DNA of 64,000 nucleotides, taken from positions 62,001 to 126,000 of the forward strand of contig JAFXEB010000033.1 of assembly GCA_017521025.1 (NCBI GenBank), read 5' to 3'. The position numbers and the translations under genes are program-made. Shown here one piece after another: positions 1-64,000 of this stretch. The stretch is from Clostridia bacterium. Lineage in GTDB: Bacteria > Bacillota > Clostridia > Oscillospirales > CAG-382. The notes below the pieces were generated by a model that had not been told where the DNA came from, made no database searches, and saw nothing but the letters and a program-made list of their open reading frames with translations. Each line of letters opens with the position of its first letter. Within the stretch, counting starts at the first letter, position 1.

Positions 1-2857
1 TAGTGTTAAAGCTGTTGACATACGAATCGTAGCCGGCAGCAGCGGTGTTGGCAGGGTCTTTGACCGCATACATCTTCTTAACGGTCACAAAGGGACTGTT
101 GCAAACGAAATACCTCAGGGCGTTGATATGGTCGGAATGGAAATGGGTTATAAAGCTGATAAACTGCACCTGACATTTCTCAGAAAGCAGATGACGGTGG
201 TACTCAGCCTCGCTGAGAGCACCGCTTGCAAGACCGTCAGCAAGGAACTCCTCCCTCAGCTCAAGCAAATACTCGAGGGACTTGGAGTTTTTGTTGCCGC
301 CGTCTATCATCATAACGGTGCCGTTGTAGTCGAGAACAGAGCCGTCGTTTTTGGAAATAGAGTTTGATATCTGATGCAGCTCATTGGTGCGTATCCTCAG
401 CTTACCGTCCTGCTCTGCATAGGTGTTGGCAACGACCTTTTCGGCAAGGTCCTCCATAACGGTGACGGTACAGTGCAAGGTCTTGGCACCCCAGTCGCCC
501 GTATAGGTGACGGTTATCGTGGCAGTACCGGCGGAAACGCCCGTTACCTTTCCGCTTGCCACGGTAGCAACGGAGGGGTCGGAGGATATGAAGGTAAGAC
601 TATCCTCTCTGCTTGCAGAGGAGAGGGTGTATTCCATGTTGTCGCTGCCGCCCACAAGGAGGTACAGCTTATCCTCGCAGGTAAAGGCGGCGGTCTCGTT
701 TATTGCGGCGACGTTCTCTGCTCCCTCAGCAGAATAGAAAGAGGTCTCGGATGTGCCGCCGTATACGTAGAAGGTCTGCCCGTCCGCCGAGAAGGTGGCA
801 TAAGGACGGAGTGTATACATATCGTCATATTCATCTGCGGAGATATCGGAAATGGATACGGTGCAAACGCCGCCGCTTTCAGTACCGGTATAGCTTGCCG
901 CACCTGCAGTATCTACACTGAGCTCGGCGTTGCCCAAGGTCTCGCTCTTTACAGCCAAAACGCCGTAGCTTACACTCTTACCCGAAAGGGTGCTGTAATA
1001 GCTGCCTGCGGTGTTTATCTTCACAGAAACCTTCAGTGCGGGGCCCTCTGCGGCGACGACACCTGCGGTGCCGAGTAGCTCTGCCCTGCCCCCGTGATTC
1101 TGAAGCATAGAGTCTATTTTCACAAGCGTGGGAAAAGGATAGCCCGCACGGAAATTTATGGGGTTTGCTGCGTCGGCAGAATTGAGAGCCGCAAGCACCT
1201 CGGACGTTGCAAGAGAGCTTACAGCGGTACCGCCGTCAAAATTGCTGTTTACGCCGCTCAAACCGAAGCAGGTGGAGGCGTACTGAGTCAGAACGTACAG
1301 TCCTGTACCTGCGCTGTTCTTAAGAGTGGAGGAGCTGTAGGCAATAGCTCTGCCCGAGGATACGGTGCCCACGTTGAAGCAGCGCTTTACCTTTACGTAC
1401 TTATTGTCGGTAAGGTCGCCCTCGAAGAACGCCTCGCCCACTATACCTGCAACGCTTACACTGCCGTTTGTGGAGGTAACGGAGCCGGTATTGTAGCAGT
1501 TATACAGCTCTGTATCACGTTTGTCGGCGGCACCGCCCGATTTACCCGAAATACCGCCAACATAAGCGGCGCCCTTTACGGCACCCACGTTGGCGCAGGA
1601 GTTTATATTCACGCTTTTTGCAACGCCGACTATACCGCCCGTATAGTCAGCACCTGTGACCTTGCCGGTGTTGTAGCAATTGTATATCTTGCCGTTGGCG
1701 AGGGAATCAGCAGAGTTGTTGCCGCCGGAGATACCGCCTGTATACTGACCCGTAGCTGAAATGTCGCCGTTATTCACGCAGGAGTATATCTCGGTAGCTC
1801 TGCCCGTACCAACGATGCCGCCCGTATAATAGGAGTTGCCACCCTTTACAGTGCCGTTGTTTACGCAGTTTTCAATGACGTTATGTCCGTAGCCATCCAC
1901 GGTAAATGTGCCGCCGAAGATGCCGCCTGCGGCCTTACTGCTTGCTGTAATTTTACCGTTGTTAACGCATTTTTCTGCCTGCATACGGGATGCGCCTGCA
2001 GAGATATAGCCTATCATACCGCCTGCCCATCTGACAGCGGTTACGTCAGAATTGTTGGTACAGCCGTAGAAGGCGGCGCTGGGTACGTTGACCTCTGCCA
2101 TAGGGTCGATAGTACCCTCCATAGAGCTGCTGTTCTTTGCGTTGCCGCCGATAAAGCCGCCAACGCCGCTTGTACCGACAACTCTCAGCTCGCTTACGCA
2201 ATTTACTATGTCTACGCCGACCTTAGCCTGACCGAGAAAGCCGCCTACAAGGCTTGTGCCCTCAACGTAGCCCTTGGCAAGGGTAAGGTTTTTTATGGTG
2301 GCATATCTTGCACAGCCGATAAAGCCCACACAGCTCTTGTCGGTATGGACGATATACATGCCGTAAATAGTGTAGCCTGCGCCGTCAAAGTCACCCTCGA
2401 AACGGGCGGTGGACTCATCATTGTAGCCGGGAGGCGCCCAGGTGTGGGCAGAGTCGCCGCCGTTGGTGGGCTTGACGGTGCTTGACCAGCTTTTCCATTC
2501 ATCGCCGTTGGGGTCATTGTAATATATATCGCAGGTAAGCTTATAGTAGGAGTTTTGAGCCGCCTTTGTCTTGGCGGTAGTGGTGGGATCGTTACCCGCA
2601 TAGTAGGTAATGGTTGCGTCCGCCGTAGCCACCTGCTTGCGGAAATATGCAAGGTCGCTGGGGGTAGATATCTTGAAGGGATTGGTCTCTGTACCCGCAC
2701 CCTTGAGCCAAGTGGAATAACCGCTCCAGGTATAATAGCCGCTATCTGATGTGACCTCCGCCCCCTTTACCGTGGGCAAAAAAACGAAAGCGCCAAGCAA
2801 AACAGCAAAGACAAGAATCGCAGACAGCGCTTTTTTTACGGTTAAATAAATACTCAT
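1..2857 (-). CDS. Secreted GLUG-repeat / Ig-like / metallo-beta-lactamase-fold protein (C-terminus outside window)
   Basis: The frame is open from ATG 2857 to the left edge (952 residues visible) and GGAGG sits at 2864-2868. The N-terminus is a signal peptide with a hydrophobic core around residues 13-31. Residues about 125-560 carry repeated Gly-rich units of the GLUG type (FEGDFDGAGYTIYGMYI, then VGFIGCARYATIKNLTL, then many YTGGIVG/CVNNG units). Residues about 745-800 resemble a bacterial Ig-like BIG2 domain (SDPSVATVASGKVTGVSAG). The C-terminal part begins a metallo-beta-lactamase fold, with MMIDGGN near 850 and the metal motif HFHSDH at 905-910. GLUG and BIG2 modules are typical of Firmicutes surface proteins, and HxHxDH marks Zn-dependent hydrolases. 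The substrate is unknown. The gene is transcribed leftward as the first gene after the promoter region near 2.9 kb. The missing C-terminus may hold the remaining metal ligands or an anchor. Confidence 0.85.
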   Translation of the reverse strand, partial: MSIYLTVKKALSAILVFAVLLGAFVFLPTVKGAEVTSDSGYYTWSGYSTWLKGAGTETNPFKISTPSDLAYFRKQVATADATITYYAGNDPTTTAKTKAAQNSYYKLTCDIYYNDPNGDEWKSWSSTVKPTNGGDSAHTWAPPGYNDESTARFEGDFDGAGYTIYGMYIVHTDKSCVGFIGCARYATIKNLTLAKGYVEGTSLVGGFLGQAKVGVDIVNCVSELRVVGTSGVGGFIGGNAKNSSSMEGTIDPMAEVNVPSAAFYGCTNNSDVTAVRWAGGMIGYISAGASRMQAEKCVNNGKITASSKAAGGIFGGTFTVDGYGHNVIENCVNNGTVKGGNSYYTGGIVGTGRATEIYSCVNNGDISATGQYTGGISGGNNSADSLANGKIYNCYNTGKVTGADYTGGIVGVAKSVNINSCANVGAVKGAAYVGGISGKSGGAADKRDTELYNCYNTGSVTSTNGSVSVAGIVGEAFFEGDLTDNKYVKVKRCFNVGTVSSGRAIAYSSSTLKNSAGTGLYVLTQYASTCFGLSGVNSNFDGGTAVSSLATSEVLAALNSADAANPINFRAGYPFPTLVKIDSMLQNHGGRAELLGTAGVVAAEGPALKVSVKINTAGSYYSTLSGKSVSYGVLAVKSETLGNAELSVDTAGAASYTGTESGGVCTVSISDISADEYDDMYTLRPYATFSADGQTFYVYGGTSETSFYSAEGAENVAAINETAAFTCEDKLYLLVGGSDNMEYTLSSASREDSLTFISSDPSVATVASGKVTGVSAGTATITVTYTGDWGAKTLHCTVTVMEDLAEKVVANTYAEQDGKLRIRTNELHQISNSISKNDGSVLDYNGTVMMIDGGNKNSKSLEYLLELREEFLADGLASGALSEAEYHRHLLSEKCQVQFISFITHFHSDHINALRYFVCNSPFVTVKKMYAVKDPANTAAAGYDSYVNSFNT

Positions 2858-2980
2858 ACACGACCTCCGTATGCTTTGTAATATAATAATTATACTATTT
2901 TTATCGCTCTGACGCAAGAAAAAAGCCTCTGTTCACCCTGACGAAAAATCGGCCGAAAATCTGTGCAAATAATACAAAAA

Positions 2981-3005
2981 CGGAGTGCAGTCTGCCTACA
3001 CTCCG
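2981..3005 (-). terminator. Intrinsic terminator of the zinc-ribbon membrane protein gene
   Basis: CGGAGTG (2981-2987) pairs with CACTCCG (2999-3005). Read on the minus strand, the stem is followed by TTTTTG. It lies directly downstream of the gene ending at 3033. Confidence 0.7.
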
Positions 3006-3032
3006 CATTGCTACTGTATTATATTGATAAAA

Positions 3033-3722
3033 TTACTGCTGAGGCTGCTGAGGAGCAGAGGTTGCTGACACAGCACCCTTTGCCATTGCAACGAGCTTGG
3101 AAAGAAGGTTGGGAACAAGGTTAAGTGCGCCGCCGATAGCGCCGAAGATAAGGGTGAGCCACCAGCCTGCGCCGAAGCCTACGCCCTTGGTAGAGATAAT
3201 ACCTATAAGGCCAACCAAGAGGCTGAGAGCGAGAAGACCGTAAAAAGCAAGGTTAAGAAGCTTAATAAGGTCAAAGCTTGCGGTGGGGAAAAGCTTTTTA
3301 AGGTCGATAAACTCAAATGCGATACGGGCAAGGAATACAAAAATGTTGATGATAAGGAAAACCTTTGCTACGGCAAGAATAACGCTGATGTCGCTAAGGT
3401 CGGTTGTAAAGAAGCCGCCGACAGAATAACCGCCGTAAGGGCCGAAGCTGCCCACATTAACACCGTAAACGGAAGCGCTGTACCAGCTTATGAAGTGAAG
3501 CAGGAACACGAGCGCCGTGGAGGCAAGAGTAACTATCTTGTCAATGGTGAACTTGGGGACGTTGAAATACAGGGTAGGTGCCTGCTTGGGAGCCTGAGAT
3601 GCCTGAGGCTGTACGGGAGGCTGAGAAGCCTGAGTCTGTGCAGGCTGTTCATTTACTTTAGCGCTCTCACAATCGCAAACGCCGTTTTCAGGAAGCTGCT
3701 TTCCGCATTTTGTGCAAAACAT
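3033..3722 (-). CDS. Zinc-ribbon membrane protein of unknown function
   Basis: The 229-residue product starts MFCTKCGKQL, and CxxC (3-6) plus a second CDC near 16-18 form a short N-terminal zinc ribbon. A Gln/Pro/Ala-rich linker (about 25-50) follows, then four hydrophobic segments (roughly 62-80, 110-133, 155-175, 182-205) and a short Gln-rich tail. This zinc_ribbon_2 plus multi-TM layout is common in Clostridia and has no established function. The gene is monocistronic, with its own promoter at 3761-3789 and a terminator downstream. No enzymatic motif is visible. Confidence 0.8.
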   Translation of the reverse strand: MFCTKCGKQLPENGVCDCESAKVNEQPAQTQASQPPVQPQASQAPKQAPTLYFNVPKFTIDKIVTLASTALVFLLHFISWYSASVYGVNVGSFGPYGGYSVGGFFTTDLSDISVILAVAKVFLIINIFVFLARIAFEFIDLKKLFPTASFDLIKLLNLAFYGLLALSLLVGLIGIISTKGVGFGAGWWLTLIFGAIGGALNLVPNLLSKLVAMAKGAVSATSAPQQPQQ

Positions 3723-3760
3723 TATAATCTCTCCTTTTAAGTACTTAATATTTCCTTTTT

Positions 3761-3789
3761 ATTGTAACACATATCTGCCCTGTTTGCAA
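3761..3789 (-). promoter_or_regulatory. Sigma-A promoter of the zinc-ribbon membrane protein
   Basis: On the minus strand TTGCAA (3789-3784) and TACAAT (3766-3761) are separated by 17 bases, about 40 bases upstream of the ATG at 3722. Confidence 0.6.
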
Positions 3790-3866
3790 TAGCAAATCAC
3801 ATAAAAAAGGCAAAAAAATACTTAATCCGCTTACTTAAATACCCGTGCGGCAAAGGCAAATCACCC

Positions 3867-3895
3867 TTGACTTTTACCTGCACGCATATTATAAT
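3867..3895 (+). promoter_or_regulatory. Sigma-A promoter of the amidase gene
   Basis: TTGACT (3867-3872), a 17-base spacer and TATAAT (3890-3895). The predicted transcript starts near 3902. This rules out upstream in-frame starts for the amidase and supports ATG 3959. Confidence 0.75.
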
Positions 3896-3958
3896 GTAAT
3901 TAACAGATGGTGCGGTGACCGCCGTGCTGAAAAATTTTACGAAAAGGAGACAAGTCGA

Positions 3959-6385
3959 ATGAAAAAGCGTCTTGCATGTCTGGTGCTCGCATTGGTTATG
4001 ATGGTTTCTACCCTATGCGTTGCCACCACCTCTTCCGCTATCTCTGATGCGGATTTCGTTGCTCCGGAAATTCTGGTGCCCGAAAATCTTATCGTTCCCG
4101 ATAACGATCTTCTCACCAACAGTGAATCCTTCACTCTTTCCGAAGGCTCCCGCTATGAAATTGATGTTAAAACCAATTTCATTGAAGAGGGTCGTTTCAA
4201 CAGACCCGGTACTATCAATTATCAGAAGTACATAGTTATCCACAACACAGGCAGTTACCCCATTTCCTCCACTGCTTTGGGTAACCACAATTACTGCCTT
4301 ACCACTACCGCTGACGTTTCATGGCACTACACCTGCGGTAACGACGGTATCTATCAGCAGATACCCGCTAACGAAAAGGGTTGGCACGCAGGCGGTAACT
4401 ACTGGAATGATGCAACGCTCAAGGACAAAGTTACCGACGGCTCCAACAGCACCAGCGTTGGTATTGAGACCTGCGTTAACGGTTTCCCTGCTGACAGCAC
4501 CGCCAGCGGCGAGCATTGGAACTCTGATGAGATGTACGAGTGGTACGAGACCCATTATGACTACACCGCTACCTATCTTGCACAGCTCGTTGCTTTCCTT
4601 TGCGTTAAGCTCAACTTCAACCCCTATACTCAGATAATCACCCATTATCAGACCGCTGCTAAGAACTGCCCCATGCAGATGAGATACATTTTCGGTACCA
4701 ACGCACAGTTCACCATCAACGGTACCTATTTCAAGGTTTTCCTTGACAGAATGTATGACTACTATGAGTCCTTCGGCGGCAGCTACACCTCTGCTGATAC
4801 TCTTAAGAACGTATATTACAACCCCAACTACAAGACCTATGATGCAGGTCTTTACAAGGCACCCGGCACCGCTTCCAACGTTCTTCTCGGCGACGTTACC
4901 GGTGATAGCAAGGTTAGCAGCCTCGACGCTGCATTCATACTCAGATATGATGCAGACCTTGTTGAAGAGCTTGATACAGCCGCTGCAGACGTAGACGGCA
5001 ACGGCAAAGTAAACAGCCTTGACGCTGCTTTTGTTTTGAGATATGACGCTGACCTTGTCGACAAATTCCCCGCAGAGAATGCAACAAGCAGAGCAGTCAG
5101 CGGTGTAACCGTTTACCGTGCAGGTAACACCTCCACCGAGGTAGTCGGCGCTCTTAAGGCAGGCGAGGTAGTTGACGTTACCGTTACCGGTTGGAACTGG
5201 GGTAAGGTTACTCTGGCTGACGGCACCACCGGTTGGGTAGACCTTGACGAGCTTGAATTTGTTACCGACAAGTACGATTACGGCACCTACAGGACCGCAG
5301 AGGGCGAGATAGTTAACGTTACCGCCATCGACGGCACCACCGCTACCTATGAGGGCGGCACTGCTGATATCAACACTCTCACCAGAGTATACAAGGTTGA
5401 GGTTAAGGGCGACACCGAGTTTGGCGCAGAGGCAAAGTATCTTGCCTCCGGCGAGACCTTCTCTGTTACCTCCGTTGCTCCCGTTGCTCCCATGCTCTTT
5501 GACATTTGGGAAGTAACCAGCGGCGTTGCTGCTATCGAGGATAAGGAAGCACAGCAGACCACCGTTACCGTGCTTAACTCCGATATAGTTCTCACCTCCT
5601 CTCAGCGTGATAAGTATGACCTCCTTGTTGAGTACGGCACCGGCGCAGGCAGATACAACGTAGGCGACGAGGTTACCGTTACCGCAAGAGCAAGAGTTGG
5701 CTACACCTTCCAGAATTGGGAAGTTGTAAGCGGCGCAGGTGAATTTGTAGACGCTACCGCCTTTACCGCTACCTTCATTATGGGCAATGCTGACACCAAG
5801 ATCCAGGCAGTATACAAGATCTCTCAGAACATAGACCTTGAAGGTCTTCAGAACTACGCTCTCGACGGTAGCTACACCTTCTCCTGGAAGGAGCTTACCG
5901 GCGAAGATATCGCATGGAGAGGCAACCTTAAGGACCTTGACTGCACCAAGCTTAATGACGGCGTTATCGCTACCTCCTCCTTCTCCGAGAGCAAGACCGA
6001 CCTTTATCTGGGCGTTCAGGGCACAGCAGGCATGGCTGAGATAGTATTCACCCTTGACGGTACAAAGGAAATCTCCAAGGTTGTTCTCCGTGACATAGCT
6101 GACAACGGCGGCTCCTTCGGCGACATCGACAGCACCTCTATCGCCATATCCGTTTCCAATGACGGCGTTGAGTACACCGCTGTTGAGGGTCTTTCGGACA
6201 CCCTTTACTTCTCCTACAAGATAGGCGAGGACGGTACCGTAACTCAGATCACCGACCACTACACCCACTCCGTAGACTTTGCTGTTTCTTCCGCTAATTA
6301 CGTGAAGATCAGATTTAAGTCCGGCAAGTATCTCACTACTCTTTCCGAGGTGGAGATTTACGGCGCAGAGGGTCAGGCAGATTAG
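3959..6385 (+). CDS. Secreted N-acetylmuramoyl-L-alanine amidase with dockerin, SH3-like and F5/8-type C domains
   Basis: The 808-residue product starts at ATG 3959, preceded by AAGGAG; the signal peptide occupies about residues 1-28. Residues about 85-260 form an Amidase_2 (T7-lysozyme-like) zinc amidase that should cut the MurNAc-L-Ala bond. The zinc ligands fit H95 (VIHNTG), H229 and C237, with the same His-x7-Cys spacing as T7 lysozyme. Residues about 309-375 are a two-repeat dockerin (GDVTGDSKVSSLDAAFILR and DVDGNGKVNSLDAAFVLR). Residues about 382-437 resemble a bacterial SH3 domain (GWVDLDEL). Ig-like or repeat regions follow, and about 632-805 resemble an F5/8-type C/CBM32-like domain. 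An amidase carrying a dockerin suggests that a peptidoglycan hydrolase is docked on a cohesin-bearing protein; this is inferred. Confidence 0.9.
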   Translation: MKKRLACLVLALVMMVSTLCVATTSSAISDADFVAPEILVPENLIVPDNDLLTNSESFTLSEGSRYEIDVKTNFIEEGRFNRPGTINYQKYIVIHNTGSYPISSTALGNHNYCLTTTADVSWHYTCGNDGIYQQIPANEKGWHAGGNYWNDATLKDKVTDGSNSTSVGIETCVNGFPADSTASGEHWNSDEMYEWYETHYDYTATYLAQLVAFLCVKLNFNPYTQIITHYQTAAKNCPMQMRYIFGTNAQFTINGTYFKVFLDRMYDYYESFGGSYTSADTLKNVYYNPNYKTYDAGLYKAPGTASNVLLGDVTGDSKVSSLDAAFILRYDADLVEELDTAAADVDGNGKVNSLDAAFVLRYDADLVDKFPAENATSRAVSGVTVYRAGNTSTEVVGALKAGEVVDVTVTGWNWGKVTLADGTTGWVDLDELEFVTDKYDYGTYRTAEGEIVNVTAIDGTTATYEGGTADINTLTRVYKVEVKGDTEFGAEAKYLASGETFSVTSVAPVAPMLFDIWEVTSGVAAIEDKEAQQTTVTVLNSDIVLTSSQRDKYDLLVEYGTGAGRYNVGDEVTVTARARVGYTFQNWEVVSGAGEFVDATAFTATFIMGNADTKIQAVYKISQNIDLEGLQNYALDGSYTFSWKELTGEDIAWRGNLKDLDCTKLNDGVIATSSFSESKTDLYLGVQGTAGMAEIVFTLDGTKEISKVVLRDIADNGGSFGDIDSTSIAISVSNDGVEYTAVEGLSDTLYFSYKIGEDGTVTQITDHYTHSVDFAVSSANYVKIRFKSGKYLTTLSEVEIYGAEGQAD

Positions 6386-6410
6386 CATCCCTTACAAAAC
6401 CGCCAAGTTA

Positions 6411-6525
6411 AGTATTCACCATAGTGAATATCAAAGTGGCAGGCTTTTGAGGATATATTTTTACTAAGTAATATTTAAGCGCAGAGGTTGTCATGGGCCG
6501 AAAGGCTTGTGACGGCCTCTTTGCA
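6411..6525. other. Structured intergenic region (two hairpins, function unknown)
   Basis: In the gap between the amidase and mnmM, TATTCAC/GTGAATA form a small hairpin (about 6412-6429). A long imperfect hairpin covers about 6481-6525, with paired blocks AGAGG/CCTCT, GTCA/TGAC and GCC/GGC closed by a GAAA loop. No U-run follows the long hairpin, so it is not an ordinary terminator. No known RNA family was recognised. Confidence 0.4.
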
Positions 6526-6567
6526 CACAACGCAGACCATACCGATTTTCAGAATTGAGGGGATACG

Positions 6568-7143
6568 ATGCTTAGCTTACGAAACACACAGAAGAGCTTC
6601 CTTGCAGAGCACGTAAAGGAGGGCTGTACCGTTGCCGATTTTACTATGGGAAACGGACACGATACCCTTTGGCTTTCCAAGCGTGTGGGTGAGAGCGGAA
6701 AGGTATACGCCTTTGACATACAGGACCAAGCCCTTGAAAACACCAAGGCTTTGCTTGAAAAAGAGGGCTGCCCCGAAAACTACAGGCTTATCAAGGCGAG
6801 CCACCACCTGCTGCTTGACTATATAGACGAGCCTCTTGACGCAGGTGTTTTTAATCTTGGCTTTTTACCCGGTGGCGATAAGAGCCTTACTACGCTGCGC
6901 ACCACTACCCTGCCCGCCATTGAGCGTGCGCTTACCGTAATAAAGCCGGGCGGCTGTCTTATAGTTGCCGTTTATCCCGGGCACGAGGAGGGCAGACTTG
7001 AGGGAGAGCTGATCTGTGAGACCCTTGCGGCTTATGACCAGAGGATGCTGTCAGCGTACCGCTTTAACGTGCTTAATGCCGCAGACTGCCCGTATTTTAT
7101 TTATATTGAGCTGAACGAAAAGTATAAGGGAGGCGCTCTATGA
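6568..7143 (+). CDS. mnmM: SAM-dependent methyltransferase, MnmM/YtqB family
   Basis: The 191-residue product has the class I methyltransferase motif I as VADFTMGNGHDTLWLS (about 21-36), an acidic post-I strand ending AFDIQ (about 48-52), and the family segment FNLGFLPGGDK (about 93-103), followed by a proposed catalytic-core region with GGCLIVAVYPGHEEG. This layout and length match YtqB/MnmM, which methylates nm5U34 to mnm5U in some bacterial tRNAs; older annotations call it rRNA methylase. The start follows a GAGGGG site. Its stop overlaps the ATG of the next regulator gene (ATGA at 7140-7143), so the two are co-transcribed. Confidence 0.85.
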   Translation: MLSLRNTQKSFLAEHVKEGCTVADFTMGNGHDTLWLSKRVGESGKVYAFDIQDQALENTKALLEKEGCPENYRLIKASHHLLLDYIDEPLDAGVFNLGFLPGGDKSLTTLRTTTLPAIERALTVIKPGGCLIVAVYPGHEEGRLEGELICETLAAYDQRMLSAYRFNVLNAADCPYFIYIELNEKYKGGAL

Positions 7144-7787
7144 CCAAGGCTGAATGCAAGCTTTTTTACGGGATGGAAAAGCCACGGCTTGAGGCGTTTC
7201 TTGACGGGATCAGAGCCGTAAAGCAGAGCTACGGCGATGGTCAGGTGATACTGTCTCAGGGCGAGCCCACAGATAAGCTCGGCGTGGTGCTTAACGGCGA
7301 GATAGAGGGCGTTTACTACGGAACGGAGGGCGACACCACTTTGGTATCCACCTTTGGAGAAGGTATGGTGTTTGCGGATTTCCTTGCGGCAGACAGCAGC
7401 AAGACGAGCCCCGTTACCTTGAGCGCCGTTGGTGAATGCACGGTCCTGCACATACCGATAGAGGGGCTTTTTTCTCCACCCAAGGCGGTGGAGGCAGAGG
7501 CAAGGCGCATGCTTTGGAATCTGGTAGGCATATACTCTGCCCAGTATTTCGAACTGAAGGACAGGCTGTTCTGCCTTTCTGCGGGGACGCTTAGGGAGAA
7601 GATACTGCGTTTTTTGAGTCTGCAAAGGGAAAAGGCAGGCAGTGACAGCTTTGTGCTTGGCTGTACCCGTGAGCGGATGGCGGCGTATCTTAACGCAGAA
7701 AGAAGCGCTCTTTGTCGGGAGCTGTCGAGGATGAGGGCAGACGGGATCCTTGCCTGCTCAGATAAAAAGTTTTCACTAAAGGTATAA
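7140..7787 (+). CDS. Crp/Fnr-family transcriptional regulator
   Basis: The 215-residue protein has an N-terminal cyclic-nucleotide-binding-like beta-barrel (about 20-120; GQVILSQGEPTDKLGVVLNGEIEG) and a C-terminal winged helix (about 150-215; TRERMAAYLNAERSALCRELSRM). No Cys cluster of the FNR [4Fe-4S] type is visible, so the effector is unknown. It is translationally coupled to mnmM by a 4-base overlap. The decarboxylase genes just downstream have their own promoter and could be a target, but no palindromic site was identified there. Confidence 0.85.
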   Translation: MTKAECKLFYGMEKPRLEAFLDGIRAVKQSYGDGQVILSQGEPTDKLGVVLNGEIEGVYYGTEGDTTLVSTFGEGMVFADFLAADSSKTSPVTLSAVGECTVLHIPIEGLFSPPKAVEAEARRMLWNLVGIYSAQYFELKDRLFCLSAGTLREKILRFLSLQREKAGSDSFVLGCTRERMAAYLNAERSALCRELSRMRADGILACSDKKFSLKV

Positions 7788-7847
7788 ATGAGCTGTTTTA
7801 CACAAGGTACCAAGACTTTTATATATAATAAATATGTAAAAAACCCG

Positions 7848-7876
7848 TTGACACAGAGGAAAATAAAATATATAAT
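7848..7876 (+). promoter_or_regulatory. Consensus sigma-A promoter of the Na+-decarboxylase genes
   Basis: TTGACA (7848-7853), a 17-base spacer and TATAAT (7871-7876). A purine start is expected near 7883, about 44 bases before the proposed ATG at 7927. Confidence 0.85.
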
Positions 7877-7926
7877 ACCCTTTGATAAATATAGGAGGTT
7901 GGGCCGTAAATTGCCCTATATGTACT

Positions 7927-9057
7927 ATGGACATACTGTTTCGCTATTTTACGGAGATCGATTGGCAAATGCCTGTTATGTGGCTTATCGGCGGCGCACT
8001 GATCTATCTCGCAATCAAGAAGGATATGGAGCCTACGCTTTTGTTGCCTATGGGCTTCGGCGCTATTCTTATGAACCTGCCTGTACCCCTCGTAAAGGAC
8101 GCAACAGGTGCTTTGGTAGAGTCTGAGGGCGTTTCCGAGATCCTCGGCACCCTTTATAACGCAGGTATCGCTAACGAGCTGTTCCCTCTTATACTGTTCA
8201 TCGGTATAGGTGCGATGATAGATTTCGGTCCCCTGCTTTCCAATCCTAAGATGCTTTTGTTCGGTGCGGCTGCACAGTTCGGTATCTTCTTCACCTATTT
8301 TGTAGCAGGCTTCTTCTTTGATCTGAAGGATGCGGCTTCTATAGGTATCATCGGTGCGGCTGACGGCCCTACTGCAATAGTAGTTTCTCAGACCCTTAAA
8401 TCCAACTATATCTCCGCTATAACCGTTGCAGCATATTCCTATATGGCTCTGGTGCCCATCATTCAGCCTCCCGTTATCAAGGCTATCACCACCAAGAAGG
8501 AACGCCTTATAAGAATGGAGTATAAGCCTGCTTCTGTTTCCAAGACCACACGTATACTCTTCCCCATCATCATAACCGTTCTTGCAGGTCTCTTTGCTCC
8601 CGCATCCGTAGCTCTTGTCGGTTTCCTTATGTTCGGCAACCTTATCAGAGAATGCGGCGTGCTTGATAACCTTTCCGCAACCGCTCAGAAGGAGCTGGCT
8701 AACCTTGTTACCCTGTTCCTTGGCATAACCATCGCCTTTACCATGAGGGGCGACAGGTTCCTTACCCCCGCTACCCTGCTTATTATGGGTCTTGGCTTAT
8801 TTGCATTCGTATTTGACACCGTTGGCGGCGTTATGCTTGCAAAGCTGCTCAACCTCTTCTCCAAGAAGAAGATCAACCCTATGGTCGGTGCCGCAGGCAT
8901 CTCTGCCTTCCCTATGGCATCCAGAGTTGTTCATAAGATGGGTCTTAAGGAAGATCCTCAGAACTTCCTGCTCATGCATTCCGCAGCAGCAAACGTTTCC
9001 GGTCAGATCGCTTCCGTTATCGCCGGCGGCTTGATCCTTGGTCTTGTACAGGGTTAA
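7927..9057 (+). CDS. Sodium ion-translocating decarboxylase, beta subunit (OadB/GcdB/MmdB family)
   Basis: The 376-residue, very hydrophobic protein has about 9-11 membrane segments. It contains the family hallmarks GIGAMIDFGPLL (about 92-103), GIIGAADGPTAIVVS (about 140-154) with the conserved Asp used in Na+ transport, and GAAGISAFPMASRVV near the C-terminus. In the complex it couples carboxybiotin decarboxylation to Na+ export. ATG 7927 gives the usual family N-terminus, but the only strong Shine-Dalgarno (AGGAGG, 7893-7898) lies 28 bases upstream. No start codon in frame is better placed. The gamma-like gene follows 14 bases later. Alpha (carboxyltransferase) and biotin carrier genes are not in the window, so the substrate cannot be told. 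Confidence 0.9.
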   Translation: MDILFRYFTEIDWQMPVMWLIGGALIYLAIKKDMEPTLLLPMGFGAILMNLPVPLVKDATGALVESEGVSEILGTLYNAGIANELFPLILFIGIGAMIDFGPLLSNPKMLLFGAAAQFGIFFTYFVAGFFFDLKDAASIGIIGAADGPTAIVVSQTLKSNYISAITVAAYSYMALVPIIQPPVIKAITTKKERLIRMEYKPASVSKTTRILFPIIITVLAGLFAPASVALVGFLMFGNLIRECGVLDNLSATAQKELANLVTLFLGITIAFTMRGDRFLTPATLLIMGLGLFAFVFDTVGGVMLAKLLNLFSKKKINPMVGAAGISAFPMASRVVHKMGLKEDPQNFLLMHSAAANVSGQIASVIAGGLILGLVQG

Positions 9058-9071
9058 TGAGGTGACTGAAT

Positions 9072-9425
9072 ATGAAAAAGACTATTATATTTATTCTTAC
9101 TTTGATTACTGTTATTTCTGCTTTCGCTCTCCCCGTATTTGCTGAGAGCGAGGCTGAGAACGGCGTATTTGAGCCCTTCAGCTCCTCTGAGGAAAAGCCT
9201 GCTGAGGATGTTAGCGATGCTTCTACCGAGACTATACCCACTATCGGCGCTACCGAGCCTTCTGAGGACGACGCCGAGGACGATGATATGAACGTTGAGA
9301 TCAAGGTCTCTGCCGACAATATGGGCACCACCCTTAAGCATATGGGCATTGGTATGCTTGGCGTTATGCTTGTGCTTATTCTTATCGCAATAGTGGTTCT
9401 TGTCCTCAACAAGCTTTTCAAATAA
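9072..9425 (+). CDS. Small exported single-pass protein, probable decarboxylase gamma (OadG-like) subunit
   Basis: The 117-residue product has a signal peptide (1-24, cleaved near VFAES), a long acidic Glu/Ser/Asp linker (about 25-75) and one C-terminal membrane segment (GMLGVMLVLILIAIVVLVL, about 94-112) ending NKLFK. The terminal segment resembles OadG, which is one TM helix tethering alpha to beta. Its place directly after the beta gene supports this. The cleavable N-terminal signal and acidic spacer are unusual for OadG, so a distinct accessory role is possible. A strong terminator follows at 9446. Confidence 0.65.
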   Translation: MKKTIIFILTLITVISAFALPVFAESEAENGVFEPFSSSEEKPAEDVSDASTETIPTIGATEPSEDDAEDDDMNVEIKVSADNMGTTLKHMGIGMLGVMLVLILIAIVVLVLNKLFK

Positions 9426-9445
9426 GCTATAACACCTATAAAACT

Positions 9446-9479
9446 GTGCCCCAACGGCTTGTTGGGGCACATACTTTTT
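9446..9479 (+). terminator. Intrinsic terminator of the decarboxylase genes
   Basis: GTGCCCCAAC (9446-9455) pairs perfectly with GTTGGGGCAC (9461-9470) across a 5-base loop and is followed by a T-rich run. Confidence 0.85.
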
Positions 9480-9488
9480 GCGGTATTG

Positions 9489-9517
9489 TTGACAAGGTGT
9501 TTGCGGTATGGTAGAAT
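9489..9517 (+). promoter_or_regulatory. Sigma-A promoter of the FTR-like gene
   Basis: TTGACA (9489-9494), a 17-base spacer and TAGAAT (9512-9517), 34 bases upstream of the ATG. Confidence 0.75.
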
Positions 9518-9550
9518 GGGGGCACAGAACATTATACGGAGGGTCAGTAT

Positions 9551-9751
9551 ATGGCGATCAGACTTAACGAAGATAAAGAGCTTGTGCAGAGGATAAAAGA
9601 GGGACTTGAGCGCAGAGGCGGCTACTGCCCCTGCAGGCTGCCCAAAACCGAGGAGTTCAAGTGCGTTTGCAAGGAGTTTAAGGAGCAGATAGCAGACCCC
9701 GATTTTGAAGGCTATTGCCATTGTATGCTGTACTACAAATCCAAGGACTAA
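9551..9751 (+). CDS. Ferredoxin-thioredoxin reductase catalytic-domain-like FeS protein
   Basis: The 66-residue protein carries three Cys pairs: CPC (26-28), CVC (38-40) and CHC (56-58). This is the shortened CPC/CxC/CHC pattern of the FTR catalytic beta chain, which holds a [4Fe-4S] cluster next to a redox disulfide. The start is supported by GGAGG and a promoter at 9489. Stand-alone small FTR-beta-like proteins occur in anaerobic Firmicutes and are presumed to pass electrons to thioredoxin-like partners. No FTR variable chain, ferredoxin or thioredoxin gene is adjacent. It is monocistronic with a terminator at 9771. Confidence 0.8.
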   Translation: MAIRLNEDKELVQRIKEGLERRGGYCPCRLPKTEEFKCVCKEFKEQIADPDFEGYCHCMLYYKSKD

Positions 9752-9770
9752 CCATTAAAGAAGCGAAAAA

Positions 9771-9828
9771 GCCCCGTAAGGGAGAAAGGCGCTTATTCAA
9801 GCCTCCTTCCCTTACGGGGCAGTTTTTA
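9771..9828. terminator. Bidirectional intrinsic terminator
   Basis: GCCCCGTAAGGGA (9771-9783) pairs with TCCCTTACGGGGC (9808-9820) and is followed by a T-run on the plus strand and preceded by an A-run. It lies between the convergent FTR-like and protease genes. Confidence 0.85.
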
Positions 9829-9843
9829 TTTGTTCTGAAGGGG

Positions 9844-10749
9844 TTATTCGGGCACTACAGCGCCGCTTTCAGTATAATACTTGATCTTCTTTGCGGCGAG
9901 GAACTCCTTTATAACCGTGGCGCTTATACACCGACCCAGATGCAGGTACGCACGGTTTGCTTTGTCTGCACCGTCGCCGATAACGGGCACGCCGCTTGGG
10001 TCGTAGCGGAAGCCTGTATCAAAATGACGGGTCTCATATTGCATACCAAACACCCTGCCCTGCGTATCAAACAGAGGACCGCCGCTGTGCCCCTTCAAGC
10101 CGGGTGTGCTGAGCTCTATGGCACAGACCTTGCCGTCCTTGGCTACGTGACGGGTGACCATACCGTCTATAGGGAAACGAGGGGTGTTGACGGCACCCAC
10201 ATCGGTCCACTCGATATCATCGCTGATGCCGTTGTATATTGCACCCACGGACTCAGGAAAAGGAAAGCCAATGCGGCACATAGTGTTGCCGGGGCGGATG
10301 CCCTCTGCCCTGTCCGCAAAAACTGCGTAGCCTCTGTAGTTTGCCTGTTCAAAGCCGTTAAAGCAAATAATAGCAAGGTCGTGCTCAGGGTGAATATGAC
10401 AGGTGATGCCCGTAATAGGCGCCACACAGCCCTTGAAATTGCACCGCATATTGACCGTTACGCCTTTTCTGTAGCCATACTCCATCTCGAGCTTTCTTAG
10501 CATCTGAGAGCCGTTTTTGCCACCGGCGAGCTGAGCCTTTGCTTTCTTGAACATAGCGTACTTCTCGTTCATCTTTGTGGCGGCAAGGATAGTTTCGGCA
10601 ACGTGGCGGCAGGTAACTGCACAGCCTTGCTCGTTAACGAAAAACAAGGTGCCCGAGCCTGCGTTCACCACGGTCTCGCCAAAGTTCCTGTAAATATAGA
10701 CAACGGGGCGTGTATACTCCCCTACCTTTTCTATAGCGTCTGCAAACAT
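9844..10749 (-). CDS. Trypsin-like serine protease without signal peptide
   Basis: The 301-residue protein starts at ATG 10749, with GGAGG seven bases upstream. The chymotrypsin/HtrA-type triad is readable as His in TCRHVAETI (about 44), Asp in EHDLAIICF (about 131) and Ser in LKGHSGGPLFD (about 225). No signal peptide, TM helix or PDZ domain is visible, so it is either cytosolic or exported by an unusual route. In known families such stand-alone domains (PF13365-type) act in quality control or effector processing. Its upstream neighbour on the same strand, the 815-residue anchored protein, is separated by a terminator at 10815, so it is probably a separate unit. Confidence 0.8.
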   Translation of the reverse strand: MFADAIEKVGEYTRPVVYIYRNFGETVVNAGSGTLFFVNEQGCAVTCRHVAETILAATKMNEKYAMFKKAKAQLAGGKNGSQMLRKLEMEYGYRKGVTVNMRCNFKGCVAPITGITCHIHPEHDLAIICFNGFEQANYRGYAVFADRAEGIRPGNTMCRIGFPFPESVGAIYNGISDDIEWTDVGAVNTPRFPIDGMVTRHVAKDGKVCAIELSTPGLKGHSGGPLFDTQGRVFGMQYETRHFDTGFRYDPSGVPVIGDGADKANRAYLHLGRCISATVIKEFLAAKKIKYYTESGAVVPE

Positions 10750-10814
10750 TGTATAACCTCCGCAAATGTATTGCCCCAAAAACCGACGGTTCATTGGGCA
10801 TACGGTAAAAAACA

Positions 10815-10841
10815 GGGGGGCAGCCTTTAGCGGTGCCCCCC
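10815..10841 (-). terminator. Intrinsic terminator of the 815-residue anchored protein gene
   Basis: GGGGGGCA (10815-10822) pairs with TGCCCCCC (10834-10841). On the minus strand the stem is followed by TGTTTTTT. Confidence 0.8.
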
Positions 10842-10852
10842 TTTATTATAGC

Positions 10853-13300
10853 TTATTTGGGTTGACCCTTAAGGTCGTAGTACTGCTGACAGAAGATATT
10901 GGCAAGCACCTGACTGTAGTCATAGAATGCAAGCTCGGATACGTCAACAAAAGGATAATCTCTTGCTATCTCAGCAACACGGGCAGCGTTTGCCTCAGCA
11001 AATCTTGCGCTGATCTTTTCAACAAGCTCGCTACCGAAGGTATCGTAGATCTGACTGGAAAGCTCGTTTGCCAGGTTTGCTGCAAAGAGGTCATCATAAT
11101 CCTCAACAAGTCTTTCATCAAAGAGAGCCTTGTACTCATCGCTCTGGAGGTATGCGTTCATAAGAGTTTCGTACTCAAGAGAGTCAACGTACTCGCTGAA
11201 CAGCTTGTTGACCTGAACAGTTACATAGCCTGCGAGCTCTTCTTCAACTATCTTAGCCTCATCCTCGGCGGTGTAGTATATCTCAGCCTCTACTGCGGCA
11301 GTTACATCCTCCTCGCTGGGTGCCCATGCCTCGTCGATAACTGCGCCCATAGCCTCCTGACCCTTGCGGTACTCGTCTATCATAGCCTGACGGGTGTTAG
11401 CCTTTACGGTCTCTGCCGCAAGAAGTACAGCGTCCTCACGCTTTGCGGTCATAAAGGTCTCATCCGCAAGAACCTCTTCACGAAGGTCTATCTTCTTACC
11501 CTGCTCGAATACTATCTTATACTCGGAGAGAAGATTTGCCTTAAGTCTCTGCTCGATCTGACCGGAAACCTGTGCCTTGTACTCATCACTTGTAGCGTCA
11601 AACTCGAAGAGCATGCCGTTTATATAGCTGTCATAGAACTCTGCAACTATTGAATTAAGCTCGTTGAGGTAGTCAACACTGTCAATGAGGATGCTGTTGC
11701 CCTCAGGGTCCTTAACTGCGAAGGTCTTTGTAGCCAGGTTAAAGCCCGTAAACTGAGAGGTGGTAAGATCAAGGTTGTGAGCGATGTCTGCCTTTATGCT
11801 GTCCTCGGAGATGCCCTTGTCATTGGAAACGAGAGCGTGGAAGGTGTGGCCGGTGTACTTGTTATCCATAGAATAGGTAACGTCAACCTTGGTGATGACC
11901 TCGCCGCTGTTGGTGAGAGTATAATGCTCACCGATAACGCCGTAGAACAGTACGTTCTTCACGTCAACATCAGTGCTTTGGCTGTTGAGCAGACGGAGGA
12001 AGTTTACTGCGTAGCTTTCATAATCGTCATTGCCGTAGCCGCTGGTGTTATAGATAGCGTAAACAGCCTCGCAGATCTCCTCGCTGGTTGCCTTGGGATA
12101 AGCGTAAATGCTGTAAACAAGCTCTTTACCGTCTTCACCCTCTGCAGCCTGCTTTACGATGCTCTCCATCTCTGCCATAGTGCCGGCATAGAATGCAACT
12201 GCGAAATCCTCAGAAAGGATGCTTTCGCCCACTGCGTCCTTAGCAACTGCGCCTACCAGATAGTCGAGGGAGCGATATTTAGCTATGGTAGCATAGAAAT
12301 TACAGTATGCGATATTCTTAAAGGGGAGAAGCAGCTCGCCGTTGCTGGTAACGCCGAGACCGTTACCCTCCATAAGCTCAATAGGAGGTGTAGTAGGTGC
12401 GTTGAGAAGCGGAATGGGATACTCGCCGTCAGGACCTGCGTTTGCCTTAACGTATCTGAGATAACCCTCGATATCGTTAACAGTGGACATCTGATACTTG
12501 GAGAAGCCGTTCTCATACTCGCCATCTGCCTCAGCGGCTGCCATGATAAGCTGACTGTAGTGATCAAGATAAGCCTGATCAAATACCATAAACTCATACT
12601 GCCCCACTGCACGTACAGAGGGAATACCGTATACTACTGCACTTTCGGTGGTGTCGCCAACCTTGACTGCGTCAAAGAACTGAGCAGGGATAGCCTTGTT
12701 AAGGCTTATCATCTGACCGTTGGCATCGTTAAGAGCCTTTGCCAAGGAAAGAAGCTTACCGTCGGAAGCGTCTGCGTAATAATCATCAAAGTCGGTGTAA
12801 AGCACAACGTCCATAGAAAGAACGTTAGGCTCAATGCTGCGACCCTCGTCATAGCACCATCTTATAGTATCACGGTTGTAGAGGGTATAAACACTCTCGG
12901 TGTCCTCGCTGCACTCATAGCTGAAGGTGGAGGTAGCGTAATCAAAGCTGTACTTAAAGCCGTAATTATCGTTCTCGGCGTTTTCTTTGTACGCATCTAT
13001 AACTGCCTTGGCAGACTCAACCATCGTGTCATATCTGTCCTCAGGAGCGAGGAAAAGCTTAAGAGCGTAGCCGTTGGTAATAAGCATGCCGTTAAGACGC
13101 TCCTCAACTTTGATGATGTCAGCCTCGGTAGTGCTTTCATCGGTTATGCCGAAATAAGTGATAACAGGAAGCTCGGGAGGGATAACAACCTTAACGTTGT
13201 TCTTGCTGTTCTGACGAAGAGCAAAAATGATAACGCCAAGTATACCCACCACGAGAACCAAAGCTATTAACTTCTTTACAAATGAATTCTTCTTTTTCAT
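10853..13300 (-). CDS. Membrane-anchored extracellular protein with solute-binding-like N-terminal half
   Basis: The 815-residue product has a lysine-rich start and one TM segment (about 11-28), with no lipobox Cys. Residues about 40-460 resemble type-2 solute-binding lipoproteins: VYGIPSVRAVGQYEFMVFD at the hinge region and ESYAVNFLRLLNSQSTDVD...YGVIGEHY, as in sugar or peptide binding proteins near their C-termini. Residues about 560-815 are rich in Glu/Lys/Ala and look long and helical. No ABC permease or ATPase neighbours it, so transport is doubtful; sensing or a surface role is possible. It has its own promoter (13349) and terminator (10815). Confidence 0.65.
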   Translation of the reverse strand: MKKKNSFVKKLIALVLVVGILGVIIFALRQNSKNNVKVVIPPELPVITYFGITDESTTEADIIKVEERLNGMLITNGYALKLFLAPEDRYDTMVESAKAVIDAYKENAENDNYGFKYSFDYATSTFSYECSEDTESVYTLYNRDTIRWCYDEGRSIEPNVLSMDVVLYTDFDDYYADASDGKLLSLAKALNDANGQMISLNKAIPAQFFDAVKVGDTTESAVVYGIPSVRAVGQYEFMVFDQAYLDHYSQLIMAAAEADGEYENGFSKYQMSTVNDIEGYLRYVKANAGPDGEYPIPLLNAPTTPPIELMEGNGLGVTSNGELLLPFKNIAYCNFYATIAKYRSLDYLVGAVAKDAVGESILSEDFAVAFYAGTMAEMESIVKQAAEGEDGKELVYSIYAYPKATSEEICEAVYAIYNTSGYGNDDYESYAVNFLRLLNSQSTDVDVKNVLFYGVIGEHYTLTNSGEVITKVDVTYSMDNKYTGHTFHALVSNDKGISEDSIKADIAHNLDLTTSQFTGFNLATKTFAVKDPEGNSILIDSVDYLNELNSIVAEFYDSYINGMLFEFDATSDEYKAQVSGQIEQRLKANLLSEYKIVFEQGKKIDLREEVLADETFMTAKREDAVLLAAETVKANTRQAMIDEYRKGQEAMGAVIDEAWAPSEEDVTAAVEAEIYYTAEDEAKIVEEELAGYVTVQVNKLFSEYVDSLEYETLMNAYLQSDEYKALFDERLVEDYDDLFAANLANELSSQIYDTFGSELVEKISARFAEANAARVAEIARDYPFVDVSELAFYDYSQVLANIFCQQYYDLKGQPK

Positions 13301-13348
13301 AATAAAGACAAACCTCCAAACAAAAAGCCATGATTATACGCATTAGTT

Positions 13349-13377
13349 ATTGTACACCATAATTCCGTTTATGTCAA
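13349..13377 (-). promoter_or_regulatory. Sigma-A promoter of the anchored solute-binding-like gene
   Basis: On the minus strand TTGACA (13377-13372) and TACAAT (13354-13349) are 17 bases apart, about 50 bases before the ATG. Confidence 0.75.
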
Positions 13378-13427
13378 TGACTTTTTCAATTTTTCTACAG
13401 GAGTTTTGACAGACGGAGCTTTGTGTG

Positions 13428-13456
13428 TTGCTTTTTTTGAAAGGATGGATTATACT
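13428..13456 (+). promoter_or_regulatory. Probable promoter of the GNAT gene
   Basis: TTGCTT (13428-13433), a 17-base spacer and TATACT (13451-13456), 20 bases before the TTG start. The -35 box is weak. Confidence 0.45.
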
Positions 13457-13475
13457 GTGAAAAAGGGGTGATTTT

Positions 13476-14063
13476 TTGGACGACAGGAAATACAGAAAAG
13501 TGTTCAGAGACCTGCCCGTGCTGCAGACCGACAGACTTTATCTGAGAAAGATAAGTCCTGAGGATCTGTTTGATATGTACGAATACGCCTCAGAGGACGA
13601 GGTGTCACGGTATCTTTTGTGGTCTCCCCACCTGAATATTGCCGAGACCCGTGGGCATATAGAGTTTTTACAGAAGCAGTACCGCAAGGGTCAGGCCACC
13701 GATTGGGGTGTAGCTCTTAAGGCGAGCAACAAGCTTATCGGCACCTGCGGCTTTGCAAATGTAGACCTGCACAACAACAAAGCGGAGATAGGCTACGTGC
13801 TTTCCCACCGCCACCGTGGCAAGGGCTATATGCGGGAGGCTGTGAGGAGAGTGCTTGCTTTGGGGTTTGGAGAGCTGGGTCTTAACCGCATAGAAGCACG
13901 GATACTTGAAGGAAACACTCGGTCAGAGCGTCTGGCGGAGAGCGTTGGAATGAGACTTGAGGGAACGCTAAAGCAAGCCCTGCTTATAAAGGGTAAATAC
14001 AAGACCTTCAGCTATTACGCCATCACCGCAGAGGATTATTATGAGGGTCAAGCAACAGAGTAG
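13476..14063 (+). CDS. GNAT-family N-acetyltransferase (RimJ/RimL type)
   Basis: The 195-residue protein starts at TTG 13476, just after an AAGGGGTGA ribosome site. It has the RimJ/L opening (LQTDRLYLRKISPEDL), the beta-strand IGTCGFANVD and the acetyl-CoA pyrophosphate loop HRHRGKGYMREAV (about 109-121). NRIEARILEGNTRSERLAES follows, a hallmark of protein or ribosomal N-acetyltransferase-like members. The actual acceptor is unknown. The rubrerythrin gene follows 40 bases downstream and may be co-transcribed. Confidence 0.8.
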   Translation: MDDRKYRKVFRDLPVLQTDRLYLRKISPEDLFDMYEYASEDEVSRYLLWSPHLNIAETRGHIEFLQKQYRKGQATDWGVALKASNKLIGTCGFANVDLHNNKAEIGYVLSHRHRGKGYMREAVRRVLALGFGELGLNRIEARILEGNTRSERLAESVGMRLEGTLKQALLIKGKYKTFSYYAITAEDYYEGQATE

Positions 14064-14103
14064 CTGCATAAACTGACAGTATAATCCCGAAAAGGAGAGG
14101 CTT

Positions 14104-14628
14104 ATGCACTACGACACTAAAAGCGACAGCTATAAAAACATACTGAGTGCCCTTTCGAGCGAAGCGGAAGGGCACGTTAAGTATATGATACTCTCAGAGG
14201 ATGCAATGGGCGACGGCAACGCCGACCTTGCGAGACTCTATGACGAGCTTGCCAAGGAGGAGCTGTGCCACGCAAAGCTATGGTACAGAGAAGCGCACCC
14301 TATGAACGGGAGCGCAGAGCTGGAGAGCGCCATCAAGGACGAGGCAGACGAGGCAGCATCGGGATATCCCGAGATGGCTGCAAGAGCTGAGCTTGAGGGC
14401 TACGAGGCGTTGGCGGACCGTTTTCTTGCCAACGGAAAAGCCGAGGCAGGTCACCGTGACAGACTGATAAAATACAGAGATGAGACCAAGGACGGCACAA
14501 GAAGAAGGAGCTACGAGGACGCCTTATGGCGCTGTATGATGTGCGGTCACAGCCATATAGGTATAACGCCGCCTGAGCTTTGCCCCCTTTGCGGATACGG
14601 GCACAGCGCATATATGAGAGCAGAATAA
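14104..14628 (+). CDS. Rubrerythrin-like protein
   Basis: The 174-residue protein has an N-terminal ferritin-like four-helix bundle with diiron-type carboxylates: SEAEGHVKY (about 19-27), KEELCHA (about 50-56), AELEGYEA (about 98-105) and KAEAGHRD (about 116-123). A C-terminal rubredoxin-like Fe(Cys)4 site is CMMCG (about 144-148) and CPLCG (about 161-165). Rubrerythrins reduce hydrogen peroxide in anaerobes using electrons from rubredoxin or NAD(P)H oxidoreductases. It starts at ATG 14104 after AAAGGAGAGG and has a convergent terminator at 14633. Confidence 0.85.
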   Translation: MHYDTKSDSYKNILSALSSEAEGHVKYMILSEDAMGDGNADLARLYDELAKEELCHAKLWYREAHPMNGSAELESAIKDEADEAASGYPEMAARAELEGYEALADRFLANGKAEAGHRDRLIKYRDETKDGTRRRSYEDALWRCMMCGHSHIGITPPELCPLCGYGHSAYMRAE

Positions 14629-14632
14629 AGCA

Positions 14633-14662
14633 AAAAAGGGGGCGATCTTTCGCCCCTCTTTT
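14633..14662. terminator. Bidirectional intrinsic terminator
   Basis: AAAAGGGGGCG pairs with CGCCCCTCTTTT (14651-14662). It lies between the convergent rubrerythrin and ECF S-component genes. Confidence 0.8.
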
Positions 14663-14694
14663 CAAAAACGCTGAATGTAATACCGAGTAAGGCT

Positions 14695-15276
14695 TTAACG
14701 CCTTATCTTTTTGCCAAAATCAAGAAGCTTTACTACCACAGGACTGAGAACGATATTGGTAACAAGCTCGAAAAGGAAGTTGCCACCCACAAGGCCAAGG
14801 AAAACGTACTCGGCAGTATTGGCGTAACCAAGACCCTCACCCCACATAGCGACGGTGTCCATAAAGAACACAAGACAGCCTATAAGGAAAACGCCCGTGT
14901 TTGTCAAAGGGCAGACTATAGCGGCGAGCACTACTGCAAGATACTTGCTCTTTTTAGAAACCAGCTTGTAAACGATGCCCGCAAGCACGCCGCAGGCGAT
15001 GCCCTTAAGCAGAACGGTCAAGACGGTGCCAAAGGCGTTTACAGCAAGGAAAGCGGCTGCATCACCGTTAAGCAGAACTACCAGACCGAAAACAAAGCCC
15101 AGCCAGCCTGCAACTGCCACGCCACAGCTCGCAGCACCGATAACTATGGGCACAAGCACGAGGGACACCTGAAAGGGACCAAACCTGACAAACTGCCCCA
15201 GAAGCTGAAGTATTATAACGAGAGCCGTGAGTATTGCGCCCATCGTAATTTGTTTTGTATTCAGTTTTTTGTTCAT
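14695..15276 (-). CDS. ECF transporter S component (substrate unknown)
   Basis: The 193-residue, strongly hydrophobic protein has about six TM segments. Its N-terminal KQITMGAILTALVIILQLLG matches the first helix of ECF substrate-binding (S) subunits, and VSLVLVPIVIGAASCGVAVAG follows. ATG 15276 is chosen because it has GGAGG eight bases upstream; a longer in-frame extension lies before the promoter's +1. The energising module (EcfA, EcfA', EcfT) is not in the window. No riboswitch was seen in the roughly 45-base leader, so the vitamin or metal carried cannot be assigned. Confidence 0.75.
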   Translation of the reverse strand: MNKKLNTKQITMGAILTALVIILQLLGQFVRFGPFQVSLVLVPIVIGAASCGVAVAGWLGFVFGLVVLLNGDAAAFLAVNAFGTVLTVLLKGIACGVLAGIVYKLVSKKSKYLAVVLAAIVCPLTNTGVFLIGCLVFFMDTVAMWGEGLGYANTAEYVFLGLVGGNFLFELVTNIVLSPVVVKLLDFGKKIRR

Positions 15277-15327
15277 AACGCCTCCAAAAAGTAATAAATA
15301 TACGCACTTTTGAATATCGATGCATAT

Positions 15328-15356
15328 ATTGTACACCCTCATTAAAACTTTGTCAA
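15328..15356 (-). promoter_or_regulatory. Sigma-A promoter of the ECF S-component gene
   Basis: On the minus strand TTGACA (15356-15351) and TACAAT (15333-15328) are 17 bases apart. Confidence 0.8.
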
Positions 15357-15372
15357 GAGAATATGTGAACAT

Positions 15373-15639
15373 ATTTATCCTGTTACCTCCCCACTGTTTT
15401 GGTTAACATCTTAAATATAAAGCAGATTATGGGGCGGTAATGTAAATGTATGTTCTTAATTAATATGTGGTTTTTGTATAATTTCGTGTTACTTTTGATG
15501 TATAATATCACCAAAAAAGTATTTTTTCGTTCTTTATTAAAATTGACCCTTTTATTTTGACAGAAGATGTGATATTATAAGATGTATGTTTTTATGCTTT
15601 CCGTTTTTATTATTATGACAACAACAGAGGTGCTTTATT
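15373..15639 (+). other. AT-rich intergenic region upstream of murC
   Basis: This roughly 270-base AT-rich spacer lies between divergent genes. It contains a TTGACA (15557-15562), but the TATAAT-like hexamers behind it are 13-15 bases away, so no good promoter can be set. No ORF, RNA motif or clear palindrome was recognised. Confidence 0.4.
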
Positions 15640-17007
15640 TTGGATAATTGCATACTTGATATAAATAAGTACAACAGCTTTTATTTTATAGGCATCGGCG
15701 GCATCAGCATGTCTGCCCTTGCTCTTATTCTGAAAAGGAGCGGCAAGTCCGTCAAGGGCTATGACCGTCTACCTTGCGACGCTACCAAGAGCCTTGAGGC
15801 TGAGGGGATAGAGGTATTCTATTCCTTTGACACTGCAAACTGCGAGGGCTGTGATATAGCAGTATACACTGCGGCTGTTGACAGCACCCATCCCGAGATG
15901 GTGAGCGCAGCCGAAAAGGGTATACCGATAGTCAGCAGGGCGGCACTGCTTGGTGCTATCGCAAGTAGCTATCCCAACTCCATAGCAGTGGCGGGTACCC
16001 ACGGCAAGTCCTCTACCTGCGGCATTCTGTCTCAGATATTTATGTCACTTAAGGACGCTGACCCTACCATTCTTATAGGTGCAAAGCTACCTTGTATTTC
16101 CTCCACCTTCCGCACGGGGCACGACGGCAATTTTGTCTTTGAGGCTTGCGAGTACAAGGATTCTTTCCTGCAGTTTTTCCCTACGGTGTCTGTTATACTG
16201 AACGTGGAGCTTGACCATACGGATTATTTTGCGTCTATACAGCAGATGGAGCGTTCCTTTAAGCGTTTTATGGATAACACTGCGCCCGAGGGTTGCGTTA
16301 TCGTAAACAAGGACAGTGAGCACGCTATGCACTGTGCGGCAATGCACGAGGGCAAGACCTACACCTACTCGGTGAAGGATGCGGATGCGGATTTTTACGC
16401 CAAGGATATACAGTTCAAAAACGGCTTGCCCGGCTACACGCTTGTATTCAAAGGGCGTGAAGTGTTCAGAGCAGAGCTTTCGGTACCGGGCATACATAAC
16501 ATATCCAATTCTCTTGCGGCTGTAGCGGCGGCGTTTATGTCCAAGGTGCCTGACGAGGCCATTATCAAGGGACTGAAGGATTTTCGTGGCGTGGGAAGAC
16601 GCTTTGAGTACAAGGGCGAGCTTAACGGCGCCAAGATATATGACGACTACGCCCATCATCCCGACGAGATAAGGGCAACCCTTTCGGCGGCAAAGAAGCT
16701 TGGCGGCAACAGGATAGTATCCGTATTCCAGCCCCACACCTTCTCACGGACCCATGACCTGCTTGGCGGCTTTAAGGAGGCGTTTTCTGACTCTGACCTC
16801 AGGATATTTGCGGATATTTTCCCTGCACGTGAGGATAACATATACGGCATAAGCTCTGCGGATATCGCCGAGGGTATGGAAAACGCACTGTATATCTCAG
16901 GCTTTGAAAGCATCGCCGATTACCTGAGGCAAAACGTGGGTGAGGGCGATATCGTCATCCTTATGGGCGCAGGAGATATAGACCGTGTGGCAAAGCTTTT
17001 GTTTTAA
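15640..17007 (+). CDS. murC: UDP-N-acetylmuramate-L-alanine ligase
   Basis: The 455-residue enzyme adds L-alanine to UDP-MurNAc, the first amino acid of the peptidoglycan stem peptide. The sequence shows the N-terminal Rossmann motif FIGIGGISMSALA (about 13-25), the ATP-binding loop AGTHGKSSTCG (about 116-126), the central-domain motifs VELDHTD and NISNSLAA, and the C-terminal DDYAHHPDEI (about 332-341). All are typical of MurC. Translation starts at TTG 15640 after an AGAGGTG site. It heads a compact operon: the next ORF begins 3 bases after the stop, then pepT. Confidence 0.95.
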   Translation: MDNCILDINKYNSFYFIGIGGISMSALALILKRSGKSVKGYDRLPCDATKSLEAEGIEVFYSFDTANCEGCDIAVYTAAVDSTHPEMVSAAEKGIPIVSRAALLGAIASSYPNSIAVAGTHGKSSTCGILSQIFMSLKDADPTILIGAKLPCISSTFRTGHDGNFVFEACEYKDSFLQFFPTVSVILNVELDHTDYFASIQQMERSFKRFMDNTAPEGCVIVNKDSEHAMHCAAMHEGKTYTYSVKDADADFYAKDIQFKNGLPGYTLVFKGREVFRAELSVPGIHNISNSLAAVAAAFMSKVPDEAIIKGLKDFRGVGRRFEYKGELNGAKIYDDYAHHPDEIRATLSAAKKLGGNRIVSVFQPHTFSRTHDLLGGFKEAFSDSDLRIFADIFPAREDNIYGISSADIAEGMENALYISGFESIADYLRQNVGEGDIVILMGAGDIDRVAKLLF

Positions 17008-17010
17008 GCT

Positions 17011-17400
17011 ATGGCGTACGGGGTTTTGATGTGTATTGAGGGCAAGGAGAGTGTAATACGTTTTTTTGCCACATGGGGCGAGGAGATAAGGTTCAGGCTC
17101 AAAAGAACGGCGCTAAAGCGGCTTGGGAAACAGCTTGTTTCCTTCAGCGAGGGCAAGCGGAAAAAGGTATGTGTGCGGATAGCACGGGAGCTTACCGTGA
17201 CCGCAGAAAGAGATTATAAGGGTGCGGCGTGTCTTTTGCGCTTTGAATTTGTGTGGGAGAACCCTACGCTGCTTATGCCAAGCGATAATGAGTTCAACTA
17301 TACCGGCTTTGCCAAGGAGGATATTGCCGACTTTGGCAGACAGCTAATACAATACAAAAAAACAGGACGTGCCGCTATAGGTCACGTCAAGGGAGCGTGA
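17011..17400 (+). CDS. Hypothetical protein in the murC-pepT operon
   Basis: The 129-residue soluble protein has no recognised domain. It contains a basic stretch (RLKRTALKRLGKQL, about 29-42) and ends near GHVKGA. No signal peptide or TM helix is visible. It starts 3 bases after the murC stop and its end overlaps the pepT leader, so it is co-expressed with both. ATG at residue 7 is an alternative start. Confidence 0.55.
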   Translation: MAYGVLMCIEGKESVIRFFATWGEEIRFRLKRTALKRLGKQLVSFSEGKRKKVCVRIARELTVTAERDYKGAACLLRFEFVWENPTLLMPSDNEFNYTGFAKEDIADFGRQLIQYKKTGRAAIGHVKGA

Positions 17401-17405
17401 AAAGT

Positions 17406-18626
17406 ATGAAGGCTTATGAAAGGCTTTTGAAATACGTAAAATTTGGTACTCCATCCGATGACGGGAGCGAAACAGTGCCAAGCACTCAGTGTCAGTTTGA
17501 GCTTGCGAGAGCGGTTGTGGAGGAGCTGAAGGCTCTTGGTGCGGAGGACGCTTTTGTAGACGGCAAGTGCTACGTTTACGGGCATATTCCTGCTACCGTA
17601 GGCTATGAGGACAAAAACGCAGTAGGCTTTATTGCTCATCTTGACACGGCGCCCGATTTTGAGGGCGTAGGCTGTGAGCCACGCATTATAGAAAGCTATG
17701 ACGGCTGTGACATACCGCTTGGCAATAGCGGCAGAGTTATCAAAACTAAGGATTTTCCTCATCTTAAGGGGCTTGTGGGCAAGACTCTTATCGTTACCGA
17801 CGGCACCACCTTGCTGGGCGCAGATGACAAGGCGGGCATAGCGGATATTATGACTGCAATCGAGCGCATAAGAGATAGCGGTGTGCCCCACGGCAGGATA
17901 TGCATAGCCTTTACGCCCGACGAGGAGATCGGCAGAGGCGCCGACTGCTTCGACCTTGACGTTTTTGGCGCTGATTGGGCATATACCGTAGACGGTAGCG
18001 GCGCAGGCGAGATAGAATACGAGAATTTCAATGCAGCATCTGCTGTGTGGACGGTAAACGGCGTTAATGTTCATCCCGGCAGCGCAAAGGACGTTATGGT
18101 AAACGCCTCTCTCGTGGCTATGGAGATAAACTCCATGCTACCAGCCGGCGATACACCTGCGAATACAGAGTGTTATGAGGGCTTTTTCCACCTATGCGAA
18201 ATGACGGGCACGGTAGAGAGCGCAAGGCTTGAATATATCGTGCGTGACCACAGTGCGGCGATGTTTGATTGCAGACTTGCAGCCCTTCGCCACATAGAGA
18301 AGCTTATCAACGCAAAGTACGGTGAGGGCACGGCAAGGGTGGAGATAAAGGAGCAGTACCGCAACATGGCGGAGAAGATACTGCCCTGCTTCCACATAAT
18401 AGAGGACGCAAAGGCTGTTACCGAGAGTCTCGGCATAGCGCCCGCTGTCCATCCCATCAGAGGCGGAACAGACGGCGCAAGGCTCAGCTATATGGGTCTC
18501 CCCTGCCCCAACCTCGGCACGGGTGGCTACGCCTTCCACGGGCCTTACGAGCACGCAGTTTGCGAGGAGATGGAGCAGTGCGTGGATATAATCGTCGGCA
18601 TCGTAAAAAGAGCTGCTGAAAAATAG
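17406..18626 (+). CDS. pepT: Peptidase T (tripeptide aminopeptidase, M20B)
   Basis: The 406-residue enzyme is close to the usual length of about 408. It releases the N-terminal residue of tripeptides with a two-zinc centre. Visible metal motifs are GFIAHLDTAPDFEG (about 75-88), LGADDKAGIADI (about 137-148), FTPDEEIGRGAD with the catalytic Glu-Glu pair (about 171-182), and RGGTDGARLSYMGLPCPNL followed by FHGPYEHA near the C-terminus. ATG 17406 has GGGAG at suitable spacing. GTG 17397 would overlap its own ribosome site. It is the last gene of the murC operon. Confidence 0.92.
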   Translation: MKAYERLLKYVKFGTPSDDGSETVPSTQCQFELARAVVEELKALGAEDAFVDGKCYVYGHIPATVGYEDKNAVGFIAHLDTAPDFEGVGCEPRIIESYDGCDIPLGNSGRVIKTKDFPHLKGLVGKTLIVTDGTTLLGADDKAGIADIMTAIERIRDSGVPHGRICIAFTPDEEIGRGADCFDLDVFGADWAYTVDGSGAGEIEYENFNAASAVWTVNGVNVHPGSAKDVMVNASLVAMEINSMLPAGDTPANTECYEGFFHLCEMTGTVESARLEYIVRDHSAAMFDCRLAALRHIEKLINAKYGEGTARVEIKEQYRNMAEKILPCFHIIEDAKAVTESLGIAPAVHPIRGGTDGARLSYMGLPCPNLGTGGYAFHGPYEHAVCEEMEQCVDIIVGIVKRAAEK

Positions 18627-18640
18627 AATACCGACATACG

Positions 18641-18675
18641 AAAAGGAAGCCGAAAATGCTCGGCTTCCTTTTTTC
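18641..18675 (+). terminator. Intrinsic terminator of the murC-pepT operon
   Basis: AAAAGGAAGCCGA (18641-18653) pairs with TCGGCTTCCTTTT (from 18660), followed by further Ts. Confidence 0.85.
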
Positions 18676-18688
18676 TGTTATTTCTGTT

Positions 18689-19596
18689 TCAATACTTGTA
18701 CGTAATATTACATTTTATTATTTGATAGAATCTGTCTGCGCCGCTGATGATGCTCTCATCGAGCTCCGTACCGTCATAAGGATGTGCCGCCTCGCCCGGG
18801 GCACTAAGTCCGCAGTTAAATGGACTGACCTTTACCTTGAATAATCCGCTATCTCCTTCAGCCACCGTTTTCAGTGCATCAAGAGCTTCTCCCGTTGCAA
18901 AAGCAACAAAATACAGATCCGTACAGGTTTTATAAACCTCATCCTCGTACTTATAATCTTCAAACCTCGGAGGGTCGCTTAGAGAACCCTCGCTAATCCT
19001 ATACTCATACCCCCTTAAAGTATCAAAGGTGTAAAGATCAAACCACCCTGACACGTATACACCGCATTTCTCAAGAGTGTCAACAACCTTGCCACGGTAT
19101 AGCCTTACAGCCTCTTCCCTTGTGACACCGTGTTGGGATGCAATACCCGTTATTACGTTATCGTCGGAAGCTACAGTATCAATCAACACGCCGAAAGGCA
19201 TATCAAAATCCTTGACGGCATCATAGCCTACAGAGTTCTTACCCTCGGAATTATCCGCAGGGTTAAAGTATTTTGCGGAATACATATCCGAAAAATCCGC
19301 TTTTTCACTTTCCTCTGCCTTTGGTGCTGTGTCGGGAAGCATATTATCAGGAGAACCGCCTTCAAACTCGGCAAAATACTTATGTATAAAAGCGTCCTCG
19401 CCCAATTTTTTGCCACATTCTCTACTATTTTAAAATCTCTCAATCCGTCAAAAGCAATAATCTCTCCCGCAAGCAGGGGTTTATACTGATGAAAACCGCA
19501 AGTGATGCCGTCATCCTCGGGTATTGCCACGGTTACTTGAGAGCTGACGGCAGGGTCGCCGGGCTCGGAGCTGTCTGCCACGCTGTCAGCGGCGCT
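18689..19596 (-). pseudogene. 5'-truncated, frameshifted remnant of a secreted or lipoprotein-like gene
   Basis: Two minus-strand frames together make one protein. 19596-19412 reads a Ser/Asp/Pro-rich linker and then YKPLLAGEIIAFDGLRDF. 19405-18689 continues LGEDAFIHKYFAEFEGG for 238 residues to the stop. The switch is a -1 shift at an A6 run (plus-strand T6, 19406-19411). The reading frame has no start or signal peptide upstream; it opens at a stop (19597-19599) inside sequence that reads as rsmI on the other strand. The Ser/Asp-rich linker is what usually follows a lipoprotein signal, so the 5' end appears lost. The conserved part has no domain I recognise. Confidence 0.65.
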
Positions 19597-19915
19597 TTAC
19601 GAAGCCTTGGGCAACAGACGTGTTACCGTCTGCCGTGAGCTTACTAAGCTTAATGAGCAGATTTGTGCCACCACCCTTCGCAACTTGTCCGCACAGTTGG
19701 CGGAGGGGATAATCCCCGCCAAGGGCGAATTTGCGCTGGTTATTGAGGGTGCAGACAAAGAAGTGCTTAACATGGACGCCTTTTGGGCGGATATGGATGT
19801 GGAAACTCACGTAGAGCATTATATCTCCCTCGGCTTTTCCAAGATGGACGCAATAAAAAAGACCGCTAAGGACCGCGGCGTGCCTAAGGGCGAAATATAC
19901 GAGATTTGTAAATAG
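19571..19915 (+). pseudogene. rsmI: 3' fragment of rsmI (16S rRNA 2'-O-ribose C1402 methyltransferase)
   Basis: The frame reads LSAALYEALGNRRVTVCREL from about 19583, then KGEFALVIEGA, then the terminal LGFSKMDAIKKTAKDRGVPKGEIYE. These are the C-terminal third of RsmI (family length about 280 residues). The catalytic SAM-binding N-terminal domain is absent: an in-frame stop lies near 19532 and the upstream DNA codes another gene on the opposite strand. The fragment is therefore non-functional as it stands, unless the join is an assembly error. Confidence 0.8.
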
Positions 19916-19964
19916 AAAATGCTGACCTTATTGCTTGAATTGCATTTAGGTCAGCATTTTAAAT
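19916..19964. terminator. Bidirectional intrinsic terminator
   Basis: AAAATGCTGACCT (19916-19928) pairs with AGGTCAGCATTTT (19948-19960). It lies between the rsmI fragment and the convergent lipoprotein gene. Confidence 0.75.
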
Positions 19965-19965
19965 T

Positions 19966-20586
19966 TTATTTTAAACCTTTATCTTGCCAATGTTTGTTTA
20001 TTGCATTGTTGATTCTATCAATATTGAATTGGTTGCTGTTACTTTCTATTGTGTAATTAAACAATTCAACGTAATCACCTTTTTTAGCAGTATAACGCAT
20101 CAAATATGCGATATCTTCATTTAGGGATTGTTCTTGATAGGTTGTATCCTCGCCTAACATAGCACTCGCTCCTATCATTTGCCGTGATAGGTCAATGCCC
20201 TTTTGCAAAGATTCAATAAGATCGTTGCTATCATATGCGGTGGCGGTTGTTATGCAAATTTTGAAATACTTTTGCCCTTCATCGTCAATGGTTCTGACAA
20301 TTATATTGTCAGGTCCGTATAAAATATCGGATTCCTCGTATTCTGAGTTGTGTTGATAATCTCCTACCGACATAACTTTTAATGACATAGGCTTTTCTAT
20401 CTCTTCGTCTGCAATTTTCAAAATGCAGTCTACCAATGTTTGTTCTTCTGGGCTTAAGCTTTGTTCAACCGCTTTGTTGTCATTACCGTCGGTTTGTGAA
20501 GTGCTGTCGAATTCGCTCTGTTTATTGCAAGCGAAAAGGGAAATGCACAAAATAAATGCACAGCATAAAAAACATAGTCTTTTCAT
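19966..20586 (-). CDS. AT-rich lipoprotein of unknown function
   Basis: The 206-residue product has a lipoprotein signal (FILCISLFAC, Cys 20). A short Ser/Asn/Asp linker follows, then a domain with no recognised family (LMRYTAKKGDYVELFNYTI region). It is markedly richer in A+T than the flanking housekeeping genes, which suggests recent acquisition. It is divergent from a small XRE regulator, with the shared operator-like palindrome at 20635-20672 between them, so the regulator probably controls both. Confidence 0.7.
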   Translation of the reverse strand: MKRLCFLCCAFILCISLFACNKQSEFDSTSQTDGNDNKAVEQSLSPEEQTLVDCILKIADEEIEKPMSLKVMSVGDYQHNSEYEESDILYGPDNIIVRTIDDEGQKYFKICITTATAYDSNDLIESLQKGIDLSRQMIGASAMLGEDTTYQEQSLNEDIAYLMRYTAKKGDYVELFNYTIESNSNQFNIDRINNAINKHWQDKGLK

Positions 20587-20634
20587 TTTAAATCTCCTTT
20601 AAACAATAATGTATTATTTGTTCATGAATACATT

Positions 20635-20672
20635 ATACTCAACAAATTGAGTATTGTCAAGAGGTTGAGTAT
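20635..20672. promoter_or_regulatory. Operator-like palindrome with a third half-site
   Basis: ATACTCAA-CAAA-TTGAGTAT (20635-20654) is a perfect inverted repeat. TTGAGTAT recurs at 20665-20672. The sites sit in the divergent promoter region of the lipoprotein and XRE genes, consistent with autoregulation. Confidence 0.6.
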
Positions 20673-20696
20673 GATAAAATATGTTCGGTGATAAAA

Positions 20697-20897
20697 ATGA
20701 TAAGTTACAAGCCCTTTTATGACACGCTGTTTAAAAAAGGAATAACCGAATATAATTTAATATTTAAGCAGGGCTTTTCCGCAAATACTCTGCACCGAAT
20801 AAAAAAAGGCGAAGCAATAAGCACCAAGACCTTGGATGCTCTTTGTTACGCCCTTGACTGCAAGGTTGAAGATATTGTTGAGTTTGTAAAAGAATAG
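20697..20897 (+). CDS. Small XRE/Cro-type helix-turn-helix regulator
   Basis: The 66-residue protein is a single HTH_26-like domain: ITEYNLIFKQGFSANTLHRI (helices 2-3) and STKTLDALCYALDCKVEDIV (helices 4-5). The second segment is the conserved end of Cro/C1-type HTH domains. ATG 20697 follows an in-frame GTG at 20688. The gene is AT-rich like its divergent lipoprotein neighbour, and the palindrome in front of it is a plausible binding site. Confidence 0.75.
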   Translation: MISYKPFYDTLFKKGITEYNLIFKQGFSANTLHRIKKGEAISTKTLDALCYALDCKVEDIVEFVKE

Positions 20898-20936
20898 CAC
20901 CCGAAGCCTAATGGCCATCGGGTGCATCTTTTTCTT
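20897..20936 (+). terminator. Intrinsic terminator of the XRE gene
   Basis: GCACCCGA (20897-20904) pairs with TCGGGTGC (20918-20925), followed by a T-rich tract. It overlaps the stop codon region. Confidence 0.75.
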
Positions 20937-20981
20937 AAATATACTAATTCTTGCGCTCTGTGCCGTTTTTGGCGTTCACGC

Positions 20982-21605
20982 TTAGGTGTTTTTCATTATG
21001 ACGCTCTCTATAATATCCGCAGCGTCCTCACAATCGTCAAGGCAGCCCTCAAGATCCTCATAAATGTTCTTCCATATAAGGAGCTTTCTGGTATCGGGCT
21101 CATCCACAAACAGCTCGTGCACAAGCTCTGCATGAAGGGCATCACCGTCGCTCTCGAAGGTGTTTACGGCAACAAGCTTTTCCTTAATGAGCTTGGAGGA
21201 CTTGAAGTTTCTGAACTCCTCGGTAGTCTCCTTAAGTGCAACAGCGCACTGGCAGATAAGGCGGCAGAACTTGAGTGCACCCTCTCTTATCTCGCTTACG
21301 TCATAGATATAGATGCAACGCATAGCATCATCAAGAGCATCCATTATATCGTCAAGAGTGGTGCCCAGCTCTATTATATCCTCACGCTCGATAGGGGGCA
21401 AGAACTCATGCATAAGGCTCTTGGTCATCTCATGCTTTGCGCTGTCAGCCTCGTTCTCGAGGGCATGCATCTCCGCCATTTTGTCCTTAAAGCTTGCCTT
21501 GTCAAAGCCGACAAGAGCGCTCTCCAAAAGATTTGCAGCAACGCATATCTTATCAGCGGTGGTGCAGAAATAGTCAAAGTAGTTATACCCTTTAATCTTA
21601 GCCAT
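20982..21605 (-). CDS. DUF47 (PhoU-like) phosphate transport accessory protein
   Basis: The 207-residue helical protein contains the DUF47 features YFDYFCTTAD, ALENEADSAKHEM and PIEREDIIELGTTLDDIMDALDDA (about 72-95). PhoU-like DUF47 proteins are encoded beside PiT permeases and are thought to modulate their activity, with acidic clusters binding metals. It lies 12 bases downstream of the PiT gene on the same strand, forming a pit-DUF47 pair. Confidence 0.9.
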   Translation of the reverse strand: MAKIKGYNYFDYFCTTADKICVAANLLESALVGFDKASFKDKMAEMHALENEADSAKHEMTKSLMHEFLPPIEREDIIELGTTLDDIMDALDDAMRCIYIYDVSEIREGALKFCRLICQCAVALKETTEEFRNFKSSKLIKEKLVAVNTFESDGDALHAELVHELFVDEPDTRKLLIWKNIYEDLEGCLDDCEDAADIIESVIMKNT

Positions 21606-21617
21606 ATATACGTCCTC

Positions 21618-22664
21618 CTAAAACAGTCGTTCAAAAAGCAATACCATAAGATAACCCAAAAGTCCGCAGCCGGGGAAAGTCAGCACCCAAGCAAGCACCA
21701 TCTCCTTAACCACGCCCCAATTGATAGCGGAAAGACGCTTTGATGCGCCAACGCCCATTATAGCAGTGGTCTTGGTGTGGGTGGTGCTGACGGGGATACC
21801 CGTCACAGACGCTATGAGCAGGCAGATGGCGCCGCCCATATCCGCCGCAAAGCCCTGATAGGTCTCGAGCTTTACCATATCCATACCAACGGATTTAATT
21901 ATCTTGTAGCCGCCTATAGAGGTACCAAGCGCCATTACAACGGAGCAAAGCACCATAAGCCACATAGGGATTATAAAGGTAGTAGTATCGGTATTGCCGC
22001 CTGCAAGGCTAATGCCGAGAAGGAAGATACCCATAAATTTCTGACCGTCCTGCGCACCGTGCATAAATGCCATAGATGCACCGCCCACTATCTGAGCACC
22101 ACGGAAAAACTTAACGGTCTTTACCCTATCCATCCTGCGGCAGATGCCCTCGATAAGCTTGGTCATTATATAACCGCTGCCGAAGCCGAGCACCGAGGAA
22201 AGCACCAGACCGTAGATAACCTTTATCCATTCAGAGCCATTGATACCACTGAGACCGCCCTGAATAGCGATAGCCGCACCGGATATACCTGCGATAAGCG
22301 CATGGCTTTCACTGGTGGGGATACCAAACGCCCAAGCGGCGGTCGCCCACACTACTATAGCGAACATAGCCGCACACAAAGCCATGGTTGCATCGCCTGC
22401 GTTGTCGCCGAAGTCTACCATATTGCTTATGGTCTGTGCGACCTCGCTGGAAACAAGGGTCATTACGAAAACGCCGAGGAAATTGAACACAGCCGCCATT
22501 ATTATAGCCGCACGGGGTTTCATAGAACGGGTGGAAACGCAGGTAGCGATGGCGTTAGGCGCATCGGTCCAGCCGTTTACAAGAATAACACCGAGGGTCA
22601 GCGCAACGATTATGCAAACCTTCAGGTCGGTAAGCTGAGATAAAAAATCTGTAAAACTTATCAC
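21618..22664 (-). CDS. pit: Inorganic phosphate transporter, PiT family
   Basis: The 348-residue protein has about 10 TM segments. Both PiT signature repeats are present: NGWTDAPNAIATCVSTR near the N-terminus (about 30-46) and SVTGIPVSTTHTKTTAIMG near the C-terminus. The central MAFMHGAQDGQKFMGI is also conserved. PiT proteins take up metal-phosphate complexes driven by H+ or Na+. It starts at ATG 22664 after a GGAGGA site and is followed by its DUF47 partner. The upstream CNNM-type gene is 63 bases away on the same strand. Confidence 0.92.
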   Translation of the reverse strand: MISFTDFLSQLTDLKVCIIVALTLGVILVNGWTDAPNAIATCVSTRSMKPRAAIIMAAVFNFLGVFVMTLVSSEVAQTISNMVDFGDNAGDATMALCAAMFAIVVWATAAWAFGIPTSESHALIAGISGAAIAIQGGLSGINGSEWIKVIYGLVLSSVLGFGSGYIMTKLIEGICRRMDRVKTVKFFRGAQIVGGASMAFMHGAQDGQKFMGIFLLGISLAGGNTDTTTFIIPMWLMVLCSVVMALGTSIGGYKIIKSVGMDMVKLETYQGFAADMGGAICLLIASVTGIPVSTTHTKTTAIMGVGASKRLSAINWGVVKEMVLAWVLTFPGCGLLGYLMVLLFERLF

Positions 22665-22727
22665 TTTATTAGTCCTCCAATCGGGGGATGCTTATATACA
22701 TAAGAAATAAGGTAGGTGAGCAGTATA

Positions 22728-24071
22728 CTACTCCTCCTCGTCTGCCTTATCCTCTTCATCCTCCTTAAGCTTTTTGATGACTGTTGCCATCTCAAGTCGA
22801 TGGTTATCCACCCTCTCACCCTTTATGATGATGTTATCATCCTCAGCGGTGAAGGTAGTGCCATCCTCAGGTATGCCGCCGAACAGAGCAAAGGCATAGC
22901 CGCCGAGGGTGTCATAATCACCCTCATCAGGGAAGGACACACCAAGCTCCTCAGCCACCTCGTCAAGCATAGCGACACCCTTTATCTGCCACGTATCCTC
23001 GGAAAGGCTTACGATATCGGGAACGATATCCTCCTCATCGGTGCTGTCATCAAAATCGCCCACTATCTGAGCCAGTAGGTCGTTCATGGTAACGATGCCT
23101 GCGAAGCCGCCGTATTCATCAAGAACTACTGAAAAGTGGTTTCGTATCTTCTTCATCTGCTTAAAGAGAACGTCTGCCCTCATGCCCTCGGGCACGAAGT
23201 GAGCAGGACGAACGGCTTTTTCCATAACGGAAGCCTTTGTCTTTTCCTTAATGGCAAAGTAATCCTTTGCACAGAGAACGCCCTTTATCTCATCTGCGGT
23301 CTCGCCACAGAGGGGATAGTAGGAATGGCGATGCTCTATTATGGTCTCATCCCACACCTCCACCGAGTCCTCCTCCCAAAGGAAGGCAACGTCGGTACGG
23401 TGAGTGGCAAACTCGCCCACAGACAGATCGTCAAACTCAAAAAGGTTATGTATTATCTCTTTCTCATCGCTGTCAATAAGCCCCTGTCTGGTGCTTTCGT
23501 CAACCATAAGCTTGATATCGTCCTCACTCGCCGCCTCCTCAATATCCTTGGGGTCAATGCCCATAAGGCGGAGCACGCCGTTGGTGGAAACAGTAAGCAA
23601 CCAAACGATAGGCGCAAATATCTTGGAAACGAAACGCAAAAGCCCTGACAGACCCAGCGCCATCTTCTCAGCCTTCTTCATAGCAAGGCGCTTGGGAACA
23701 AGCTCGCCAAACACCAGTGTGATGAAGGAAAGAATGACGGTAATAAGCACTACGGAAATGCGGCGGAGCGCAGATACGGAAAGGCTCATACCGAGCTTTG
23801 CAAGGCCACGTGCCATGTCGTCGGCAAAGTTGTCTGCCGCAAATGCACTGCCCAGAAAGCCTGCCAAGGTTATCGCCACCTGAATCGTAGCAAGAAACTT
23901 TGAAGAATCGGCAGTAAGCTTTTCAAGCCTTTTGGCACGCTTATTGCCCTGCTCCTTAAGCTGGGCAAGCTTTGCCTCGTTCACAGAAAGAACAGCTATC
24001 TCAGCGCAGGCAAAAACAGCGTTGAGCAAGATAAGAATGAATTGCAATAATAGGGGTAAGAATACGTCCAT
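22728..24071 (-). CDS. CNNM/CorC-type hemolysin-family membrane protein
   Basis: The 447-residue protein has a DUF21/CNNM membrane domain (about 1-190; LLNAVFACAEIAVLSVNEAKL at the start with about four TM helices) and a paired CBS module (about 205-335; GLIDSDEKEIIHNLFEFDD leading into it, then VVLDEYGGFAGIVTMNDLL). The C-terminal CorC_HlyC domain (about 350-430) includes DTLGGYAFALFG. The family is linked to Mg2+ or Co2+ efflux rather than haemolysis. It sits upstream of the phosphate genes on the same strand and may share their transcript. Confidence 0.88.
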   Translation of the reverse strand: MDVFLPLLLQFILILLNAVFACAEIAVLSVNEAKLAQLKEQGNKRAKRLEKLTADSSKFLATIQVAITLAGFLGSAFAADNFADDMARGLAKLGMSLSVSALRRISVVLITVILSFITLVFGELVPKRLAMKKAEKMALGLSGLLRFVSKIFAPIVWLLTVSTNGVLRLMGIDPKDIEEAASEDDIKLMVDESTRQGLIDSDEKEIIHNLFEFDDLSVGEFATHRTDVAFLWEEDSVEVWDETIIEHRHSYYPLCGETADEIKGVLCAKDYFAIKEKTKASVMEKAVRPAHFVPEGMRADVLFKQMKKIRNHFSVVLDEYGGFAGIVTMNDLLAQIVGDFDDSTDEEDIVPDIVSLSEDTWQIKGVAMLDEVAEELGVSFPDEGDYDTLGGYAFALFGGIPEDGTTFTAEDDNIIIKGERVDNHRLEMATVIKKLKEDEEDKADEEE

Positions 24072-24176
24072 ACAGTAAATAATTCCTCCAATAATGTATC
24101 ACGATACTGTTAACAAAACATTAATCAGCAGCAGTGAGCTGCCATAAACTGAATAGCGCCGCACAGCGCAGCGGTA

Positions 24177-24323
24177 TCAATCATAGGCAGGGAGGAGAGA
24201 CTGCGCATACTTACCCAGTCCCATACACGAATATACCGTATAAACGGAAGGTCGGCTTTCGCCGTGCTGAACAAAGATACCGAAGCAGTCAAAGCTCGCC
24301 GCCCCAGGGTCACTGTCGTTCAT
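24177..24323 (-). CDS. Possible 48-residue small ORF
   Basis: ATG 24323 is preceded by AAAGGAG at 11-base spacing and opens MNDSDPGAASFDCFGIFVQ, ending LLPAYD. No domain or signal is recognised. An overlapping frame on the same strand (24313-24125) is also open. The stretch could be a degraded gene rather than a functional peptide. The remaining spacer up to 24496 is AT-rich and holds nothing else recognised. Confidence 0.25.
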   Translation of the reverse strand: MNDSDPGAASFDCFGIFVQHGESRPSVYTVYSCMGLGKYAQSLLPAYD

Positions 24324-24496
24324 AAATCAAACTTCTCCTTTTCTATAAATAATGTCAATATATTCTATTATGCAAGCTATAACAAATGGTTAATAAAATG
24401 TTACTAAAATTTAAACTTTCGCAAATATCGCCGCATCTTTTAATGACGGCTCAAGACTTATGCCGACTTACGGCGAAAAAACGGAGCAAATTGCTG

Positions 24497-24526
24497 TTGA
24501 CAAGGAATTATCGGGCGTGGTATAAT
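24497..24526 (+). promoter_or_regulatory. Sigma-A promoter of the P-type ATPase leader
   Basis: TTGACA (24497-24502), an 18-base spacer and TATAAT (24521-24526). It precedes a leader of about 225 bases. Confidence 0.8.
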
Positions 24527-24560
24527 CTGTTAGAAACACATAAAAATAGCTTATACTGTT

Positions 24561-24650
24561 TTGTGGGGGAGTAATTCCGTGTCTGTGGCACGGGGCAGGT
24601 CAACAGCAAGGCGTTTTACGTCTGGTCTGTCCTTAATGAATGAGACTCAT
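24561..24650 (+). promoter_or_regulatory. yybP-ykoY (Mn2+) riboswitch
   Basis: The leader has the family's conserved loop GGGGAGTA (about 24566-24573), an internal GGTCAACA (24598-24605) and a closing TGAGAC (24641-24646), in the order and approximate spacing of the Mn2+-sensing yybP-ykoY aptamer. That aptamer often lies ahead of P-type ATPases and other Mn exporters. An intrinsic terminator begins inside the last conserved segment, so ligand binding should block termination and turn the ATPase on. The match was made by eye. Confidence 0.75.
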
Positions 24651-24679
24651 ATACGTTACTTGCGTGTATGAGTTTTTTG
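24645..24679 (+). terminator. Riboswitch expression-platform terminator
   Basis: ACTCATATACG (24645-24655) pairs with CGTGTATGAGT (24663-24673, one G-U), followed by six Ts. The 5' arm overlaps the conserved TGAGAC of the aptamer, making aptamer and terminator mutually exclusive. Confidence 0.8.
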
Positions 24680-24757
24680 TTAGCCCAATTTAGTTTAATA
24701 TTATAAATCTATGTTAGGGTGTGTTAAGCACCCTGATACATACGAGGAGGTTTTTTT

Positions 24758-27391
24758 GTGAAAGAATATTTCCGCAGCTCGGAGGAGGTACTGAACGAGC
24801 AGCAGACAACTGCTGAGGGAATCAGTGCAGAGGAGGCTGCAAAGAGGCTTGCCAAGCACGGTCCAAACAAGCTTAGAGAGGGTAAGAAGGTTTCTTTGAT
24901 AAAGAAGTTCTTTATGGAGCTTGCCGACCCTATGATAATAATATTGCTTGTTGCGGCAGTTATCTCGGGCGTTATGGCGGCTATTGAGAACGAGGCGCCC
25001 TTTGACGTAATTATTATACTGACCGTGGTGCTTATCAACGCTATTCTCGGCGTTGTACAGGAAAGCAAGGCAGAGCAGGCTATTGCCGCACTGCAGGAGA
25101 TAGCGGCGGCTACCTCCAAGGTTATCAGAGGCGGACGCATGCTTACCGTACACAGCACCGAGCTTGTTCCCGGCGATATTATAGTGCTTGAGGCGGGCGA
25201 CTCTGTCCCTGCAGACGCACGCATTATAGAATGCGCCAGCATGAAGGTGGAGGAGGCTGCACTGACGGGTGAATCCGTGCCGGTTACAAAGACCGAGGGT
25301 GTGCTTTATCCCTCCGAGGGCGGCGATGTGCCTCTCGGCGACAGAAAGAATATGCTTTATATGGGCAGTACCGTGGTATACGGACGTGGCAAAGCTGTTG
25401 TTGTTGCTACCGCTATGGATACGGAGATGGGCAAGATAGCAGATGCGCTCACCGTTGCCAAGGACGGCGAAACGCCCTTACAGAAAAAGCTTTCTCAGCT
25501 CAGCAAGATACTTACGGTGCTTGTACTTATTATCTGCGCCGTGATATTCGCTATTGAGCTTGTAAGAGCTCCGCAGATAGAAAAGCACGTGATTCTCGAC
25601 ACCTTTATGGTGGCGGTAAGCCTTGCAGTTGCGGCTATCCCCGAGGGGCTTGCGGCTGTTGTTACCATAGTGCTTGCCATCGGCGTTACCAATATGTCGG
25701 GGCGCAAGGCTGTTATCAGAAAGCTTACCGCTGTTGAGACTCTTGGCTGTACCCAGATAATATGCTCCGATAAGACGGGCACCCTTACGCAAAATAAAAT
25801 GACCGTGGTAGAGGTGTTCTCAGACGACGAGGCACTGCATACCAACGCAATGTCCCTTTGCAGCGACGCTGTACAGGGCGAGGACGGTGAGGCGGTAGGC
25901 GAGCCTACCGAGTGCGCTCTTGTCAATGCCGCAACCAAGGCTTCACTGCCCAAGGATGAGCAGTCCGCACTGTTCCCCAGAATAGGCGAGGCACCCTTTG
26001 ACTCTATGCGTAAGATGATGTCTACGGTACACAAGACTGCGGACGGTACTATCATACAGTACACCAAGGGTGCGCCCGACGAGGTACTGAAGAAGTGCAG
26101 TACAGCCTACATAGGCGGCAAGATGGTACCTCTTACCGACGAGATAAGAAAGACCGTGCTCGGCGCAAACAAGGCTATGGCTGACAGAGCCCTTCGTGTA
26201 CTGTGCTCTGCCATGCGCATCTGGAAGGATGCTCCTGCCGAATACACGCCCGAGTATCTGGAAAATGAGCTTTGCTACCTTGGTCTGTCGGGCATGATCG
26301 ATCCCGTACGCCCCGAGGTAAAGGATGCTATAGTTCAGTGCCGCAGTGCAGGCATACGTCCCATTATGATCACAGGCGACCACAAGGACACTGCCGTTGC
26401 CATTGCCAAGGAGCTTGGAATTCTTAAAGACGAAAGCGGCGCAGTAACGGGTGCGGAGCTTAACGGCTTCAGCGATGAATATCTGGCAGAGAATATTGAA
26501 AAGTTTTCCGTTTACGCCCGTGTTCAGCCCGAGCACAAGGTGCGCATAGTAAAGGCTTGGAGTGACAAGGGCTGTATAACTGCTATGACGGGCGACGGCG
26601 TAAACGATGCACCCTCCATAAAGAACGCCGATATCGGTGTCGGTATGGGTATCACGGGTACTGACGTTACCAAGAATGTTGCCGATATGGTATTGGCAGA
26701 CGACAATTTTGCTACCATAGTATCTGCCGTAGAGGAAGGCAGAAGGATATACGACAATATAAGGAAGGCAATACAGTATCTGCTGTCCTCCAATCTGGCA
26801 GAGGTATTTGCGATATTCGCCGCCACGCTGCTTGGCTTTACGGTGCTTGAGGCACCCCACCTGCTTTGGATAAACCTTGTTACCGACTCTATCCCTGCCC
26901 TTGCATTGGGTATGGAAAAGGCAGAGGCTGACATTATGCAAAGGAAGCCGAGAGATGCAAACGATGGTGTGTTTGCAGGCGGTATGGGCTTTGACGTAGT
27001 ATTTCAGGGTCTGATCGTTGCCTGTCTCACCATAGGCTCCTTCTTTATCGGTCACTATATGGAGTTTGGCACTTGGGGCTTTGCAGACAGCAACCACGGC
27101 ATCACTATGGCGTTCCTCACCCTCTCGATGGTAGAGATAGTTCATTCCTTCAATATGCGCTCAAGAAGGAGCAGTGTGTTCTCCATAAAGGGTCATAACA
27201 AGGTTCTGTGGGGCGCTATGGCTCTGTCTCTTGCGCTTACCACTCTCGTTGTGTTTGTGCCCTTCCTCAGAAACGCTTTCAGCTTTACCGCTGTTTCCTT
27301 CAAGGAATACGGCATAGCATTGGGCATTGCCTTTACCATACTGCCCATTATGGAGCTTGTTAAGCTGGTACAGAGAAAGCTCGGCAAATAA
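24758..27391 (+). CDS. P2-type cation ATPase (Ca2+/Mn2+ exporter type)
   Basis: The 877-residue ATPase starts at GTG 24758 after GAGGAGG. It has the actuator TGES loop (EEAALTGESVPVT), the phosphorylation motif CSDKTGTLTQ with Asp338, the KGAPDE nucleotide segment and MTGDGVNDAPS. Transport-site residues are readable: IPEGLAAV in TM4, SSNLAEV in TM5 and NLVTDSIPALALG in TM6. These resemble SERCA-type pumps with both sites. Related bacterial pumps export Ca2+; those behind yybP-ykoY riboswitches export Mn2+. The leader here favours Mn2+, but selectivity is inferred. It is monocistronic, ending at a terminator at 27412. Confidence 0.92.
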   Translation: MKEYFRSSEEVLNEQQTTAEGISAEEAAKRLAKHGPNKLREGKKVSLIKKFFMELADPMIIILLVAAVISGVMAAIENEAPFDVIIILTVVLINAILGVVQESKAEQAIAALQEIAAATSKVIRGGRMLTVHSTELVPGDIIVLEAGDSVPADARIIECASMKVEEAALTGESVPVTKTEGVLYPSEGGDVPLGDRKNMLYMGSTVVYGRGKAVVVATAMDTEMGKIADALTVAKDGETPLQKKLSQLSKILTVLVLIICAVIFAIELVRAPQIEKHVILDTFMVAVSLAVAAIPEGLAAVVTIVLAIGVTNMSGRKAVIRKLTAVETLGCTQIICSDKTGTLTQNKMTVVEVFSDDEALHTNAMSLCSDAVQGEDGEAVGEPTECALVNAATKASLPKDEQSALFPRIGEAPFDSMRKMMSTVHKTADGTIIQYTKGAPDEVLKKCSTAYIGGKMVPLTDEIRKTVLGANKAMADRALRVLCSAMRIWKDAPAEYTPEYLENELCYLGLSGMIDPVRPEVKDAIVQCRSAGIRPIMITGDHKDTAVAIAKELGILKDESGAVTGAELNGFSDEYLAENIEKFSVYARVQPEHKVRIVKAWSDKGCITAMTGDGVNDAPSIKNADIGVGMGITGTDVTKNVADMVLADDNFATIVSAVEEGRRIYDNIRKAIQYLLSSNLAEVFAIFAATLLGFTVLEAPHLLWINLVTDSIPALALGMEKAEADIMQRKPRDANDGVFAGGMGFDVVFQGLIVACLTIGSFFIGHYMEFGTWGFADSNHGITMAFLTLSMVEIVHSFNMRSRRSSVFSIKGHNKVLWGAMALSLALTTLVVFVPFLRNAFSFTAVSFKEYGIALGIAFTILPIMELVKLVQRKLGK

Positions 27392-27411
27392 ACCACAATC
27401 TGCAAAAAAGC

Positions 27412-27448
27412 ATCCCCACCGATATAAATGCTCGGTGGGGATTTCTTA
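27412..27448. terminator. Bidirectional intrinsic terminator
   Basis: ATCCCCACCGA (27412-27422) pairs with TCGGTGGGGAT (27432-27442). It lies between the convergent ATPase and DtxR-family genes. Confidence 0.85.
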
Positions 27449-27459
27449 TTTACGGGAGC

Positions 27460-27819
27460 TTATACGCTAAGATGCTTTTTTATTGCCTCAAAGGAGGTAT
27501 CGCTAATATGATGCTCTATCCTGCAGGCATCCTCTGAAGCGGTCTGCTCATCAACGCCCAGACCTATGAGAAATTTCGTAATGATAGTGTGCTTTTCATA
27601 AATAGTAGAGGCTATGCGATGCCCCTCCTCGGTAAGCTCAAGAAAGCCGTCTTTACCTACGGTGATATAGCCGCCCGACTTAAGTATACTCATAGCACGG
27701 CTTACGGAGGGTTTGGAATAGCCCAGATACTCGCCTACGTCAATAGAACGGACTGCCCCTTTTTTTGATAATACATATATCGCCTCAAGATACATCTCAC
27801 CCGACTCCTGCACTGCCAC
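27460..27819 (-). CDS. DtxR/MntR-family metal-dependent repressor
   Basis: The 119-residue protein has a winged HTH (about 4-60; SIDVGEYLGYSKPSVSRAMSIL) and a dimerisation and metal-binding helical domain (about 65-119) with EEGHRIA, EKHTII and DACRIEHHIS. His and Glu residues there match DtxR/MntR metal ligands. There is no SH3-like third domain, as in MntR. GTG 27819 is preferred because GAGGTGAG lies at normal spacing; GTG 27828 overlaps that site. It is divergent from feoA, whose promoter carries palindromes of the type this family binds, so it probably represses feoAB with Fe2+ or Mn2+. Confidence 0.85.
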   Translation of the reverse strand: MAVQESGEMYLEAIYVLSKKGAVRSIDVGEYLGYSKPSVSRAMSILKSGGYITVGKDGFLELTEEGHRIASTIYEKHTIITKFLIGLGVDEQTASEDACRIEHHISDTSFEAIKKHLSV

Positions 27820-28006
27820 AAGCCTCACCTCTTTCGCACCGTTTTATATAACATATATAGAATATCACATTATTTATTAAATTTCAAGTGTTTAATCAAC
27901 CGATGCAGGCTCATTTATCTTGTACACTCTGCACAATTGTCCGCCCGTTTATAGAAAGCAGGCTTTGTGCCAGATGTAAAAATTGAAATATTTTGCTATA
28001 TTCTTA

Positions 28007-28035
28007 TTGACAAATCCGCTTTGCAGGTATATAAT
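28007..28035 (+). promoter_or_regulatory. Consensus sigma-A promoter of the feo operon
   Basis: TTGACA (28007-28012), a 17-base spacer and TATAAT (28030-28035). The expected start near 28042 abuts the first operator palindrome. Confidence 0.85.
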
Positions 28036-28044
28036 CAGCGTGTA

Positions 28045-28093
28045 GTTAGCGTATGCTAACCGCTGGATTGACGGTCGGTTAGCCAAGGCTAAC
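28045..28093. promoter_or_regulatory. Two putative DtxR-family operators upstream of feoA
   Basis: GTTAGC-GTAT-GCTAAC (28045-28060) and GTTAGC-CAAG-GCTAAC (28078-28093) are perfect 6-base inverted repeats with a 4-base spacer, 33 bases centre to centre. They resemble the half-site TTAG..CTAA of DtxR/IdeR boxes. They lie at and just after the transcription start, where a bound repressor would block initiation. Confidence 0.75.
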
Positions 28094-28140
28094 AGCAACA
28101 AGTGCATACAAATTACAGTTTTATAGGGAGACGTTTTGGT

Positions 28141-28362
28141 ATGAAAACCTTGAAGGACCTGAGGGTCGGCGAGACGGGTGTCGTCGTCAAGCTTCACAGC
28201 GATGGTGCTATAAAGCGCAGGATAATGGATATGGGCATTACCAAGGGCACCGAGATCTATATACGCAAGGTAGCTCCTCTTGGGGATCCTATCGAGCTTA
28301 ACCTGAGAGGCTATGAGCTTTCTTTAAGAAAAGCTGATGCGGAAAAGATTGAAATAAAGTAA
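28141..28362 (+). CDS. feoA: Ferrous iron transport protein A
   Basis: The 73-residue SH3-like FeoA protein (LKDLRVGETGVVVKLHSDG at the start; MDMGITKGTEIYIRKVAPLGDPIEL in the middle) is thought to stimulate FeoB GTPase and transport. ATG 28141 follows AGGGAGA; the longer in-frame GTG at 28102 lacks a ribosome site. It is the first gene of feoA-feoB-Cys-rich protein. Confidence 0.93.
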   Translation: MKTLKDLRVGETGVVVKLHSDGAIKRRIMDMGITKGTEIYIRKVAPLGDPIELNLRGYELSLRKADAEKIEIK

Positions 28363-28385
28363 CCTTAATAATTTTTTTGTAAAGC

Positions 28386-28403
28386 GGTTAGCACAGACTA
28401 ACC
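28386..28403. promoter_or_regulatory. Third DtxR-type palindrome, between feoA and feoB
   Basis: GGTTAGC-ACAG-ACTAACC (28386-28403) matches the two upstream sites with one mismatch in the inner base pair. It lies between feoA and feoB, just before the feoB ribosome site. Confidence 0.65.
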
Positions 28404-28419
28404 GAAGAGGAGAAGCCTT

Positions 28420-30573
28420 ATGTCTATTACGATTGCATTGGCGGGCAACCCCAATTGCGGCAAAACAACAATGTTCAACGCTCTTACGGGCTCAAACCAA
28501 TACGTAGGCAACTGGCCGGGCGTTACTGTGGAGAAAAAGGAAGGCAAGCTGAAAAAGAGCAATGATATTACCGTGACAGACCTGCCCGGTATATACTCCC
28601 TCTCTCCTTACACGCTTGAGGAGGTAGTTGCAAGGAACTATCTGATAAACGAGCGTCCCGACGCTATTCTTAACATAGTTGACGGCACAAACCTTGAGCG
28701 CAACCTTTACCTTACCACCCAGCTTATAGAGCTTGGCATACCCGTTGTGGTAGCTATCAATATGATGGACGTGGTCAGGAAGAACGGCGAGAGCATCAAC
28801 ACCGCCGAGCTTTCAAAAAGGATACGCTGTAAGGTAATAGAGATATCCGCCCTTAAGGGTGACAGCGTTATGGACGCTGCAGGCGCCGCAATAGACGCCG
28901 CAAAGGGTGGCAAAGCCGTGCCCCCCTCCGCTTTTTCCGGTACCGTAGAGCACGCACTGGCTCATATAGAGGAGGCGGCGATCCATGACCTGCCCAAGGA
29001 ACAGCAAAGATGGTACTCCATCAAGATATTTGAGCGTGACGAAAAGGTTATCGAAGAGCTTGGTCTTTCGGAAAAGGTACTTGCTCACATCGAGGAGGAT
29101 ATAGTCGCAGTAGAGACAGAGTTTGACGATGACGCAGACAGTATCATCACCAACGAGAGATACGAGTACATAGCAAAGCTCCTTGACGGATGCTATAAAA
29201 AGAAGCGTGTAGGTACGATGAGCATTTCTGACAAGATAGACAGGGTGCTTACCAACAGGATACTTGCGCTTCCCATTTTTGCGGCTATTATGTGGCTTCT
29301 TTATGCGGTAGCCATGGGCGGATACGCCTTTTCTATCGGCACCATTGGTACAGACTGGGTAAACGACGTGCTGTTTGGCGAGTGGATAGTACCCGGCGTT
29401 AACGGTTGGCTTACCGATATAGGCTGTGCAGATTGGCTTAACAGCCTTATCTCTGACGGTATAGTAAGCGGTGTAGGCGCAGTGCTTGGCTTTGTACCAC
29501 AGATAATGGTTATGTACCTGCTTCTTTCCATTCTTGAGGACGTAGGCTATATGGCGAGGGTAGCCTTCATCATGGATCGTCTGTTCAGACATTTCGGACT
29601 TTCGGGCAAGAGCTTTATTCCTTTGCTTATTGCGGTAGGCTGTAGTGTTCCGGGTATTATGGCAAGCCGTACTATCGAGCAGGAGCGTGACCGCAGAATG
29701 ACCATTATGACTACGGCGTTTATCCCCTGCGGCGCAAAGCTCCCCATTATTGCTATGTTTGCAGGCGCAATATTCGGAAACAGCGCCTGGGTTTCTCTCT
29801 CGGCTTTCTTTATAGGTATTGCCGCAGTGGTTATCTCGGGCATAATAATGAAGAAGTTCAAGACCTTTGCCGGCAAGCCTGCCCCCTTTGTTATGGAAAT
29901 GCCCGCATACCACGCCCCCTCCCTCCTAAATGTTATGAAAACCACTTGGGAAAGAGGATGGGATTTTATAAAGCGTGCAGGTACGGTAATACTTCTGTCC
30001 TGTATCATCCTTTGGTTCCTGCAGGGCTTTGGCTTTACCGACGGCAAGTTCGGAATGGTGGAGGACAACAATACCTCTATCCTCGCATACATCGGCAAGG
30101 CAGTTGCGTGGATATTCTACCCCATCGGCTGGCTTGGTGATATGGCGTGGAAGGCAACGGTTGCCACCGTTACCGGTCTTATCGCTAAGGAAGAGGTTGT
30201 TATGACCTTCGGCGTGCTTTACGGCGGCGGCGAGGTCAGCGAGGCAGGCGACGAGATATGGAGCCTTATCAGAAACGATTTCAACGGCATTCAGGCATAC
30301 TCCTTTATGATATTCAACCTCCTTTGCGCACCCTGCTTTGCGGCTATGGGCGCTATAAAGCGTGAGATGAACAATTGGAGATGGACCCTTGCAACCATCG
30401 GATATATGTGCGGCTTTGCTTATCTTATGTCCCTTATAGTATACCAGATAGGCTCTCTTATCGCTTACGGCAGCTTCGGTGTCGGAACCGTTATTGCATT
30501 CATGACTGTTGTAGTGCTTATCTACCTGCTTTTCAGAAGGAACAAGTATACAGAAGGCAAGCTTACGGCATAG
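28420..30573 (+). CDS. feoB: Ferrous iron transporter B
   Basis: The 717-residue protein has an N-terminal G domain: G1 GNPNCGKTT (8-16), G3 DLPGIYS, G4 NMMD and G5 SALKGD. A helical GDI-like spacer (about 170-260) and a membrane domain with about eight TM helices containing two Gate motifs follow. The gate Cys residues in VGCSVPGIMA and IPCGAKLPI are present. It imports Fe2+ across the cytoplasmic membrane. It lies 57 bases after feoA, the gap holding a third operator-like palindrome. Confidence 0.95.
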   Translation: MSITIALAGNPNCGKTTMFNALTGSNQYVGNWPGVTVEKKEGKLKKSNDITVTDLPGIYSLSPYTLEEVVARNYLINERPDAILNIVDGTNLERNLYLTTQLIELGIPVVVAINMMDVVRKNGESINTAELSKRIRCKVIEISALKGDSVMDAAGAAIDAAKGGKAVPPSAFSGTVEHALAHIEEAAIHDLPKEQQRWYSIKIFERDEKVIEELGLSEKVLAHIEEDIVAVETEFDDDADSIITNERYEYIAKLLDGCYKKKRVGTMSISDKIDRVLTNRILALPIFAAIMWLLYAVAMGGYAFSIGTIGTDWVNDVLFGEWIVPGVNGWLTDIGCADWLNSLISDGIVSGVGAVLGFVPQIMVMYLLLSILEDVGYMARVAFIMDRLFRHFGLSGKSFIPLLIAVGCSVPGIMASRTIEQERDRRMTIMTTAFIPCGAKLPIIAMFAGAIFGNSAWVSLSAFFIGIAAVVISGIIMKKFKTFAGKPAPFVMEMPAYHAPSLLNVMKTTWERGWDFIKRAGTVILLSCIILWFLQGFGFTDGKFGMVEDNNTSILAYIGKAVAWIFYPIGWLGDMAWKATVATVTGLIAKEEVVMTFGVLYGGGEVSEAGDEIWSLIRNDFNGIQAYSFMIFNLLCAPCFAAMGAIKREMNNWRWTLATIGYMCGFAYLMSLIVYQIGSLIAYGSFGVGTVIAFMTVVVLIYLLFRRNKYTEGKLTA

Positions 30574-30614
30574 TTTTTCAGAAAAAGTACAATAATTATA
30601 AAAGAGGTGACAGT

Positions 30615-30770
30615 ATGTTTAATTTACCTACGGTATTGATATCCATTGTATTGGTGGCGATAGTTGCGGCGATCATAGCAAGCAGCGTACGTGCAAGGAA
30701 GAAAGGCAAGGGTTGTGGCTGTGGCTGCAGTGGCTGTGCCTACAGAAATAGCTGTCACAGTGGCAAGTGA
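30615..30770 (+). CDS. FeoB-associated Cys-rich membrane protein
   Basis: The 51-residue protein has one N-terminal TM helix (about 4-23) and a Cys-rich tail (KGKGCGCGCSGCAYRNSCH, five Cys). This layout matches the PF12669-type proteins encoded after feoB in Firmicutes. Its role is presumed metal handling at the FeoB pore. The start follows AAAGAGGTGA, 41 bases after feoB. Confidence 0.88.
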   Translation: MFNLPTVLISIVLVAIVAAIIASSVRARKKGKGCGCGCSGCAYRNSCHSGK

Positions 30771-30840
30771 ACAAGAGACACACCCTCCTTTAAGTGTTTC
30801 TGACAATATACCTTCGCTTTGAGTTTTTACAAGTGAACGT

Positions 30841-30878
30841 TTCCCCTTTATCGCTATGCGGTGAAGGGGAATTCGTTT
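30841..30878 (+). terminator. Probable terminator of the feo operon
   Basis: TTCCCCTT (30841-30848) pairs with AAGGGGAA (30864-30871), with partial pairing in the loop, followed by TTCGTTTT. Confidence 0.6.
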
Positions 30879-30904
30879 TATGTGCCCTTTTGACTGCCGC
30901 CCTA

Positions 30905-30933
30905 TTGTAAAAGTGAAAAAGCTGTGGTATAAT
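30905..30933 (+). promoter_or_regulatory. Sigma-A promoter of the anchored-protein gene
   Basis: TTGTAA (30905-30910), a 17-base spacer and TATAAT (30928-30933), 33 bases before the ATG. Confidence 0.7.
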
Positions 30934-30966
30934 ACGCCGTGAGGAGACGCAAAAGGAGTTATTACA

Positions 30967-32061
30967 ATGGAGAATAAAACACAAGGCGTAAAAAGCTTTT
31001 TTTCTAATATATGGTACCATTACAAGTGGCATATCCTGATAGGGCTTATGATGCTCGTTGCCGTGGTGGTTGCTACGGCACAGTGCGTTGCCAAGGACGA
31101 GCCTGACGTTACCATACTTTTCATCGGTAACGCTGATATAGGCGAGGACAGAAACGCTATTATGGCTGACTTCGGCCACGTTGTCAGGGATGTTGACGGC
31201 GACGGGCAGAAGGCTTTGTCCTTTGCTTATTTCGGGCTGACGGACAGTGCCACCTCCAGCCGCTTTCAGACGGAGGTAGTGGCAGGCGACCATCACATAT
31301 ATATCGTTAATGACGATTACTATAAAAAGCTTGTGGGCAACGGCGTGCTTGCCGGTCTTGAAAGCGTGCTTGGCTATGTGCCCGAGGGCGCTATGGAAGA
31401 CGGCTACGGTATTCGCATCAAGTACCTGCACATAGGTGAGACTGACGGATTTGATATGATAGAGCGCAACAGCATAATATGCCTGCGCACAAACTCCTCC
31501 CTTGGAGCCAATTACAAAAACGGTACCCCTCTTTATAAGAACAACGTGGACTTTTTCCGCACGCTGCTTGAGTACAAGAGGGAGGCTGAGCATACAGAGG
31601 TTGAGTTGGTGCATATTGGAAAGCAGAGTCTTTATCAGGACACGGTAAACGCTTTGGAATACAGCGTTTATCACATAGGCAGAGAACAGTCTGCCGACAT
31701 TATTCCCCTGCTTGATTATGAAGAGTACAAGCTTAAAACGGGCGACTATGACCAGATACTCTTCGGTGAGGAGGAGAAGGCGGCGGCTGACGCCTTGGCT
31801 GAGGGCGGTAAAATAATGATACTGCACGAGGAGGTATACAGATACCTCCGTGACAAGGGGCTTTTAACAAAGCTTTCTGCCCTTGGGGTTGCCACGGGTG
31901 ACGAGCGTGAGGAGTACGGCGTAAGGCTTTCGGATACAAAGCTTTCGTCGGTGCCCGGCTTTGCCAGCCTTTTTGAGGACCTGTACCTTTGTGCTGGCGC
32001 AGGGGCGGAGGGATACAATGCCGAGATGTTTAAGTATCTGAGAGAGTGGACGGAGGAGTAG
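30967..32061 (+). CDS. Membrane-anchored extracellular protein of unknown function
   Basis: The 364-residue product has a short cytoplasmic N-terminus, one TM helix (about 22-40, ILIGLMMLVAVVVATAQCV) and a large outer domain. That domain begins DVTILFIGNADIG, with a Rossmann-like beta-strand feel, and contains HIYIVNDDYYKKL. This pattern resembles uncharacterised clostridial anchored proteins. No catalytic motif is recognised. It forms a two-gene unit with the small Cys-rich ORF that starts 3 bases after its stop. Confidence 0.6.
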   Translation: MENKTQGVKSFFSNIWYHYKWHILIGLMMLVAVVVATAQCVAKDEPDVTILFIGNADIGEDRNAIMADFGHVVRDVDGDGQKALSFAYFGLTDSATSSRFQTEVVAGDHHIYIVNDDYYKKLVGNGVLAGLESVLGYVPEGAMEDGYGIRIKYLHIGETDGFDMIERNSIICLRTNSSLGANYKNGTPLYKNNVDFFRTLLEYKREAEHTEVELVHIGKQSLYQDTVNALEYSVYHIGREQSADIIPLLDYEEYKLKTGDYDQILFGEEEKAAADALAEGGKIMILHEEVYRYLRDKGLLTKLSALGVATGDEREEYGVRLSDTKLSSVPGFASLFEDLYLCAGAGAEGYNAEMFKYLREWTEE

Positions 32062-32064
32062 GCT

Positions 32065-32295
32065 ATGTTCAAACGCAAGAAAAACGAGTTTCCCGAGGAG
32101 AGCCGTGCCTGCGGCTACTGTGAGCACGCTACTCTTTTGGGTGACAGCGGCACCTGTATTTGCGACGGAAAAGGTATAGTGCAGTGCGACGGCTTTTGCA
32201 AGAGCTTTGTGCCCGACCTGCTTAAGCTTAAGCCGAGGGTGCTGAGGCTTACCGACCCTGAGGAAAACAAAAGACTGTTTGAGGAAATCAAATAA
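32065..32295 (+). CDS. Small Cys-rich (probable Zn-binding) protein
   Basis: The 76-residue protein has six Cys in CGYCEH (16-21), CICDGKG (31-37) and CDGFCKSF (41-48), spaced as in small metal-binding folds. A basic N-terminus and a helical C-terminus follow no named family. It is co-transcribed with the preceding anchored protein and ends at a terminator at 32305. Confidence 0.65.
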   Translation: MFKRKKNEFPEESRACGYCEHATLLGDSGTCICDGKGIVQCDGFCKSFVPDLLKLKPRVLRLTDPEENKRLFEEIK

Positions 32296-32304
32296 ACTAT
32301 AAAA

Positions 32305-32349
32305 AAGCTCCGAGCTGTGATAATACAGCTTGGAGCTTCTACTTTTTTT
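32305..32349. terminator. Bidirectional intrinsic terminator
   Basis: AAGCTCCGAGCTGT (32305-32318) pairs with ACAGCTTGGAGCTT (32325-32338), followed by a T-run. It lies between convergent genes. Confidence 0.8.
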
Positions 32350-32350
32350 G

Positions 32351-33274
32351 CTATTGATTTATGGCTATGGTCACGGGTGGCATAGGCACGTAGTCATAGC
32401 TGTCGGTCTCCCAATTAAAAATAGCCTTTTGTCCCGTAACGGAGAGCCTTTCAGCCGTGTAGTCAAATAAAAGCCTTAGCTTGCCCTGAGACTCTGCCTT
32501 GGTTACCCAGCCTGCGCTTATATCAGTCCTGCCCTGCACGCTGTCTGCATAGCTGTAGAAAAGGGAGTAATCGTGATATTTGCCCGATGAATAGTCGTAG
32601 TCATTGACAGTCTCGCTATGGAGCACGGAAACGATAGTGCTGTTTTCATATTTGACTATAGCTCGGTCGGTTTGGTTTTGCAAAGCGTATTCGCCCTCGC
32701 CAATAACGCAAAAATCTATGAAATACGCCTCTGCGCCATCGGTATGGCAAAGCATTGTAAAGCTGCCGTTATCTTTACAGAATATCTCCTCGGTACAGCT
32801 TTGAGCCTTGCCGTCCTTCTCGAGCTTATAGCTTAGGCTGTATCCCTTTTCCGTTTTGCTTACCGATATATCCTTGTAGCCGTAAAGAGCATAGGCACGC
32901 TCCACCGTCTCTATACCCTTTTCTCTGCCAAGGTCGGCAACAAGCAAAAGTCTGTAGGAGCTGAAAGGGGAATAATGAACGTTAAGGTAAGCGCTATTGT
33001 TTATATAGTTGTCGGGGTCAGCGATTTCAAGAGCCTCGTTATTCGCCTCGATGCTGTCACCCACCGCCGCCTTCATATCTGCGATAACCTTTGTATACAG
33101 GCTGTGACCCAAGGCAAAGCCGCTAAGCGCCTGCTCGGTGCCGCTATCAGTGCCGAGGCTGTGGTCGCCCGAGGCGGCGCTGTCGGTACCGTTCCCCTGC
33201 CCTGTCTCACCGCCGCAGGTAGCGAGGGATAAAACAAGAGCTATGAGCACAACAAAAGAAAACAGTTTTTTCAT
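32351..33274 (-). CDS. Lipoprotein of unknown function
   Basis: The 307-residue product starts at ATG 33274, with GGAGG upstream, and has a lipoprotein signal (VLSLATC, Cys about 20). A Gly/Ser/Asp-rich linker follows, then two similar-looking beta-rich blocks (GYSLSYKLEKDG; KLRLLFDYTAERLSV). No family is recognised. It lies 58 bases downstream of upp on the same strand, after a hairpin. Confidence 0.65.
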   Translation of the reverse strand: MKKLFSFVVLIALVLSLATCGGETGQGNGTDSAASGDHSLGTDSGTEQALSGFALGHSLYTKVIADMKAAVGDSIEANNEALEIADPDNYINNSAYLNVHYSPFSSYRLLLVADLGREKGIETVERAYALYGYKDISVSKTEKGYSLSYKLEKDGKAQSCTEEIFCKDNGSFTMLCHTDGAEAYFIDFCVIGEGEYALQNQTDRAIVKYENSTIVSVLHSETVNDYDYSSGKYHDYSLFYSYADSVQGRTDISAGWVTKAESQGKLRLLFDYTAERLSVTGQKAIFNWETDSYDYVPMPPVTIAINQ

Positions 33275-33293
33275 AATACCTCCGTATACAGCG

Positions 33294-33317
33294 TTGGCAG
33301 GGTAAAAACCCTGCCAA
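33294..33317 (-). terminator. Hairpin between upp and the lipoprotein gene
   Basis: TTGGCAGGGT (33294-33303) pairs perfectly with ACCCTGCCAA (33308-33317). No U-run follows on the minus strand, so termination may be weak. Confidence 0.5.
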
Positions 33318-33332
33318 GCCTCATATATACTT

Positions 33333-33962
33333 TTATTTGGTGCCGAAAAGGCGGTCGCCCGCATCGCCAAGGCCGGGCACGATATAGCAATGGTCATTAA
33401 GCTTTTCGTCAAGACCTGCGGTATAGATGTCAACGTCAGGATGGTCCTCCTGCACACGCTTAACACCCTCGGGGGCGGAAACAAGGCACATAAGTCTTAT
33501 GTTCTTACAGCCCCTCTCCTTAAGCATACGGATAGCATCAGAAGCACTGCCGCCCGTAGCAAGCATAGGGTCGCATACTATAACGATACGTTCTTCGATA
33601 TCAACGGGGAGCTTACAATAATAAACAACGGGGTTGTGGGTCTCGGGGTCACGGTAAAGACCGATATGACCTATCTTTGCAACGGGGAGCAGGTTTACAA
33701 GTCCGTCTACCATGCCAAGACCTGCACGGAGGATGGGAACTATAGCAAGCTTTTTGCCCGCTATCTTTTTGCCTGTCATAGGGGTGAGGGGGGTCTCTAT
33801 CTGCACGTCATCAAGAGGAAGATCCCTCGTTACCTCGTAGCCCATAAGCATAGATATCTCGTTAAGCAGGGTTCTGAAATCCTTAGCGCCCGTATTCTTA
33901 TCACGCATTATGGTCAATTTATGCTGTACCAGCGGATGATCTACTACTACAAACTTTGCCAT
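33333..33962 (-). CDS. upp: Uracil phosphoribosyltransferase
   Basis: The 209-residue enzyme makes UMP from uracil and PRPP (pyrimidine salvage). Diagnostic motifs are [15 protein letters not shown] (N-terminal), [13 protein letters not shown] (about 74-86), the PRPP-binding [15 protein letters not shown] (about 130-144) and the C-terminal [18 protein letters not shown] 33962 is preferred over an in-frame start 10 codons upstream because of the AAGGGAG site and the usual N-terminus. Confidence 0.96.
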
Positions 33963-34061
33963 ATCAATATCTCCCTTTACATTTTTCTTCATTATACCCC
34001 TTTTTTATCTCTTTTGCAAGACCCTTGGTGATAAAAGCAAAACGATTTTTTAAATGTGCGC

Positions 34062-34097
34062 AAAACGGCGAAGGTGTTATGCACCCTCGCCGTTTTT
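34062..34097. terminator. Intrinsic terminator downstream of the acyl-CoA ligase
   Basis: AACGGCGAAGGTG (34064-34076) pairs with CACCCTCGCCGTT (34082-34094), flanked by A and T runs, so it can act in both directions. Confidence 0.75.
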
Positions 34098-34143
34098 CAA
34101 GGAGAAGAAAACTTATATATATTATTTATTAAATATATATCGA

Positions 34144-35823
34144 TTACTTTCCGATAACCTCACGTCTCTTGATCTTTTTTGTGGTGGTCTTGGGGAACTC
34201 TGTATCTCTGAGGACTATCTTTGCTATCTTCTTATAGTGAGGAAGCTCCTTTAATGCGGCGGAAACGTCAGCCTTGAACACTGCCTCGGCATCCTTGCCG
34301 CCGTTGGGCATAGCGTCCTTATCGAGAAGCGCCTCACAGCAAAGGTCTACCTCTGCGCCCTTTTCGTTCTTTATAGAGTATACAACTGCGTCCTTAACAT
34401 AAGGGATGGCGTAGATGTAGTTCTCTATCTCCTCGGGATAGATATTCTTGCCGTTGTCCAGTATGATAAGGTTCTTCTTTCTGCCGGTGATGTAAAGCTT
34501 GCCGTCGGTGTAGTTGCCAAGGTCGCCCGTATGGAACCAGCCGTCCACAAGCACCTCCGCAGTCTGCTCGGGCTCCTTATAGTAGCCAAGCATAACAACG
34601 TCGCCCTTAACGCAGATCTCGCCGTTACCGTTTTCGTCACTGCCGTCTATCTTGACCTCAAGGCAAGGCAGAATGGCGCCTACGGAATTATAGTCATTAT
34701 CGTTAGCCTGATTGACTGATACGAGAGGGGAACACTCGGTTATACCGTAGCCTATCTCCATATCGATACCGATATTGGTAAAGAACTCAGCTACCTCTGC
34801 CCTTACGGGTGCGCCGCCGCACACTATCTGACGGAGCTCACCACCAAAATTGTCGATTATCTGCTTAAAGAACTTGCGGCGAAGGTCGATGCCAACCTTG
34901 CGGAGAACGTTGCTGACCTTAATCATAAAGTTGACGGTGCCGAGCTTACCCTTTTCCTCAAGAGCGTTCTGTACACGCTTATAGAAGAGCTCTGCAAAGG
35001 CAGGCACTACAAAGATATATACAGGCTTGTAAAGCTGGATATTCGCAAGCACTGCACGAAGAGACTCGTTAATGCAAATGCAGTTGTGCTTATGAATAGA
35101 AACGAGGATACCTATTACAGACTCGTAGGTGTGGTGGTAAGGAAGCACGGAGAGACAGCGGGTCTGTACCGTTTCAACCATCAGACCGTAATAGATGGCA
35201 GAACGAAGGTTATGCTGGGAAAGCATAACGCCCTTGGGGTTACCCGTGGTACCCGAGGTGTATACGAGCATCTTAAGCTCCATATCGCCCGTGGTAACGG
35301 AGGTGTATTCACTATAACCCTGCCCTGCAAGCTTTTTGCCCTCGTCAATGAGAGTGTTTATAGATACTGTGCCCTCACACTCACCGTCAAGACACACTAC
35401 AAGCTTAATATTTTCAAGCTCTTTTGCATCCGTAAGCATACGGGGAACAAGGTTTTTATCACAAAAGATAACACTGCTTTCACTGTGGTGAAGTATGTTG
35501 AGCATATCAGCCTCGGGCAGGTCCTTGTCAATAGGCACGTACATATTGGGACCGCAGAGAGTGCTGAGATAGGTAACTATCCAGTTATAGCTGTTGCTGC
35601 CCGAGCAGGCTATCTTACAGCCGTCCTTAAAACCCCTTGCCGCAAGAGCGTTGCCCAGATATACGGTCCGGTCATAAAATTCCTTACAGCCAACCTCTAC
35701 GACCTTACCTGCCACTTTATGCATAAACAGGGTTTTGTCACCCATAACGGCAACAGCCTTCTCCATCATTTCACGGATGGTCTCGATAGGCTCGACCTTA
35801 TTATATACTATCTTCTTAGCCAT
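34144..35823 (-). CDS. AMP-forming acyl-CoA ligase (long-chain fatty acid-CoA ligase type)
   Basis: The 559-residue adenylate-forming enzyme shows the P-loop-like YTSGTTGNPKGVML (about 190-203), the core GYGITECSP (about 358-366), the A7 motif GWFHTGDLG (about 425-433) and the KNLIILDNGKNIYPEEIE hinge and terminal region. It should activate a carboxylic acid as acyl-AMP and then acyl-CoA. The N-terminal layout is closest to fatty-acyl-CoA synthetases. No neighbouring lipid gene confirms the substrate. It is monocistronic with its own promoter at 35870. Confidence 0.88.
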   Translation of the reverse strand: MAKKIVYNKVEPIETIREMMEKAVAVMGDKTLFMHKVAGKVVEVGCKEFYDRTVYLGNALAARGFKDGCKIACSGSNSYNWIVTYLSTLCGPNMYVPIDKDLPEADMLNILHHSESSVIFCDKNLVPRMLTDAKELENIKLVVCLDGECEGTVSINTLIDEGKKLAGQGYSEYTSVTTGDMELKMLVYTSGTTGNPKGVMLSQHNLRSAIYYGLMVETVQTRCLSVLPYHHTYESVIGILVSIHKHNCICINESLRAVLANIQLYKPVYIFVVPAFAELFYKRVQNALEEKGKLGTVNFMIKVSNVLRKVGIDLRRKFFKQIIDNFGGELRQIVCGGAPVRAEVAEFFTNIGIDMEIGYGITECSPLVSVNQANDNDYNSVGAILPCLEVKIDGSDENGNGEICVKGDVVMLGYYKEPEQTAEVLVDGWFHTGDLGNYTDGKLYITGRKKNLIILDNGKNIYPEEIENYIYAIPYVKDAVVYSIKNEKGAEVDLCCEALLDKDAMPNGGKDAEAVFKADVSAALKELPHYKKIAKIVLRDTEFPKTTTKKIKRREVIGK

Positions 35824-35869
35824 AAAACACTTCTCCTTTAAATAACCACGTTATCTAATTTGCAAAACT

Positions 35870-35898
35870 ATTATAACTGATTATTATAATTATGTCAA
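35870..35898 (-). promoter_or_regulatory. Consensus promoter of the acyl-CoA ligase
   Basis: On the minus strand TTGACA (35898-35893) and TATAAT (35875-35870) are 17 bases apart. Confidence 0.8.
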
Positions 35899-35918
35899 TA
35901 GTTTTTGGCGCATTTTTG

Positions 35919-35947
35919 TTGACTTTTTTTATTGTTAGTGTTAGAAT
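35919..35947 (+). promoter_or_regulatory. Promoter of the DUF1836-ybaK-yhcC operon
   Basis: TTGACT (35919-35924), a 17-base spacer and TAGAAT (35942-35947), 21 bases before ATG 35969. Confidence 0.7.
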
Positions 35948-35968
35948 ACATTATCGGAGGTGCGAATA

Positions 35969-36493
35969 ATGTTTACTATTGACGACATAAAGGCATATAA
36001 GGCTCCCCGTTGGGACAGCTTGCCCGATATAGATCTGTATATGGATCAGGTTTTGGTGGTGCTGGAAAAGCATCTTTCTGTTTTTAAGCGTGATAAGGAA
36101 GAGAAGATCATCACCGCCGCTATGATAAACAACTACGTTAAGCAGAAGATCACCCTGCCCCCTGTTAATAAAAAATATACCCGACACCATCTTGCATACC
36201 TTTTTACTGTTTGCGTGCTGAAAAATATAATGGGGCTTTCGGATATATGCACCGGCATCGGTATGATAATGAACGGCAGGCACACGGCAGAGGCGTTTGA
36301 TATGTTTTGTGAATCCCTTGACGGGGCTTTGGCGCAGGCGTTTTTCGGGGAGCCGAGCAAGGAATGCAAGAGCGCTACCAACGAGGAAAAGCTTTTATCG
36401 GCTGTTACCGCCGCTGTAGCAAACACGCTGTACTGCCACTATCTTGTGGCAGAGATGCAGGGCAAGGGCACGGAGGCAGGCGATGGCAAGTAA
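35969..36493 (+). CDS. DUF1836 protein (MerR-like HTH)
   Basis: The 174-residue protein matches the DUF1836 pattern: a WDSLPDIDLYMDQVL start, the IITAAMINNYVKQKITLPP winged-helix-like segment (about 46-64) and YTRHHLAYLFTVCVLK (about 71-86). The family resembles MerR-type DNA-binding domains but has no established target. ATG 35969 has GGAGGTG upstream. It heads an operon with overlapping ybaK and yhcC. Confidence 0.82.
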   Translation: MFTIDDIKAYKAPRWDSLPDIDLYMDQVLVVLEKHLSVFKRDKEEKIITAAMINNYVKQKITLPPVNKKYTRHHLAYLFTVCVLKNIMGLSDICTGIGMIMNGRHTAEAFDMFCESLDGALAQAFFGEPSKECKSATNEEKLLSAVTAAVANTLYCHYLVAEMQGKGTEAGDGK

Positions 36494-36974
36494 AGCAGGT
36501 GCATCAAAGACCAACGCTATGAGAATGCTGGACGAGGCAGGCATAGAGTACAGGGCAATGGAATACGAATGGAGCGAGGATGACCTTTCGGGCATAAAGG
36601 TTGCCACCGCCATAGGTCTGCCCTGTGAGATGGTGTTTAAGACCCTTGTGGCTGTGGGCGACAAGACGGGGCATTGCGTTTTCTGCATACCCGCCGACGG
36701 GGAGCTTGACCTTAAAAAGGCAGCCAAGCACAGCGGAAACAAGCGGGTTGACCTGTTGCCCGTAAAGGAGCTGCTTCCTACTACGGGCTATATCAGGGGC
36801 GGTTGCTCCCCTATCGGGCTGAAAAAGCCTTTTCCCGTTTATTTTGACGAGACCTGTATTTTGTTTGACGAGATAACGATCAGCGCAGGCGTGAGGGGTA
36901 TACAGCTTCTTATTAATACCGAGGCACTGCTTAGATTTACGGGAGGCAAGGAATGTCCTCTTACTATGGAGTAA
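36483..36974 (+). CDS. ybaK: Cys-tRNA(Pro)/Cys-tRNA(Cys) deacylase, YbaK/EbsC family
   Basis: The 163-residue editing-domain protein has TNAMRMLDEAGIEYRAMEYEW at the N-terminus, the conserved EMVFKTLVAVGD (about 52-63) with the catalytic Lys, and YIRGGCSPIGLKKPFPVYFDE in the C-terminal half. YbaK removes Cys mis-charged on tRNA(Pro). The start codon overlaps the DUF1836 end by 11 bases and its 3' end overlaps yhcC by 22 bases, so all three are translationally linked. Confidence 0.92.
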   Translation: MASKAGASKTNAMRMLDEAGIEYRAMEYEWSEDDLSGIKVATAIGLPCEMVFKTLVAVGDKTGHCVFCIPADGELDLKKAAKHSGNKRVDLLPVKELLPTTGYIRGGCSPIGLKKPFPVYFDETCILFDEITISAGVRGIQLLINTEALLRFTGGKECPLTME

Positions 36975-37828
36975 ACGAGTATTTTCGCCGCCGTTTTGGA
37001 TGCAAGGTGTATAAGCTTGCCCTTGACGGCGGCTTTACCTGCCCAAACAGAGACGGTACCTTGGGATACGGAGGCTGCATATTCTGTCTTGAGGGCAGCG
37101 GCGCTTTTGCAGAAAGGACGGCAGAGAGCATTCACGAGCAGATAGAGCGTGCAAAGCTGAGAGTGAAGGCAAAAGCCGGCAAGGACGCAATGTATATCGC
37201 CTATTTTCAGTCATACACAAACACCTACGCACCCGTGGAGCGGCTGAGAGAGATATATATGCCTATCGCCGACAGATCAGATATCGCCGCAATATCTATT
37301 GGCACACGTCCCGATTGCCTGCCGCCCGAAACGGTAGAGCTATTGAGCGAGCTTAACAAGATGAAGCCTGTTATTGTGGAGCTTGGTCTGCAGACCGTAC
37401 ACGAAGAGTCTGCTGAGTATATACGCCGCCGCTACCCTCTTGAGTGCTACAACGACGGAGCACAGCGATTGAGGAGTGCGGGGATAGAGGTGGTTACTCA
37501 CGTAATTTTAGGTCTCCCAGGTGAAAGCGAGGAGATGATGCTGGAGACTGTGCGCCACGCCTGCAAATACAGCAACGGAATAAAGCTACAGCTTTTGCAC
37601 GTGCTGGAGGGCACAGACCTTGCCGAGGACTACAGAGCGGGTCTGTTTGAGGTGATGACCCTGCCACAATACGTGGCGCTGATCAAGCACTGTGTAGATA
37701 TTATTCCCGATGACATTGTCATACACCGTCTTACGGGCGACGGCGACAAGAAACATCTTATAGCGCCTCTTTGGAGCGGCGACAAAAAGCGTGTGCTTAA
37801 CGCCATTACAAAAGCGCTTGCAGAATAA
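36953..37828 (+). CDS. Radical SAM protein, YhcC/TIGR01212 family
   Basis: The 291-residue enzyme has FGCKVYKLALDGGFTCPNRDG and then GGCIFCLEGSG, giving the variant cluster motif CxnCxxC (Cys 29, 41 and 44) typical of this Elp3-like family. Later segments are SIGTRPDCLPPETVELL and VVTHVILGLPGESEEMM. The in vivo reaction is unknown. It is the last gene of the operon and is followed by a repeat-rich intergenic region. Confidence 0.9.
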   Translation: MSSYYGVNEYFRRRFGCKVYKLALDGGFTCPNRDGTLGYGGCIFCLEGSGAFAERTAESIHEQIERAKLRVKAKAGKDAMYIAYFQSYTNTYAPVERLREIYMPIADRSDIAAISIGTRPDCLPPETVELLSELNKMKPVIVELGLQTVHEESAEYIRRRYPLECYNDGAQRLRSAGIEVVTHVILGLPGESEEMMLETVRHACKYSNGIKLQLLHVLEGTDLAEDYRAGLFEVMTLPQYVALIKHCVDIIPDDIVIHRLTGDGDKKHLIAPLWSGDKKRVLNAITKALAE

Positions 37829-37890
37829 GGAATATATCGGGCATATTAACGCAGAAAGCACGAACCAAGGTGCCAGCCGTACTGAGTACG

Positions 37891-38039
37891 GAGCCGAGGT
37901 TCGTTCAAAGCAAAAATTATACAAAAATACGTGCAAGGGACGGCAAAGCGCCGTCCCTTGTTTCATCTTAAACCAAATAATATTCAATTTTTGTTGAACC
38001 AAATAATATTCAATTTTTGCGCTCTACGCAAATTTCACC
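37891..38039. repeat. Intergenic repeat, copy A (149 bp, with internal 26-bp tandem duplication)
   Basis: This stretch matches 38972-39094 nearly base for base, from GAGCCGAGGTTCGTTC to ACGCAAATTTCACC. It holds a strong hairpin (CAAGGGACGGC with GCCGTCCCTTG, about 37933-37960). Copy A is longer because the unit AACCAAATAATATTCAATTT is present twice (37971-37996 and 37997-38019). A short palindrome, CCGTACT-G-AGTACGG, abuts its left side (about 37877-37891). Confidence 0.85.
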
Positions 38040-38444
38040 ACTTCAGACCTCGTAGCGAGGGAAATATGTGTAGATTGGACGAACCGACCCCGAAGCTGTA
38101 CTAAGTACTGCGAGTTTTCGGTGTACCGTTTATATCGTGTAATATCGTTGAAAATTATTAATTTTTTCATTTCAAGTAATCTTCTTATAACTCTAAATCA
38201 ATCAAAAGGATGCTTTACTCTTTTAATAATCTTCATAACCCTAATTACTCTATGTTTAAGACAAAGAGTCATAATCCTTATATAATCATCATGATTAATA
38301 AGAGTCTTATATAAAGAAAAAGAGTCATAACGATTCTATAAAGAATCATAATGGCTCATAATACTTGTGTGCTTTTCATCAAAAATATTGTAATTTCATG
38401 GAATCATGTTATAATAAAAATATAAAGAAACGGAGGTATGAATA
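38040..38444. other. AT-rich spacer with short repeated motifs
   Basis: About 400 bases without a credible gene. It contains a GTACT-A-AGTAC palindrome (about 38096-38106) and, from about 38200, many TCATAA/GAGTC words repeated in both orientations. Base composition is far richer in A+T than the flanks. No RNA gene was recognised. Confidence 0.5.
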
Positions 38445-38801
38445 ATGGCAAAGGAAAAAATCAATTTACGGGACGAGTTGAAAGCTCACAAATTTGAATT
38501 TGATTTGTTGCAAAAAATTCCATGCACAAAACAAGAGAATAAGGAATACCAAAAGTTGTTGAAAGATGGCGGTACTCTTCCAGAGGGTGTTTATGCTTAT
38601 GTTTATGATAGTGGCGAAACATCAACAACAGAATTCTATACAATTTATGAAACTGACTTAACAGAATCTGAAATAAGAGAGTATCTTACATATAAACAAT
38701 TAAGTCTTATTAGAACAATAAAAAATTGTGTGATGTTCTTTACCGTTCTGACTATAATTGGAATGATTGCATACTTATTGATTATGATGAATGCTTTTTG
38801 A
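38445..38801 (+). CDS. Small membrane protein in an AT-rich islet
   Basis: The 118-residue protein starts after CGGAGG. Residues 1-90 are soluble and charged (LLQKIPCTKQENKEYQKLL; SGETSTTEFYTIYETDL), and one TM helix follows at about 97-116. No family is recognised. Codon use is strongly AT-biased compared with the genes on either side. The gene lies between two copies of an intergenic repeat, which points to acquisition from elsewhere. A terminator follows at 38821. Confidence 0.65.
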   Translation: MAKEKINLRDELKAHKFEFDLLQKIPCTKQENKEYQKLLKDGGTLPEGVYAYVYDSGETSTTEFYTIYETDLTESEIREYLTYKQLSLIRTIKNCVMFFTVLTIIGMIAYLLIMMNAF

Positions 38802-38820
38802 TTTGACATAACATACAAAA

Positions 38821-38937
38821 AGGGCTATGACATTTGTGTGTCATAGTCCTTTGAAAATAACTTGCACCAAGTTTACACCAAATGAAAAATTAGAGCAAAA
38901 GTAAAACCCCGAAAACCGTGATGGTTTCGGGGTTTTT
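38821..38937 (+). terminator. Two successive intrinsic terminators
   Basis: AGGGCTATGACA (38821-38832) pairs with TGTCATAGTCCT (38839-38850). AAAACCCCGAAAACC (38903-38917) pairs with GGTTTCGGGGTTTTT (38923-38937). Confidence 0.75.
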
Positions 38938-38971
38938 GATGTTCTTGAAATAATACAGATTATCTCTGCGA

Positions 38972-39094
38972 GAGCCGAGGTTCGTTCAAAGCAAAAATTA
39001 TGTAAAAATACGTGCAAGGGACGGCAAAGCGCCGTCCCTTGTTTCATCTTAAACCAAATAATATTCAATTTTTGCGCTCTACGCAAATTTCACC
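38972..39094. repeat. Intergenic repeat, copy B (123 bp)
   Basis: This is the second copy of the 37891-38039 repeat in the same orientation, with one AATATT-containing unit instead of two and about two substitutions near 39001. The hairpin CAAGGGACGGC/GCCGTCCCTTG lies at about 39015-39041. Confidence 0.85.
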
Positions 39095-39103
39095 GCTACG
39101 AGA

Positions 39104-40387
39104 TTAGCCCATGGCGTGGGTGAGATAATCCCCCCCGCTCGCCAGATTGTACTCATACTCCGCTACGGTGAGCTTGATACAGCAGCTAAGCACCTTTGCA
39201 GCCTTCTCGATATCTGCGAGAGGTGGGAAGGTGGGAGCTATACGCAGGTTGCTGTCGTTGGGGTCCTTGCCGTAAGGGAAGGTAGCGCCTGCGGCGGTAA
39301 GCGAAAGACCTGCATCGGCGGCAAGCTGAACAAGGCGCTTTGCACAGCCGTTGGGCAAATTAAGGCTTATAAAATAGCCACCGTTGGGACGTGTGTAATG
39401 AACGCCCTCAAGCTTGTTTATACCCTGACGGTCAAACTCACTGATTACTGCATCAAACTTTGGCTTGATAATGGCTCTGTGGCGCTTCATATGCTCGAAA
39501 AGGCTTTCCTTAGTGGGGAAAAGCTTTGCGTGGCGAAGCTGGTTGAGCTTATCGAAGCCGATGGTCTGGAAAGCAAGCTGCTTGGTAATGCTCTTTATAT
39601 TTGCCTCGCTGGATGCCATAGCCGCAAGACCCGAGCCGGGGAAGCTTATCTTAGAGGTAGATGTAAACTCGAAAAACATATTCTCGTTACCGTACTCAGC
39701 GGCAAGAGACAGTATCTCGGGGATGGTGTCGGGTGTGTCGGAAAGGTCGTGGATAGCGTAAGCGTTGTCCCAGAACACACGGAAATCCTTAGCCTTGGGC
39801 TTAAGGGCCGCAAAACGGCGGCATACGTCCATAGAATAGGTAACGCCGGAGGGGTTGCCGTACTTAGGCACGCACCAGATGCCCTTGATGGTCTCGTCCT
39901 CACCCACCAGCTTTTCAACCAAATTCATATCGGGTCCGTCATCCATCATAGGTACCTTTATCATATTGATGCCGAAATACTGACAGATGGCAAAATGTCT
40001 GTCATAGCCGGGGACGGGACACAAAAAGCTTATTTTGCCGTACTTTGACCAAGGCTTTTCACTGCCGATAACGCCGCTGAGCATAGCTCTTGCCATGGTA
40101 TCGTACATCATATTAAGGCTGGAGTTGCCGCCGACAATGATCTTCTCGGCAGGTACGCCGAGGATATCGGAGAAGATGCGCTTTGCCGCAGGGATACCGT
40201 CAAGTATACCGTAGTTACGGCAGTCGATACCGTCGCTTACGCAATCCTCTTTACAGGAAAGCACGCCAAGCAAAGGCTCCATCATATCAAGCTGTTCCTT
40301 GGCAGGCTTGCCACGGGTCATATCCAGCTTTAGTCCTAAGGCCTTGTAGCCTTCATATTCTTGTCTAAGTTCTGCAAGGGTTTTCAT
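39104..40387 (-). CDS. Aspartate-type aminotransferase (class I PLP enzyme)
   Basis: The 427-residue PLP enzyme has LDMTRGKPAKEQLDM at the N-terminus, PVPGYDRHFAIC, the cofactor and substrate strand YGNPSGVTYS, and the Schiff-base Lys in FTSTSKISFPGSG (about 250). YTRPNGGYFISLNLP lies in the C-terminal domain. The pattern matches the subgroup Ic aspartate aminotransferases (PF12897-like). It follows asnS by 33 bases on the same strand, linking aspartate metabolism to asparaginyl-tRNA charging. Confidence 0.88.
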   Translation of the reverse strand: MKTLAELRQEYEGYKALGLKLDMTRGKPAKEQLDMMEPLLGVLSCKEDCVSDGIDCRNYGILDGIPAAKRIFSDILGVPAEKIIVGGNSSLNMMYDTMARAMLSGVIGSEKPWSKYGKISFLCPVPGYDRHFAICQYFGINMIKVPMMDDGPDMNLVEKLVGEDETIKGIWCVPKYGNPSGVTYSMDVCRRFAALKPKAKDFRVFWDNAYAIHDLSDTPDTIPEILSLAAEYGNENMFFEFTSTSKISFPGSGLAAMASSEANIKSITKQLAFQTIGFDKLNQLRHAKLFPTKESLFEHMKRHRAIIKPKFDAVISEFDRQGINKLEGVHYTRPNGGYFISLNLPNGCAKRLVQLAADAGLSLTAAGATFPYGKDPNDSNLRIAPTFPPLADIEKAAKVLSCCIKLTVAEYEYNLASGGDYLTHAMG

Positions 40388-40420
40388 AATAAGGTCATAT
40401 CGCCTTTCGTAGATTTGCTT

Positions 40421-41827
40421 TTAGAACTCGGCACTGCCCGTAGTTCTGGGGAAAGCCTCAACGTCACGAATATTGCTCATACCCGTGATATACATAATAA
40501 GTCGCTCAAAGCCAAGACCGTAGCCTGCGTGACGGGTACCGCCGAACTTGCGCAGCTCAAGATACCACCAGTAGTCCTTTTCGTCAAGTCCCATCTCTGC
40601 GATCCTCTGCTGGAGCAGGTCAAGCCTCTCCTCCCTCTGAGAGCCGCCGATAAGCTCGCCAACGCCGGGCACCAGCATATCTGCCGCCGCAACGGTCTTG
40701 CCGTCATCGTTCATACGCATATAGAACGCCTTGATATCCTTGGGATAATCGGTAACGAATACAGGCTTGCAATAGACCTGCTCGGTCAGATAACGCTCAT
40801 GCTCGGTCTGCAGGTCACAGCCCCATGATACAGGATATTCAAACTTAACGCCGCTGTTTATAAGTATATCAACAGCCTCGGTATAGCTCACTCTGCCGAA
40901 ATCGCTGTTTACGATAGCCTCAAGTCTATCCTTAAGTCCCTTATCTATAAACTTGTTGAAGAACTCGATCTCCTCAGGACACTTCTCAAGCACATCCTTG
41001 ATAACGTACTTTGTCATAGCCTCTGCCGTATCCATATAATCATCGAGGTCTGCAAACGCCATCTCAGGCTCGATCATCCAGAACTCAGCCGCATGACGGG
41101 GGGTGTTGGAGTTCTCGGCACGGAAGGTAGGGCCAAAGGTATATACCTTGTTAAAGGCAAGGGCAAAGCACTCTGCCTGAAGCTGACCGCTTACGGTAAG
41201 GTTTGCAGACTTACAGAAAAAGTCCTTGGAATAGTCAACTGCGCCGTCCTCAGTATGGGGCAGGTCATTCATATCAAGAGTAGTAACACGGAACATCTCA
41301 CCCGCACCCTCACAGTCGCTGGTGGTGATGATGGGAGTGTTAACGTATACAAAGCCGTTCTCGGCAAAAAAGGCATGGATAGCCTGAGCGGCTACAGAGC
41401 GCACTCTGAACACTGCCGCAAAGGTGTTTGCACGGGGACGAAGATGTCCGATGGTACGCAAAAAGTCCATACCGTGCTTTTTGTTCTGCAAGGGATAGTC
41501 GGGAGCGGAAGAACCCTCAACGGTAACGGCGGAAGCCTTAAGCTCAAAGGGCTGTTTAGCCTCAGGCGTAAGGACGAAGGTACCGGTTACGATAAGGGAT
41601 GCGCCTATATTTTGAGAAGCGATTTCTTTGTAATTATTCAGAAGGCTCTCCTCAATCACTACCTGCAAATTAGTGAAACAGGTACCGTCGTTCAGCGATA
41701 TGAAGCCGAACATATTTGATGCACGCAAATTCTTTACCCAGCCGCCTACGGTAAGGGTTTTGCCCTCATACTCAGCGGGGGAAGCACAAAGCGCACTGAC
41801 TGTGGTAAGCTGTTTTTTGATAGCCAT
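40421..41827 (-). CDS. asnS: Asparaginyl-tRNA synthetase
   Basis: The 468-residue class IIb synthetase has an OB-fold anticodon domain (about 15-110; [20 protein letters not shown]), motif 2 ([20 protein letters not shown]) and motif 3 ([18 protein letters not shown] and FPRT at the C-terminus). It charges tRNA(Asn) directly. ATG 41827 follows GGAGGT. No T-box-like leader is present: the promoter at 41865-41893 lies only about 40 bases upstream. Confidence 0.96.
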
Positions 41828-41864
41828 AAATAACCTCCTGCTTGTTTATATTTATACAAAAATT

Positions 41865-41893
41865 ATTATACATTTTACACCGAACTTTTACAA
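41865..41893 (-). promoter_or_regulatory. Promoter of asnS
   Basis: On the minus strand TTGTAA (41893-41888) and TATAAT (41870-41865) are 17 bases apart. Confidence 0.65.
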
Positions 41894-41988
41894 GTGGCAA
41901 TTTTGTACTGCTTTGACCGATTATGTGCCGCCCTTTTGTGCATTTTAACGAAGCAAAACCGTGCGCCCTTACCTGCCGTAAAAGCAGT

Positions 41989-42020
41989 GCCGCCCGAGGG
42001 AGCATACTCCCTCGGGCGGC
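41989..42020 (-). terminator. Strong hairpin downstream of the glycosidase gene
   Basis: GCCGCCCGAGGGAG (41989-42002) pairs perfectly with CTCCCTCGGGCGGC (42007-42020), followed on the minus strand by a short T-containing stretch. Confidence 0.75.
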
Positions 42021-42041
42021 TGTTCATTTTGCGGATCTTTT

Positions 42042-44801
42042 TTAGAAGCCTTCTATAAGGTCTGCGTCGTACCTGAGTATCATAGCGGCATCAAGGCTGT
42101 TTACCTTGCCGTCATTGGTAACGTCACCTAACGGCTTCTGCTGCTCGGTAAGCTCGTACAGGTCTGCATCATAACGCAGAACGAGTGCGGCATCGAGGCT
42201 GTTAACCTTACCGTCAAGGTTTACGTCACCGAGAGCGTAGGTCCTTTCATAAAGAGCGGTAACGGTGATATCCTCGGTGATGTTTGCAAACTCCTTGTCC
42301 CAGCCCGTGAAGGCATAGCCCTCTACCGCAGGAGCCTCAGGCGCTGTTGCTGCCTTACCCTCCTCTACGGTCTGGGCCTCGATAACCTCTCCATCCTTGC
42401 CCACAAAGGTAACGGTATAGGTCTCCAGGGGAGGCGCTTTTGTAAGCACCTGAACCTCACCAAGTCCGAAAAGGAAGGTGGGTGTATCAAAGGTTACTTT
42501 AATGTAACGGGCAGAGAAGGTATCGTTTGCCTGAAGAGTAAGGTTGTAATAATGGGTGTTGGTAACAGCGGCAGAATTGAGTCTGCGGGTGGGAGTGGTA
42601 TACGTCTCGCCATCTACGCTGTAGTGGAAATCTGCGCTGTCAAGCTTACCGAAGCTTGAACCGTTTTCGATAATATTGCGCAGGCAGACAAACTCGATAT
42701 CGTTTACTACCTCGCCAAGGTCGATGGTTATGGAAACAGGCTTGTTACTGCCTGAACGGATAGCAAGGGTACAGTTGTCGCTGAAGGAGCCCGACGTACC
42801 CAGCTTACCGTCAGTAAGTCTGGGAGGCGTAGTCTCGGCAGTGGTTTTGGAATAATAACGGGGGTCTGCGCTTGAATTATATGCCTCAATCGCTGCACCG
42901 TTGCAAAGGAACTCATAGCTCTTGCCAAGGGCAACGTTAACACAGCGGTCAGAGGGCTCGTCAGCAGGAAGATTCTCCTCCACCTCGGGTATAGGTTCTT
43001 CCTTGGGCTCGTTTACGTCAACCATAGCGTAAACCTCAAGCTCGTCAAACTGCAGTGCGTAGTTGTCGGTACCGAAAAGCACCTTTACATAGCGGCCTTT
43101 CTGTGCCTCGGTAAAGCTGTAGGTAAAGTCATAAACACCGCTGATAGCAGTATTTGTGCGGTTCAGGGTGCCTATAGCAGAGGTGCCCCAATTCTGACCG
43201 TCGTCAGAGAAGAATACGATTACGTTTTTGGTATCAAAGGAGCGGTTACCGCCTACGCTTACACCTCTCCACGTGATGTTGCGTATATCGGTGCGTTCCT
43301 TTTCAAGGTCCATCACCACGTTAAGCTGATGACCTGTGTCGATCGTGGTGATGCAAAGCTTTTCAGCCTTGTCCTCGGCGGTGCGGTAGTAGCCGTTGGT
43401 AAGCTTTTTACCCGTATCGCCCGTTACGGTGGAGAGGTAAGAGGGCTCGTAGTTGCCAAACTGCTTTGTAACATAGCTCTTGTTAAGAGCGACGTTACGA
43501 AGCTCGGTACCCTCGGTATCAGTTATAGGCTCGTACTGCTTTTCGGGCAGAGGCTCTGCATCGGGGTCACGGACGATGAGTATGGTGTTTGCGACAGGTC
43601 TCTCGGGAGATGCGCCTATGTACTCATAGTTAAATCTGCCGTCACCCTCGCTGATAACTGCCGCAGTGGAGCCACCGCCGTCAAAGTTGATTATGTCGGT
43701 ACAGTTGTAGGGCTCCATCAGCTCCATAAGCATATCGTAGTTAAAGCCGTTAGTGCCCGTGCCCACGTTCTTTCTGCCGTCGCATACGAAATAGACTATG
43801 GTGCCGTCCTCTTTTATGCCGAGAACGCTGCGGGGTGCAAACTGATCGGAAAGTCCGGGATCGTTGATGTCGCCGTTTGCCCAACGGTCATAGCCGTCCA
43901 CTTTCATGGTCTGGTGGGCATAAATGGCGTGATAAGCGTTCTCCATTGCCTCCTTGGACTCTTCCACAGTCTCAACTATATGGAGGCTTACCTCTGCCCC
44001 CACTTCAAGGGCGGTCAGGTCGATATTGGCACCTGCGGAAAGGATGAACTGATTCTCACCTATAGCGGTAGCGCCATTGCTTGCTATCTTGTTGACAGTA
44101 CCCTTGAGTATGCCGCCAACAGAAAGCACGCCCTCGGTAATATCGCACACTATCTCCGTTCTGGTTTCGGCGGAGGGTACGGGGCTTGCGTAGCCTAAAT
44201 CACGGTCAAAGAAATAAATAGCGTCTGCGCCATAGCTTACCGCCCTTTTGTTTATGGCAGAAAGCTTGCTACTGTAATCAACACCGCCTATTTTGAGTCC
44301 GTAGGCAAGACGGCTGTATACCACGTCTGCGGTACCGTCCTCAGCGATAACAAGGTTGTACTGCTGAAGTCCCACTGTGGACACTACAAGCTTACCCTCG
44401 GTAACGTACATACCGATAGGAGTGCCGTAGTTGGCGCTTTCCATAGAGAAGAAGTCACCGTTTATTGCGGCGTATACCTCAAGTCCCTCTTTATATGCGT
44501 TTTTGGCGTCAGCCATAACCGTATATCCGTTGCTTGCTTTGGTATGGTAAACATAGCTGCGGAAATCGCTTTCCTTAGGGTTAAACTCCAGCGCAAAGCA
44601 GGACTGAGGCTTGCCGTCGCTGTAATTAAAGCTGTATTCGTTATACACAAGTCCATCACCGAGAACATGGGTCTCGGCGTTTGTTACGGTGTACTCAGCG
44701 GCTTTGTCACCCTTAAGCAGGACGGCACCCGCAGGGATACTGCCAAGCAGAGTGATTAGCGCTATAGCCAATGCAAGAAACGAAGTCAGTCTTCTTTTCA
44801 T
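42042..44801 (-). CDS. Secreted phosphodiester glycosidase-type protein with two F5/8 C-like domains and a dockerin
   Basis: The 919-residue product starts at ATG 44801 (GGGAGG upstream) with a signal peptide (about 1-27). Residues about 85-415 match the NAGPA/phosphodiester glycosidase family: AAINGDFFS, then a later IINFDGGGSTAAVIS near 366-380. These enzymes uncover or remove GlcNAc-phosphodiester groups; in bacteria they act on cell-surface glycans. Two F5/8-type C-like modules follow at about 432-590 and 619-775, then an InlB-type repeat (about 792-850; GYAFTGWDKEFANITEDIT). A C-terminal dockerin (854-919) has two SLDAA.(L/M)xLRYDADL repeats. The dockerin implies docking on a cohesin partner not seen here. 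Confidence 0.88.
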   Translation of the reverse strand: MKRRLTSFLALAIALITLLGSIPAGAVLLKGDKAAEYTVTNAETHVLGDGLVYNEYSFNYSDGKPQSCFALEFNPKESDFRSYVYHTKASNGYTVMADAKNAYKEGLEVYAAINGDFFSMESANYGTPIGMYVTEGKLVVSTVGLQQYNLVIAEDGTADVVYSRLAYGLKIGGVDYSSKLSAINKRAVSYGADAIYFFDRDLGYASPVPSAETRTEIVCDITEGVLSVGGILKGTVNKIASNGATAIGENQFILSAGANIDLTALEVGAEVSLHIVETVEESKEAMENAYHAIYAHQTMKVDGYDRWANGDINDPGLSDQFAPRSVLGIKEDGTIVYFVCDGRKNVGTGTNGFNYDMLMELMEPYNCTDIINFDGGGSTAAVISEGDGRFNYEYIGASPERPVANTILIVRDPDAEPLPEKQYEPITDTEGTELRNVALNKSYVTKQFGNYEPSYLSTVTGDTGKKLTNGYYRTAEDKAEKLCITTIDTGHQLNVVMDLEKERTDIRNITWRGVSVGGNRSFDTKNVIVFFSDDGQNWGTSAIGTLNRTNTAISGVYDFTYSFTEAQKGRYVKVLFGTDNYALQFDELEVYAMVDVNEPKEEPIPEVEENLPADEPSDRCVNVALGKSYEFLCNGAAIEAYNSSADPRYYSKTTAETTPPRLTDGKLGTSGSFSDNCTLAIRSGSNKPVSITIDLGEVVNDIEFVCLRNIIENGSSFGKLDSADFHYSVDGETYTTPTRRLNSAAVTNTHYYNLTLQANDTFSARYIKVTFDTPTFLFGLGEVQVLTKAPPLETYTVTFVGKDGEVIEAQTVEEGKAATAPEAPAVEGYAFTGWDKEFANITEDITVTALYERTYALGDVNLDGKVNSLDAALVLRYDADLYELTEQQKPLGDVTNDGKVNSLDAAMILRYDADLIEGF

Positions 44802-44907
44802 AAATGCTGTTCCTCCCACAATATATTATGTTTTTTGCTTTGATAAACTGATTATAGCACAGATAACAGGGTTTGTCTCTACCCTATCCGAATTTTCGGC
44901 ACTTTTT

Positions 44908-46719
44908 TTACGAAAACTGAGAATTGTAAAGGCTGCTGTAAAAACCGCCAAGACGTATCAGCTCATCGTGGCTGCCCTGCTCGATAACGGTGCCGTCCTT
45001 CACTACAAGTATGGTATCGGCATTTTTTATAGTGGAAAGCCTATGGGCGATAACAAAGCATGTTCTGCCACGCATCAGAGAATCCATCGCCTCTTGTATC
45101 TGTATCTCTGTGCGTGAGTCTACGTTGGACGTAGCCTCGTCGAGAATAAGCATGGGCGCATCGGACAGGAAGGCACGGGCTATTGTGATAAGCTGCTTTT
45201 GGCCCTTGGATACGTTGACACCGTCATCGGACAAAACAGTGTTATAGCCATCGGGCAGGCTTTCGATAAAGCTGTCTATCTTAGCCGCCCTTGCCGCCGC
45301 CTTTACCTCATCCTCGGTAGCGTTTTCTCTGCCGTATACTATATTTTCGTAAACCGTGCCGTGGAAAAGCCACGTGTCCTGCAGTACCATAGTATAGGCA
45401 AGGCGCAGATCGGCACGCTTTATCTTAAGAGACGGAACCAAATCAATGCGTATCACGCCTGTATCGGGGTCATAAAAGCGCATAAGCAGATTAATTACGG
45501 TAGTTTTGCCTGCGCCCGTAGGACCGACTATAGCTACGGTCTGACCCGCAGATGCCTTTACAGATATATTTTTCAGTATCTGCTTTTCGGGGGTGTAGCC
45601 AAAGGATACGCTGTCTATCTCCACGTCGCCCTTTACATTCTTAAGCTCTGCGGCATCCTCTGCATCCCTGGGCTCAGACTCCTCATCAAGTATGCGGAAT
45701 ACCCTCTCCGCCGCAGAAAAGGCAGACTGAAATTCGTGCAGGATATTGGAGAACTCGTTTATAGGCCCTGCAAATTTGCGGGAATACTGAACGAACTGTG
45801 CCACACCGCCAAGGCTTATGAACAGCATAGAGCCTGCAGCAAAGGTACCGTTTTGAGAATACATATACAATATGCCGCCGAATATGGCTACCATGGCTAT
45901 GGAGAAGTTGTTTATAAGGTTTATGCTGGGAAAAAGAAGGGCGGCGTTATACTCTGCCTTATAGTAAGCGTCCATTGCGTCCTCATTACGGCGGCTGAAA
46001 CGCTCGGATATCACATCCTGCCTGCCGTAAGCTTCTATACTGCGGGCACCGGACAGCATCTCCTCGGCATAGCCGTTGAGCTCACCGTATTTCTTTGACC
46101 TTGCCCTGAACAGAGGGCGCACTTTTTTTGAACGGTAGCGGGTAAAGAGGATGGAAACGGGCACGGTAAACACAAAAATAAGTATCATCGGCTTTGATAT
46201 CTGCCACATAAATATCAGCGAGCCTACAACTGTATACACGCTGGTCATAACCTGCACCAGGTCATGGGAAAGGGTGCTGTTTATGGTGTCGATATCGTAG
46301 GAGATGTGGCTTATTATATCACCCGTGGGGTGGGTATCAAAATAGCCAACGGGAAGAGTGTTGAGTTTTTCGAACACCTGACGGCGCATTTTATATATGA
46401 TGCGCTGGCTTAGGTGTATCATTATAACCGCCAGCACGTAGGACAAAAGCGCCGAGGCAGCGTAGCATATTATCATCCTTGCCACGTTAGACCACACCGT
46501 CGGGAAGTCGACGCCGCCTGCCGCCTCGATAGCGTCGAGCGCAGCACCCGAATAGCGGGGACCCATAAGTGAAAGCTGGTTTGAAAGCAGAGTGAAAATC
46601 ACCGCAGGCACAAAAAGATGCCATTGGCTGACAACGTAGCCGCCCAAACGGAGCATTATACCCTTGTTGTCACGTTTTTTTGCAGAGCTTGTATTATTGT
46701 TCTTAGTCAAGGAAGGCAC
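44908..46719 (-). CDS. ABC exporter half-transporter with canonical catalytic site
   Basis: The 603-residue protein has six TM helices (about 25-330) and a C-terminal ATPase: Walker A GPTGAGKT (about 397-404), signature VSKGQKQ, Walker B LILDEATSNVD with the catalytic Glu, and H-loop AHRLST. Its signature is non-canonical while its Walker B and H-loop are intact. The partner encoded upstream is the reverse. This is the pattern of heterodimeric BmrCD/TM287-288-type exporters with one competent ATP site. Its start overlaps the partner's end by 17 bases. The substrate is unknown; multidrug or lipid-like cargo is plausible. Confidence 0.88.
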   Translation of the reverse strand: MPSLTKNNNTSSAKKRDNKGIMLRLGGYVVSQWHLFVPAVIFTLLSNQLSLMGPRYSGAALDAIEAAGGVDFPTVWSNVARMIICYAASALLSYVLAVIMIHLSQRIIYKMRRQVFEKLNTLPVGYFDTHPTGDIISHISYDIDTINSTLSHDLVQVMTSVYTVVGSLIFMWQISKPMILIFVFTVPVSILFTRYRSKKVRPLFRARSKKYGELNGYAEEMLSGARSIEAYGRQDVISERFSRRNEDAMDAYYKAEYNAALLFPSINLINNFSIAMVAIFGGILYMYSQNGTFAAGSMLFISLGGVAQFVQYSRKFAGPINEFSNILHEFQSAFSAAERVFRILDEESEPRDAEDAAELKNVKGDVEIDSVSFGYTPEKQILKNISVKASAGQTVAIVGPTGAGKTTVINLLMRFYDPDTGVIRIDLVPSLKIKRADLRLAYTMVLQDTWLFHGTVYENIVYGRENATEDEVKAAARAAKIDSFIESLPDGYNTVLSDDGVNVSKGQKQLITIARAFLSDAPMLILDEATSNVDSRTEIQIQEAMDSLMRGRTCFVIAHRLSTIKNADTILVVKDGTVIEQGSHDELIRLGGFYSSLYNSQFS

Positions 46720-48421
46720 CTCCCATCTGAGAGTCGCTTATTTCCCTGTACTCGGGGCAGCTTTCCATAAGCTGTGTATGGCTACCGCTGCCGATGACCT
46801 TGCCCTTATCGAGGACTATTATAAGGTCACAGCCCTTGACAGAGCTCACTCGCTGAGCCACCGTCACGAGAGTAGTGTCCTGCATACCCTCTGCTATTGC
46901 GGCACGGAGGTTTGCGTCGGTCTTATAATCGAGAGCAGAGGAAGAGTCATCAAGGATAAGTATGTCCGGCTTTGCGGCGACGGCACGGGCTATAAGTATC
47001 CGCTGCCTTTGACCGCCCGACACATTGGTGCCCTTGGATGAAAGCAGCCTGTCATAGCCACCCTCTGCCGCCGTGATAAAGTCATGTGCCTGTGCGAGCT
47101 TTGCGGCGCTTATCACTGCCTCCTTGCTCAGCTCTCTGCCAAACCTGATGTTCTCCTCTACCGTGTCGGCGTATATAAAGTCATTTTGAAGTGCCACGCC
47201 TATTCTGCAGCTAAGCTCCTCTCTGCTGTAGGAATCAAGCCGTCTCCCATCAAGAGTAATAGTTCCGCTGTCCGGCTCATAAAAGCGCAAAAGCAGCTTG
47301 ATAAGAGTGGATTTGCCGCTACCCGTTGCGCCGATTATGCCCAGACTGCCGCCCTTGCGGACGGAAAATGATACACTGTCAAGGTTGCGCTTTTTGCCGA
47401 AGTAGGAGAAGCATACGTTGTCAAAGCTTATGTAGCTGTCAGAAGGGTCGGTCTTTTCGCACTCGGTAACGGTATAGGTGGAGGGAGTGCACAGCACCTC
47501 AGCTATTCTCCCTGCGGAGGCGGCGCATTTGGTGTACATTACAAACATACGAGAAAGGGACATCATAGCCATTGATATAAGGGTAAAGTACTGCATAAAG
47601 GCGATGACGGTGGCAGGCGAGGACAGTCCCTTAGCTACACGGATAGCCGCCACGGCCACAACTGCTGCGATGCCCAGATTCATAAGCAGGGTCATAACGG
47701 GGTTGACTACGCCCATTATTACGCCAGCCTTGCGCTCCTGCCCCGCAAGTGCCCTGTTTACCCTGTCATAGCGTCGGTTTTCGTACTCGTTTTTAGAGAG
47801 TGCCTTTATTACACGAATACCCTGCGCATCCTCTCGGACAACACGCACCATATCATCCACAGACCTTTGCACTCCTGTATACAGGGGCACGCCCTTGCGG
47901 GATATGCTGTAGACGGTTATAAATATCAGCGGCAGGGTAGCTATCATAACAAGCGCCAGTGCGCTGTCCATAACCAGCGTTATGGATATACCGCCAATAA
48001 GCAGGATGGGGGCACGCACGCCCATCCTTTGCATCATACCGATAAAGTTGTGTACATTGTAGGTGTCGGTGGTTATTCTTGACTCAAGGGAGGGAATAGT
48101 AAAGCGGTCGGTATCTGCGGAGGACAGATACAGCGTCCTCTGAAACAGCTCGGCACGCATTGACTTGGAAAACCTTGTGGTGACGCCTGCCGCCATTCGG
48201 TTTGCCACTATGTTGAAAACGCAGGCGGCAACAGCACAAAGCACCATAAGTCCGCCATAGAGCACAATTTTGCCTACGTCCTCGGTCACTATTACGTTTT
48301 CAAGTATATGGGTAAGAATAAAGGGCAAAAACAGCTCAGCCATGGTGCCCGAGACCTTTATTACAAACCCTATTGCCATACGTTTTTTGTAGGGCAACAG
48401 ATATGACAGTATTTTTCTCAT
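46703..48421 (-). CDS. ABC exporter half-transporter with degenerate catalytic site
   Basis: The 572-residue protein starts at ATG 48421, directly after the marR stop. It has six TM helices and an ATPase with Walker A GATGSGKS, a canonical VSGGQRQ signature, but Asp instead of Glu after Walker B (LILDDSSSALD) and Gln in place of the H-loop His (VAQRVSS). It therefore contributes the signature to the partner's active site but cannot hydrolyse well at its own. The order marR-this gene-partner is a single transcript. Confidence 0.88.
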   Translation of the reverse strand: MRKILSYLLPYKKRMAIGFVIKVSGTMAELFLPFILTHILENVIVTEDVGKIVLYGGLMVLCAVAACVFNIVANRMAAGVTTRFSKSMRAELFQRTLYLSSADTDRFTIPSLESRITTDTYNVHNFIGMMQRMGVRAPILLIGGISITLVMDSALALVMIATLPLIFITVYSISRKGVPLYTGVQRSVDDMVRVVREDAQGIRVIKALSKNEYENRRYDRVNRALAGQERKAGVIMGVVNPVMTLLMNLGIAAVVAVAAIRVAKGLSSPATVIAFMQYFTLISMAMMSLSRMFVMYTKCAASAGRIAEVLCTPSTYTVTECEKTDPSDSYISFDNVCFSYFGKKRNLDSVSFSVRKGGSLGIIGATGSGKSTLIKLLLRFYEPDSGTITLDGRRLDSYSREELSCRIGVALQNDFIYADTVEENIRFGRELSKEAVISAAKLAQAHDFITAAEGGYDRLLSSKGTNVSGGQRQRILIARAVAAKPDILILDDSSSALDYKTDANLRAAIAEGMQDTTLVTVAQRVSSVKGCDLIIVLDKGKVIGSGSHTQLMESCPEYREISDSQMGGAFLD

Positions 48422-48423
48422 AG

Positions 48424-48861
48424 CTACCCTTCCCTGCACTCCGATGCTACAGCTTTTGCGTTCTGCTCCATTTGCAAAAGCACTCTGTAAAAGACCTCAA
48501 GCTCGCCCTCTGACACTCCTGCGGCAATGAGGCTGTTCCATTGGACGGAAACGGCACGCACCGCAGGGAGCACAGAAAGCAGCTTTTCGGTAGGATATAC
48601 CAATACGCACCGCTTATCCTCGGGCTTTGGGGCACGGGTGATGTAGCCGTCCTCCTCAAGCTGGGACAGCGCACGGGTTACGGTACTTTTGTTAAGACAC
48701 AGCTCTCTGGCAAGCTCCTCTTGGGAGCAGCCCGCCATACGGGCTATTGCAAGCACATAGGCGTGGTGAAAGGCGCAAAGTCCCCGGGCACCCAGCCTTG
48801 CATTTCTGAAAACCGACTGACAGCGGCTTATATTATTAAGGCTTTTCATTATTTTTGGCAT
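48424..48861 (-). CDS. MarR-family regulator of the first ABC exporter
   Basis: The 145-residue protein has the MarR winged helix: CSQEELARELCLNKSTVTRALSQLEEDGYITR (about 44-75), with the wing at PKPEDKRCVLVYPTEKL. ATG 48861 follows AAGGAG. It lies 2 bases upstream of the ABC pair and behind a promoter overlapped by two palindromes, so it probably represses its own operon and is relieved by an exporter substrate. Confidence 0.88.
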   Translation of the reverse strand: MPKIMKSLNNISRCQSVFRNARLGARGLCAFHHAYVLAIARMAGCSQEELARELCLNKSTVTRALSQLEEDGYITRAPKPEDKRCVLVYPTEKLLSVLPAVRAVSVQWNSLIAAGVSEGELEVFYRVLLQMEQNAKAVASECREG

Positions 48862-48885
48862 AGCAAGCTCCTTGCTGGTATATTA

Positions 48886-48914
48886 GTTGCACATACAACA
48901 GTTGCATCTGCAAC
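48886..48914. promoter_or_regulatory. Tandem MarR operators
   Basis: GTTGCACATACAAC (48886-48899) and GTTGCATCTGCAAC (48901-48914) are adjacent 14-base palindromes, centre spacing 15 bases. They lie just downstream of the -10 box of the marR-ABC promoter. Confidence 0.75.
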
Positions 48915-48915
48915 G

Positions 48916-48944
48916 ATTATACTACCAAGCCACCGATAAGTCAA
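48916..48944 (-). promoter_or_regulatory. Sigma-A promoter of the marR-ABC operon
   Basis: On the minus strand TTGACT (48944-48939) and TATAAT (48921-48916) are 17 bases apart. Confidence 0.8.
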
Positions 48945-48981
48945 GGGGCAACGCAGAAAGATAAAGCAACCCAATAAAAAA

Positions 48982-49009
48982 TCGGGGCAAAAGCTGTGCT
49001 CTGCCCCGA
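48982..49009 (-). terminator. Intrinsic terminator of the dockerin protein gene
   Basis: TCGGGGCA (48982-48989) pairs with TGCCCCGA (49002-49009), with a T-run on the minus strand side. Confidence 0.75.
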
Positions 49010-49030
49010 AAAAGTTGTTAGTTGTTTCTG

Positions 49031-49978
49031 TTATTTGCGTGCCATAACCGTATAAAGATCTTTGATAAGGCCTGCATCGTAGCGGAGGATAAAGGCGGCG
49101 TCAAGGCTGTTCACCTTGCCGTCGGAATTAACGTCTGCCGTGGTCATAAGGAGTCCATCCTCCCCCATAAGTCCTGCATCGTAACGAAGCACCATAGCGG
49201 CATCAAGGCTGTTTGCCTTACCGTCCACGTTTGCGTCACCCAGACCGACAATACAAGTGGACTCATCACCGTAGCCATAGACACGGAGCAATGACTTGTC
49301 ATAGTCTTCACCCTCAAAGAGTATGGCGCTGGTGCCTGCAACCCCTATATCTGCCACGTTTTCAGCAGAAACGTCATATGCGCCGTCTATGGTAAAGGTG
49401 TAGCTGTCACCTGTTTTGAAGCCGTTTACAGGGGTAAAATAAAGCCTTACAGCCATTTCACCATCCTCGGTACAGCCCTCCTTGACATGGTCGACATCCA
49501 CAAGCATATTTACGTTAAGCTTGCCCTTGCCCGTTACGGAATAGGGCTTGCAAAGTCCCTCGGCGGCAAAAACGGTCTCTATATAGGGGCCGTAGCCGGG
49601 GATATAATAGGTCTTTTCATAGGTAGGCCATGCTGTTATCATCTGGGGAGGTACACTGCCCGTTTTGCCGTCATTATTAAGTTCTCTGTCCGTCTGCCAA
49701 AGGGGCACAAGAGCGTCACCGTCAAAAAGCACGTCGCACTCAAAGGATACAAGCCCGTAAGCATCGGTAATATCCTTTACCACAATGTCAAGGGCGATAT
49801 AGTCCTTTGCCGCCTCACCGCTGTCTGCACCGTCAGCATCATAGCTGACCACGCTTGATATCATGTCAAGGCGGAAGGAACGGGGCACAAGCGGCTCACT
49901 CTCAGCGAAAACCGTGGACGCTCCGAAAGATGAAAGGATAAAAAACGCTGTCAAAAGCAACGACAAAAATTTTTTCAT
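49031..49978 (-). CDS. Secreted protein with cohesin-like/beta-sandwich domain and C-terminal dockerin
   Basis: The 315-residue product starts at ATG 49978 with a signal peptide (about 1-24, cleavage after VFAES). Residues about 35-225 contain AYGLVSFECDVLFDGDALVPLW, which resembles the early strands of cohesin or carbohydrate-binding beta-sandwiches. This assignment is tentative. Residues about 243-315 are a dockerin with two Ca2+-loop repeats (GDANVDGKANSLDAAMVLRYDAG and DVNSDGKVNSLDAAFILRYDAG, shown in part). If the first domain is a cohesin, this would be an adaptor with both binding modules. It is monocistronic. Confidence 0.78.
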   Translation of the reverse strand: MKKFLSLLLTAFFILSSFGASTVFAESEPLVPRSFRLDMISSVVSYDADGADSGEAAKDYIALDIVVKDITDAYGLVSFECDVLFDGDALVPLWQTDRELNNDGKTGSVPPQMITAWPTYEKTYYIPGYGPYIETVFAAEGLCKPYSVTGKGKLNVNMLVDVDHVKEGCTEDGEMAVRLYFTPVNGFKTGDSYTFTIDGAYDVSAENVADIGVAGTSAILFEGEDYDKSLLRVYGYGDESTCIVGLGDANVDGKANSLDAAMVLRYDAGLMGEDGLLMTTADVNSDGKVNSLDAAFILRYDAGLIKDLYTVMARK

Positions 49979-49997
49979 ATAGCTGACCTCACTGTTG

Positions 49998-50026
49998 TTG
50001 ACCTTTGCCCTTAGCTGTGGTATAAT
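49998..50026 (+). promoter_or_regulatory. Promoter of the small membrane protein gene
   Basis: TTGACC (49998-50003), a 17-base spacer and TATAAT (50021-50026), 31 bases before the ATG. Confidence 0.7.
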
Positions 50027-50057
50027 CACCGGGTAACAAGGGAAAAGGAGATAGAAT

Positions 50058-50324
50058 ATGGCTATAAAAGCAGTGTTTATTATTATCGGCGTTATTATCG
50101 GTTTTATGCAGTACGGGCTTTTAAGGACAGCCGCCGCATATATGACGGAAAACAAGGGGGCAGGCGGCGTAGTTCTGATAAAGCTTATGATTTACGCCCT
50201 TATAGGTGCCGTGCTGTTTATGTGGTTCAAGGACTACGCCTTCCTATGCATCGCAGGTGTGGGCGCAGGTATCATAGTCACGGCGGTAATAGACCTTGTA
50301 AGAAGCAAAAAGGCAAATAAATAA
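50058..50324 (+). CDS. Small membrane protein of unknown function
   Basis: The 88-residue protein has three TM segments (about 4-22, 38-57, 62-80) and a basic C-terminus. It starts after AAAAGGAG. No family is recognised; it could be an AtpI-like or DoxX-like small protein but no motif decides this. It is divergent from the dockerin gene and ends at a strong terminator. Confidence 0.6.
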   Translation: MAIKAVFIIIGVIIGFMQYGLLRTAAAYMTENKGAGGVVLIKLMIYALIGAVLFMWFKDYAFLCIAGVGAGIIVTAVIDLVRSKKANK

Positions 50325-50330
50325 GACGAA

Positions 50331-50364
50331 TTTGGCAGGGTGCTAAGCCCTGCCAAATCTTTTT
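50331..50364 (+). terminator. Intrinsic terminator
   Basis: TTTGGCAGGG (50331-50340) pairs with CCCTGCCAAA (50348-50357), followed by TCTTTTTA. It lies between the convergent small membrane protein gene and nagB. Confidence 0.85.
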
Positions 50365-50377
50365 ATCTAAGTATGGT

Positions 50378-51106
50378 TTAGCCCTCGTAAGCGGCCTTGT
50401 CGCAGATAAGGATAACGTCCTTATGAGCCTTAAGAACGGTGCAGGGAACCTGAGTGGTTATACGGTCATCCTCTACCATCTTCTTAACCACTGCGTGCTT
50501 GCTTGCGCCACTGGCAAGAACAAGTATCTTTTTAGCCTGCATAATGGTAGCAAGACCCATAGTAATAGCCTGAGTGGGAACGTCAGCCTTGGAAGCGAAG
50601 AAGCGTGCGTTAGCCTCGATGGTGTTGTCGGTAAGGTCGGTGAGGTGGGTGCCTGCATAAAGCTCATCCTCAGGCTCGTTAAAGCCGATGTGACCGTTCT
50701 GACCGAGACCGAGAACCTGAATATCAATACCGCCTGCTGCAGCAACAGCCTCGTCATAAGCCTTGCCCTCAGCGGCAGGGTCCTTTGCAAGACCGTTGGG
50801 AACGTGAGTCCTGCTCTTATCAATATCAACGTGGTCGAAAAGGTTGGTGTTCATAAAATATCTGTAGCTCTGATCGTGGGTGGGAGCAAGAGGATAATAC
50901 TCGTCAAGATTGTAGCTGGTAACATCCTTAAAGCTGATCTCACCTGCTTTGTTCATAGCCTGCAGGCACTTGTACATACCAACGGGAGTGCTACCCGTAG
51001 CAAGACCGAGGATAGAGTCGGGCTTGGACTTGAGCTGCTCGGCTATAACCTTAGCACCCTCAGCAGACATTTCATCATAGTTGTCGCAAACGATTACCTT
51101 AAGCAT
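50378..51106 (-). CDS. nagB: Glucosamine-6-phosphate deaminase
   Basis: The 242-residue enzyme turns glucosamine-6-phosphate into fructose-6-phosphate and ammonia. Motifs are LGLATGSTPVGMYKCL (about 34-49), SYNLDEYYPL with the catalytic Asp/Glu pair, and VLGLGQNGHIGFNEP (about 131-145). ATG 51106 follows GGAGG. No nagA or PTS gene is adjacent. A single-gene transcript from the promoter at 51149 is likely. It could recycle amino sugars released by the amidase and glycosidase encoded nearby. Confidence 0.95.
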   Translation of the reverse strand: MLKVIVCDNYDEMSAEGAKVIAEQLKSKPDSILGLATGSTPVGMYKCLQAMNKAGEISFKDVTSYNLDEYYPLAPTHDQSYRYFMNTNLFDHVDIDKSRTHVPNGLAKDPAAEGKAYDEAVAAAGGIDIQVLGLGQNGHIGFNEPEDELYAGTHLTDLTDNTIEANARFFASKADVPTQAITMGLATIMQAKKILVLASGASKHAVVKKMVEDDRITTQVPCTVLKAHKDVILICDKAAYEG

Positions 51107-51148
51107 TGTTAAAACCTCCGAATTTAGATATTCTTGTAATACAAGGCT

Positions 51149-51177
51149 ATTCTATACCAAACCGCTTTTCTTGTCAA
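51149..51177 (-). promoter_or_regulatory. Promoter of nagB
   Basis: On the minus strand TTGACA (51177-51172) and TAGAAT (51154-51149) are 17 bases apart. Confidence 0.8.
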
Positions 51178-51230
51178 GCGTGTGACGCATTTTTAAGAAA
51201 AGTTTTTTCGTCTTACCGCTTTGCAAAAGC

Positions 51231-52130
51231 CTACAGCTTTACCACGCAACGGAACATTTCGGATCGGCTCCAGGCGCTTCTGTATTCCTCTGCCATCTCT
51301 ACCTCAGCATTGCAGATCATATAAGCCCCGTTTTCCTCGGTATAATACAGCGTTTTTTCGGTAAAGGTATATTCGTATTTTCCTGCGCCGAAAACGCTGT
51401 CCATTTTCTTTTCAACCGAGCGCACGAGCTTTCTGTCGTTTACGTCCACCGAGTGCTTTTTCAAGGCGTCGTACATACCGCTGTACGTATTTTCCGAATT
51501 CTTTACGTTTCCAAGCTCGTCTGCCTTTATAACCAGAACGTCCCCGACCTTATAGCCGTCGTATACGTTATAATACTCTACCTGATAGGAATACGGGTTA
51601 CCGCTTTTCCCCTCGGCAGCTCTATTGCCTGCGGACGAGCATTCGTAATTGGAATAAAGGTATTCGGCATAGCTTTCCGCCTTATGCTTATGTATAATAG
51701 CCGCCAGCTCGGAGTCGGCAAGGCTTGGCTTACCTTGGGCGAGTAGTTTATCTAAGGCAGAGGAAGAATACGGGGTGCCCAGACGCACGATTCTGTCGGT
51801 GCCGCGTTCATAGCCCACAAAAAGATCCATATCCTCCGCCGAAACACTGTACAGGTCGTATTCAAACGCCATTCTCATAGATTTTTCGGTACGTTCATAC
51901 TCTAAAACGTACTGCTTGCCCTGATAGGCAAACTCACGCTGTTTTGCTACGGTATCCGAAACGTAGCGCTCGTCCACGGCTATCTCTTCCCTTTCCTCGG
52001 TGTAGAAATCGGAGCCAATATATGCGTCACCCGTATCGTACACCTCGTAGTAGGAGCCACCAAAATCGCAGGAGCTAAGAAGAGGGACAAGCATTAAAAC
52101 GGATAATATTATCAATAACGTTTTTTTCAT
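51231..52130 (-). CDS. Lipoprotein of unknown function
   Basis: The 299-residue product has a lipoprotein signal with lipobox LLSSC (Cys 20) and a mature part rich in Tyr and Glu (YYEVYDTGDAYIG near its start; NPYSYQVEYYNVYDGYKVGD in the middle). No domain is recognised. It is monocistronic, about 120 bases upstream of nagB on the same strand but separated from it by nagB's own promoter. Confidence 0.65.
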   Translation of the reverse strand: MKKTLLIILSVLMLVPLLSSCDFGGSYYEVYDTGDAYIGSDFYTEEREEIAVDERYVSDTVAKQREFAYQGKQYVLEYERTEKSMRMAFEYDLYSVSAEDMDLFVGYERGTDRIVRLGTPYSSSALDKLLAQGKPSLADSELAAIIHKHKAESYAEYLYSNYECSSAGNRAAEGKSGNPYSYQVEYYNVYDGYKVGDVLVIKADELGNVKNSENTYSGMYDALKKHSVDVNDRKLVRSVEKKMDSVFGAGKYEYTFTEKTLYYTEENGAYMICNAEVEMAEEYRSAWSRSEMFRCVVKL

Positions 52131-52268
52131 TTTTATTTCCTCCGTATAGATGAAATCATATCTATCTAATCTTTAATATGTCGCAAAACACGATTTCGTC
52201 TATAAATATCTATAAAATTTTGAAAATTTTTATATTTTTTTGATAAGGAGAAGGTTTTGTTCGGTACG

Positions 52269-53207
52269 TTAAAGTCTTTTCATGTACTCTGCATCGGGTA
52301 TTGAGGGGATAGCGCCTGCTTTCTCGGTGCTCTTTGCGGCGACGGTGCAAGCCTTTTGCAGTGCGATGCGGAGGGTAGCTTCATCGATGCCGTCAACGCT
52401 TGCGGTACCGTTTTTCAAAAGCAGGGCTGACAAAAGGGTGCCGAAAAAGATATCACCTGCCCCCGTGGTATCCACGGCATCAGCCTTTACGCCCTCTACC
52501 TCTACAGATAGGGTATTAGTAGCGGCGTAGACGCCCTTTTCGCCCAGAGTGACGAAAACGGCTTTTGCGTATGCAAGAAGGAAGGTGGCGGCATCTTTTA
52601 TGTTTTCTTTGCCCGACAGCATAAGCGCCTCGTTTTCTGAGACCTTGATAAGGTCGACCTTTACGGGCAAGGAAAGGCAAGCGGCTTTAAAGTCCTCTGC
52701 ACTGCTCCACAGCAGGGGACGGTAGTTTGGGTCAAAGCTGACGGTGGCACCTGAACGCACCGCCGTTTCAAGAGCGGCAAGCAGAGTGCTCTTGCAGGGC
52801 TCACCCGTGAGAGACAGCCCGCCAAAATGAAAATGGGTGGTGTTTTTGATAATGTCGGTGTTCAGCTCATCCCTCGTGATAGATATATCCGCCCCATGGT
52901 CACGGCAAAATACGAAGCTGTTTTCACCGTCTGCGCCCATGGTAACGAAGGCGTGGGTGGTGGGGCGGCGGTCTGACAGCACAAAGCCCTCTGTGGCAAC
53001 GCCGTATTCCCTTGCGGTGTCCCTCAGCATATCGCCGAAGCTGTCACTGCCCACCTTGCCTATAAAGGCAGTGCTTACACCGCATTTTGCGGCGCAAACG
53101 GCAAGGTTATAGGGTGCACCGCCTGCATTTGCCCTGTAGCAGCCGTCGCCTGTTGAAATAAAATCTATAAGTGCTTCACCGAAGGCGGTTACCAGATATT
53201 TTTTCAT
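52269..53207 (-). CDS. PfkB-family sugar kinase (fructokinase type)
   Basis: The 312-residue kinase starts at ATG 53207 (KKYLVTAFGEALIDF). It has the N-terminal GGAPYNLAVCAAKCGV signature (about 31-46) and the C-terminal anion-hole motif DTTGAGDIFFGTLL (about 247-260) with the catalytic Asp. The pattern is closest to fructokinases (ScrK-like). No sucrose or fructan gene is next to it, so the substrate is inferred. A longer in-frame extension upstream overlaps the divergent promoter and is unlikely. Confidence 0.85.
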   Translation of the reverse strand: MKKYLVTAFGEALIDFISTGDGCYRANAGGAPYNLAVCAAKCGVSTAFIGKVGSDSFGDMLRDTAREYGVATEGFVLSDRRPTTHAFVTMGADGENSFVFCRDHGADISITRDELNTDIIKNTTHFHFGGLSLTGEPCKSTLLAALETAVRSGATVSFDPNYRPLLWSSAEDFKAACLSLPVKVDLIKVSENEALMLSGKENIKDAATFLLAYAKAVFVTLGEKGVYAATNTLSVEVEGVKADAVDTTGAGDIFFGTLLSALLLKNGTASVDGIDEATLRIALQKACTVAAKSTEKAGAIPSIPDAEYMKRL

Positions 53208-53240
53208 TGTTCTACGTCCTTTCATTTGTTGCGCCCCCCG

Positions 53241-53269
53241 TTGACAGGAGGCGAAAATACGGTTATAAT
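53241..53269 (+). promoter_or_regulatory. Consensus promoter of the HAD phosphatase gene
   Basis: TTGACA (53241-53246), a 17-base spacer and TATAAT (53264-53269), 21 bases before ATG 53291. Confidence 0.8.
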
Positions 53270-53290
53270 CAAATACAGAGGTGATTATTG

Positions 53291-53980
53291 ATGAAATATG
53301 AGGGCGTGGTTTTTGACCTTGACCACACTTTGTTTGACAGATACGCCACTTTGCGTTCCCTCGCACCTGATTTTTGTGCCCGTTTTGATGGTTGGCTTGC
53401 CCGAGGGATGACTGCAGAAAAAATGGCGTCACTCCTCTGTGAGGGTGACACCAATTACATCTACCACGGGTGGAAACGGGTATTTCAGTTCCTTTGCGAC
53501 AAAGGTGCCTTTGACCCTGTTCCCGAATATGAAATGTACAGGCAGACCCTGCTTGACCTGTTCACAAAGTACGCCGTGCCCTACAGCTTTACCTACAGCG
53601 TGCTTGAGGAGCTGAAGGCGAGAGGACTTAAGATAGGTCTTATCACCAACGGCAACGGAGACATACAGGCGAAAAAGATAGAGCTGCTCGGCCTTACCGA
53701 CGCCTTTGACTGCGCCATACTCTGCGGCCATTTCGGCGTGCAGAAGCCTGACAGAGCGCCCTTTGACGAGATGGCAAGGCGGCTATCCATACCTGCAGAA
53801 AAGCTCTTTTACGTAGGGGACAACCCCAAGTGTGACGTGGATGCGTCAAGAAATGCAGGCTACACACCCATAGAGGTACTTACAGCAAAATGCAAGCTGC
53901 AGGAGTTTGAACCTGCCGAGCACAGGATAGAGACGGTAGCGGAGCTGCCCGCCCTTATTGACCGCCTGCAGAGCGCCTGA
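53291..53980 (+). CDS. HAD-family hydrolase (YjjG/PGP-like)
   Basis: The 229-residue phosphatase has motif I VVFDLDHTLFD (about 6-16) with the nucleophile Asp, a helical cap, motif II LITNGNGD (about 117-124), motif III around the Lys of FGVQKPDR, and motif IV YVGDNPKCDVDAS (about 175-187). The fold matches small-molecule phosphatases such as YjjG. The substrate is unknown. Its 3' end overlaps the convergent CBS-protein gene by 26 bases. Confidence 0.85.
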   Translation: MKYEGVVFDLDHTLFDRYATLRSLAPDFCARFDGWLARGMTAEKMASLLCEGDTNYIYHGWKRVFQFLCDKGAFDPVPEYEMYRQTLLDLFTKYAVPYSFTYSVLEELKARGLKIGLITNGNGDIQAKKIELLGLTDAFDCAILCGHFGVQKPDRAPFDEMARRLSIPAEKLFYVGDNPKCDVDASRNAGYTPIEVLTAKCKLQEFEPAEHRIETVAELPALIDRLQSA

Positions 53981-54377
53981 CGTCGCCGTGCAGAATACAG
54001 CGGATTATATCACGGCGGGTAACTATACCGATAAAGGAGTCGCTATCATCGGTAACGCAGATAAAGTTCTGCTTCATAGCGTGCTCCAAAAGCTCGCCCA
54101 TAGTGACGTTTATGCGTACCGCAGGGCAAAAGTCTGAACGGACAAGCTCTTTTACAGAATGCTTTTCCAGCTCCTTGGCGGTGGGGCAGTTGCCGTCAAC
54201 AAGGTACCATAGGAAGTCGCCCTCACTGATGGAGCCCACGTATCTGCCATCCTCCGCAAGAACGGGGATAGCGGCATAGCCGTGGTGGCGCATTTTTTCA
54301 AGACCTTGGCGGAGGGTGCTGGTTTCGTATATATAAGCAACGTCTTTTTTAGGTTTTAGTAGCATAAGTACGTTCAT
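53955..54377 (-). CDS. CBS-domain protein
   Basis: The 140-residue protein consists of two CBS motifs: AYIYETSTLRQGLEKMRHHGYAAIPVL...YVGSISEGDFL (about 12-55) and NVTMGELLEHAMKQNFICVTDD...GIVTRRDIIR (about 90-130). Stand-alone CBS pairs bind adenosine nucleotides and regulate partners. ATG 54377 follows GGAGGT. It is convergent with and overlapping the HAD gene. Confidence 0.85.
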   Translation of the reverse strand: MNVLMLLKPKKDVAYIYETSTLRQGLEKMRHHGYAAIPVLAEDGRYVGSISEGDFLWYLVDGNCPTAKELEKHSVKELVRSDFCPAVRINVTMGELLEHAMKQNFICVTDDSDSFIGIVTRRDIIRCILHGDVRRSAGGQ

Positions 54378-54464
54378 AGGTCTACCTCCATACAAATACA
54401 TTATAGCACTTATTTTCAGAAATTACAATCGCAATATAAAATTTATTTAGGAGCGTGAAATATT

Positions 54465-55319
54465 TTGATAACTACCATTGGCGACGGCAAGCTTTTTGCC
54501 GAGATAAACACCAAGGGCGCCGAGCTATGGCGCATATACGATGCTAAAGGCAAGGATTATCTGTGGAACGGCGACAGCGCATACTGGGGCAGACGTGCGC
54601 CCACGCTGTTTCCCATCTGCGGTGGCATGATAGATGACGGTTATATATACGGCGGCAAGGAATATTCTATGCCTAAGCACGGCTTTTGCAGAGATGCGGA
54701 GTTTGCCCTTGAGACGGCAGAGGAAAACCGTGCGGTATATCTCATAACCCACAGCGAGGAGAGGTACGCCCTGTACCCCTTCCGCTTCGAGTTCCGTATT
54801 GAATACCTCATTAAGGACGGCACTCTATTCGTATATTACCGTGTAAGCAACAAGGACGAAAAGACTATGTATTTCTCGGTAGGCTCTCACGAGGCATACG
54901 CCTGCCCCGAGGGGATAGAGGGCTACAGAATAGAGTTTGAGGTGCCCGAAAACCTTGAAAGCCTTGTTATAGCCGACAACCTTGTTCAGGTGGACAGAAC
55001 GGTTATCGGCGAGGGCATACAGGTGCTTGATATGGACTACCGCTTCTTTCAGGTGGATGCCCTTTGCTTTAAGGGGCTTAAGTCAAGAAAGGTAGCACTT
55101 GTAGGTCACGGCAGAAGGATAGAGGTGGAATATGACGGCTTTGAATACCTTTTGCTGTGGACAAAGCAGCAAGCGCCCTTCCTTTGCATAGAGCTGAACT
55201 GCGGCATCGACGATTACGTTGGCAGCGACCGACTGCTTGAGCACAAGGAGGGTAACGCAGTACTGGAGGCAGGCGGGGAGTTTGTACTGTGCCACAGTAT
55301 GCGCTTTTCCGCCGAGTAA
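54465..55319 (+). CDS. Aldose 1-epimerase family protein (LacX/YihR-like)
   Basis: The 284-residue galactose-mutarotase-like protein starts at TTG 54465 after AGGAGCG. It has a GAELWRIYDAKGKDYLWNGD N-terminal strand set, KHGFCRDAEFAL (about 65-76) around the first active His, and FSVGSHEAYACP (about 133-144) around the second, with a C-terminal Glu region near FLCIELNCGIDD. The LacX-like subfamily acts on hexose (phosphate) anomers; specificity is unknown. Confidence 0.85.
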   Translation: MITTIGDGKLFAEINTKGAELWRIYDAKGKDYLWNGDSAYWGRRAPTLFPICGGMIDDGYIYGGKEYSMPKHGFCRDAEFALETAEENRAVYLITHSEERYALYPFRFEFRIEYLIKDGTLFVYYRVSNKDEKTMYFSVGSHEAYACPEGIEGYRIEFEVPENLESLVIADNLVQVDRTVIGEGIQVLDMDYRFFQVDALCFKGLKSRKVALVGHGRRIEVEYDGFEYLLLWTKQQAPFLCIELNCGIDDYVGSDRLLEHKEGNAVLEAGGEFVLCHSMRFSAE

Positions 55320-55376
55320 GTCTCCTTACCTCTGCCCTATTGTAGCAAGGAAATATAAAGCAAATCTTAAAAAAGC

Positions 55377-55409
55377 AAAACGCTTCGGCTTTTTCTACCG
55401 AAGCGTTTT
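55377..55409. terminator. Bidirectional intrinsic terminator
   Basis: AAAACGCTTCGG (55377-55388) pairs with CCGAAGCGTTTT (55398-55409). It lies between the epimerase and the convergent ABC gene. Confidence 0.85.
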
Positions 55410-55425
55410 ATCTTTTTACAGTAAA

Positions 55426-57438
55426 TCAGTCAAGCTCTTTAAGACCCGTATACAGCTCGTAATATCTGCCCTTTTGAGCAAGTAGGTCGTCATGGTCGCC
55501 ACGCTCGATTATCTCGCCCTTCTCCAGCACCATTATGGCGTTGGAGTTGCGGACGGTGGAGAGGCGGTGGGCGATTACGAAGGTGGTTCTGTCCTCCATA
55601 AGCGCATCCATACCACGCTCGATATGACGCTCGGTACGGGTGTCAACGGAGCTGGTTGCCTCGTCAAGCACCAGAATGGGCGCCTTGCTGAGTGCGGCAC
55701 GGGCGATATTCAAGAGCTGACGCTGACCCTGAGACAGGTTTGCGCCGTCGCCTTCTATCATTGTATCGTAGCCGCCCTCCAGCTTTTTGATGAAGCTGTG
55801 AGCGTAGGCGGTCTTCGCAGCCTCTACAACCTCGGCATCGGTAGCGTCAAGTCTGCCGTAACGGATGTTTTCACGGACGGTACCCGTAAACAGGTGGGTG
55901 TCCTGAAGCACCATTGCGATGTTCTTACGCAGCACGTCACGCTCTATCTGCTTTATATCGACGCCATCGATGGTTATGGTACCCTCTTTTATATCGTAAA
56001 AGCGGTTGAGCAGATTGGTAATAGTGGTCTTACCTGCGCCCGTAGAGCCTACGAAGGCTATTTTCTGACCGGGTTTTGCATAAAGAGATATATTCTTTAG
56101 CACGGTCTTTTCATCCGTGTAGCCGAAGGACACGTTGTCAAGAATTACGTGACCCTTTATGCCCTTCTCTGCAAAATCCTCAGCATTTACTGCATCGGCA
56201 GGCTCGGAGGGCTGGTCCATTATTCTGAACACACGCTCGGCACCTGCAAGGGCGGAGAAGATGTTTGCCATCTGCATGGATATCTCGTTAATAGGGCGGG
56301 CAAACTGGTTTGCATACTGAACGAAGACCGTTAGTCCGCCTATGGTAAGCGCCATTGCGCTTGTCCTTGCGATATCGCCATTCAAGGTGAGGTAGCAAAG
56401 TATGCCGCCCACGCCTGCGGTGACTGCGTAGCTGAGCTTGGAGATGTTGCCCATTATGGGGCCCATTATACCGCCGTAGAACATAGCCTTGGTCTGCTTT
56501 TCACGGAGGTCATCGTTGAGCAGTGCAAACTCCTCCACGCACTCGTCCTCGTGGTTGAAGACCTTTACTACCTTCTGCCCTGCAACAGACTCCTCGATAT
56601 AGCCGTTCACTGAGCCAAGCGCCGCTTGCTGTGCGGAATAGTATTTACTGCTGTGCTTTGCTATCTTGCCGCCGCCGAGGGCGAATATGGGGGTGAATAC
56701 AACGGTTATCGCCGCAAGCAGAGGATTGACGTAGAGCATTATGCAAAGGGTGCCCACAAGAGTGACCACGCCCGAAACAAGGCTCACGGCGGTGGAGTCG
56801 AACATTACGCCGATATTGTCGACGTCGTTGGTAAAGCGGCTCATTGTCTCGCCCGTGGTGGTGCTGTCGTGGAACTTCAGGGGCAGAGACTGCACCTTAT
56901 CGAAAAGCTGGTTACGGATGCGCTGTATTGCACTCTGCGACACGCCAACAAGCAGCTTTTGCTGTATGTAGGTGCAGACGATGGCTACAACATATATGCA
57001 GGCAAGAATGAACAGACCCGTGAACAAATAACACACGGAATGCGCCGCATCCTCACCCACTATGCCTCTTACAAAGGGCTCCATAGAGTCGGTGACACGG
57101 TTTATTATCTTGTGGGCAAAGTCCTCCGCTCCGCTTAGCTCCTCTGTAGCGGCGCCCTCGGAAGCGGGGATTATCTCATCAATGATAGGCGCCATCATAT
57201 ATGAGCCTACAAGAGACGTAAGGGTGGTTACTATAAGGCAAAGGAATATGAAAACGAACCTCAGCTTATAGGGAGCAAGGTAGCTGAGCAGGCGTTTTAC
57301 CGTACCCTTGGAGCTTTTAGGCTTGCCCGTGGGTCTTGCGCCTCTGCCCGGACCCTTGCCGGGGCCGCCCGGTCCCTTGCCACCGCCTGTAGAGCCGAAA
57401 TTATAGCGTTTTTTCAGTTCCTCGAGATTTCTTACCAT
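55426..57438 (-). CDS. ABC exporter half-transporter with canonical catalytic site (second cassette)
   Basis: The 670-residue protein has an unusual Gly/Pro/Arg-rich N-terminal extension (about 15-45, repeated GGKGPG-type motifs), then six TM helices and an ATPase: Walker A GSTGAGKT, signature LSQGQRQ (non-canonical), Walker B LVLDEATSSVD with the catalytic Glu, and H-loop AHRLST. It pairs with the upstream subunit, whose site is degenerate. ATG 57438 overlaps nothing; an in-frame start 17 codons upstream lies inside the partner's 3' end and lacks a good ribosome site. Confidence 0.88.
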   Translation of the reverse strand: MVRNLEELKKRYNFGSTGGGKGPGGPGKGPGRGARPTGKPKSSKGTVKRLLSYLAPYKLRFVFIFLCLIVTTLTSLVGSYMMAPIIDEIIPASEGAATEELSGAEDFAHKIINRVTDSMEPFVRGIVGEDAAHSVCYLFTGLFILACIYVVAIVCTYIQQKLLVGVSQSAIQRIRNQLFDKVQSLPLKFHDSTTTGETMSRFTNDVDNIGVMFDSTAVSLVSGVVTLVGTLCIMLYVNPLLAAITVVFTPIFALGGGKIAKHSSKYYSAQQAALGSVNGYIEESVAGQKVVKVFNHEDECVEEFALLNDDLREKQTKAMFYGGIMGPIMGNISKLSYAVTAGVGGILCYLTLNGDIARTSAMALTIGGLTVFVQYANQFARPINEISMQMANIFSALAGAERVFRIMDQPSEPADAVNAEDFAEKGIKGHVILDNVSFGYTDEKTVLKNISLYAKPGQKIAFVGSTGAGKTTITNLLNRFYDIKEGTITIDGVDIKQIERDVLRKNIAMVLQDTHLFTGTVRENIRYGRLDATDAEVVEAAKTAYAHSFIKKLEGGYDTMIEGDGANLSQGQRQLLNIARAALSKAPILVLDEATSSVDTRTERHIERGMDALMEDRTTFVIAHRLSTVRNSNAIMVLEKGEIIERGDHDDLLAQKGRYYELYTGLKELD

Positions 57439-57442
57439 AGCT

Positions 57443-59191
57443 TCAGTTACCCTCCCTTCCGTCAGTTTGGGAATGGTATATCTCAGCATATTCTTCGTTA
57501 TTACTGATAAGATCGGCGTGGGTGCCGATACCCGTTATACCGCCCTCGTTCATTACTATTATCATATCCGAATTCATTACAGAGCTGATACGCTGGGCAA
57601 TTATTATCTTGGTAGATCCCTTAAGGTCGGTACGGAACGCCTCCCTTATCTTAGCCTCGGTGGCGGTATCCACTGCACTGGTAGAGTCATCAAGGATAAG
57701 TATTTTGGGCTTTTTAAGCAACGCTCGAGCAATACAAAGCCTTTGCTTTTGTCCGCCGGAAACGTTAAGGCCGCCCTGAACCAGATCGCCCTTATAGCCG
57801 CCCTGCATTTCTGATACAAAGCCGTGTGCCTGTGCGTGCTCCGCCGCAATACGCACCTCCTCGTCGGTAGCATCACCGTTGCCCCAACGGAGGTTATCCT
57901 CTACAGTGCCCGAGAAGAGCACGTTCTTTTGCAGCACCATACCGATGCCGTCACGGAGGTTTGTAATGCCGTAATCCTTTACGTTGATGCCGTCTACATA
58001 GACAGCGCCCTCATCCACGTCATACAAGCGGGGTATCATAGAAACAAGCGTAGTCTTGCCACAGCCCGTTGAGCCGATTATGCCTACGGTAGCACCTGCA
58101 GGGATGGAGAAGCTTATATTGTCAAGCACCTTGTCCTCGCTGTTCTTGTAGTAGCGGAAGGACACGTTTTCAAACCTGATAGCGCCCTCGGTAACCCTTG
58201 CCTCCTTAAACGCAGCGTTCTTATCGTCGATAGAAGGGGTCTCGTCAAGCACCTCGCCTATACGCTTAGCAGAGGCAATTGCACGGGAGGCGTTGATAAA
58301 CAGCATAGTTACCATCATCAGGGAGAAAAGTATCTGGTTGATATAGGTAATAAACGCCGCAAGGTCGCCGCTGGGCATAGTGCCGCCTATGACCTTATTG
58401 CCGCCAAGCCACATAACGGTAATGATAGTGCCATTGATAAGCAGCATCATTATAGGCTGCATAAGTATCATAACATTCATAGCGGAAAGGCCTGCCGCCT
58501 TCAGCTCACCGTTGGCGGTATAGAACTTTTCCTTCTCGGAATCCTCTCTTACAAAGGATTTGACCACACGCACGTTTGTAAGGTTTTCCCTTACGGTGGT
58601 GTTCAGGTTATCTATCTTTATCTGCATCCTTGAAAAGCGAGGGAAGCCTGCACGGATAACGAAAAAGATGACCACAAGTATCAGGGGTATCACTACTATA
58701 AGTATCTTTGCAAGGTCGGGGTTGGTTACCGTTGCCATTATCACAGCGCCGATAAGCATGCCGGGAGAGCGCAGACACATACGGAGTAGCATATTTACGA
58801 AATTCTGCATCTGTGTAATATCGTTGGTAAGCCTTGTTACCAGCGAGCCTGTGCGGAATTTGTCTATATTGGAGAAGGAAAAGCTTTGTATCTTCTTGTA
58901 TGCGTCAAGCCTGAGGTCGGAGGCAAAGCCCACCGATGCCTTGGCACCGTAATATGCGCCGCCCACACCGCCGAGGAGCATAAGCACCGCAGTTGCGCCC
59001 ATCAGACCTGCCATAAGAGCTATATAGGCAACACCGTTGCCCTCCCCTATTTTTTCACCAACGCCGCCGTTGATTATCTCGGCAAGGAATTTGGGCAACA
59101 GCACCTCGCCCACCACCTCGACTATCATACAAAGAGGGCCTAAGATAAACGCCCACTTATACGGCTTGACGTATTTCATCCATTTTCTCAA
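57443..59191 (-). CDS. ABC exporter half-transporter with degenerate catalytic site (second cassette)
   Basis: The 582-residue protein starts at TTG 59191 (GAGGTAAG upstream), 8 bases after the MarR stop; ATG 59179 is an alternative. It has six TM helices and an ATPase with GSTGCGKT, canonical VSGGQKQ, Asp after Walker B (LILDDSTSAVD) and Gln in the H-loop (IAQRISS). The same split of catalytic features as in the 44.9-48.4 kb pair shows a heterodimeric exporter. Confidence 0.88.
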   Translation of the reverse strand: MRKWMKYVKPYKWAFILGPLCMIVEVVGEVLLPKFLAEIINGGVGEKIGEGNGVAYIALMAGLMGATAVLMLLGGVGGAYYGAKASVGFASDLRLDAYKKIQSFSFSNIDKFRTGSLVTRLTNDITQMQNFVNMLLRMCLRSPGMLIGAVIMATVTNPDLAKILIVVIPLILVVIFFVIRAGFPRFSRMQIKIDNLNTTVRENLTNVRVVKSFVREDSEKEKFYTANGELKAAGLSAMNVMILMQPIMMLLINGTIITVMWLGGNKVIGGTMPSGDLAAFITYINQILFSLMMVTMLFINASRAIASAKRIGEVLDETPSIDDKNAAFKEARVTEGAIRFENVSFRYYKNSEDKVLDNISFSIPAGATVGIIGSTGCGKTTLVSMIPRLYDVDEGAVYVDGINVKDYGITNLRDGIGMVLQKNVLFSGTVEDNLRWGNGDATDEEVRIAAEHAQAHGFVSEMQGGYKGDLVQGGLNVSGGQKQRLCIARALLKKPKILILDDSTSAVDTATEAKIREAFRTDLKGSTKIIIAQRISSVMNSDMIIVMNEGGITGIGTHADLISNNEEYAEIYHSQTDGREGN

Positions 59192-59199
59192 GTTGTATC

Positions 59200-59661
59200 T
59201 TACCTCTTTTCCACTGCTTCTGCCATATTTTTTTGCATACGCTCAAAAAAGCCATAGAGGGTCGCTATTTCCTCATCGGAAAAGCCCTCAAGCATAGTGC
59301 TGTCAACGCTATCAAAGAACGCACGGGACTTTACTGCCACATCTTCACCCTTTTCGGTGAGCAGGATCAGATTGACACGGCTGTCATCTGCATAGGGAGA
59401 GCGCTTTACAAAGCCGCCTGCCACCAGCTTGTTTATCATAACGGTTATGGCCGCAGGGCTTACGTCCATATACTTTGCCAGCTCTTTTTGAGAAAGGCCG
59501 CCCTCCTTGCCGTGGAGATGCATTATCATCTTATGCTGACTGCGGTGGAGACCAAAGCTTGCCGCATTGTAGGCAAAAGCCTCTCTGTGCATTCTGTTGG
59601 CCTTGATAAATAGCCCTATAACTTTCTTAATAAATGTGGTTCTGTCCATATTGTCTGCCAT
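59200..59661 (-). CDS. MarR-family regulator of the second ABC exporter
   Basis: The 153-residue protein has the MarR wHTH LSQKELAKYMDVSPAAITVMINKLVAGGFVKR (about 56-87) and the wing SPYADDSRVNLILLTEKG. ATG 59661 follows GGAGGTG; an in-frame GTG three codons upstream overlaps that site. It heads the operon MarR-ABC-ABC and is followed by the exporter after 8 bases. Repeated TTAAC/GTTAA words between its promoter and start are likely operator halves. Confidence 0.87.
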   Translation of the reverse strand: MADNMDRTTFIKKVIGLFIKANRMHREAFAYNAASFGLHRSQHKMIMHLHGKEGGLSQKELAKYMDVSPAAITVMINKLVAGGFVKRSPYADDSRVNLILLTEKGEDVAVKSRAFFDSVDSTMLEGFSDEEIATLYGFFERMQKNMAEAVEKR

Positions 59662-59723
59662 TTTCGGCACCTCCGTAAAAATTTAACGTGTATAAATTTA
59701 ATGCGTTAACAGTTACTATGTTA

Positions 59724-59752
59724 AGTATATTATTTATATACGCCTTTGTCAA
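59724..59752 (-). promoter_or_regulatory. Promoter of the second MarR-ABC operon
   Basis: On the minus strand TTGACA (59752-59747) and TATACT (59729-59724) are 17 bases apart. GTTAAC (59705-59710) and related TTAAC words lie just downstream. Confidence 0.7.
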
Positions 59753-59800
59753 TAGCGGTGAGCAGTATTTTATCGGCTGAAAGCAAATTTTTCAAAAAAA

Positions 59801-59829
59801 GAGGTCAGCAGTTCAAAACCGCCGACCTC
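59801..59829 (-). terminator. Intrinsic terminator of the pyridoxamine kinase gene
   Basis: GAGGTCAGC (59801-59809) pairs with GCCGACCTC (59821-59829, one mismatch). A T-run follows on the minus strand. Confidence 0.75.
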
Positions 59830-59848
59830 GTGCTCACATTATACGCTT

Positions 59849-60679
59849 TTACAGCTTGGCTACGAGTGAGGGGATCGCCGCCTCGAAATCTACGCCATAG
59901 CTGTTGCTTTCGGGATTCTTCATAGTAAGGTCTATGCACTCAACGGTATAGTCCACCGCCACCGTCAGCGCCTTCTCCATACCCATACCTCTTACCAGTC
60001 CTCCAAGGAAGGAGGAGGAGAAGATGTCACCCGTACCGTGATAGCTTACGGGGAGATGGGTGTTGAAGTAACTGAAATAGTTGCCCGTGCGGCTGTCATA
60101 CGCCATAACGCCAAGTCTGCCCTTTTCAAAGCTTACGCCCGTTATTACCGCAGATGGGCAACCGAGACCGCACAGCTTTTTAAGCATATCCTTTATATAG
60201 GCTTCGTCATAGTTGTCGCCTACATAGGGCACGTCCAGCATAAAGGACGCCTCGGTAAGGTTGGGCACTATCACGTCTGCCTTACCGCAAAGTGCCGCCA
60301 TGCCTGCGGCGAACTCCTTGGTAAAGCCGGGATAAAGCTTGCCGTGGTCTGCCATTACAGGGTCAACTACGGCTATTGCACCGTCTTTTTTCATATCGTC
60401 AAACATCTCGCCAACTATCTCAAGCTGCTCCTTGGAACCGAGGTAGCCTGTATAGACGGCATCGTATCTGATGCCCTCCTTTTTCCAATGAGCGAGGATG
60501 GGACGGATATCATCTGTAAGGTCACGGAAGGTATAGCCCCTGAACATAGTATGAGTGGAGAGCACAGCCGTGGGAACAACGGCGCACTCAACGCCCATAG
60601 CGGAGATAATAGGCAGTGCTACGGTAAGTGAGCACTTACCAAGGCAGGATATATCCTGCACGGTTACGATTCTTTTCAT
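59849..60679 (-). CDS. Pyridoxamine/pyridoxal kinase
   Basis: The 276-residue enzyme phosphorylates B6 vitamers. It has the PdxK/PdxY opening TVQDISCLGKCSLTVALPII, the VVDPVMADHGKLYPGF segment (about 100-115) and the C-terminal HGTGDIFSSSFLGGLVRG with the catalytic Asp (about 216). It is a salvage-type kinase in the ribokinase superfamily. It lies 36 bases downstream of the AI-2E-family gene on the same strand and may share its promoter. Confidence 0.9.
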   Translation of the reverse strand: MKRIVTVQDISCLGKCSLTVALPIISAMGVECAVVPTAVLSTHTMFRGYTFRDLTDDIRPILAHWKKEGIRYDAVYTGYLGSKEQLEIVGEMFDDMKKDGAIAVVDPVMADHGKLYPGFTKEFAAGMAALCGKADVIVPNLTEASFMLDVPYVGDNYDEAYIKDMLKKLCGLGCPSAVITGVSFEKGRLGVMAYDSRTGNYFSYFNTHLPVSYHGTGDIFSSSFLGGLVRGMGMEKALTVAVDYTVECIDLTMKNPESNSYGVDFEAAIPSLVAKL

Positions 60680-60715
60680 TTTTTTGTAAACCTTCTTTCT
60701 TGCCGGTTGTATTGG

Positions 60716-62032
60716 TTATTCCTCGTCATCGTCATCCTCGGCGTTTTCGGAGGGTGGGTCTGCGTAATTTAACTTCTTGCGGCGGCGCTCCTTACGGCGC
60801 TCGGCACGCTCTCTGCGGCGGCGCTCACGCTTTTCCGCCTGCTGGCGTTGTTTTTCACGCTCGGCTCGGTCAAGGGGAGACTCCACCACTATCTCCTTGG
60901 CGGTAAGGCGTACGTCTGCACCCTCCTTGATAAGCGTATAGATAACGGCGGTAAGGGGGATGAAGAAAATGATACCGAAGATACCCATAAGCTCGCCGCC
61001 CAGCAGTGCCGCAAACAGTGTCCATATAGCGGGCAGACCTACGGAGCCGCCCACAACGTGGGGGTATATAAACTGCCCCTCAAGCTGCTGTACCACAAGG
61101 AACGCCACAAGGAATATGAGCGCCTGCACGGGACTGATAAGAAGTATAAGCACTACGCCGAGGGCGCAGGACATAAAAGCACCCACATAAGGTATAAGAG
61201 CAAACAGACCCGTAAGCACGCAGATTATACCTGCATAGGGCAGGCGCAGAACGGTCATTGCCACGTACAGTATCAGCGCAAGCATCAGCGCATCAAGGCA
61301 TTGGCTGGAGATATAGCTTGTAAAGGTCTTGAAAAACAGACTGCCTATATGGCAGGTCTTATCCGCAAATTTTTTGGGAGTGTAGGCATAGATAAGCTTG
61401 CGGAACTGAACGTTAAGCTTCTTTTTGCCCGTTATCATATAGATAGAGAACACTATACAGGAGAAGGTGGTTATGAATATGCTGACGGTGGTGCCTGCGG
61501 CAGAGACCACAGTATCCATAATCTCTGTAGAGCTGAAGGAGATATAGTTTTTAAGATAATCAAAAAGCTTTGTTATGTTGAAATTGGTAACGAACTCCTC
61601 AGCGCTGGCTACGTCAACACCCATATCCACAAGGAACTCTCTTATCTTAGGATATGCGGCCTCAGCCGATGCGGCGATATCCATAGCGGACTTGGTTATA
61701 TCGGGCGCCATATAGTTTATGAACAGGGTGATAAGTCCTGCTATTACGCCCACCGTGAGTATCAGGCTCAGATAGGTGTTCAGCGTATGTCTGACCTTGA
61801 TACGGCACTTTCTTTGTACAAAGGAAAAGAAGCGTTCAAACGCCTTCATAGGCACGTTAAGGACAAAGGCAAGGCAGGCGCCTGCAAAAAGAGGCGTTAG
61901 GTAGCTTATTATTGTAAGCATAAAGGACAAAACCTCTTTAAAGTTCCAAAGGCCCACGAACAAAGCAACAGAGGACAAGGCGATAATGAGCACCTGCTTG
62001 AAGCTTAGCCTGCTGTTTTCGTTGTTTTCCAT
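60716..62032 (-). CDS. AI-2E-family transporter (TqsA/YdiK-like permease)
   Basis: The 438-residue protein has about eight TM segments in the AI-2E pattern: an early ISYLTPLFAGACLAFVLNVP (about 39-58), a large soluble loop (about 100-160), and IPYVGAFMSCALGVVLILL and QQLEGQFIYPHVVGGSVGLP in the second half. The C-terminus is an unusual highly charged tail (about 395-438: Arg/Lys-rich, then Asp/Glu). Some members export AI-2 or act as Na+(Li+)/H+ antiporters; the role here is unknown. Confidence 0.85.
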   Translation of the reverse strand: MENNENSRLSFKQVLIIALSSVALFVGLWNFKEVLSFMLTIISYLTPLFAGACLAFVLNVPMKAFERFFSFVQRKCRIKVRHTLNTYLSLILTVGVIAGLITLFINYMAPDITKSAMDIAASAEAAYPKIREFLVDMGVDVASAEEFVTNFNITKLFDYLKNYISFSSTEIMDTVVSAAGTTVSIFITTFSCIVFSIYMITGKKKLNVQFRKLIYAYTPKKFADKTCHIGSLFFKTFTSYISSQCLDALMLALILYVAMTVLRLPYAGIICVLTGLFALIPYVGAFMSCALGVVLILLISPVQALIFLVAFLVVQQLEGQFIYPHVVGGSVGLPAIWTLFAALLGGELMGIFGIIFFIPLTAVIYTLIKEGADVRLTAKEIVVESPLDRAEREKQRQQAEKRERRRRERAERRKERRRKKLNYADPPSENAEDDDDEE

Positions 62033-62100
62033 ATATCAAACCGCCTTTCTTCAGGAGGATAAGTATGCTGACGAGGGGATAATCTACCCCTGTTGATTTG

Positions 62101-62129
62101 ATTATAACACCCGTTTTTTCTTTTTGCAA
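62101..62129 (-). promoter_or_regulatory. Promoter of the AI-2E-family gene
   Basis: On the minus strand TTGCAA (62129-62124) and TATAAT (62106-62101) are 17 bases apart. Confidence 0.65.
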
Positions 62130-62161
62130 CATATATTTACATATTTTCCTTCCATTGCTTA

Positions 62162-62190
62162 TTGACAGAAATGCAGCGAGATGCTATAAT
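62162..62190 (+). promoter_or_regulatory. Promoter of the FMN riboswitch-ribU transcript
   Basis: TTGACA (62162-62167), a 17-base spacer and TATAAT (62185-62190), just before the riboswitch. Confidence 0.85.
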
Positions 62191-62200
62191 ATATACCGTA

Positions 62201-62334
62201 GCAAGGCTTCGGGGCAGGGTGAGATTCCCTACTGGCGGTAAAGTCCGCAAACGTGCGTCTTATATGGCGGCGCACGCCGACTCGGTGCAAGTCCGAGACC
62301 AACGGTTACAGTCCGGATGGAAGATGGCTTTTGC
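62201..62334 (+). promoter_or_regulatory. FMN riboswitch (RFN element)
   Basis: The conserved RFN blocks appear in order: TTCGGGGCAGGGTGAGATTC (62209-62228), CTGGCGGTAAAGTCCGC (about 62233-62249) and AGTCCGGATGGAAGATGGC (62310-62328). The first and last parts pair as stem P1 (GCAAGGC with GGCTTTTGC). It precedes a terminator and a riboflavin transporter gene, so FMN should lower transporter expression by termination. Confidence 0.93.
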
Positions 62335-62372
62335 GGTTTTTTAGGCGTTCCTGCGCCGTAACCACACTGTTT

Positions 62373-62412
62373 TACCCGAAAAGGCTTTTTGCTTTTTACG
62401 GGTATTTTTCTT
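62373..62412 (+). terminator. Riboswitch expression-platform terminator
   Basis: TACCCGAAAA..GC (62373-62385) pairs with GC..TTTTACGGGTA (62391-62404), followed by TTTTTCTTTTTT. Confidence 0.75.
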
Positions 62413-62433
62413 TTTTCGGAGGTGCATAGAAAA

Positions 62434-63096
62434 TTGAAGACCAACATCAAAAAAATCACTGCTGCGGCTATCCTTGCCGCCCTTGCCTTTGGCATTTCTG
62501 CACTTTGCAACGTGGTGCCTATTACTCTGGTGCCCTCTTTGGGATTCTTGCACTATGACGGCAAGGATGTGCTTATAGCTATATGCGGCTTCATATTCGG
62601 GCCTTTACTTGCCATTGCCGTAAGCCTTGTAGCGGCACTTATCGAGCTTGCCATAAGCTCTACGGGACTTATCGGTATGGTTATGAACTTCCTTTCCAGT
62701 GCCATATTTGCCTGCACCGCCGCAATCATCTATAAGGCTATGAAGAACATAAAGGGAGCTATTGTGGGACTTGTATGCGCTACCGTGCTTACCACAGCCT
62801 TTATGCTGGGGTGGAATTACCTTATCACGCCCTTGTATATGGGCATCAGCCGAAGCGCCGTTGCCGCACTTCTCGTGCCTGCCTTTTTACCCTTTAACCT
62901 TATCAAGAGCGGTATAAACACGGGCATCACGCTGATTGTTTACAAGCCGGTTGTCACCGCACTAAGGAAGGGCGGTCTTGTAAACGAGCGTGGAAGCAAG
63001 GCACCCACCGTTAAATCGGGTCTGACTGCTCTTATCACGGGGCTTATCACCCTCGGCGTGTGTATCGGTGCGGCATTGTATTTCAAAAACGCATAG
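62434..63096 (+). CDS. ribU: Riboflavin transporter RibU (ECF S component)
   Basis: The 220-residue hydrophobic protein starts at TTG 62434 after GGAGGTG. It has the RibU-type N-terminus (LAALAFGISALCNVVPITLVPS), the motif FLHYDGKDVLIAICGFIFGP and about six TM helices. S components bind the vitamin and are energised by a shared EcfAA'T module encoded elsewhere. The FMN riboswitch upstream fits riboflavin uptake. The C-terminus has an extra TM segment (about 196-216) beyond the usual family end. Confidence 0.9.
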   Translation: MKTNIKKITAAAILAALAFGISALCNVVPITLVPSLGFLHYDGKDVLIAICGFIFGPLLAIAVSLVAALIELAISSTGLIGMVMNFLSSAIFACTAAIIYKAMKNIKGAIVGLVCATVLTTAFMLGWNYLITPLYMGISRSAVAALLVPAFLPFNLIKSGINTGITLIVYKPVVTALRKGGLVNERGSKAPTVKSGLTALITGLITLGVCIGAALYFKNA

Positions 63097-63110
63097 CAAA
63101 AATGTATAGC

Positions 63111-63152
63111 AAAAACGGGTTGTAAAGAACAAAATCTTTACAACCCGTTTTT
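63111..63152. terminator. Bidirectional intrinsic terminator
   Basis: AAAAACGGGTTGTAAAGA (63111-63128) pairs with TCTTTACAACCCGTTTTT (63135-63152). It lies between the convergent ribU and dipeptidase genes. Confidence 0.88.
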
Positions 63153-63162
63153 AGTTGATATT

Positions 63163-64000
63163 TCAGATAAGACCTGCTATTTTCGCTATGGAGAGCACGA
63201 ATATCTCCACGCTCTTTTCAAACTCGGCAACGCTGAGATACTCGTCACGGTCGTGAGCCTTGCCCCTGCCCTCGCCAAGGAGACCTCTGTACCTTGCTAT
63301 GGTACTGCCGAATGCAACCGTATTGGGGAAGCTGCGTGCATAGGTGCCGCCACCCATAGTATACGGCTTGCTGTCCTCACCCGTTACAAAGGCGCAAGCA
63401 TCGGTAAGCGCACGGATCTCTGCCTTATCGGGGTCGAAGCAGTAGCCGTCGGAATGGCTGTCCTTAACAAGAGTGCCGCCGAAGGCTGCGGCATATTTCT
63501 CTGCATTTGCCCTTATGGTATCCCAGCTACCTGAACGGGGATAGCGAATATTGAAATTCTGAACGAGAAAGCCGTCTACGTTCTTGAGCAGACCGCCGAC
63601 GCAGGTGAGATACCCCATCAAGGGAGTGCTGTCTGCAATACCAAGATTGTTGCCCAGATAGTCGCCGCAGGTTTTTACCATAAAGCGAAGGCTGTTTTCG
63701 AGCTCTGCCGAAAGGCTTAGGTTTTCGAGAAGATAGGTGGCAAGCAGAGCTATTGCACTTACACCCTCCTCGGGCATAGCGGCGTGGGCGGTCTTGCCCG
63801 TGGCGGTCACTGTTGCCTTTCCGTCAGCATAGCTTATGCTGATGCCCTCGGCAGAGGGGAGACTGTCGACAGCTATGTTTTTAATAACTGCCACCGCCTT
63901 ACCTGCCACGGCGTTGGTAACGGTGCCACCCGTAAAGCTTTCCAGATCTCCACTCAGCGGAGCCAGTCTGATATCAAGCTTGCCTATGCCCTTTTCACCC
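63163..64000 (-). CDS. M20-family dipeptidase, PepV/Sapep type (N-terminus outside window)
   Basis: The frame is open from 63163 to the right edge (279 residues visible) and ends without an internal start being needed: residues reading IGKLDIRLAPLSGDLESFTG precede the in-frame GTG at 63909. The lid and dimerisation region is present (HAAMPEEGVSAIALLATYL) and the C-terminal catalytic domain ends with TMGGGTYARSFPNTVAFGS (about 218-236 of the visible part), which supplies a metal- and substrate-binding loop of PepV. The metal-binding N-terminal domain lies outside. The enzyme should cut dipeptides, fitting with PepT at 17.4 kb in peptide use. Confidence 0.88.
   Translation of the reverse strand, partial: GEKGIGKLDIRLAPLSGDLESFTGGTVTNAVAGKAVAVIKNIAVDSLPSAEGISISYADGKATVTATGKTAHAAMPEEGVSAIALLATYLLENLSLSAELENSLRFMVKTCGDYLGNNLGIADSTPLMGYLTCVGGLLKNVDGFLVQNFNIRYPRSGSWDTIRANAEKYAAAFGGTLVKDSHSDGYCFDPDKAEIRALTDACAFVTGEDSKPYTMGGGTYARSFPNTVAFGSTIARYRGLLGEGRGKAHDRDEYLSVAEFEKSVEIFVLSIAKIAGLI

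Follow-up and report, generated by a model that had tools for sequence, protein, structure and literature searches.

The AT-rich islet that lies between two near-identical repeats in this Clostridia genome is most probably (about 0.83 in our estimate) a minimal integrase-less integrative element, i.e., a CIME-like cassette that carries one cargo gene, depends on a recombinase supplied elsewhere and occupies a secondary site. The element spans 851 bp (38115-38965), with the 7-bp core CTGCGAG on either side, and its two ends belong to a family whose members adjoin the 3' end of rpsI in other genomes. The window, which is the whole analysed stretch of 64,000 nucleotides, is located on contig C24 of the host genome G000, a 1.64-Mb draft that is 85.7% complete (86% in round figures) and in which repeats are prone to misassembly.

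Insertion into a Pre-Existing Dispersed Repeat

The islet is found between a radical SAM gene (36953-37828, forward strand; Pfam PF04055/PF16199) and a convergent gene of the aspartate aminotransferase family (39104-40387, reverse strand; PF12897). The direct repeats described in the initial annotation were recovered as two segments of 98% identity, one of 103 nt (37891-37993 and 38972-39074) and one of 46 nt (37997-38042 and 39052-39097), with the palindrome CAAGGGACGGC...GCCGTCCCTTG present in both copies (37934-37960 and 39015-39041). The two repeats differ in length, 149 versus 123 bp, because copy 1 contains an extra 26-nt tandem duplication. The AT-rich character of the intervening DNA also holds, with a G+C content of 0.24-0.35 between the repeats (repeat parts excepted) against 0.49 in the whole window.

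These repeats do not coincide with the ends of the element, which are located inside repeat copy 2. Tandem copy 1 (37850-38042, forward strand) comprises the hairpin GTACTGAGTAC / GGTTCGTTC, the palindrome and the internal duplication, while copy 2 is divided into a left part (38043-38107, forward strand), followed by the left core or attL (38108-38114, forward strand), and a right part containing the second palindrome (38973-39103, forward strand), preceded by the right core or attR (38966-38972, forward strand). Deleting the 851 bp while retaining one core joins the flanks into an ordinary repeat copy, and this reconstructed empty site can be aligned with other copies without a break at the junction, e.g., over 224 nt at 81.7% identity with the tandem array near C24:56096-56316. 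Since the islet was inserted in the second of two tandem copies, it seems to be bracketed by repeats. Thus, the earlier view of an element bracketed by its own repeats is not supported, the repeats being a pre-existing target made of two tandem copies of an unrelated dispersed sequence, and neither is the suggestion of recombination between dispersed repeats, as the ends are a 7-bp core within the second copy.

The 211-base repeat query gave 28 BLAST matches in the own genome at E ≤ 1e-3, including the two at this locus, a number well beyond chance, so the search for further copies recommended initially shows that the repeat is not confined here. Read by eye, its architecture combines a hairpin, GTACTNAGTAC, that has GACGAACC/GGTTCGTTC on its two sides, with a terminator. 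The copies, both those of this locus and those at the own-genome loci L003-L028, are modular and roughly 200 bp long, with a terminator stem that varies between copies and similar arms; they are often in tandem, and several are found near contig ends. A second repeat, AAGCCTTCCCCTTGAGGGGAAGGGGGACCGACGGAGTCGGTGGATGAGGTGTAG, occurs in the same intergenic neighbourhoods, near copies at L004, L005, L007 and L013. The congeners G003, G004, G005 and G006 show matches to the first part of the repeat.

The dispersed and dyad-bearing nature of the repeat, the presence of a copy on each side of the islet and a core duplication open to interpretation as a target duplication would all suit a composite unit, in which a transposase that recognizes the ends of the repeats moved the islet together with both copies. 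However, the islet ends inside copy 2, tandem repeats without any islet are present on C2, C24, C26 and C20, and the relatives of the islet in other genomes adjoin rpsI, which makes this explanation highly improbable. Taken alone, the 7-bp duplication would also fit a transposase; the family ends, for their part, are indicative of a tyrosine recombinase whose gene lies elsewhere and not of a transposase. Both junctions bear the core of the target, whereas plain strand exchange over a mismatched overlap should, unless followed by repair, leave one core of each kind; mismatch repair, or an earlier site with an identical core, is a possible cause.

The comparison with close relatives proposed in the initial annotation was possible in two congeners, G001 and G003, in which the flanking genes are adjacent; no adjacent pair was found in the remaining congeners searched. 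Neither of the two has the islet: G001 shows a short intergenic region at this locus, and in G003, what reads by eye as another copy of the repeat family is present. The repeat flanks, together with the repeat relatives carried by congeners, leave some room for an import of foreign DNA by homologous recombination between repeat copies, with the islet already inside the repeat. We judge this very unlikely, since it merely moves the question and an insertion into the repeat would still be needed; moreover, no islet match was obtained for G001-G006 among the matches listed, and the own genome holds one copy of each element end.

Ends, Modules and Cargo of the Element

Both ends of the element are of the family type and adjoin a CTGCGAG core, so that both att sites are present. 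The left end, TTTTCGGTGTACCGTTTATATCGTGTAATATCG (38115-38152, forward strand), carries ATATCGTG-type iterons and reaches 41.7 bits on a profile built from 55 left ends at the rpsI site, while the next place in the window scores 8.0 and five shuffles gave at most 11.2. The right end consists of the terminal bases of an rpsI 3' end of foreign origin (GATTATCT; 38958-38965, forward strand), and the same side of the element carries, within 38903-38965, a terminator of the rpsI type together with these bases. Nevertheless, the window copy is not located at an rpsI 3' end but in a dispersed repeat between other genes.

Next to the left end lies a conserved AT-rich module (38163-38361, forward strand), supported by an alignment, which contains a repeated RGASTCATAA motif and a conserved dyad (38322-38357) and is 84-93% identical in genomes of other families. 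The dyad was considered as an RNA structure and rejected, as none of its 14 predicted pairs shows a double-sided change; since it lacks covariation, it is taken as a DNA site. A known RNA inside the islet was likewise rejected: at gathering scores, the sole known RNA in the window is an FMN riboswitch elsewhere (62201-62332).

The cargo gene (38445-38801, forward strand) encodes a 118-aa protein of no known family, without a match in Pfam, PHROG or NCBIfam and with a C-terminus that looks hydrophobic by eye. This is the single sizeable non-overlapping ORF of the element, in agreement with the one small gene reported initially. Downstream, two terminator-like hairpins account for the two extra terminators of that description, the first around GGGCTATGACA/TGTCATAGTCC (about 38819-38852) and common to relatives, and the second an element-borne terminator of the rpsI type, AAAACCCCGAAA/TTTCGGGGTTTT (about 38903-38936), which adjoins rpsI in relatives. 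The paired repeat TTGCACCAAGTTTACACCAAA (38862-38882, forward strand) provides putative arm-type sites. No integrase, relaxase or transfer gene is found in the window element, whose one sizeable ORF matches no family. The initially proposed insertion by a non-autonomous element is supported.

Distant homologues of the cargo protein (37-40% identity) in G011, G035 and G052 give no clue to its function, and their loci show no cassette-end motifs, only isolated ATATCGTG octamers far away. A phage or plasmid origin was rejected, since the element (865 bp in this search) had no blastn match in phage and plasmid collections; the left-end pattern had no exact match in viral contigs.

Relatives of the Modules in the Order

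Within the 295 genomes of the order, the left 306 bp match 8, own genome included, and the right 181 bp match 24; several of these 24 are covered over the rpsI terminator only and were left out of the cassette count. Sequences adjoining rpsI in G010, G035, G040, G081, G204 and G293 show 79-90% identity to the right end, which lies beside the rpsI 3' end in G010, G035, G040, G081, G227 and G293. Both end modules also occur together in G293 and G227, where they surround other genes, encoding an AMP-binding enzyme and a zinc-ribbon protein, and in G242 the left module is followed by a gene for a transglutaminase-like protein. In G242, G034 and G143, the right side meets what we take to be the 3' end of lysS, a name given from LysS C-terminal residues. 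The AT-rich left module, being found at both rpsI and apparent lysS ends, is thus common to two site specificities. The same module was also observed at an apparent lysS 3' end at L068 (in tandem), L118 and L125, with arm repeats that read TTTGTCGTAAATGTGTCGTAAATC or nearly so.

The cargo has a near relative in G040, where a 605-bp stretch next to rpsI, which contains the gene, the terminators and the arm repeats, shows 90% identity and the same compactness. The cargo genes of this pair share 91.9% nucleotide identity, whereas their rpsI genes share 74.3%. The G040 copy matches the window from about 38337 onward only and does not carry this left end. Indeed, no window-type left end was seen at nine loci related by module or right end (G293, G227, G242, G234, G040, G010, G081, G034 and G143), and the window is the single case seen that combines this left end with the AT-rich module. 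The AT-rich left module was not found in any autonomous element. In the kin of the host, 34 rpsI 3' regions were examined and the end was recognized in 20 (one of them, G037, doubtful); a window-type left end was seen in none. Judged by the right end, 2 of 40 relatives (G010 and G035) carry such cassettes, and the family is patchy within this kinship.

A Family of Compact Cassettes at rpsI

Arm-repeat loci were found in 21 of 394 genomes, with none in the reversed-pattern control, and they display a left end consisting of a displaced rpsI end, TTATCTCTTGGAG, followed by TTTTNNNNNNACCGTTTGATATCGTG. Some arm-repeat matches, e.g., in G008, look unrelated. Scanning public contigs with GAGTTTTNNNNNNACYGTTTGATATCGTG returned 55 matches, spread over 53 contigs whose titles all name MAGs of Clostridia, Clostridiales or Oscillospiraceae, the named hosts being ruminants. 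The rpsI 3' end precedes every left end (55/55; 51 exact and 4 with one mismatch). Because the GAGTTTTNNNNNNACYGTTTGATATCGTG pattern held part of the core, the search was repeated without it, and this core-free pattern, allowing up to one mismatch, matched 50 of 394 genomes against 17 of 394 for the reversed control. Among the 30 loci returned, all 11 with iterons lie at the rpsI core and all 19 found elsewhere lack an iteron. The window copy is the only case of secondary-site insertion found. The core-free pattern misses the window's own left end, which is one base short, and diverged secondary-site copies may likewise escape it.

Out of the 55 left ends, 21 could be traced to the next core, delimiting complete cassettes of 710-1694 bp (median 1030), which end at rpsI in 17 cases, at a tandem neighbour's left end in three and at a variant core in one (L210). 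Tandem cassette arrays are seen in relatives. A single ORF of at least 60 aa is present in 14 of the 21 cassettes and two in the other 7; about 4.4 kb separate iteron and rpsI at L168, and longer cassettes may exist. The Pfam scan of the cargo covered 16 of 37 distinct leading ORFs, and 12 of these 16 had a match at E ≤ 0.01, namely three GNAT acetyltransferases, two HTH proteins and a CDP-alcohol phosphatidyltransferase, a YbjQ protein, a nucleotidyltransferase, a HIT protein, an EamA transporter, an LRR protein and a DUF3784 protein. In G293 (L116, 4337-4625), a duplicated rpsI end was observed around a small insert of ~270 bp that is apparently gene-less, like a microCIME.

Several cassettes are far more similar to each other than their hosts' rpsI genes. 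L178 and L184 are 98.8% identical over 606 bp with rpsI at 73.8%, L175 and L184 are 98.7% identical with rpsI at 75.6%, and L175 and L178 are 95.2% identical over 941 bp with rpsI at 77.5%. Two more pairs, with no rpsI to compare, reach 95-96%; two pairs with L214 show 83-87% identity, and two pairs with L173 have only about 320 bp at 83% in common. In the two pairs that were profiled, the left core marks a jump in identity from 48-78% to 96%, and on the right the similarity declines in the terminator region.

Possible Source of the Integrase

None of the 21 complete cassettes encodes an integrase, as judged by motif and by tblastn with the integrase of G412. In this genome (L220, L256), a cassette is in tandem with a larger element that encodes a tyrosine recombinase (PF00589), a 64-aa excisionase-like protein (a weak match, E 0.0034), ArdA and a PF01719-PF00910 protein; the larger element is not delimited because its far end is off the contig. 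The terminator hairpin of the G412 integrase, searched as a 14-nt motif alone with up to two mismatches, recurs in 11 of the 21 complete cassettes, or in 10 once L222, whose context does not fit, is discounted. Moreover, G214 holds a remnant of an integrase C-terminus beside rpsI (75% identity over 94 aa with one stop, or 82% over 79 aa). Retained integrase terminators (10/21, by motif) and this remnant form the pattern expected if the cassettes were deletion derivatives, with descent from an IME or ICE, and we read the family as minimal, integrase-less, CIME-like derivatives of rpsI-specific integrative elements. The own genome has three integrase matches, each about 27% identical to the G412 integrase. 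In G254 (L112/L132), a truncated tyrosine recombinase 36% identical to that of G412 lies beside rpsI and points toward it, with AACATCAA-type repeats, and perhaps represents a second rpsI-specific lineage.

The derived look of some cassettes, as if produced from integrase-bearing elements by internal deletion, and the integrase remnants in G214 and G254 could also be taken as favouring decay in place, i.e., a larger integrative element inserted at this very locus and reduced to two ends and one gene. Nevertheless, the G040 copy is equally compact at rpsI and sister cassettes are compact in unlike genomes, and hence this alternative is unlikely. A cassette that was already minimal when it arrived remains the preferred reading.

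A Possible Route to the Secondary Site

The rpsI of the host differs from the usual target at its core, which reads CTTGCTG instead of CTTGGAG, while the CTGCGAG of the islet differs from CTTGGAG at two positions. The rpsI end TTATCTCTTGCTG is present in G000, G001, G003 and G006, and in G012 and G027 of other genera; within two mismatches it was not recognized in G004 and G005, and G002 has no rpsI match. The host's own rpsI showed no cassette end.

From these sequence comparisons, a route may be proposed in which a tyrosine recombinase from a co-resident rpsI-specific element of the G412 kind would excise the cassette at the rpsI of another species, although excision and transfer are inferred steps. 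The cassette would then enter this host, perhaps alongside a mobilizable element, and insert by strand exchange with a 7-bp overlap at the secondary site CTGCGAG, the canonical site presumably being unavailable as the own rpsI carries CTTGCTG. At rpsI, a cassette restores the gene end, since it brings promoter-like sequence, a terminator and the rpsI terminator; at the secondary site, it would merely interrupt a repeat.

A broader and tentative view, somewhat doubtful in our opinion, is that uncultured gut Oscillospirales run an integron-like gene exchange based on ordinary double-stranded att sites, in which a large pool of ~1-kb one-gene cassettes, all equipped with a promoter of their own and a copy of the rpsI or lysS end, is moved in trans between families by the integrases of mobilizable elements specific for rpsI or lysS, with a mutated rpsI core diverting cassettes to chance core-like sites, e.g., the hairpin repeat of this locus. 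If movement between families with a borrowed integrase is true, such cassettes would be a simple means of moving single genes within gut communities, and they can escape annotation because none of their genes resembles a mobile-element gene. The window copy could also serve as a natural experiment in att-site choice, in which the core of the host has changed and the element is found at a secondary core with two mismatches.

Comparison with Known Systems

Integron gene cassettes are one-gene mobile units that are moved by a tyrosine recombinase acting in trans and form arrays at a fixed site. The cassettes described here resemble them in these three respects, but differ in that the att sites of the family are of the double-stranded type, with repeats, and are located at the end of a ribosomal gene, and no integron integrase was seen.

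Another parallel is provided by streptococci, for which CIMEs, rpsI-specific IMEs and tandem accretion have been described (PMC5704250, PMC5357655, PMC7563491), with composite structures known from the rpsI 3' end of Streptococcus salivarius (PMC7563491, PMC5704250). As described there, streptococcal CIMEs keep attL and attR, have lost recombination and transfer genes, carry cargo, undergo tandem accretion and include the rpsI 3' end among their targets. Both att sites, a cargo gene and the lack of recombination and transfer genes are found again in the window element, and tandem arrays and the rpsI 3' end in its relatives. Streptococcal CIMEs measure 1.2-13 kb (gene-less microCIMEs, 130-220 bp) and were detected only beside ICEs or IMEs (PMC7563491, PMC5704250). 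By contrast, our cassettes have 0.71-1.69 kb, 14 of 21 hold a single ORF, some are common to genomes whose rpsI genes are 74-78% identical, and the window copy occupies a secondary site.

IMESag-rpsI and other rpsI IMEs use a tyrosine integrase and the rpsI 3' end, as in the G412 relative (PMC5704250, PMC5357655), and the PF01719-PF00910 domain pair has been proposed as a type of IME relaxase (PMC7563491). The window element differs from such IMEs by the lack of an integrase, an excisionase-like protein, ArdA and a PF01719-PF00910 protein. Moreover, the McRImecD islands of Macrococcus caseolyticus likewise have a tyrosine recombinase, the rpsI 3' end as a site and a displaced rpsI end at the far side, but comprise 16-18 kb with an integrase and other genes (PMC5341023). 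A putative ICE integrated at rpsI in R. hominis A2-183 is mentioned in a 2026 paper (PMC12904643). One-gene rpsI cassettes in these bacteria did not appear among the open-licence matches listed, a set outside of which most subscription journals fall. The window element represents a known kind of element in compact form.
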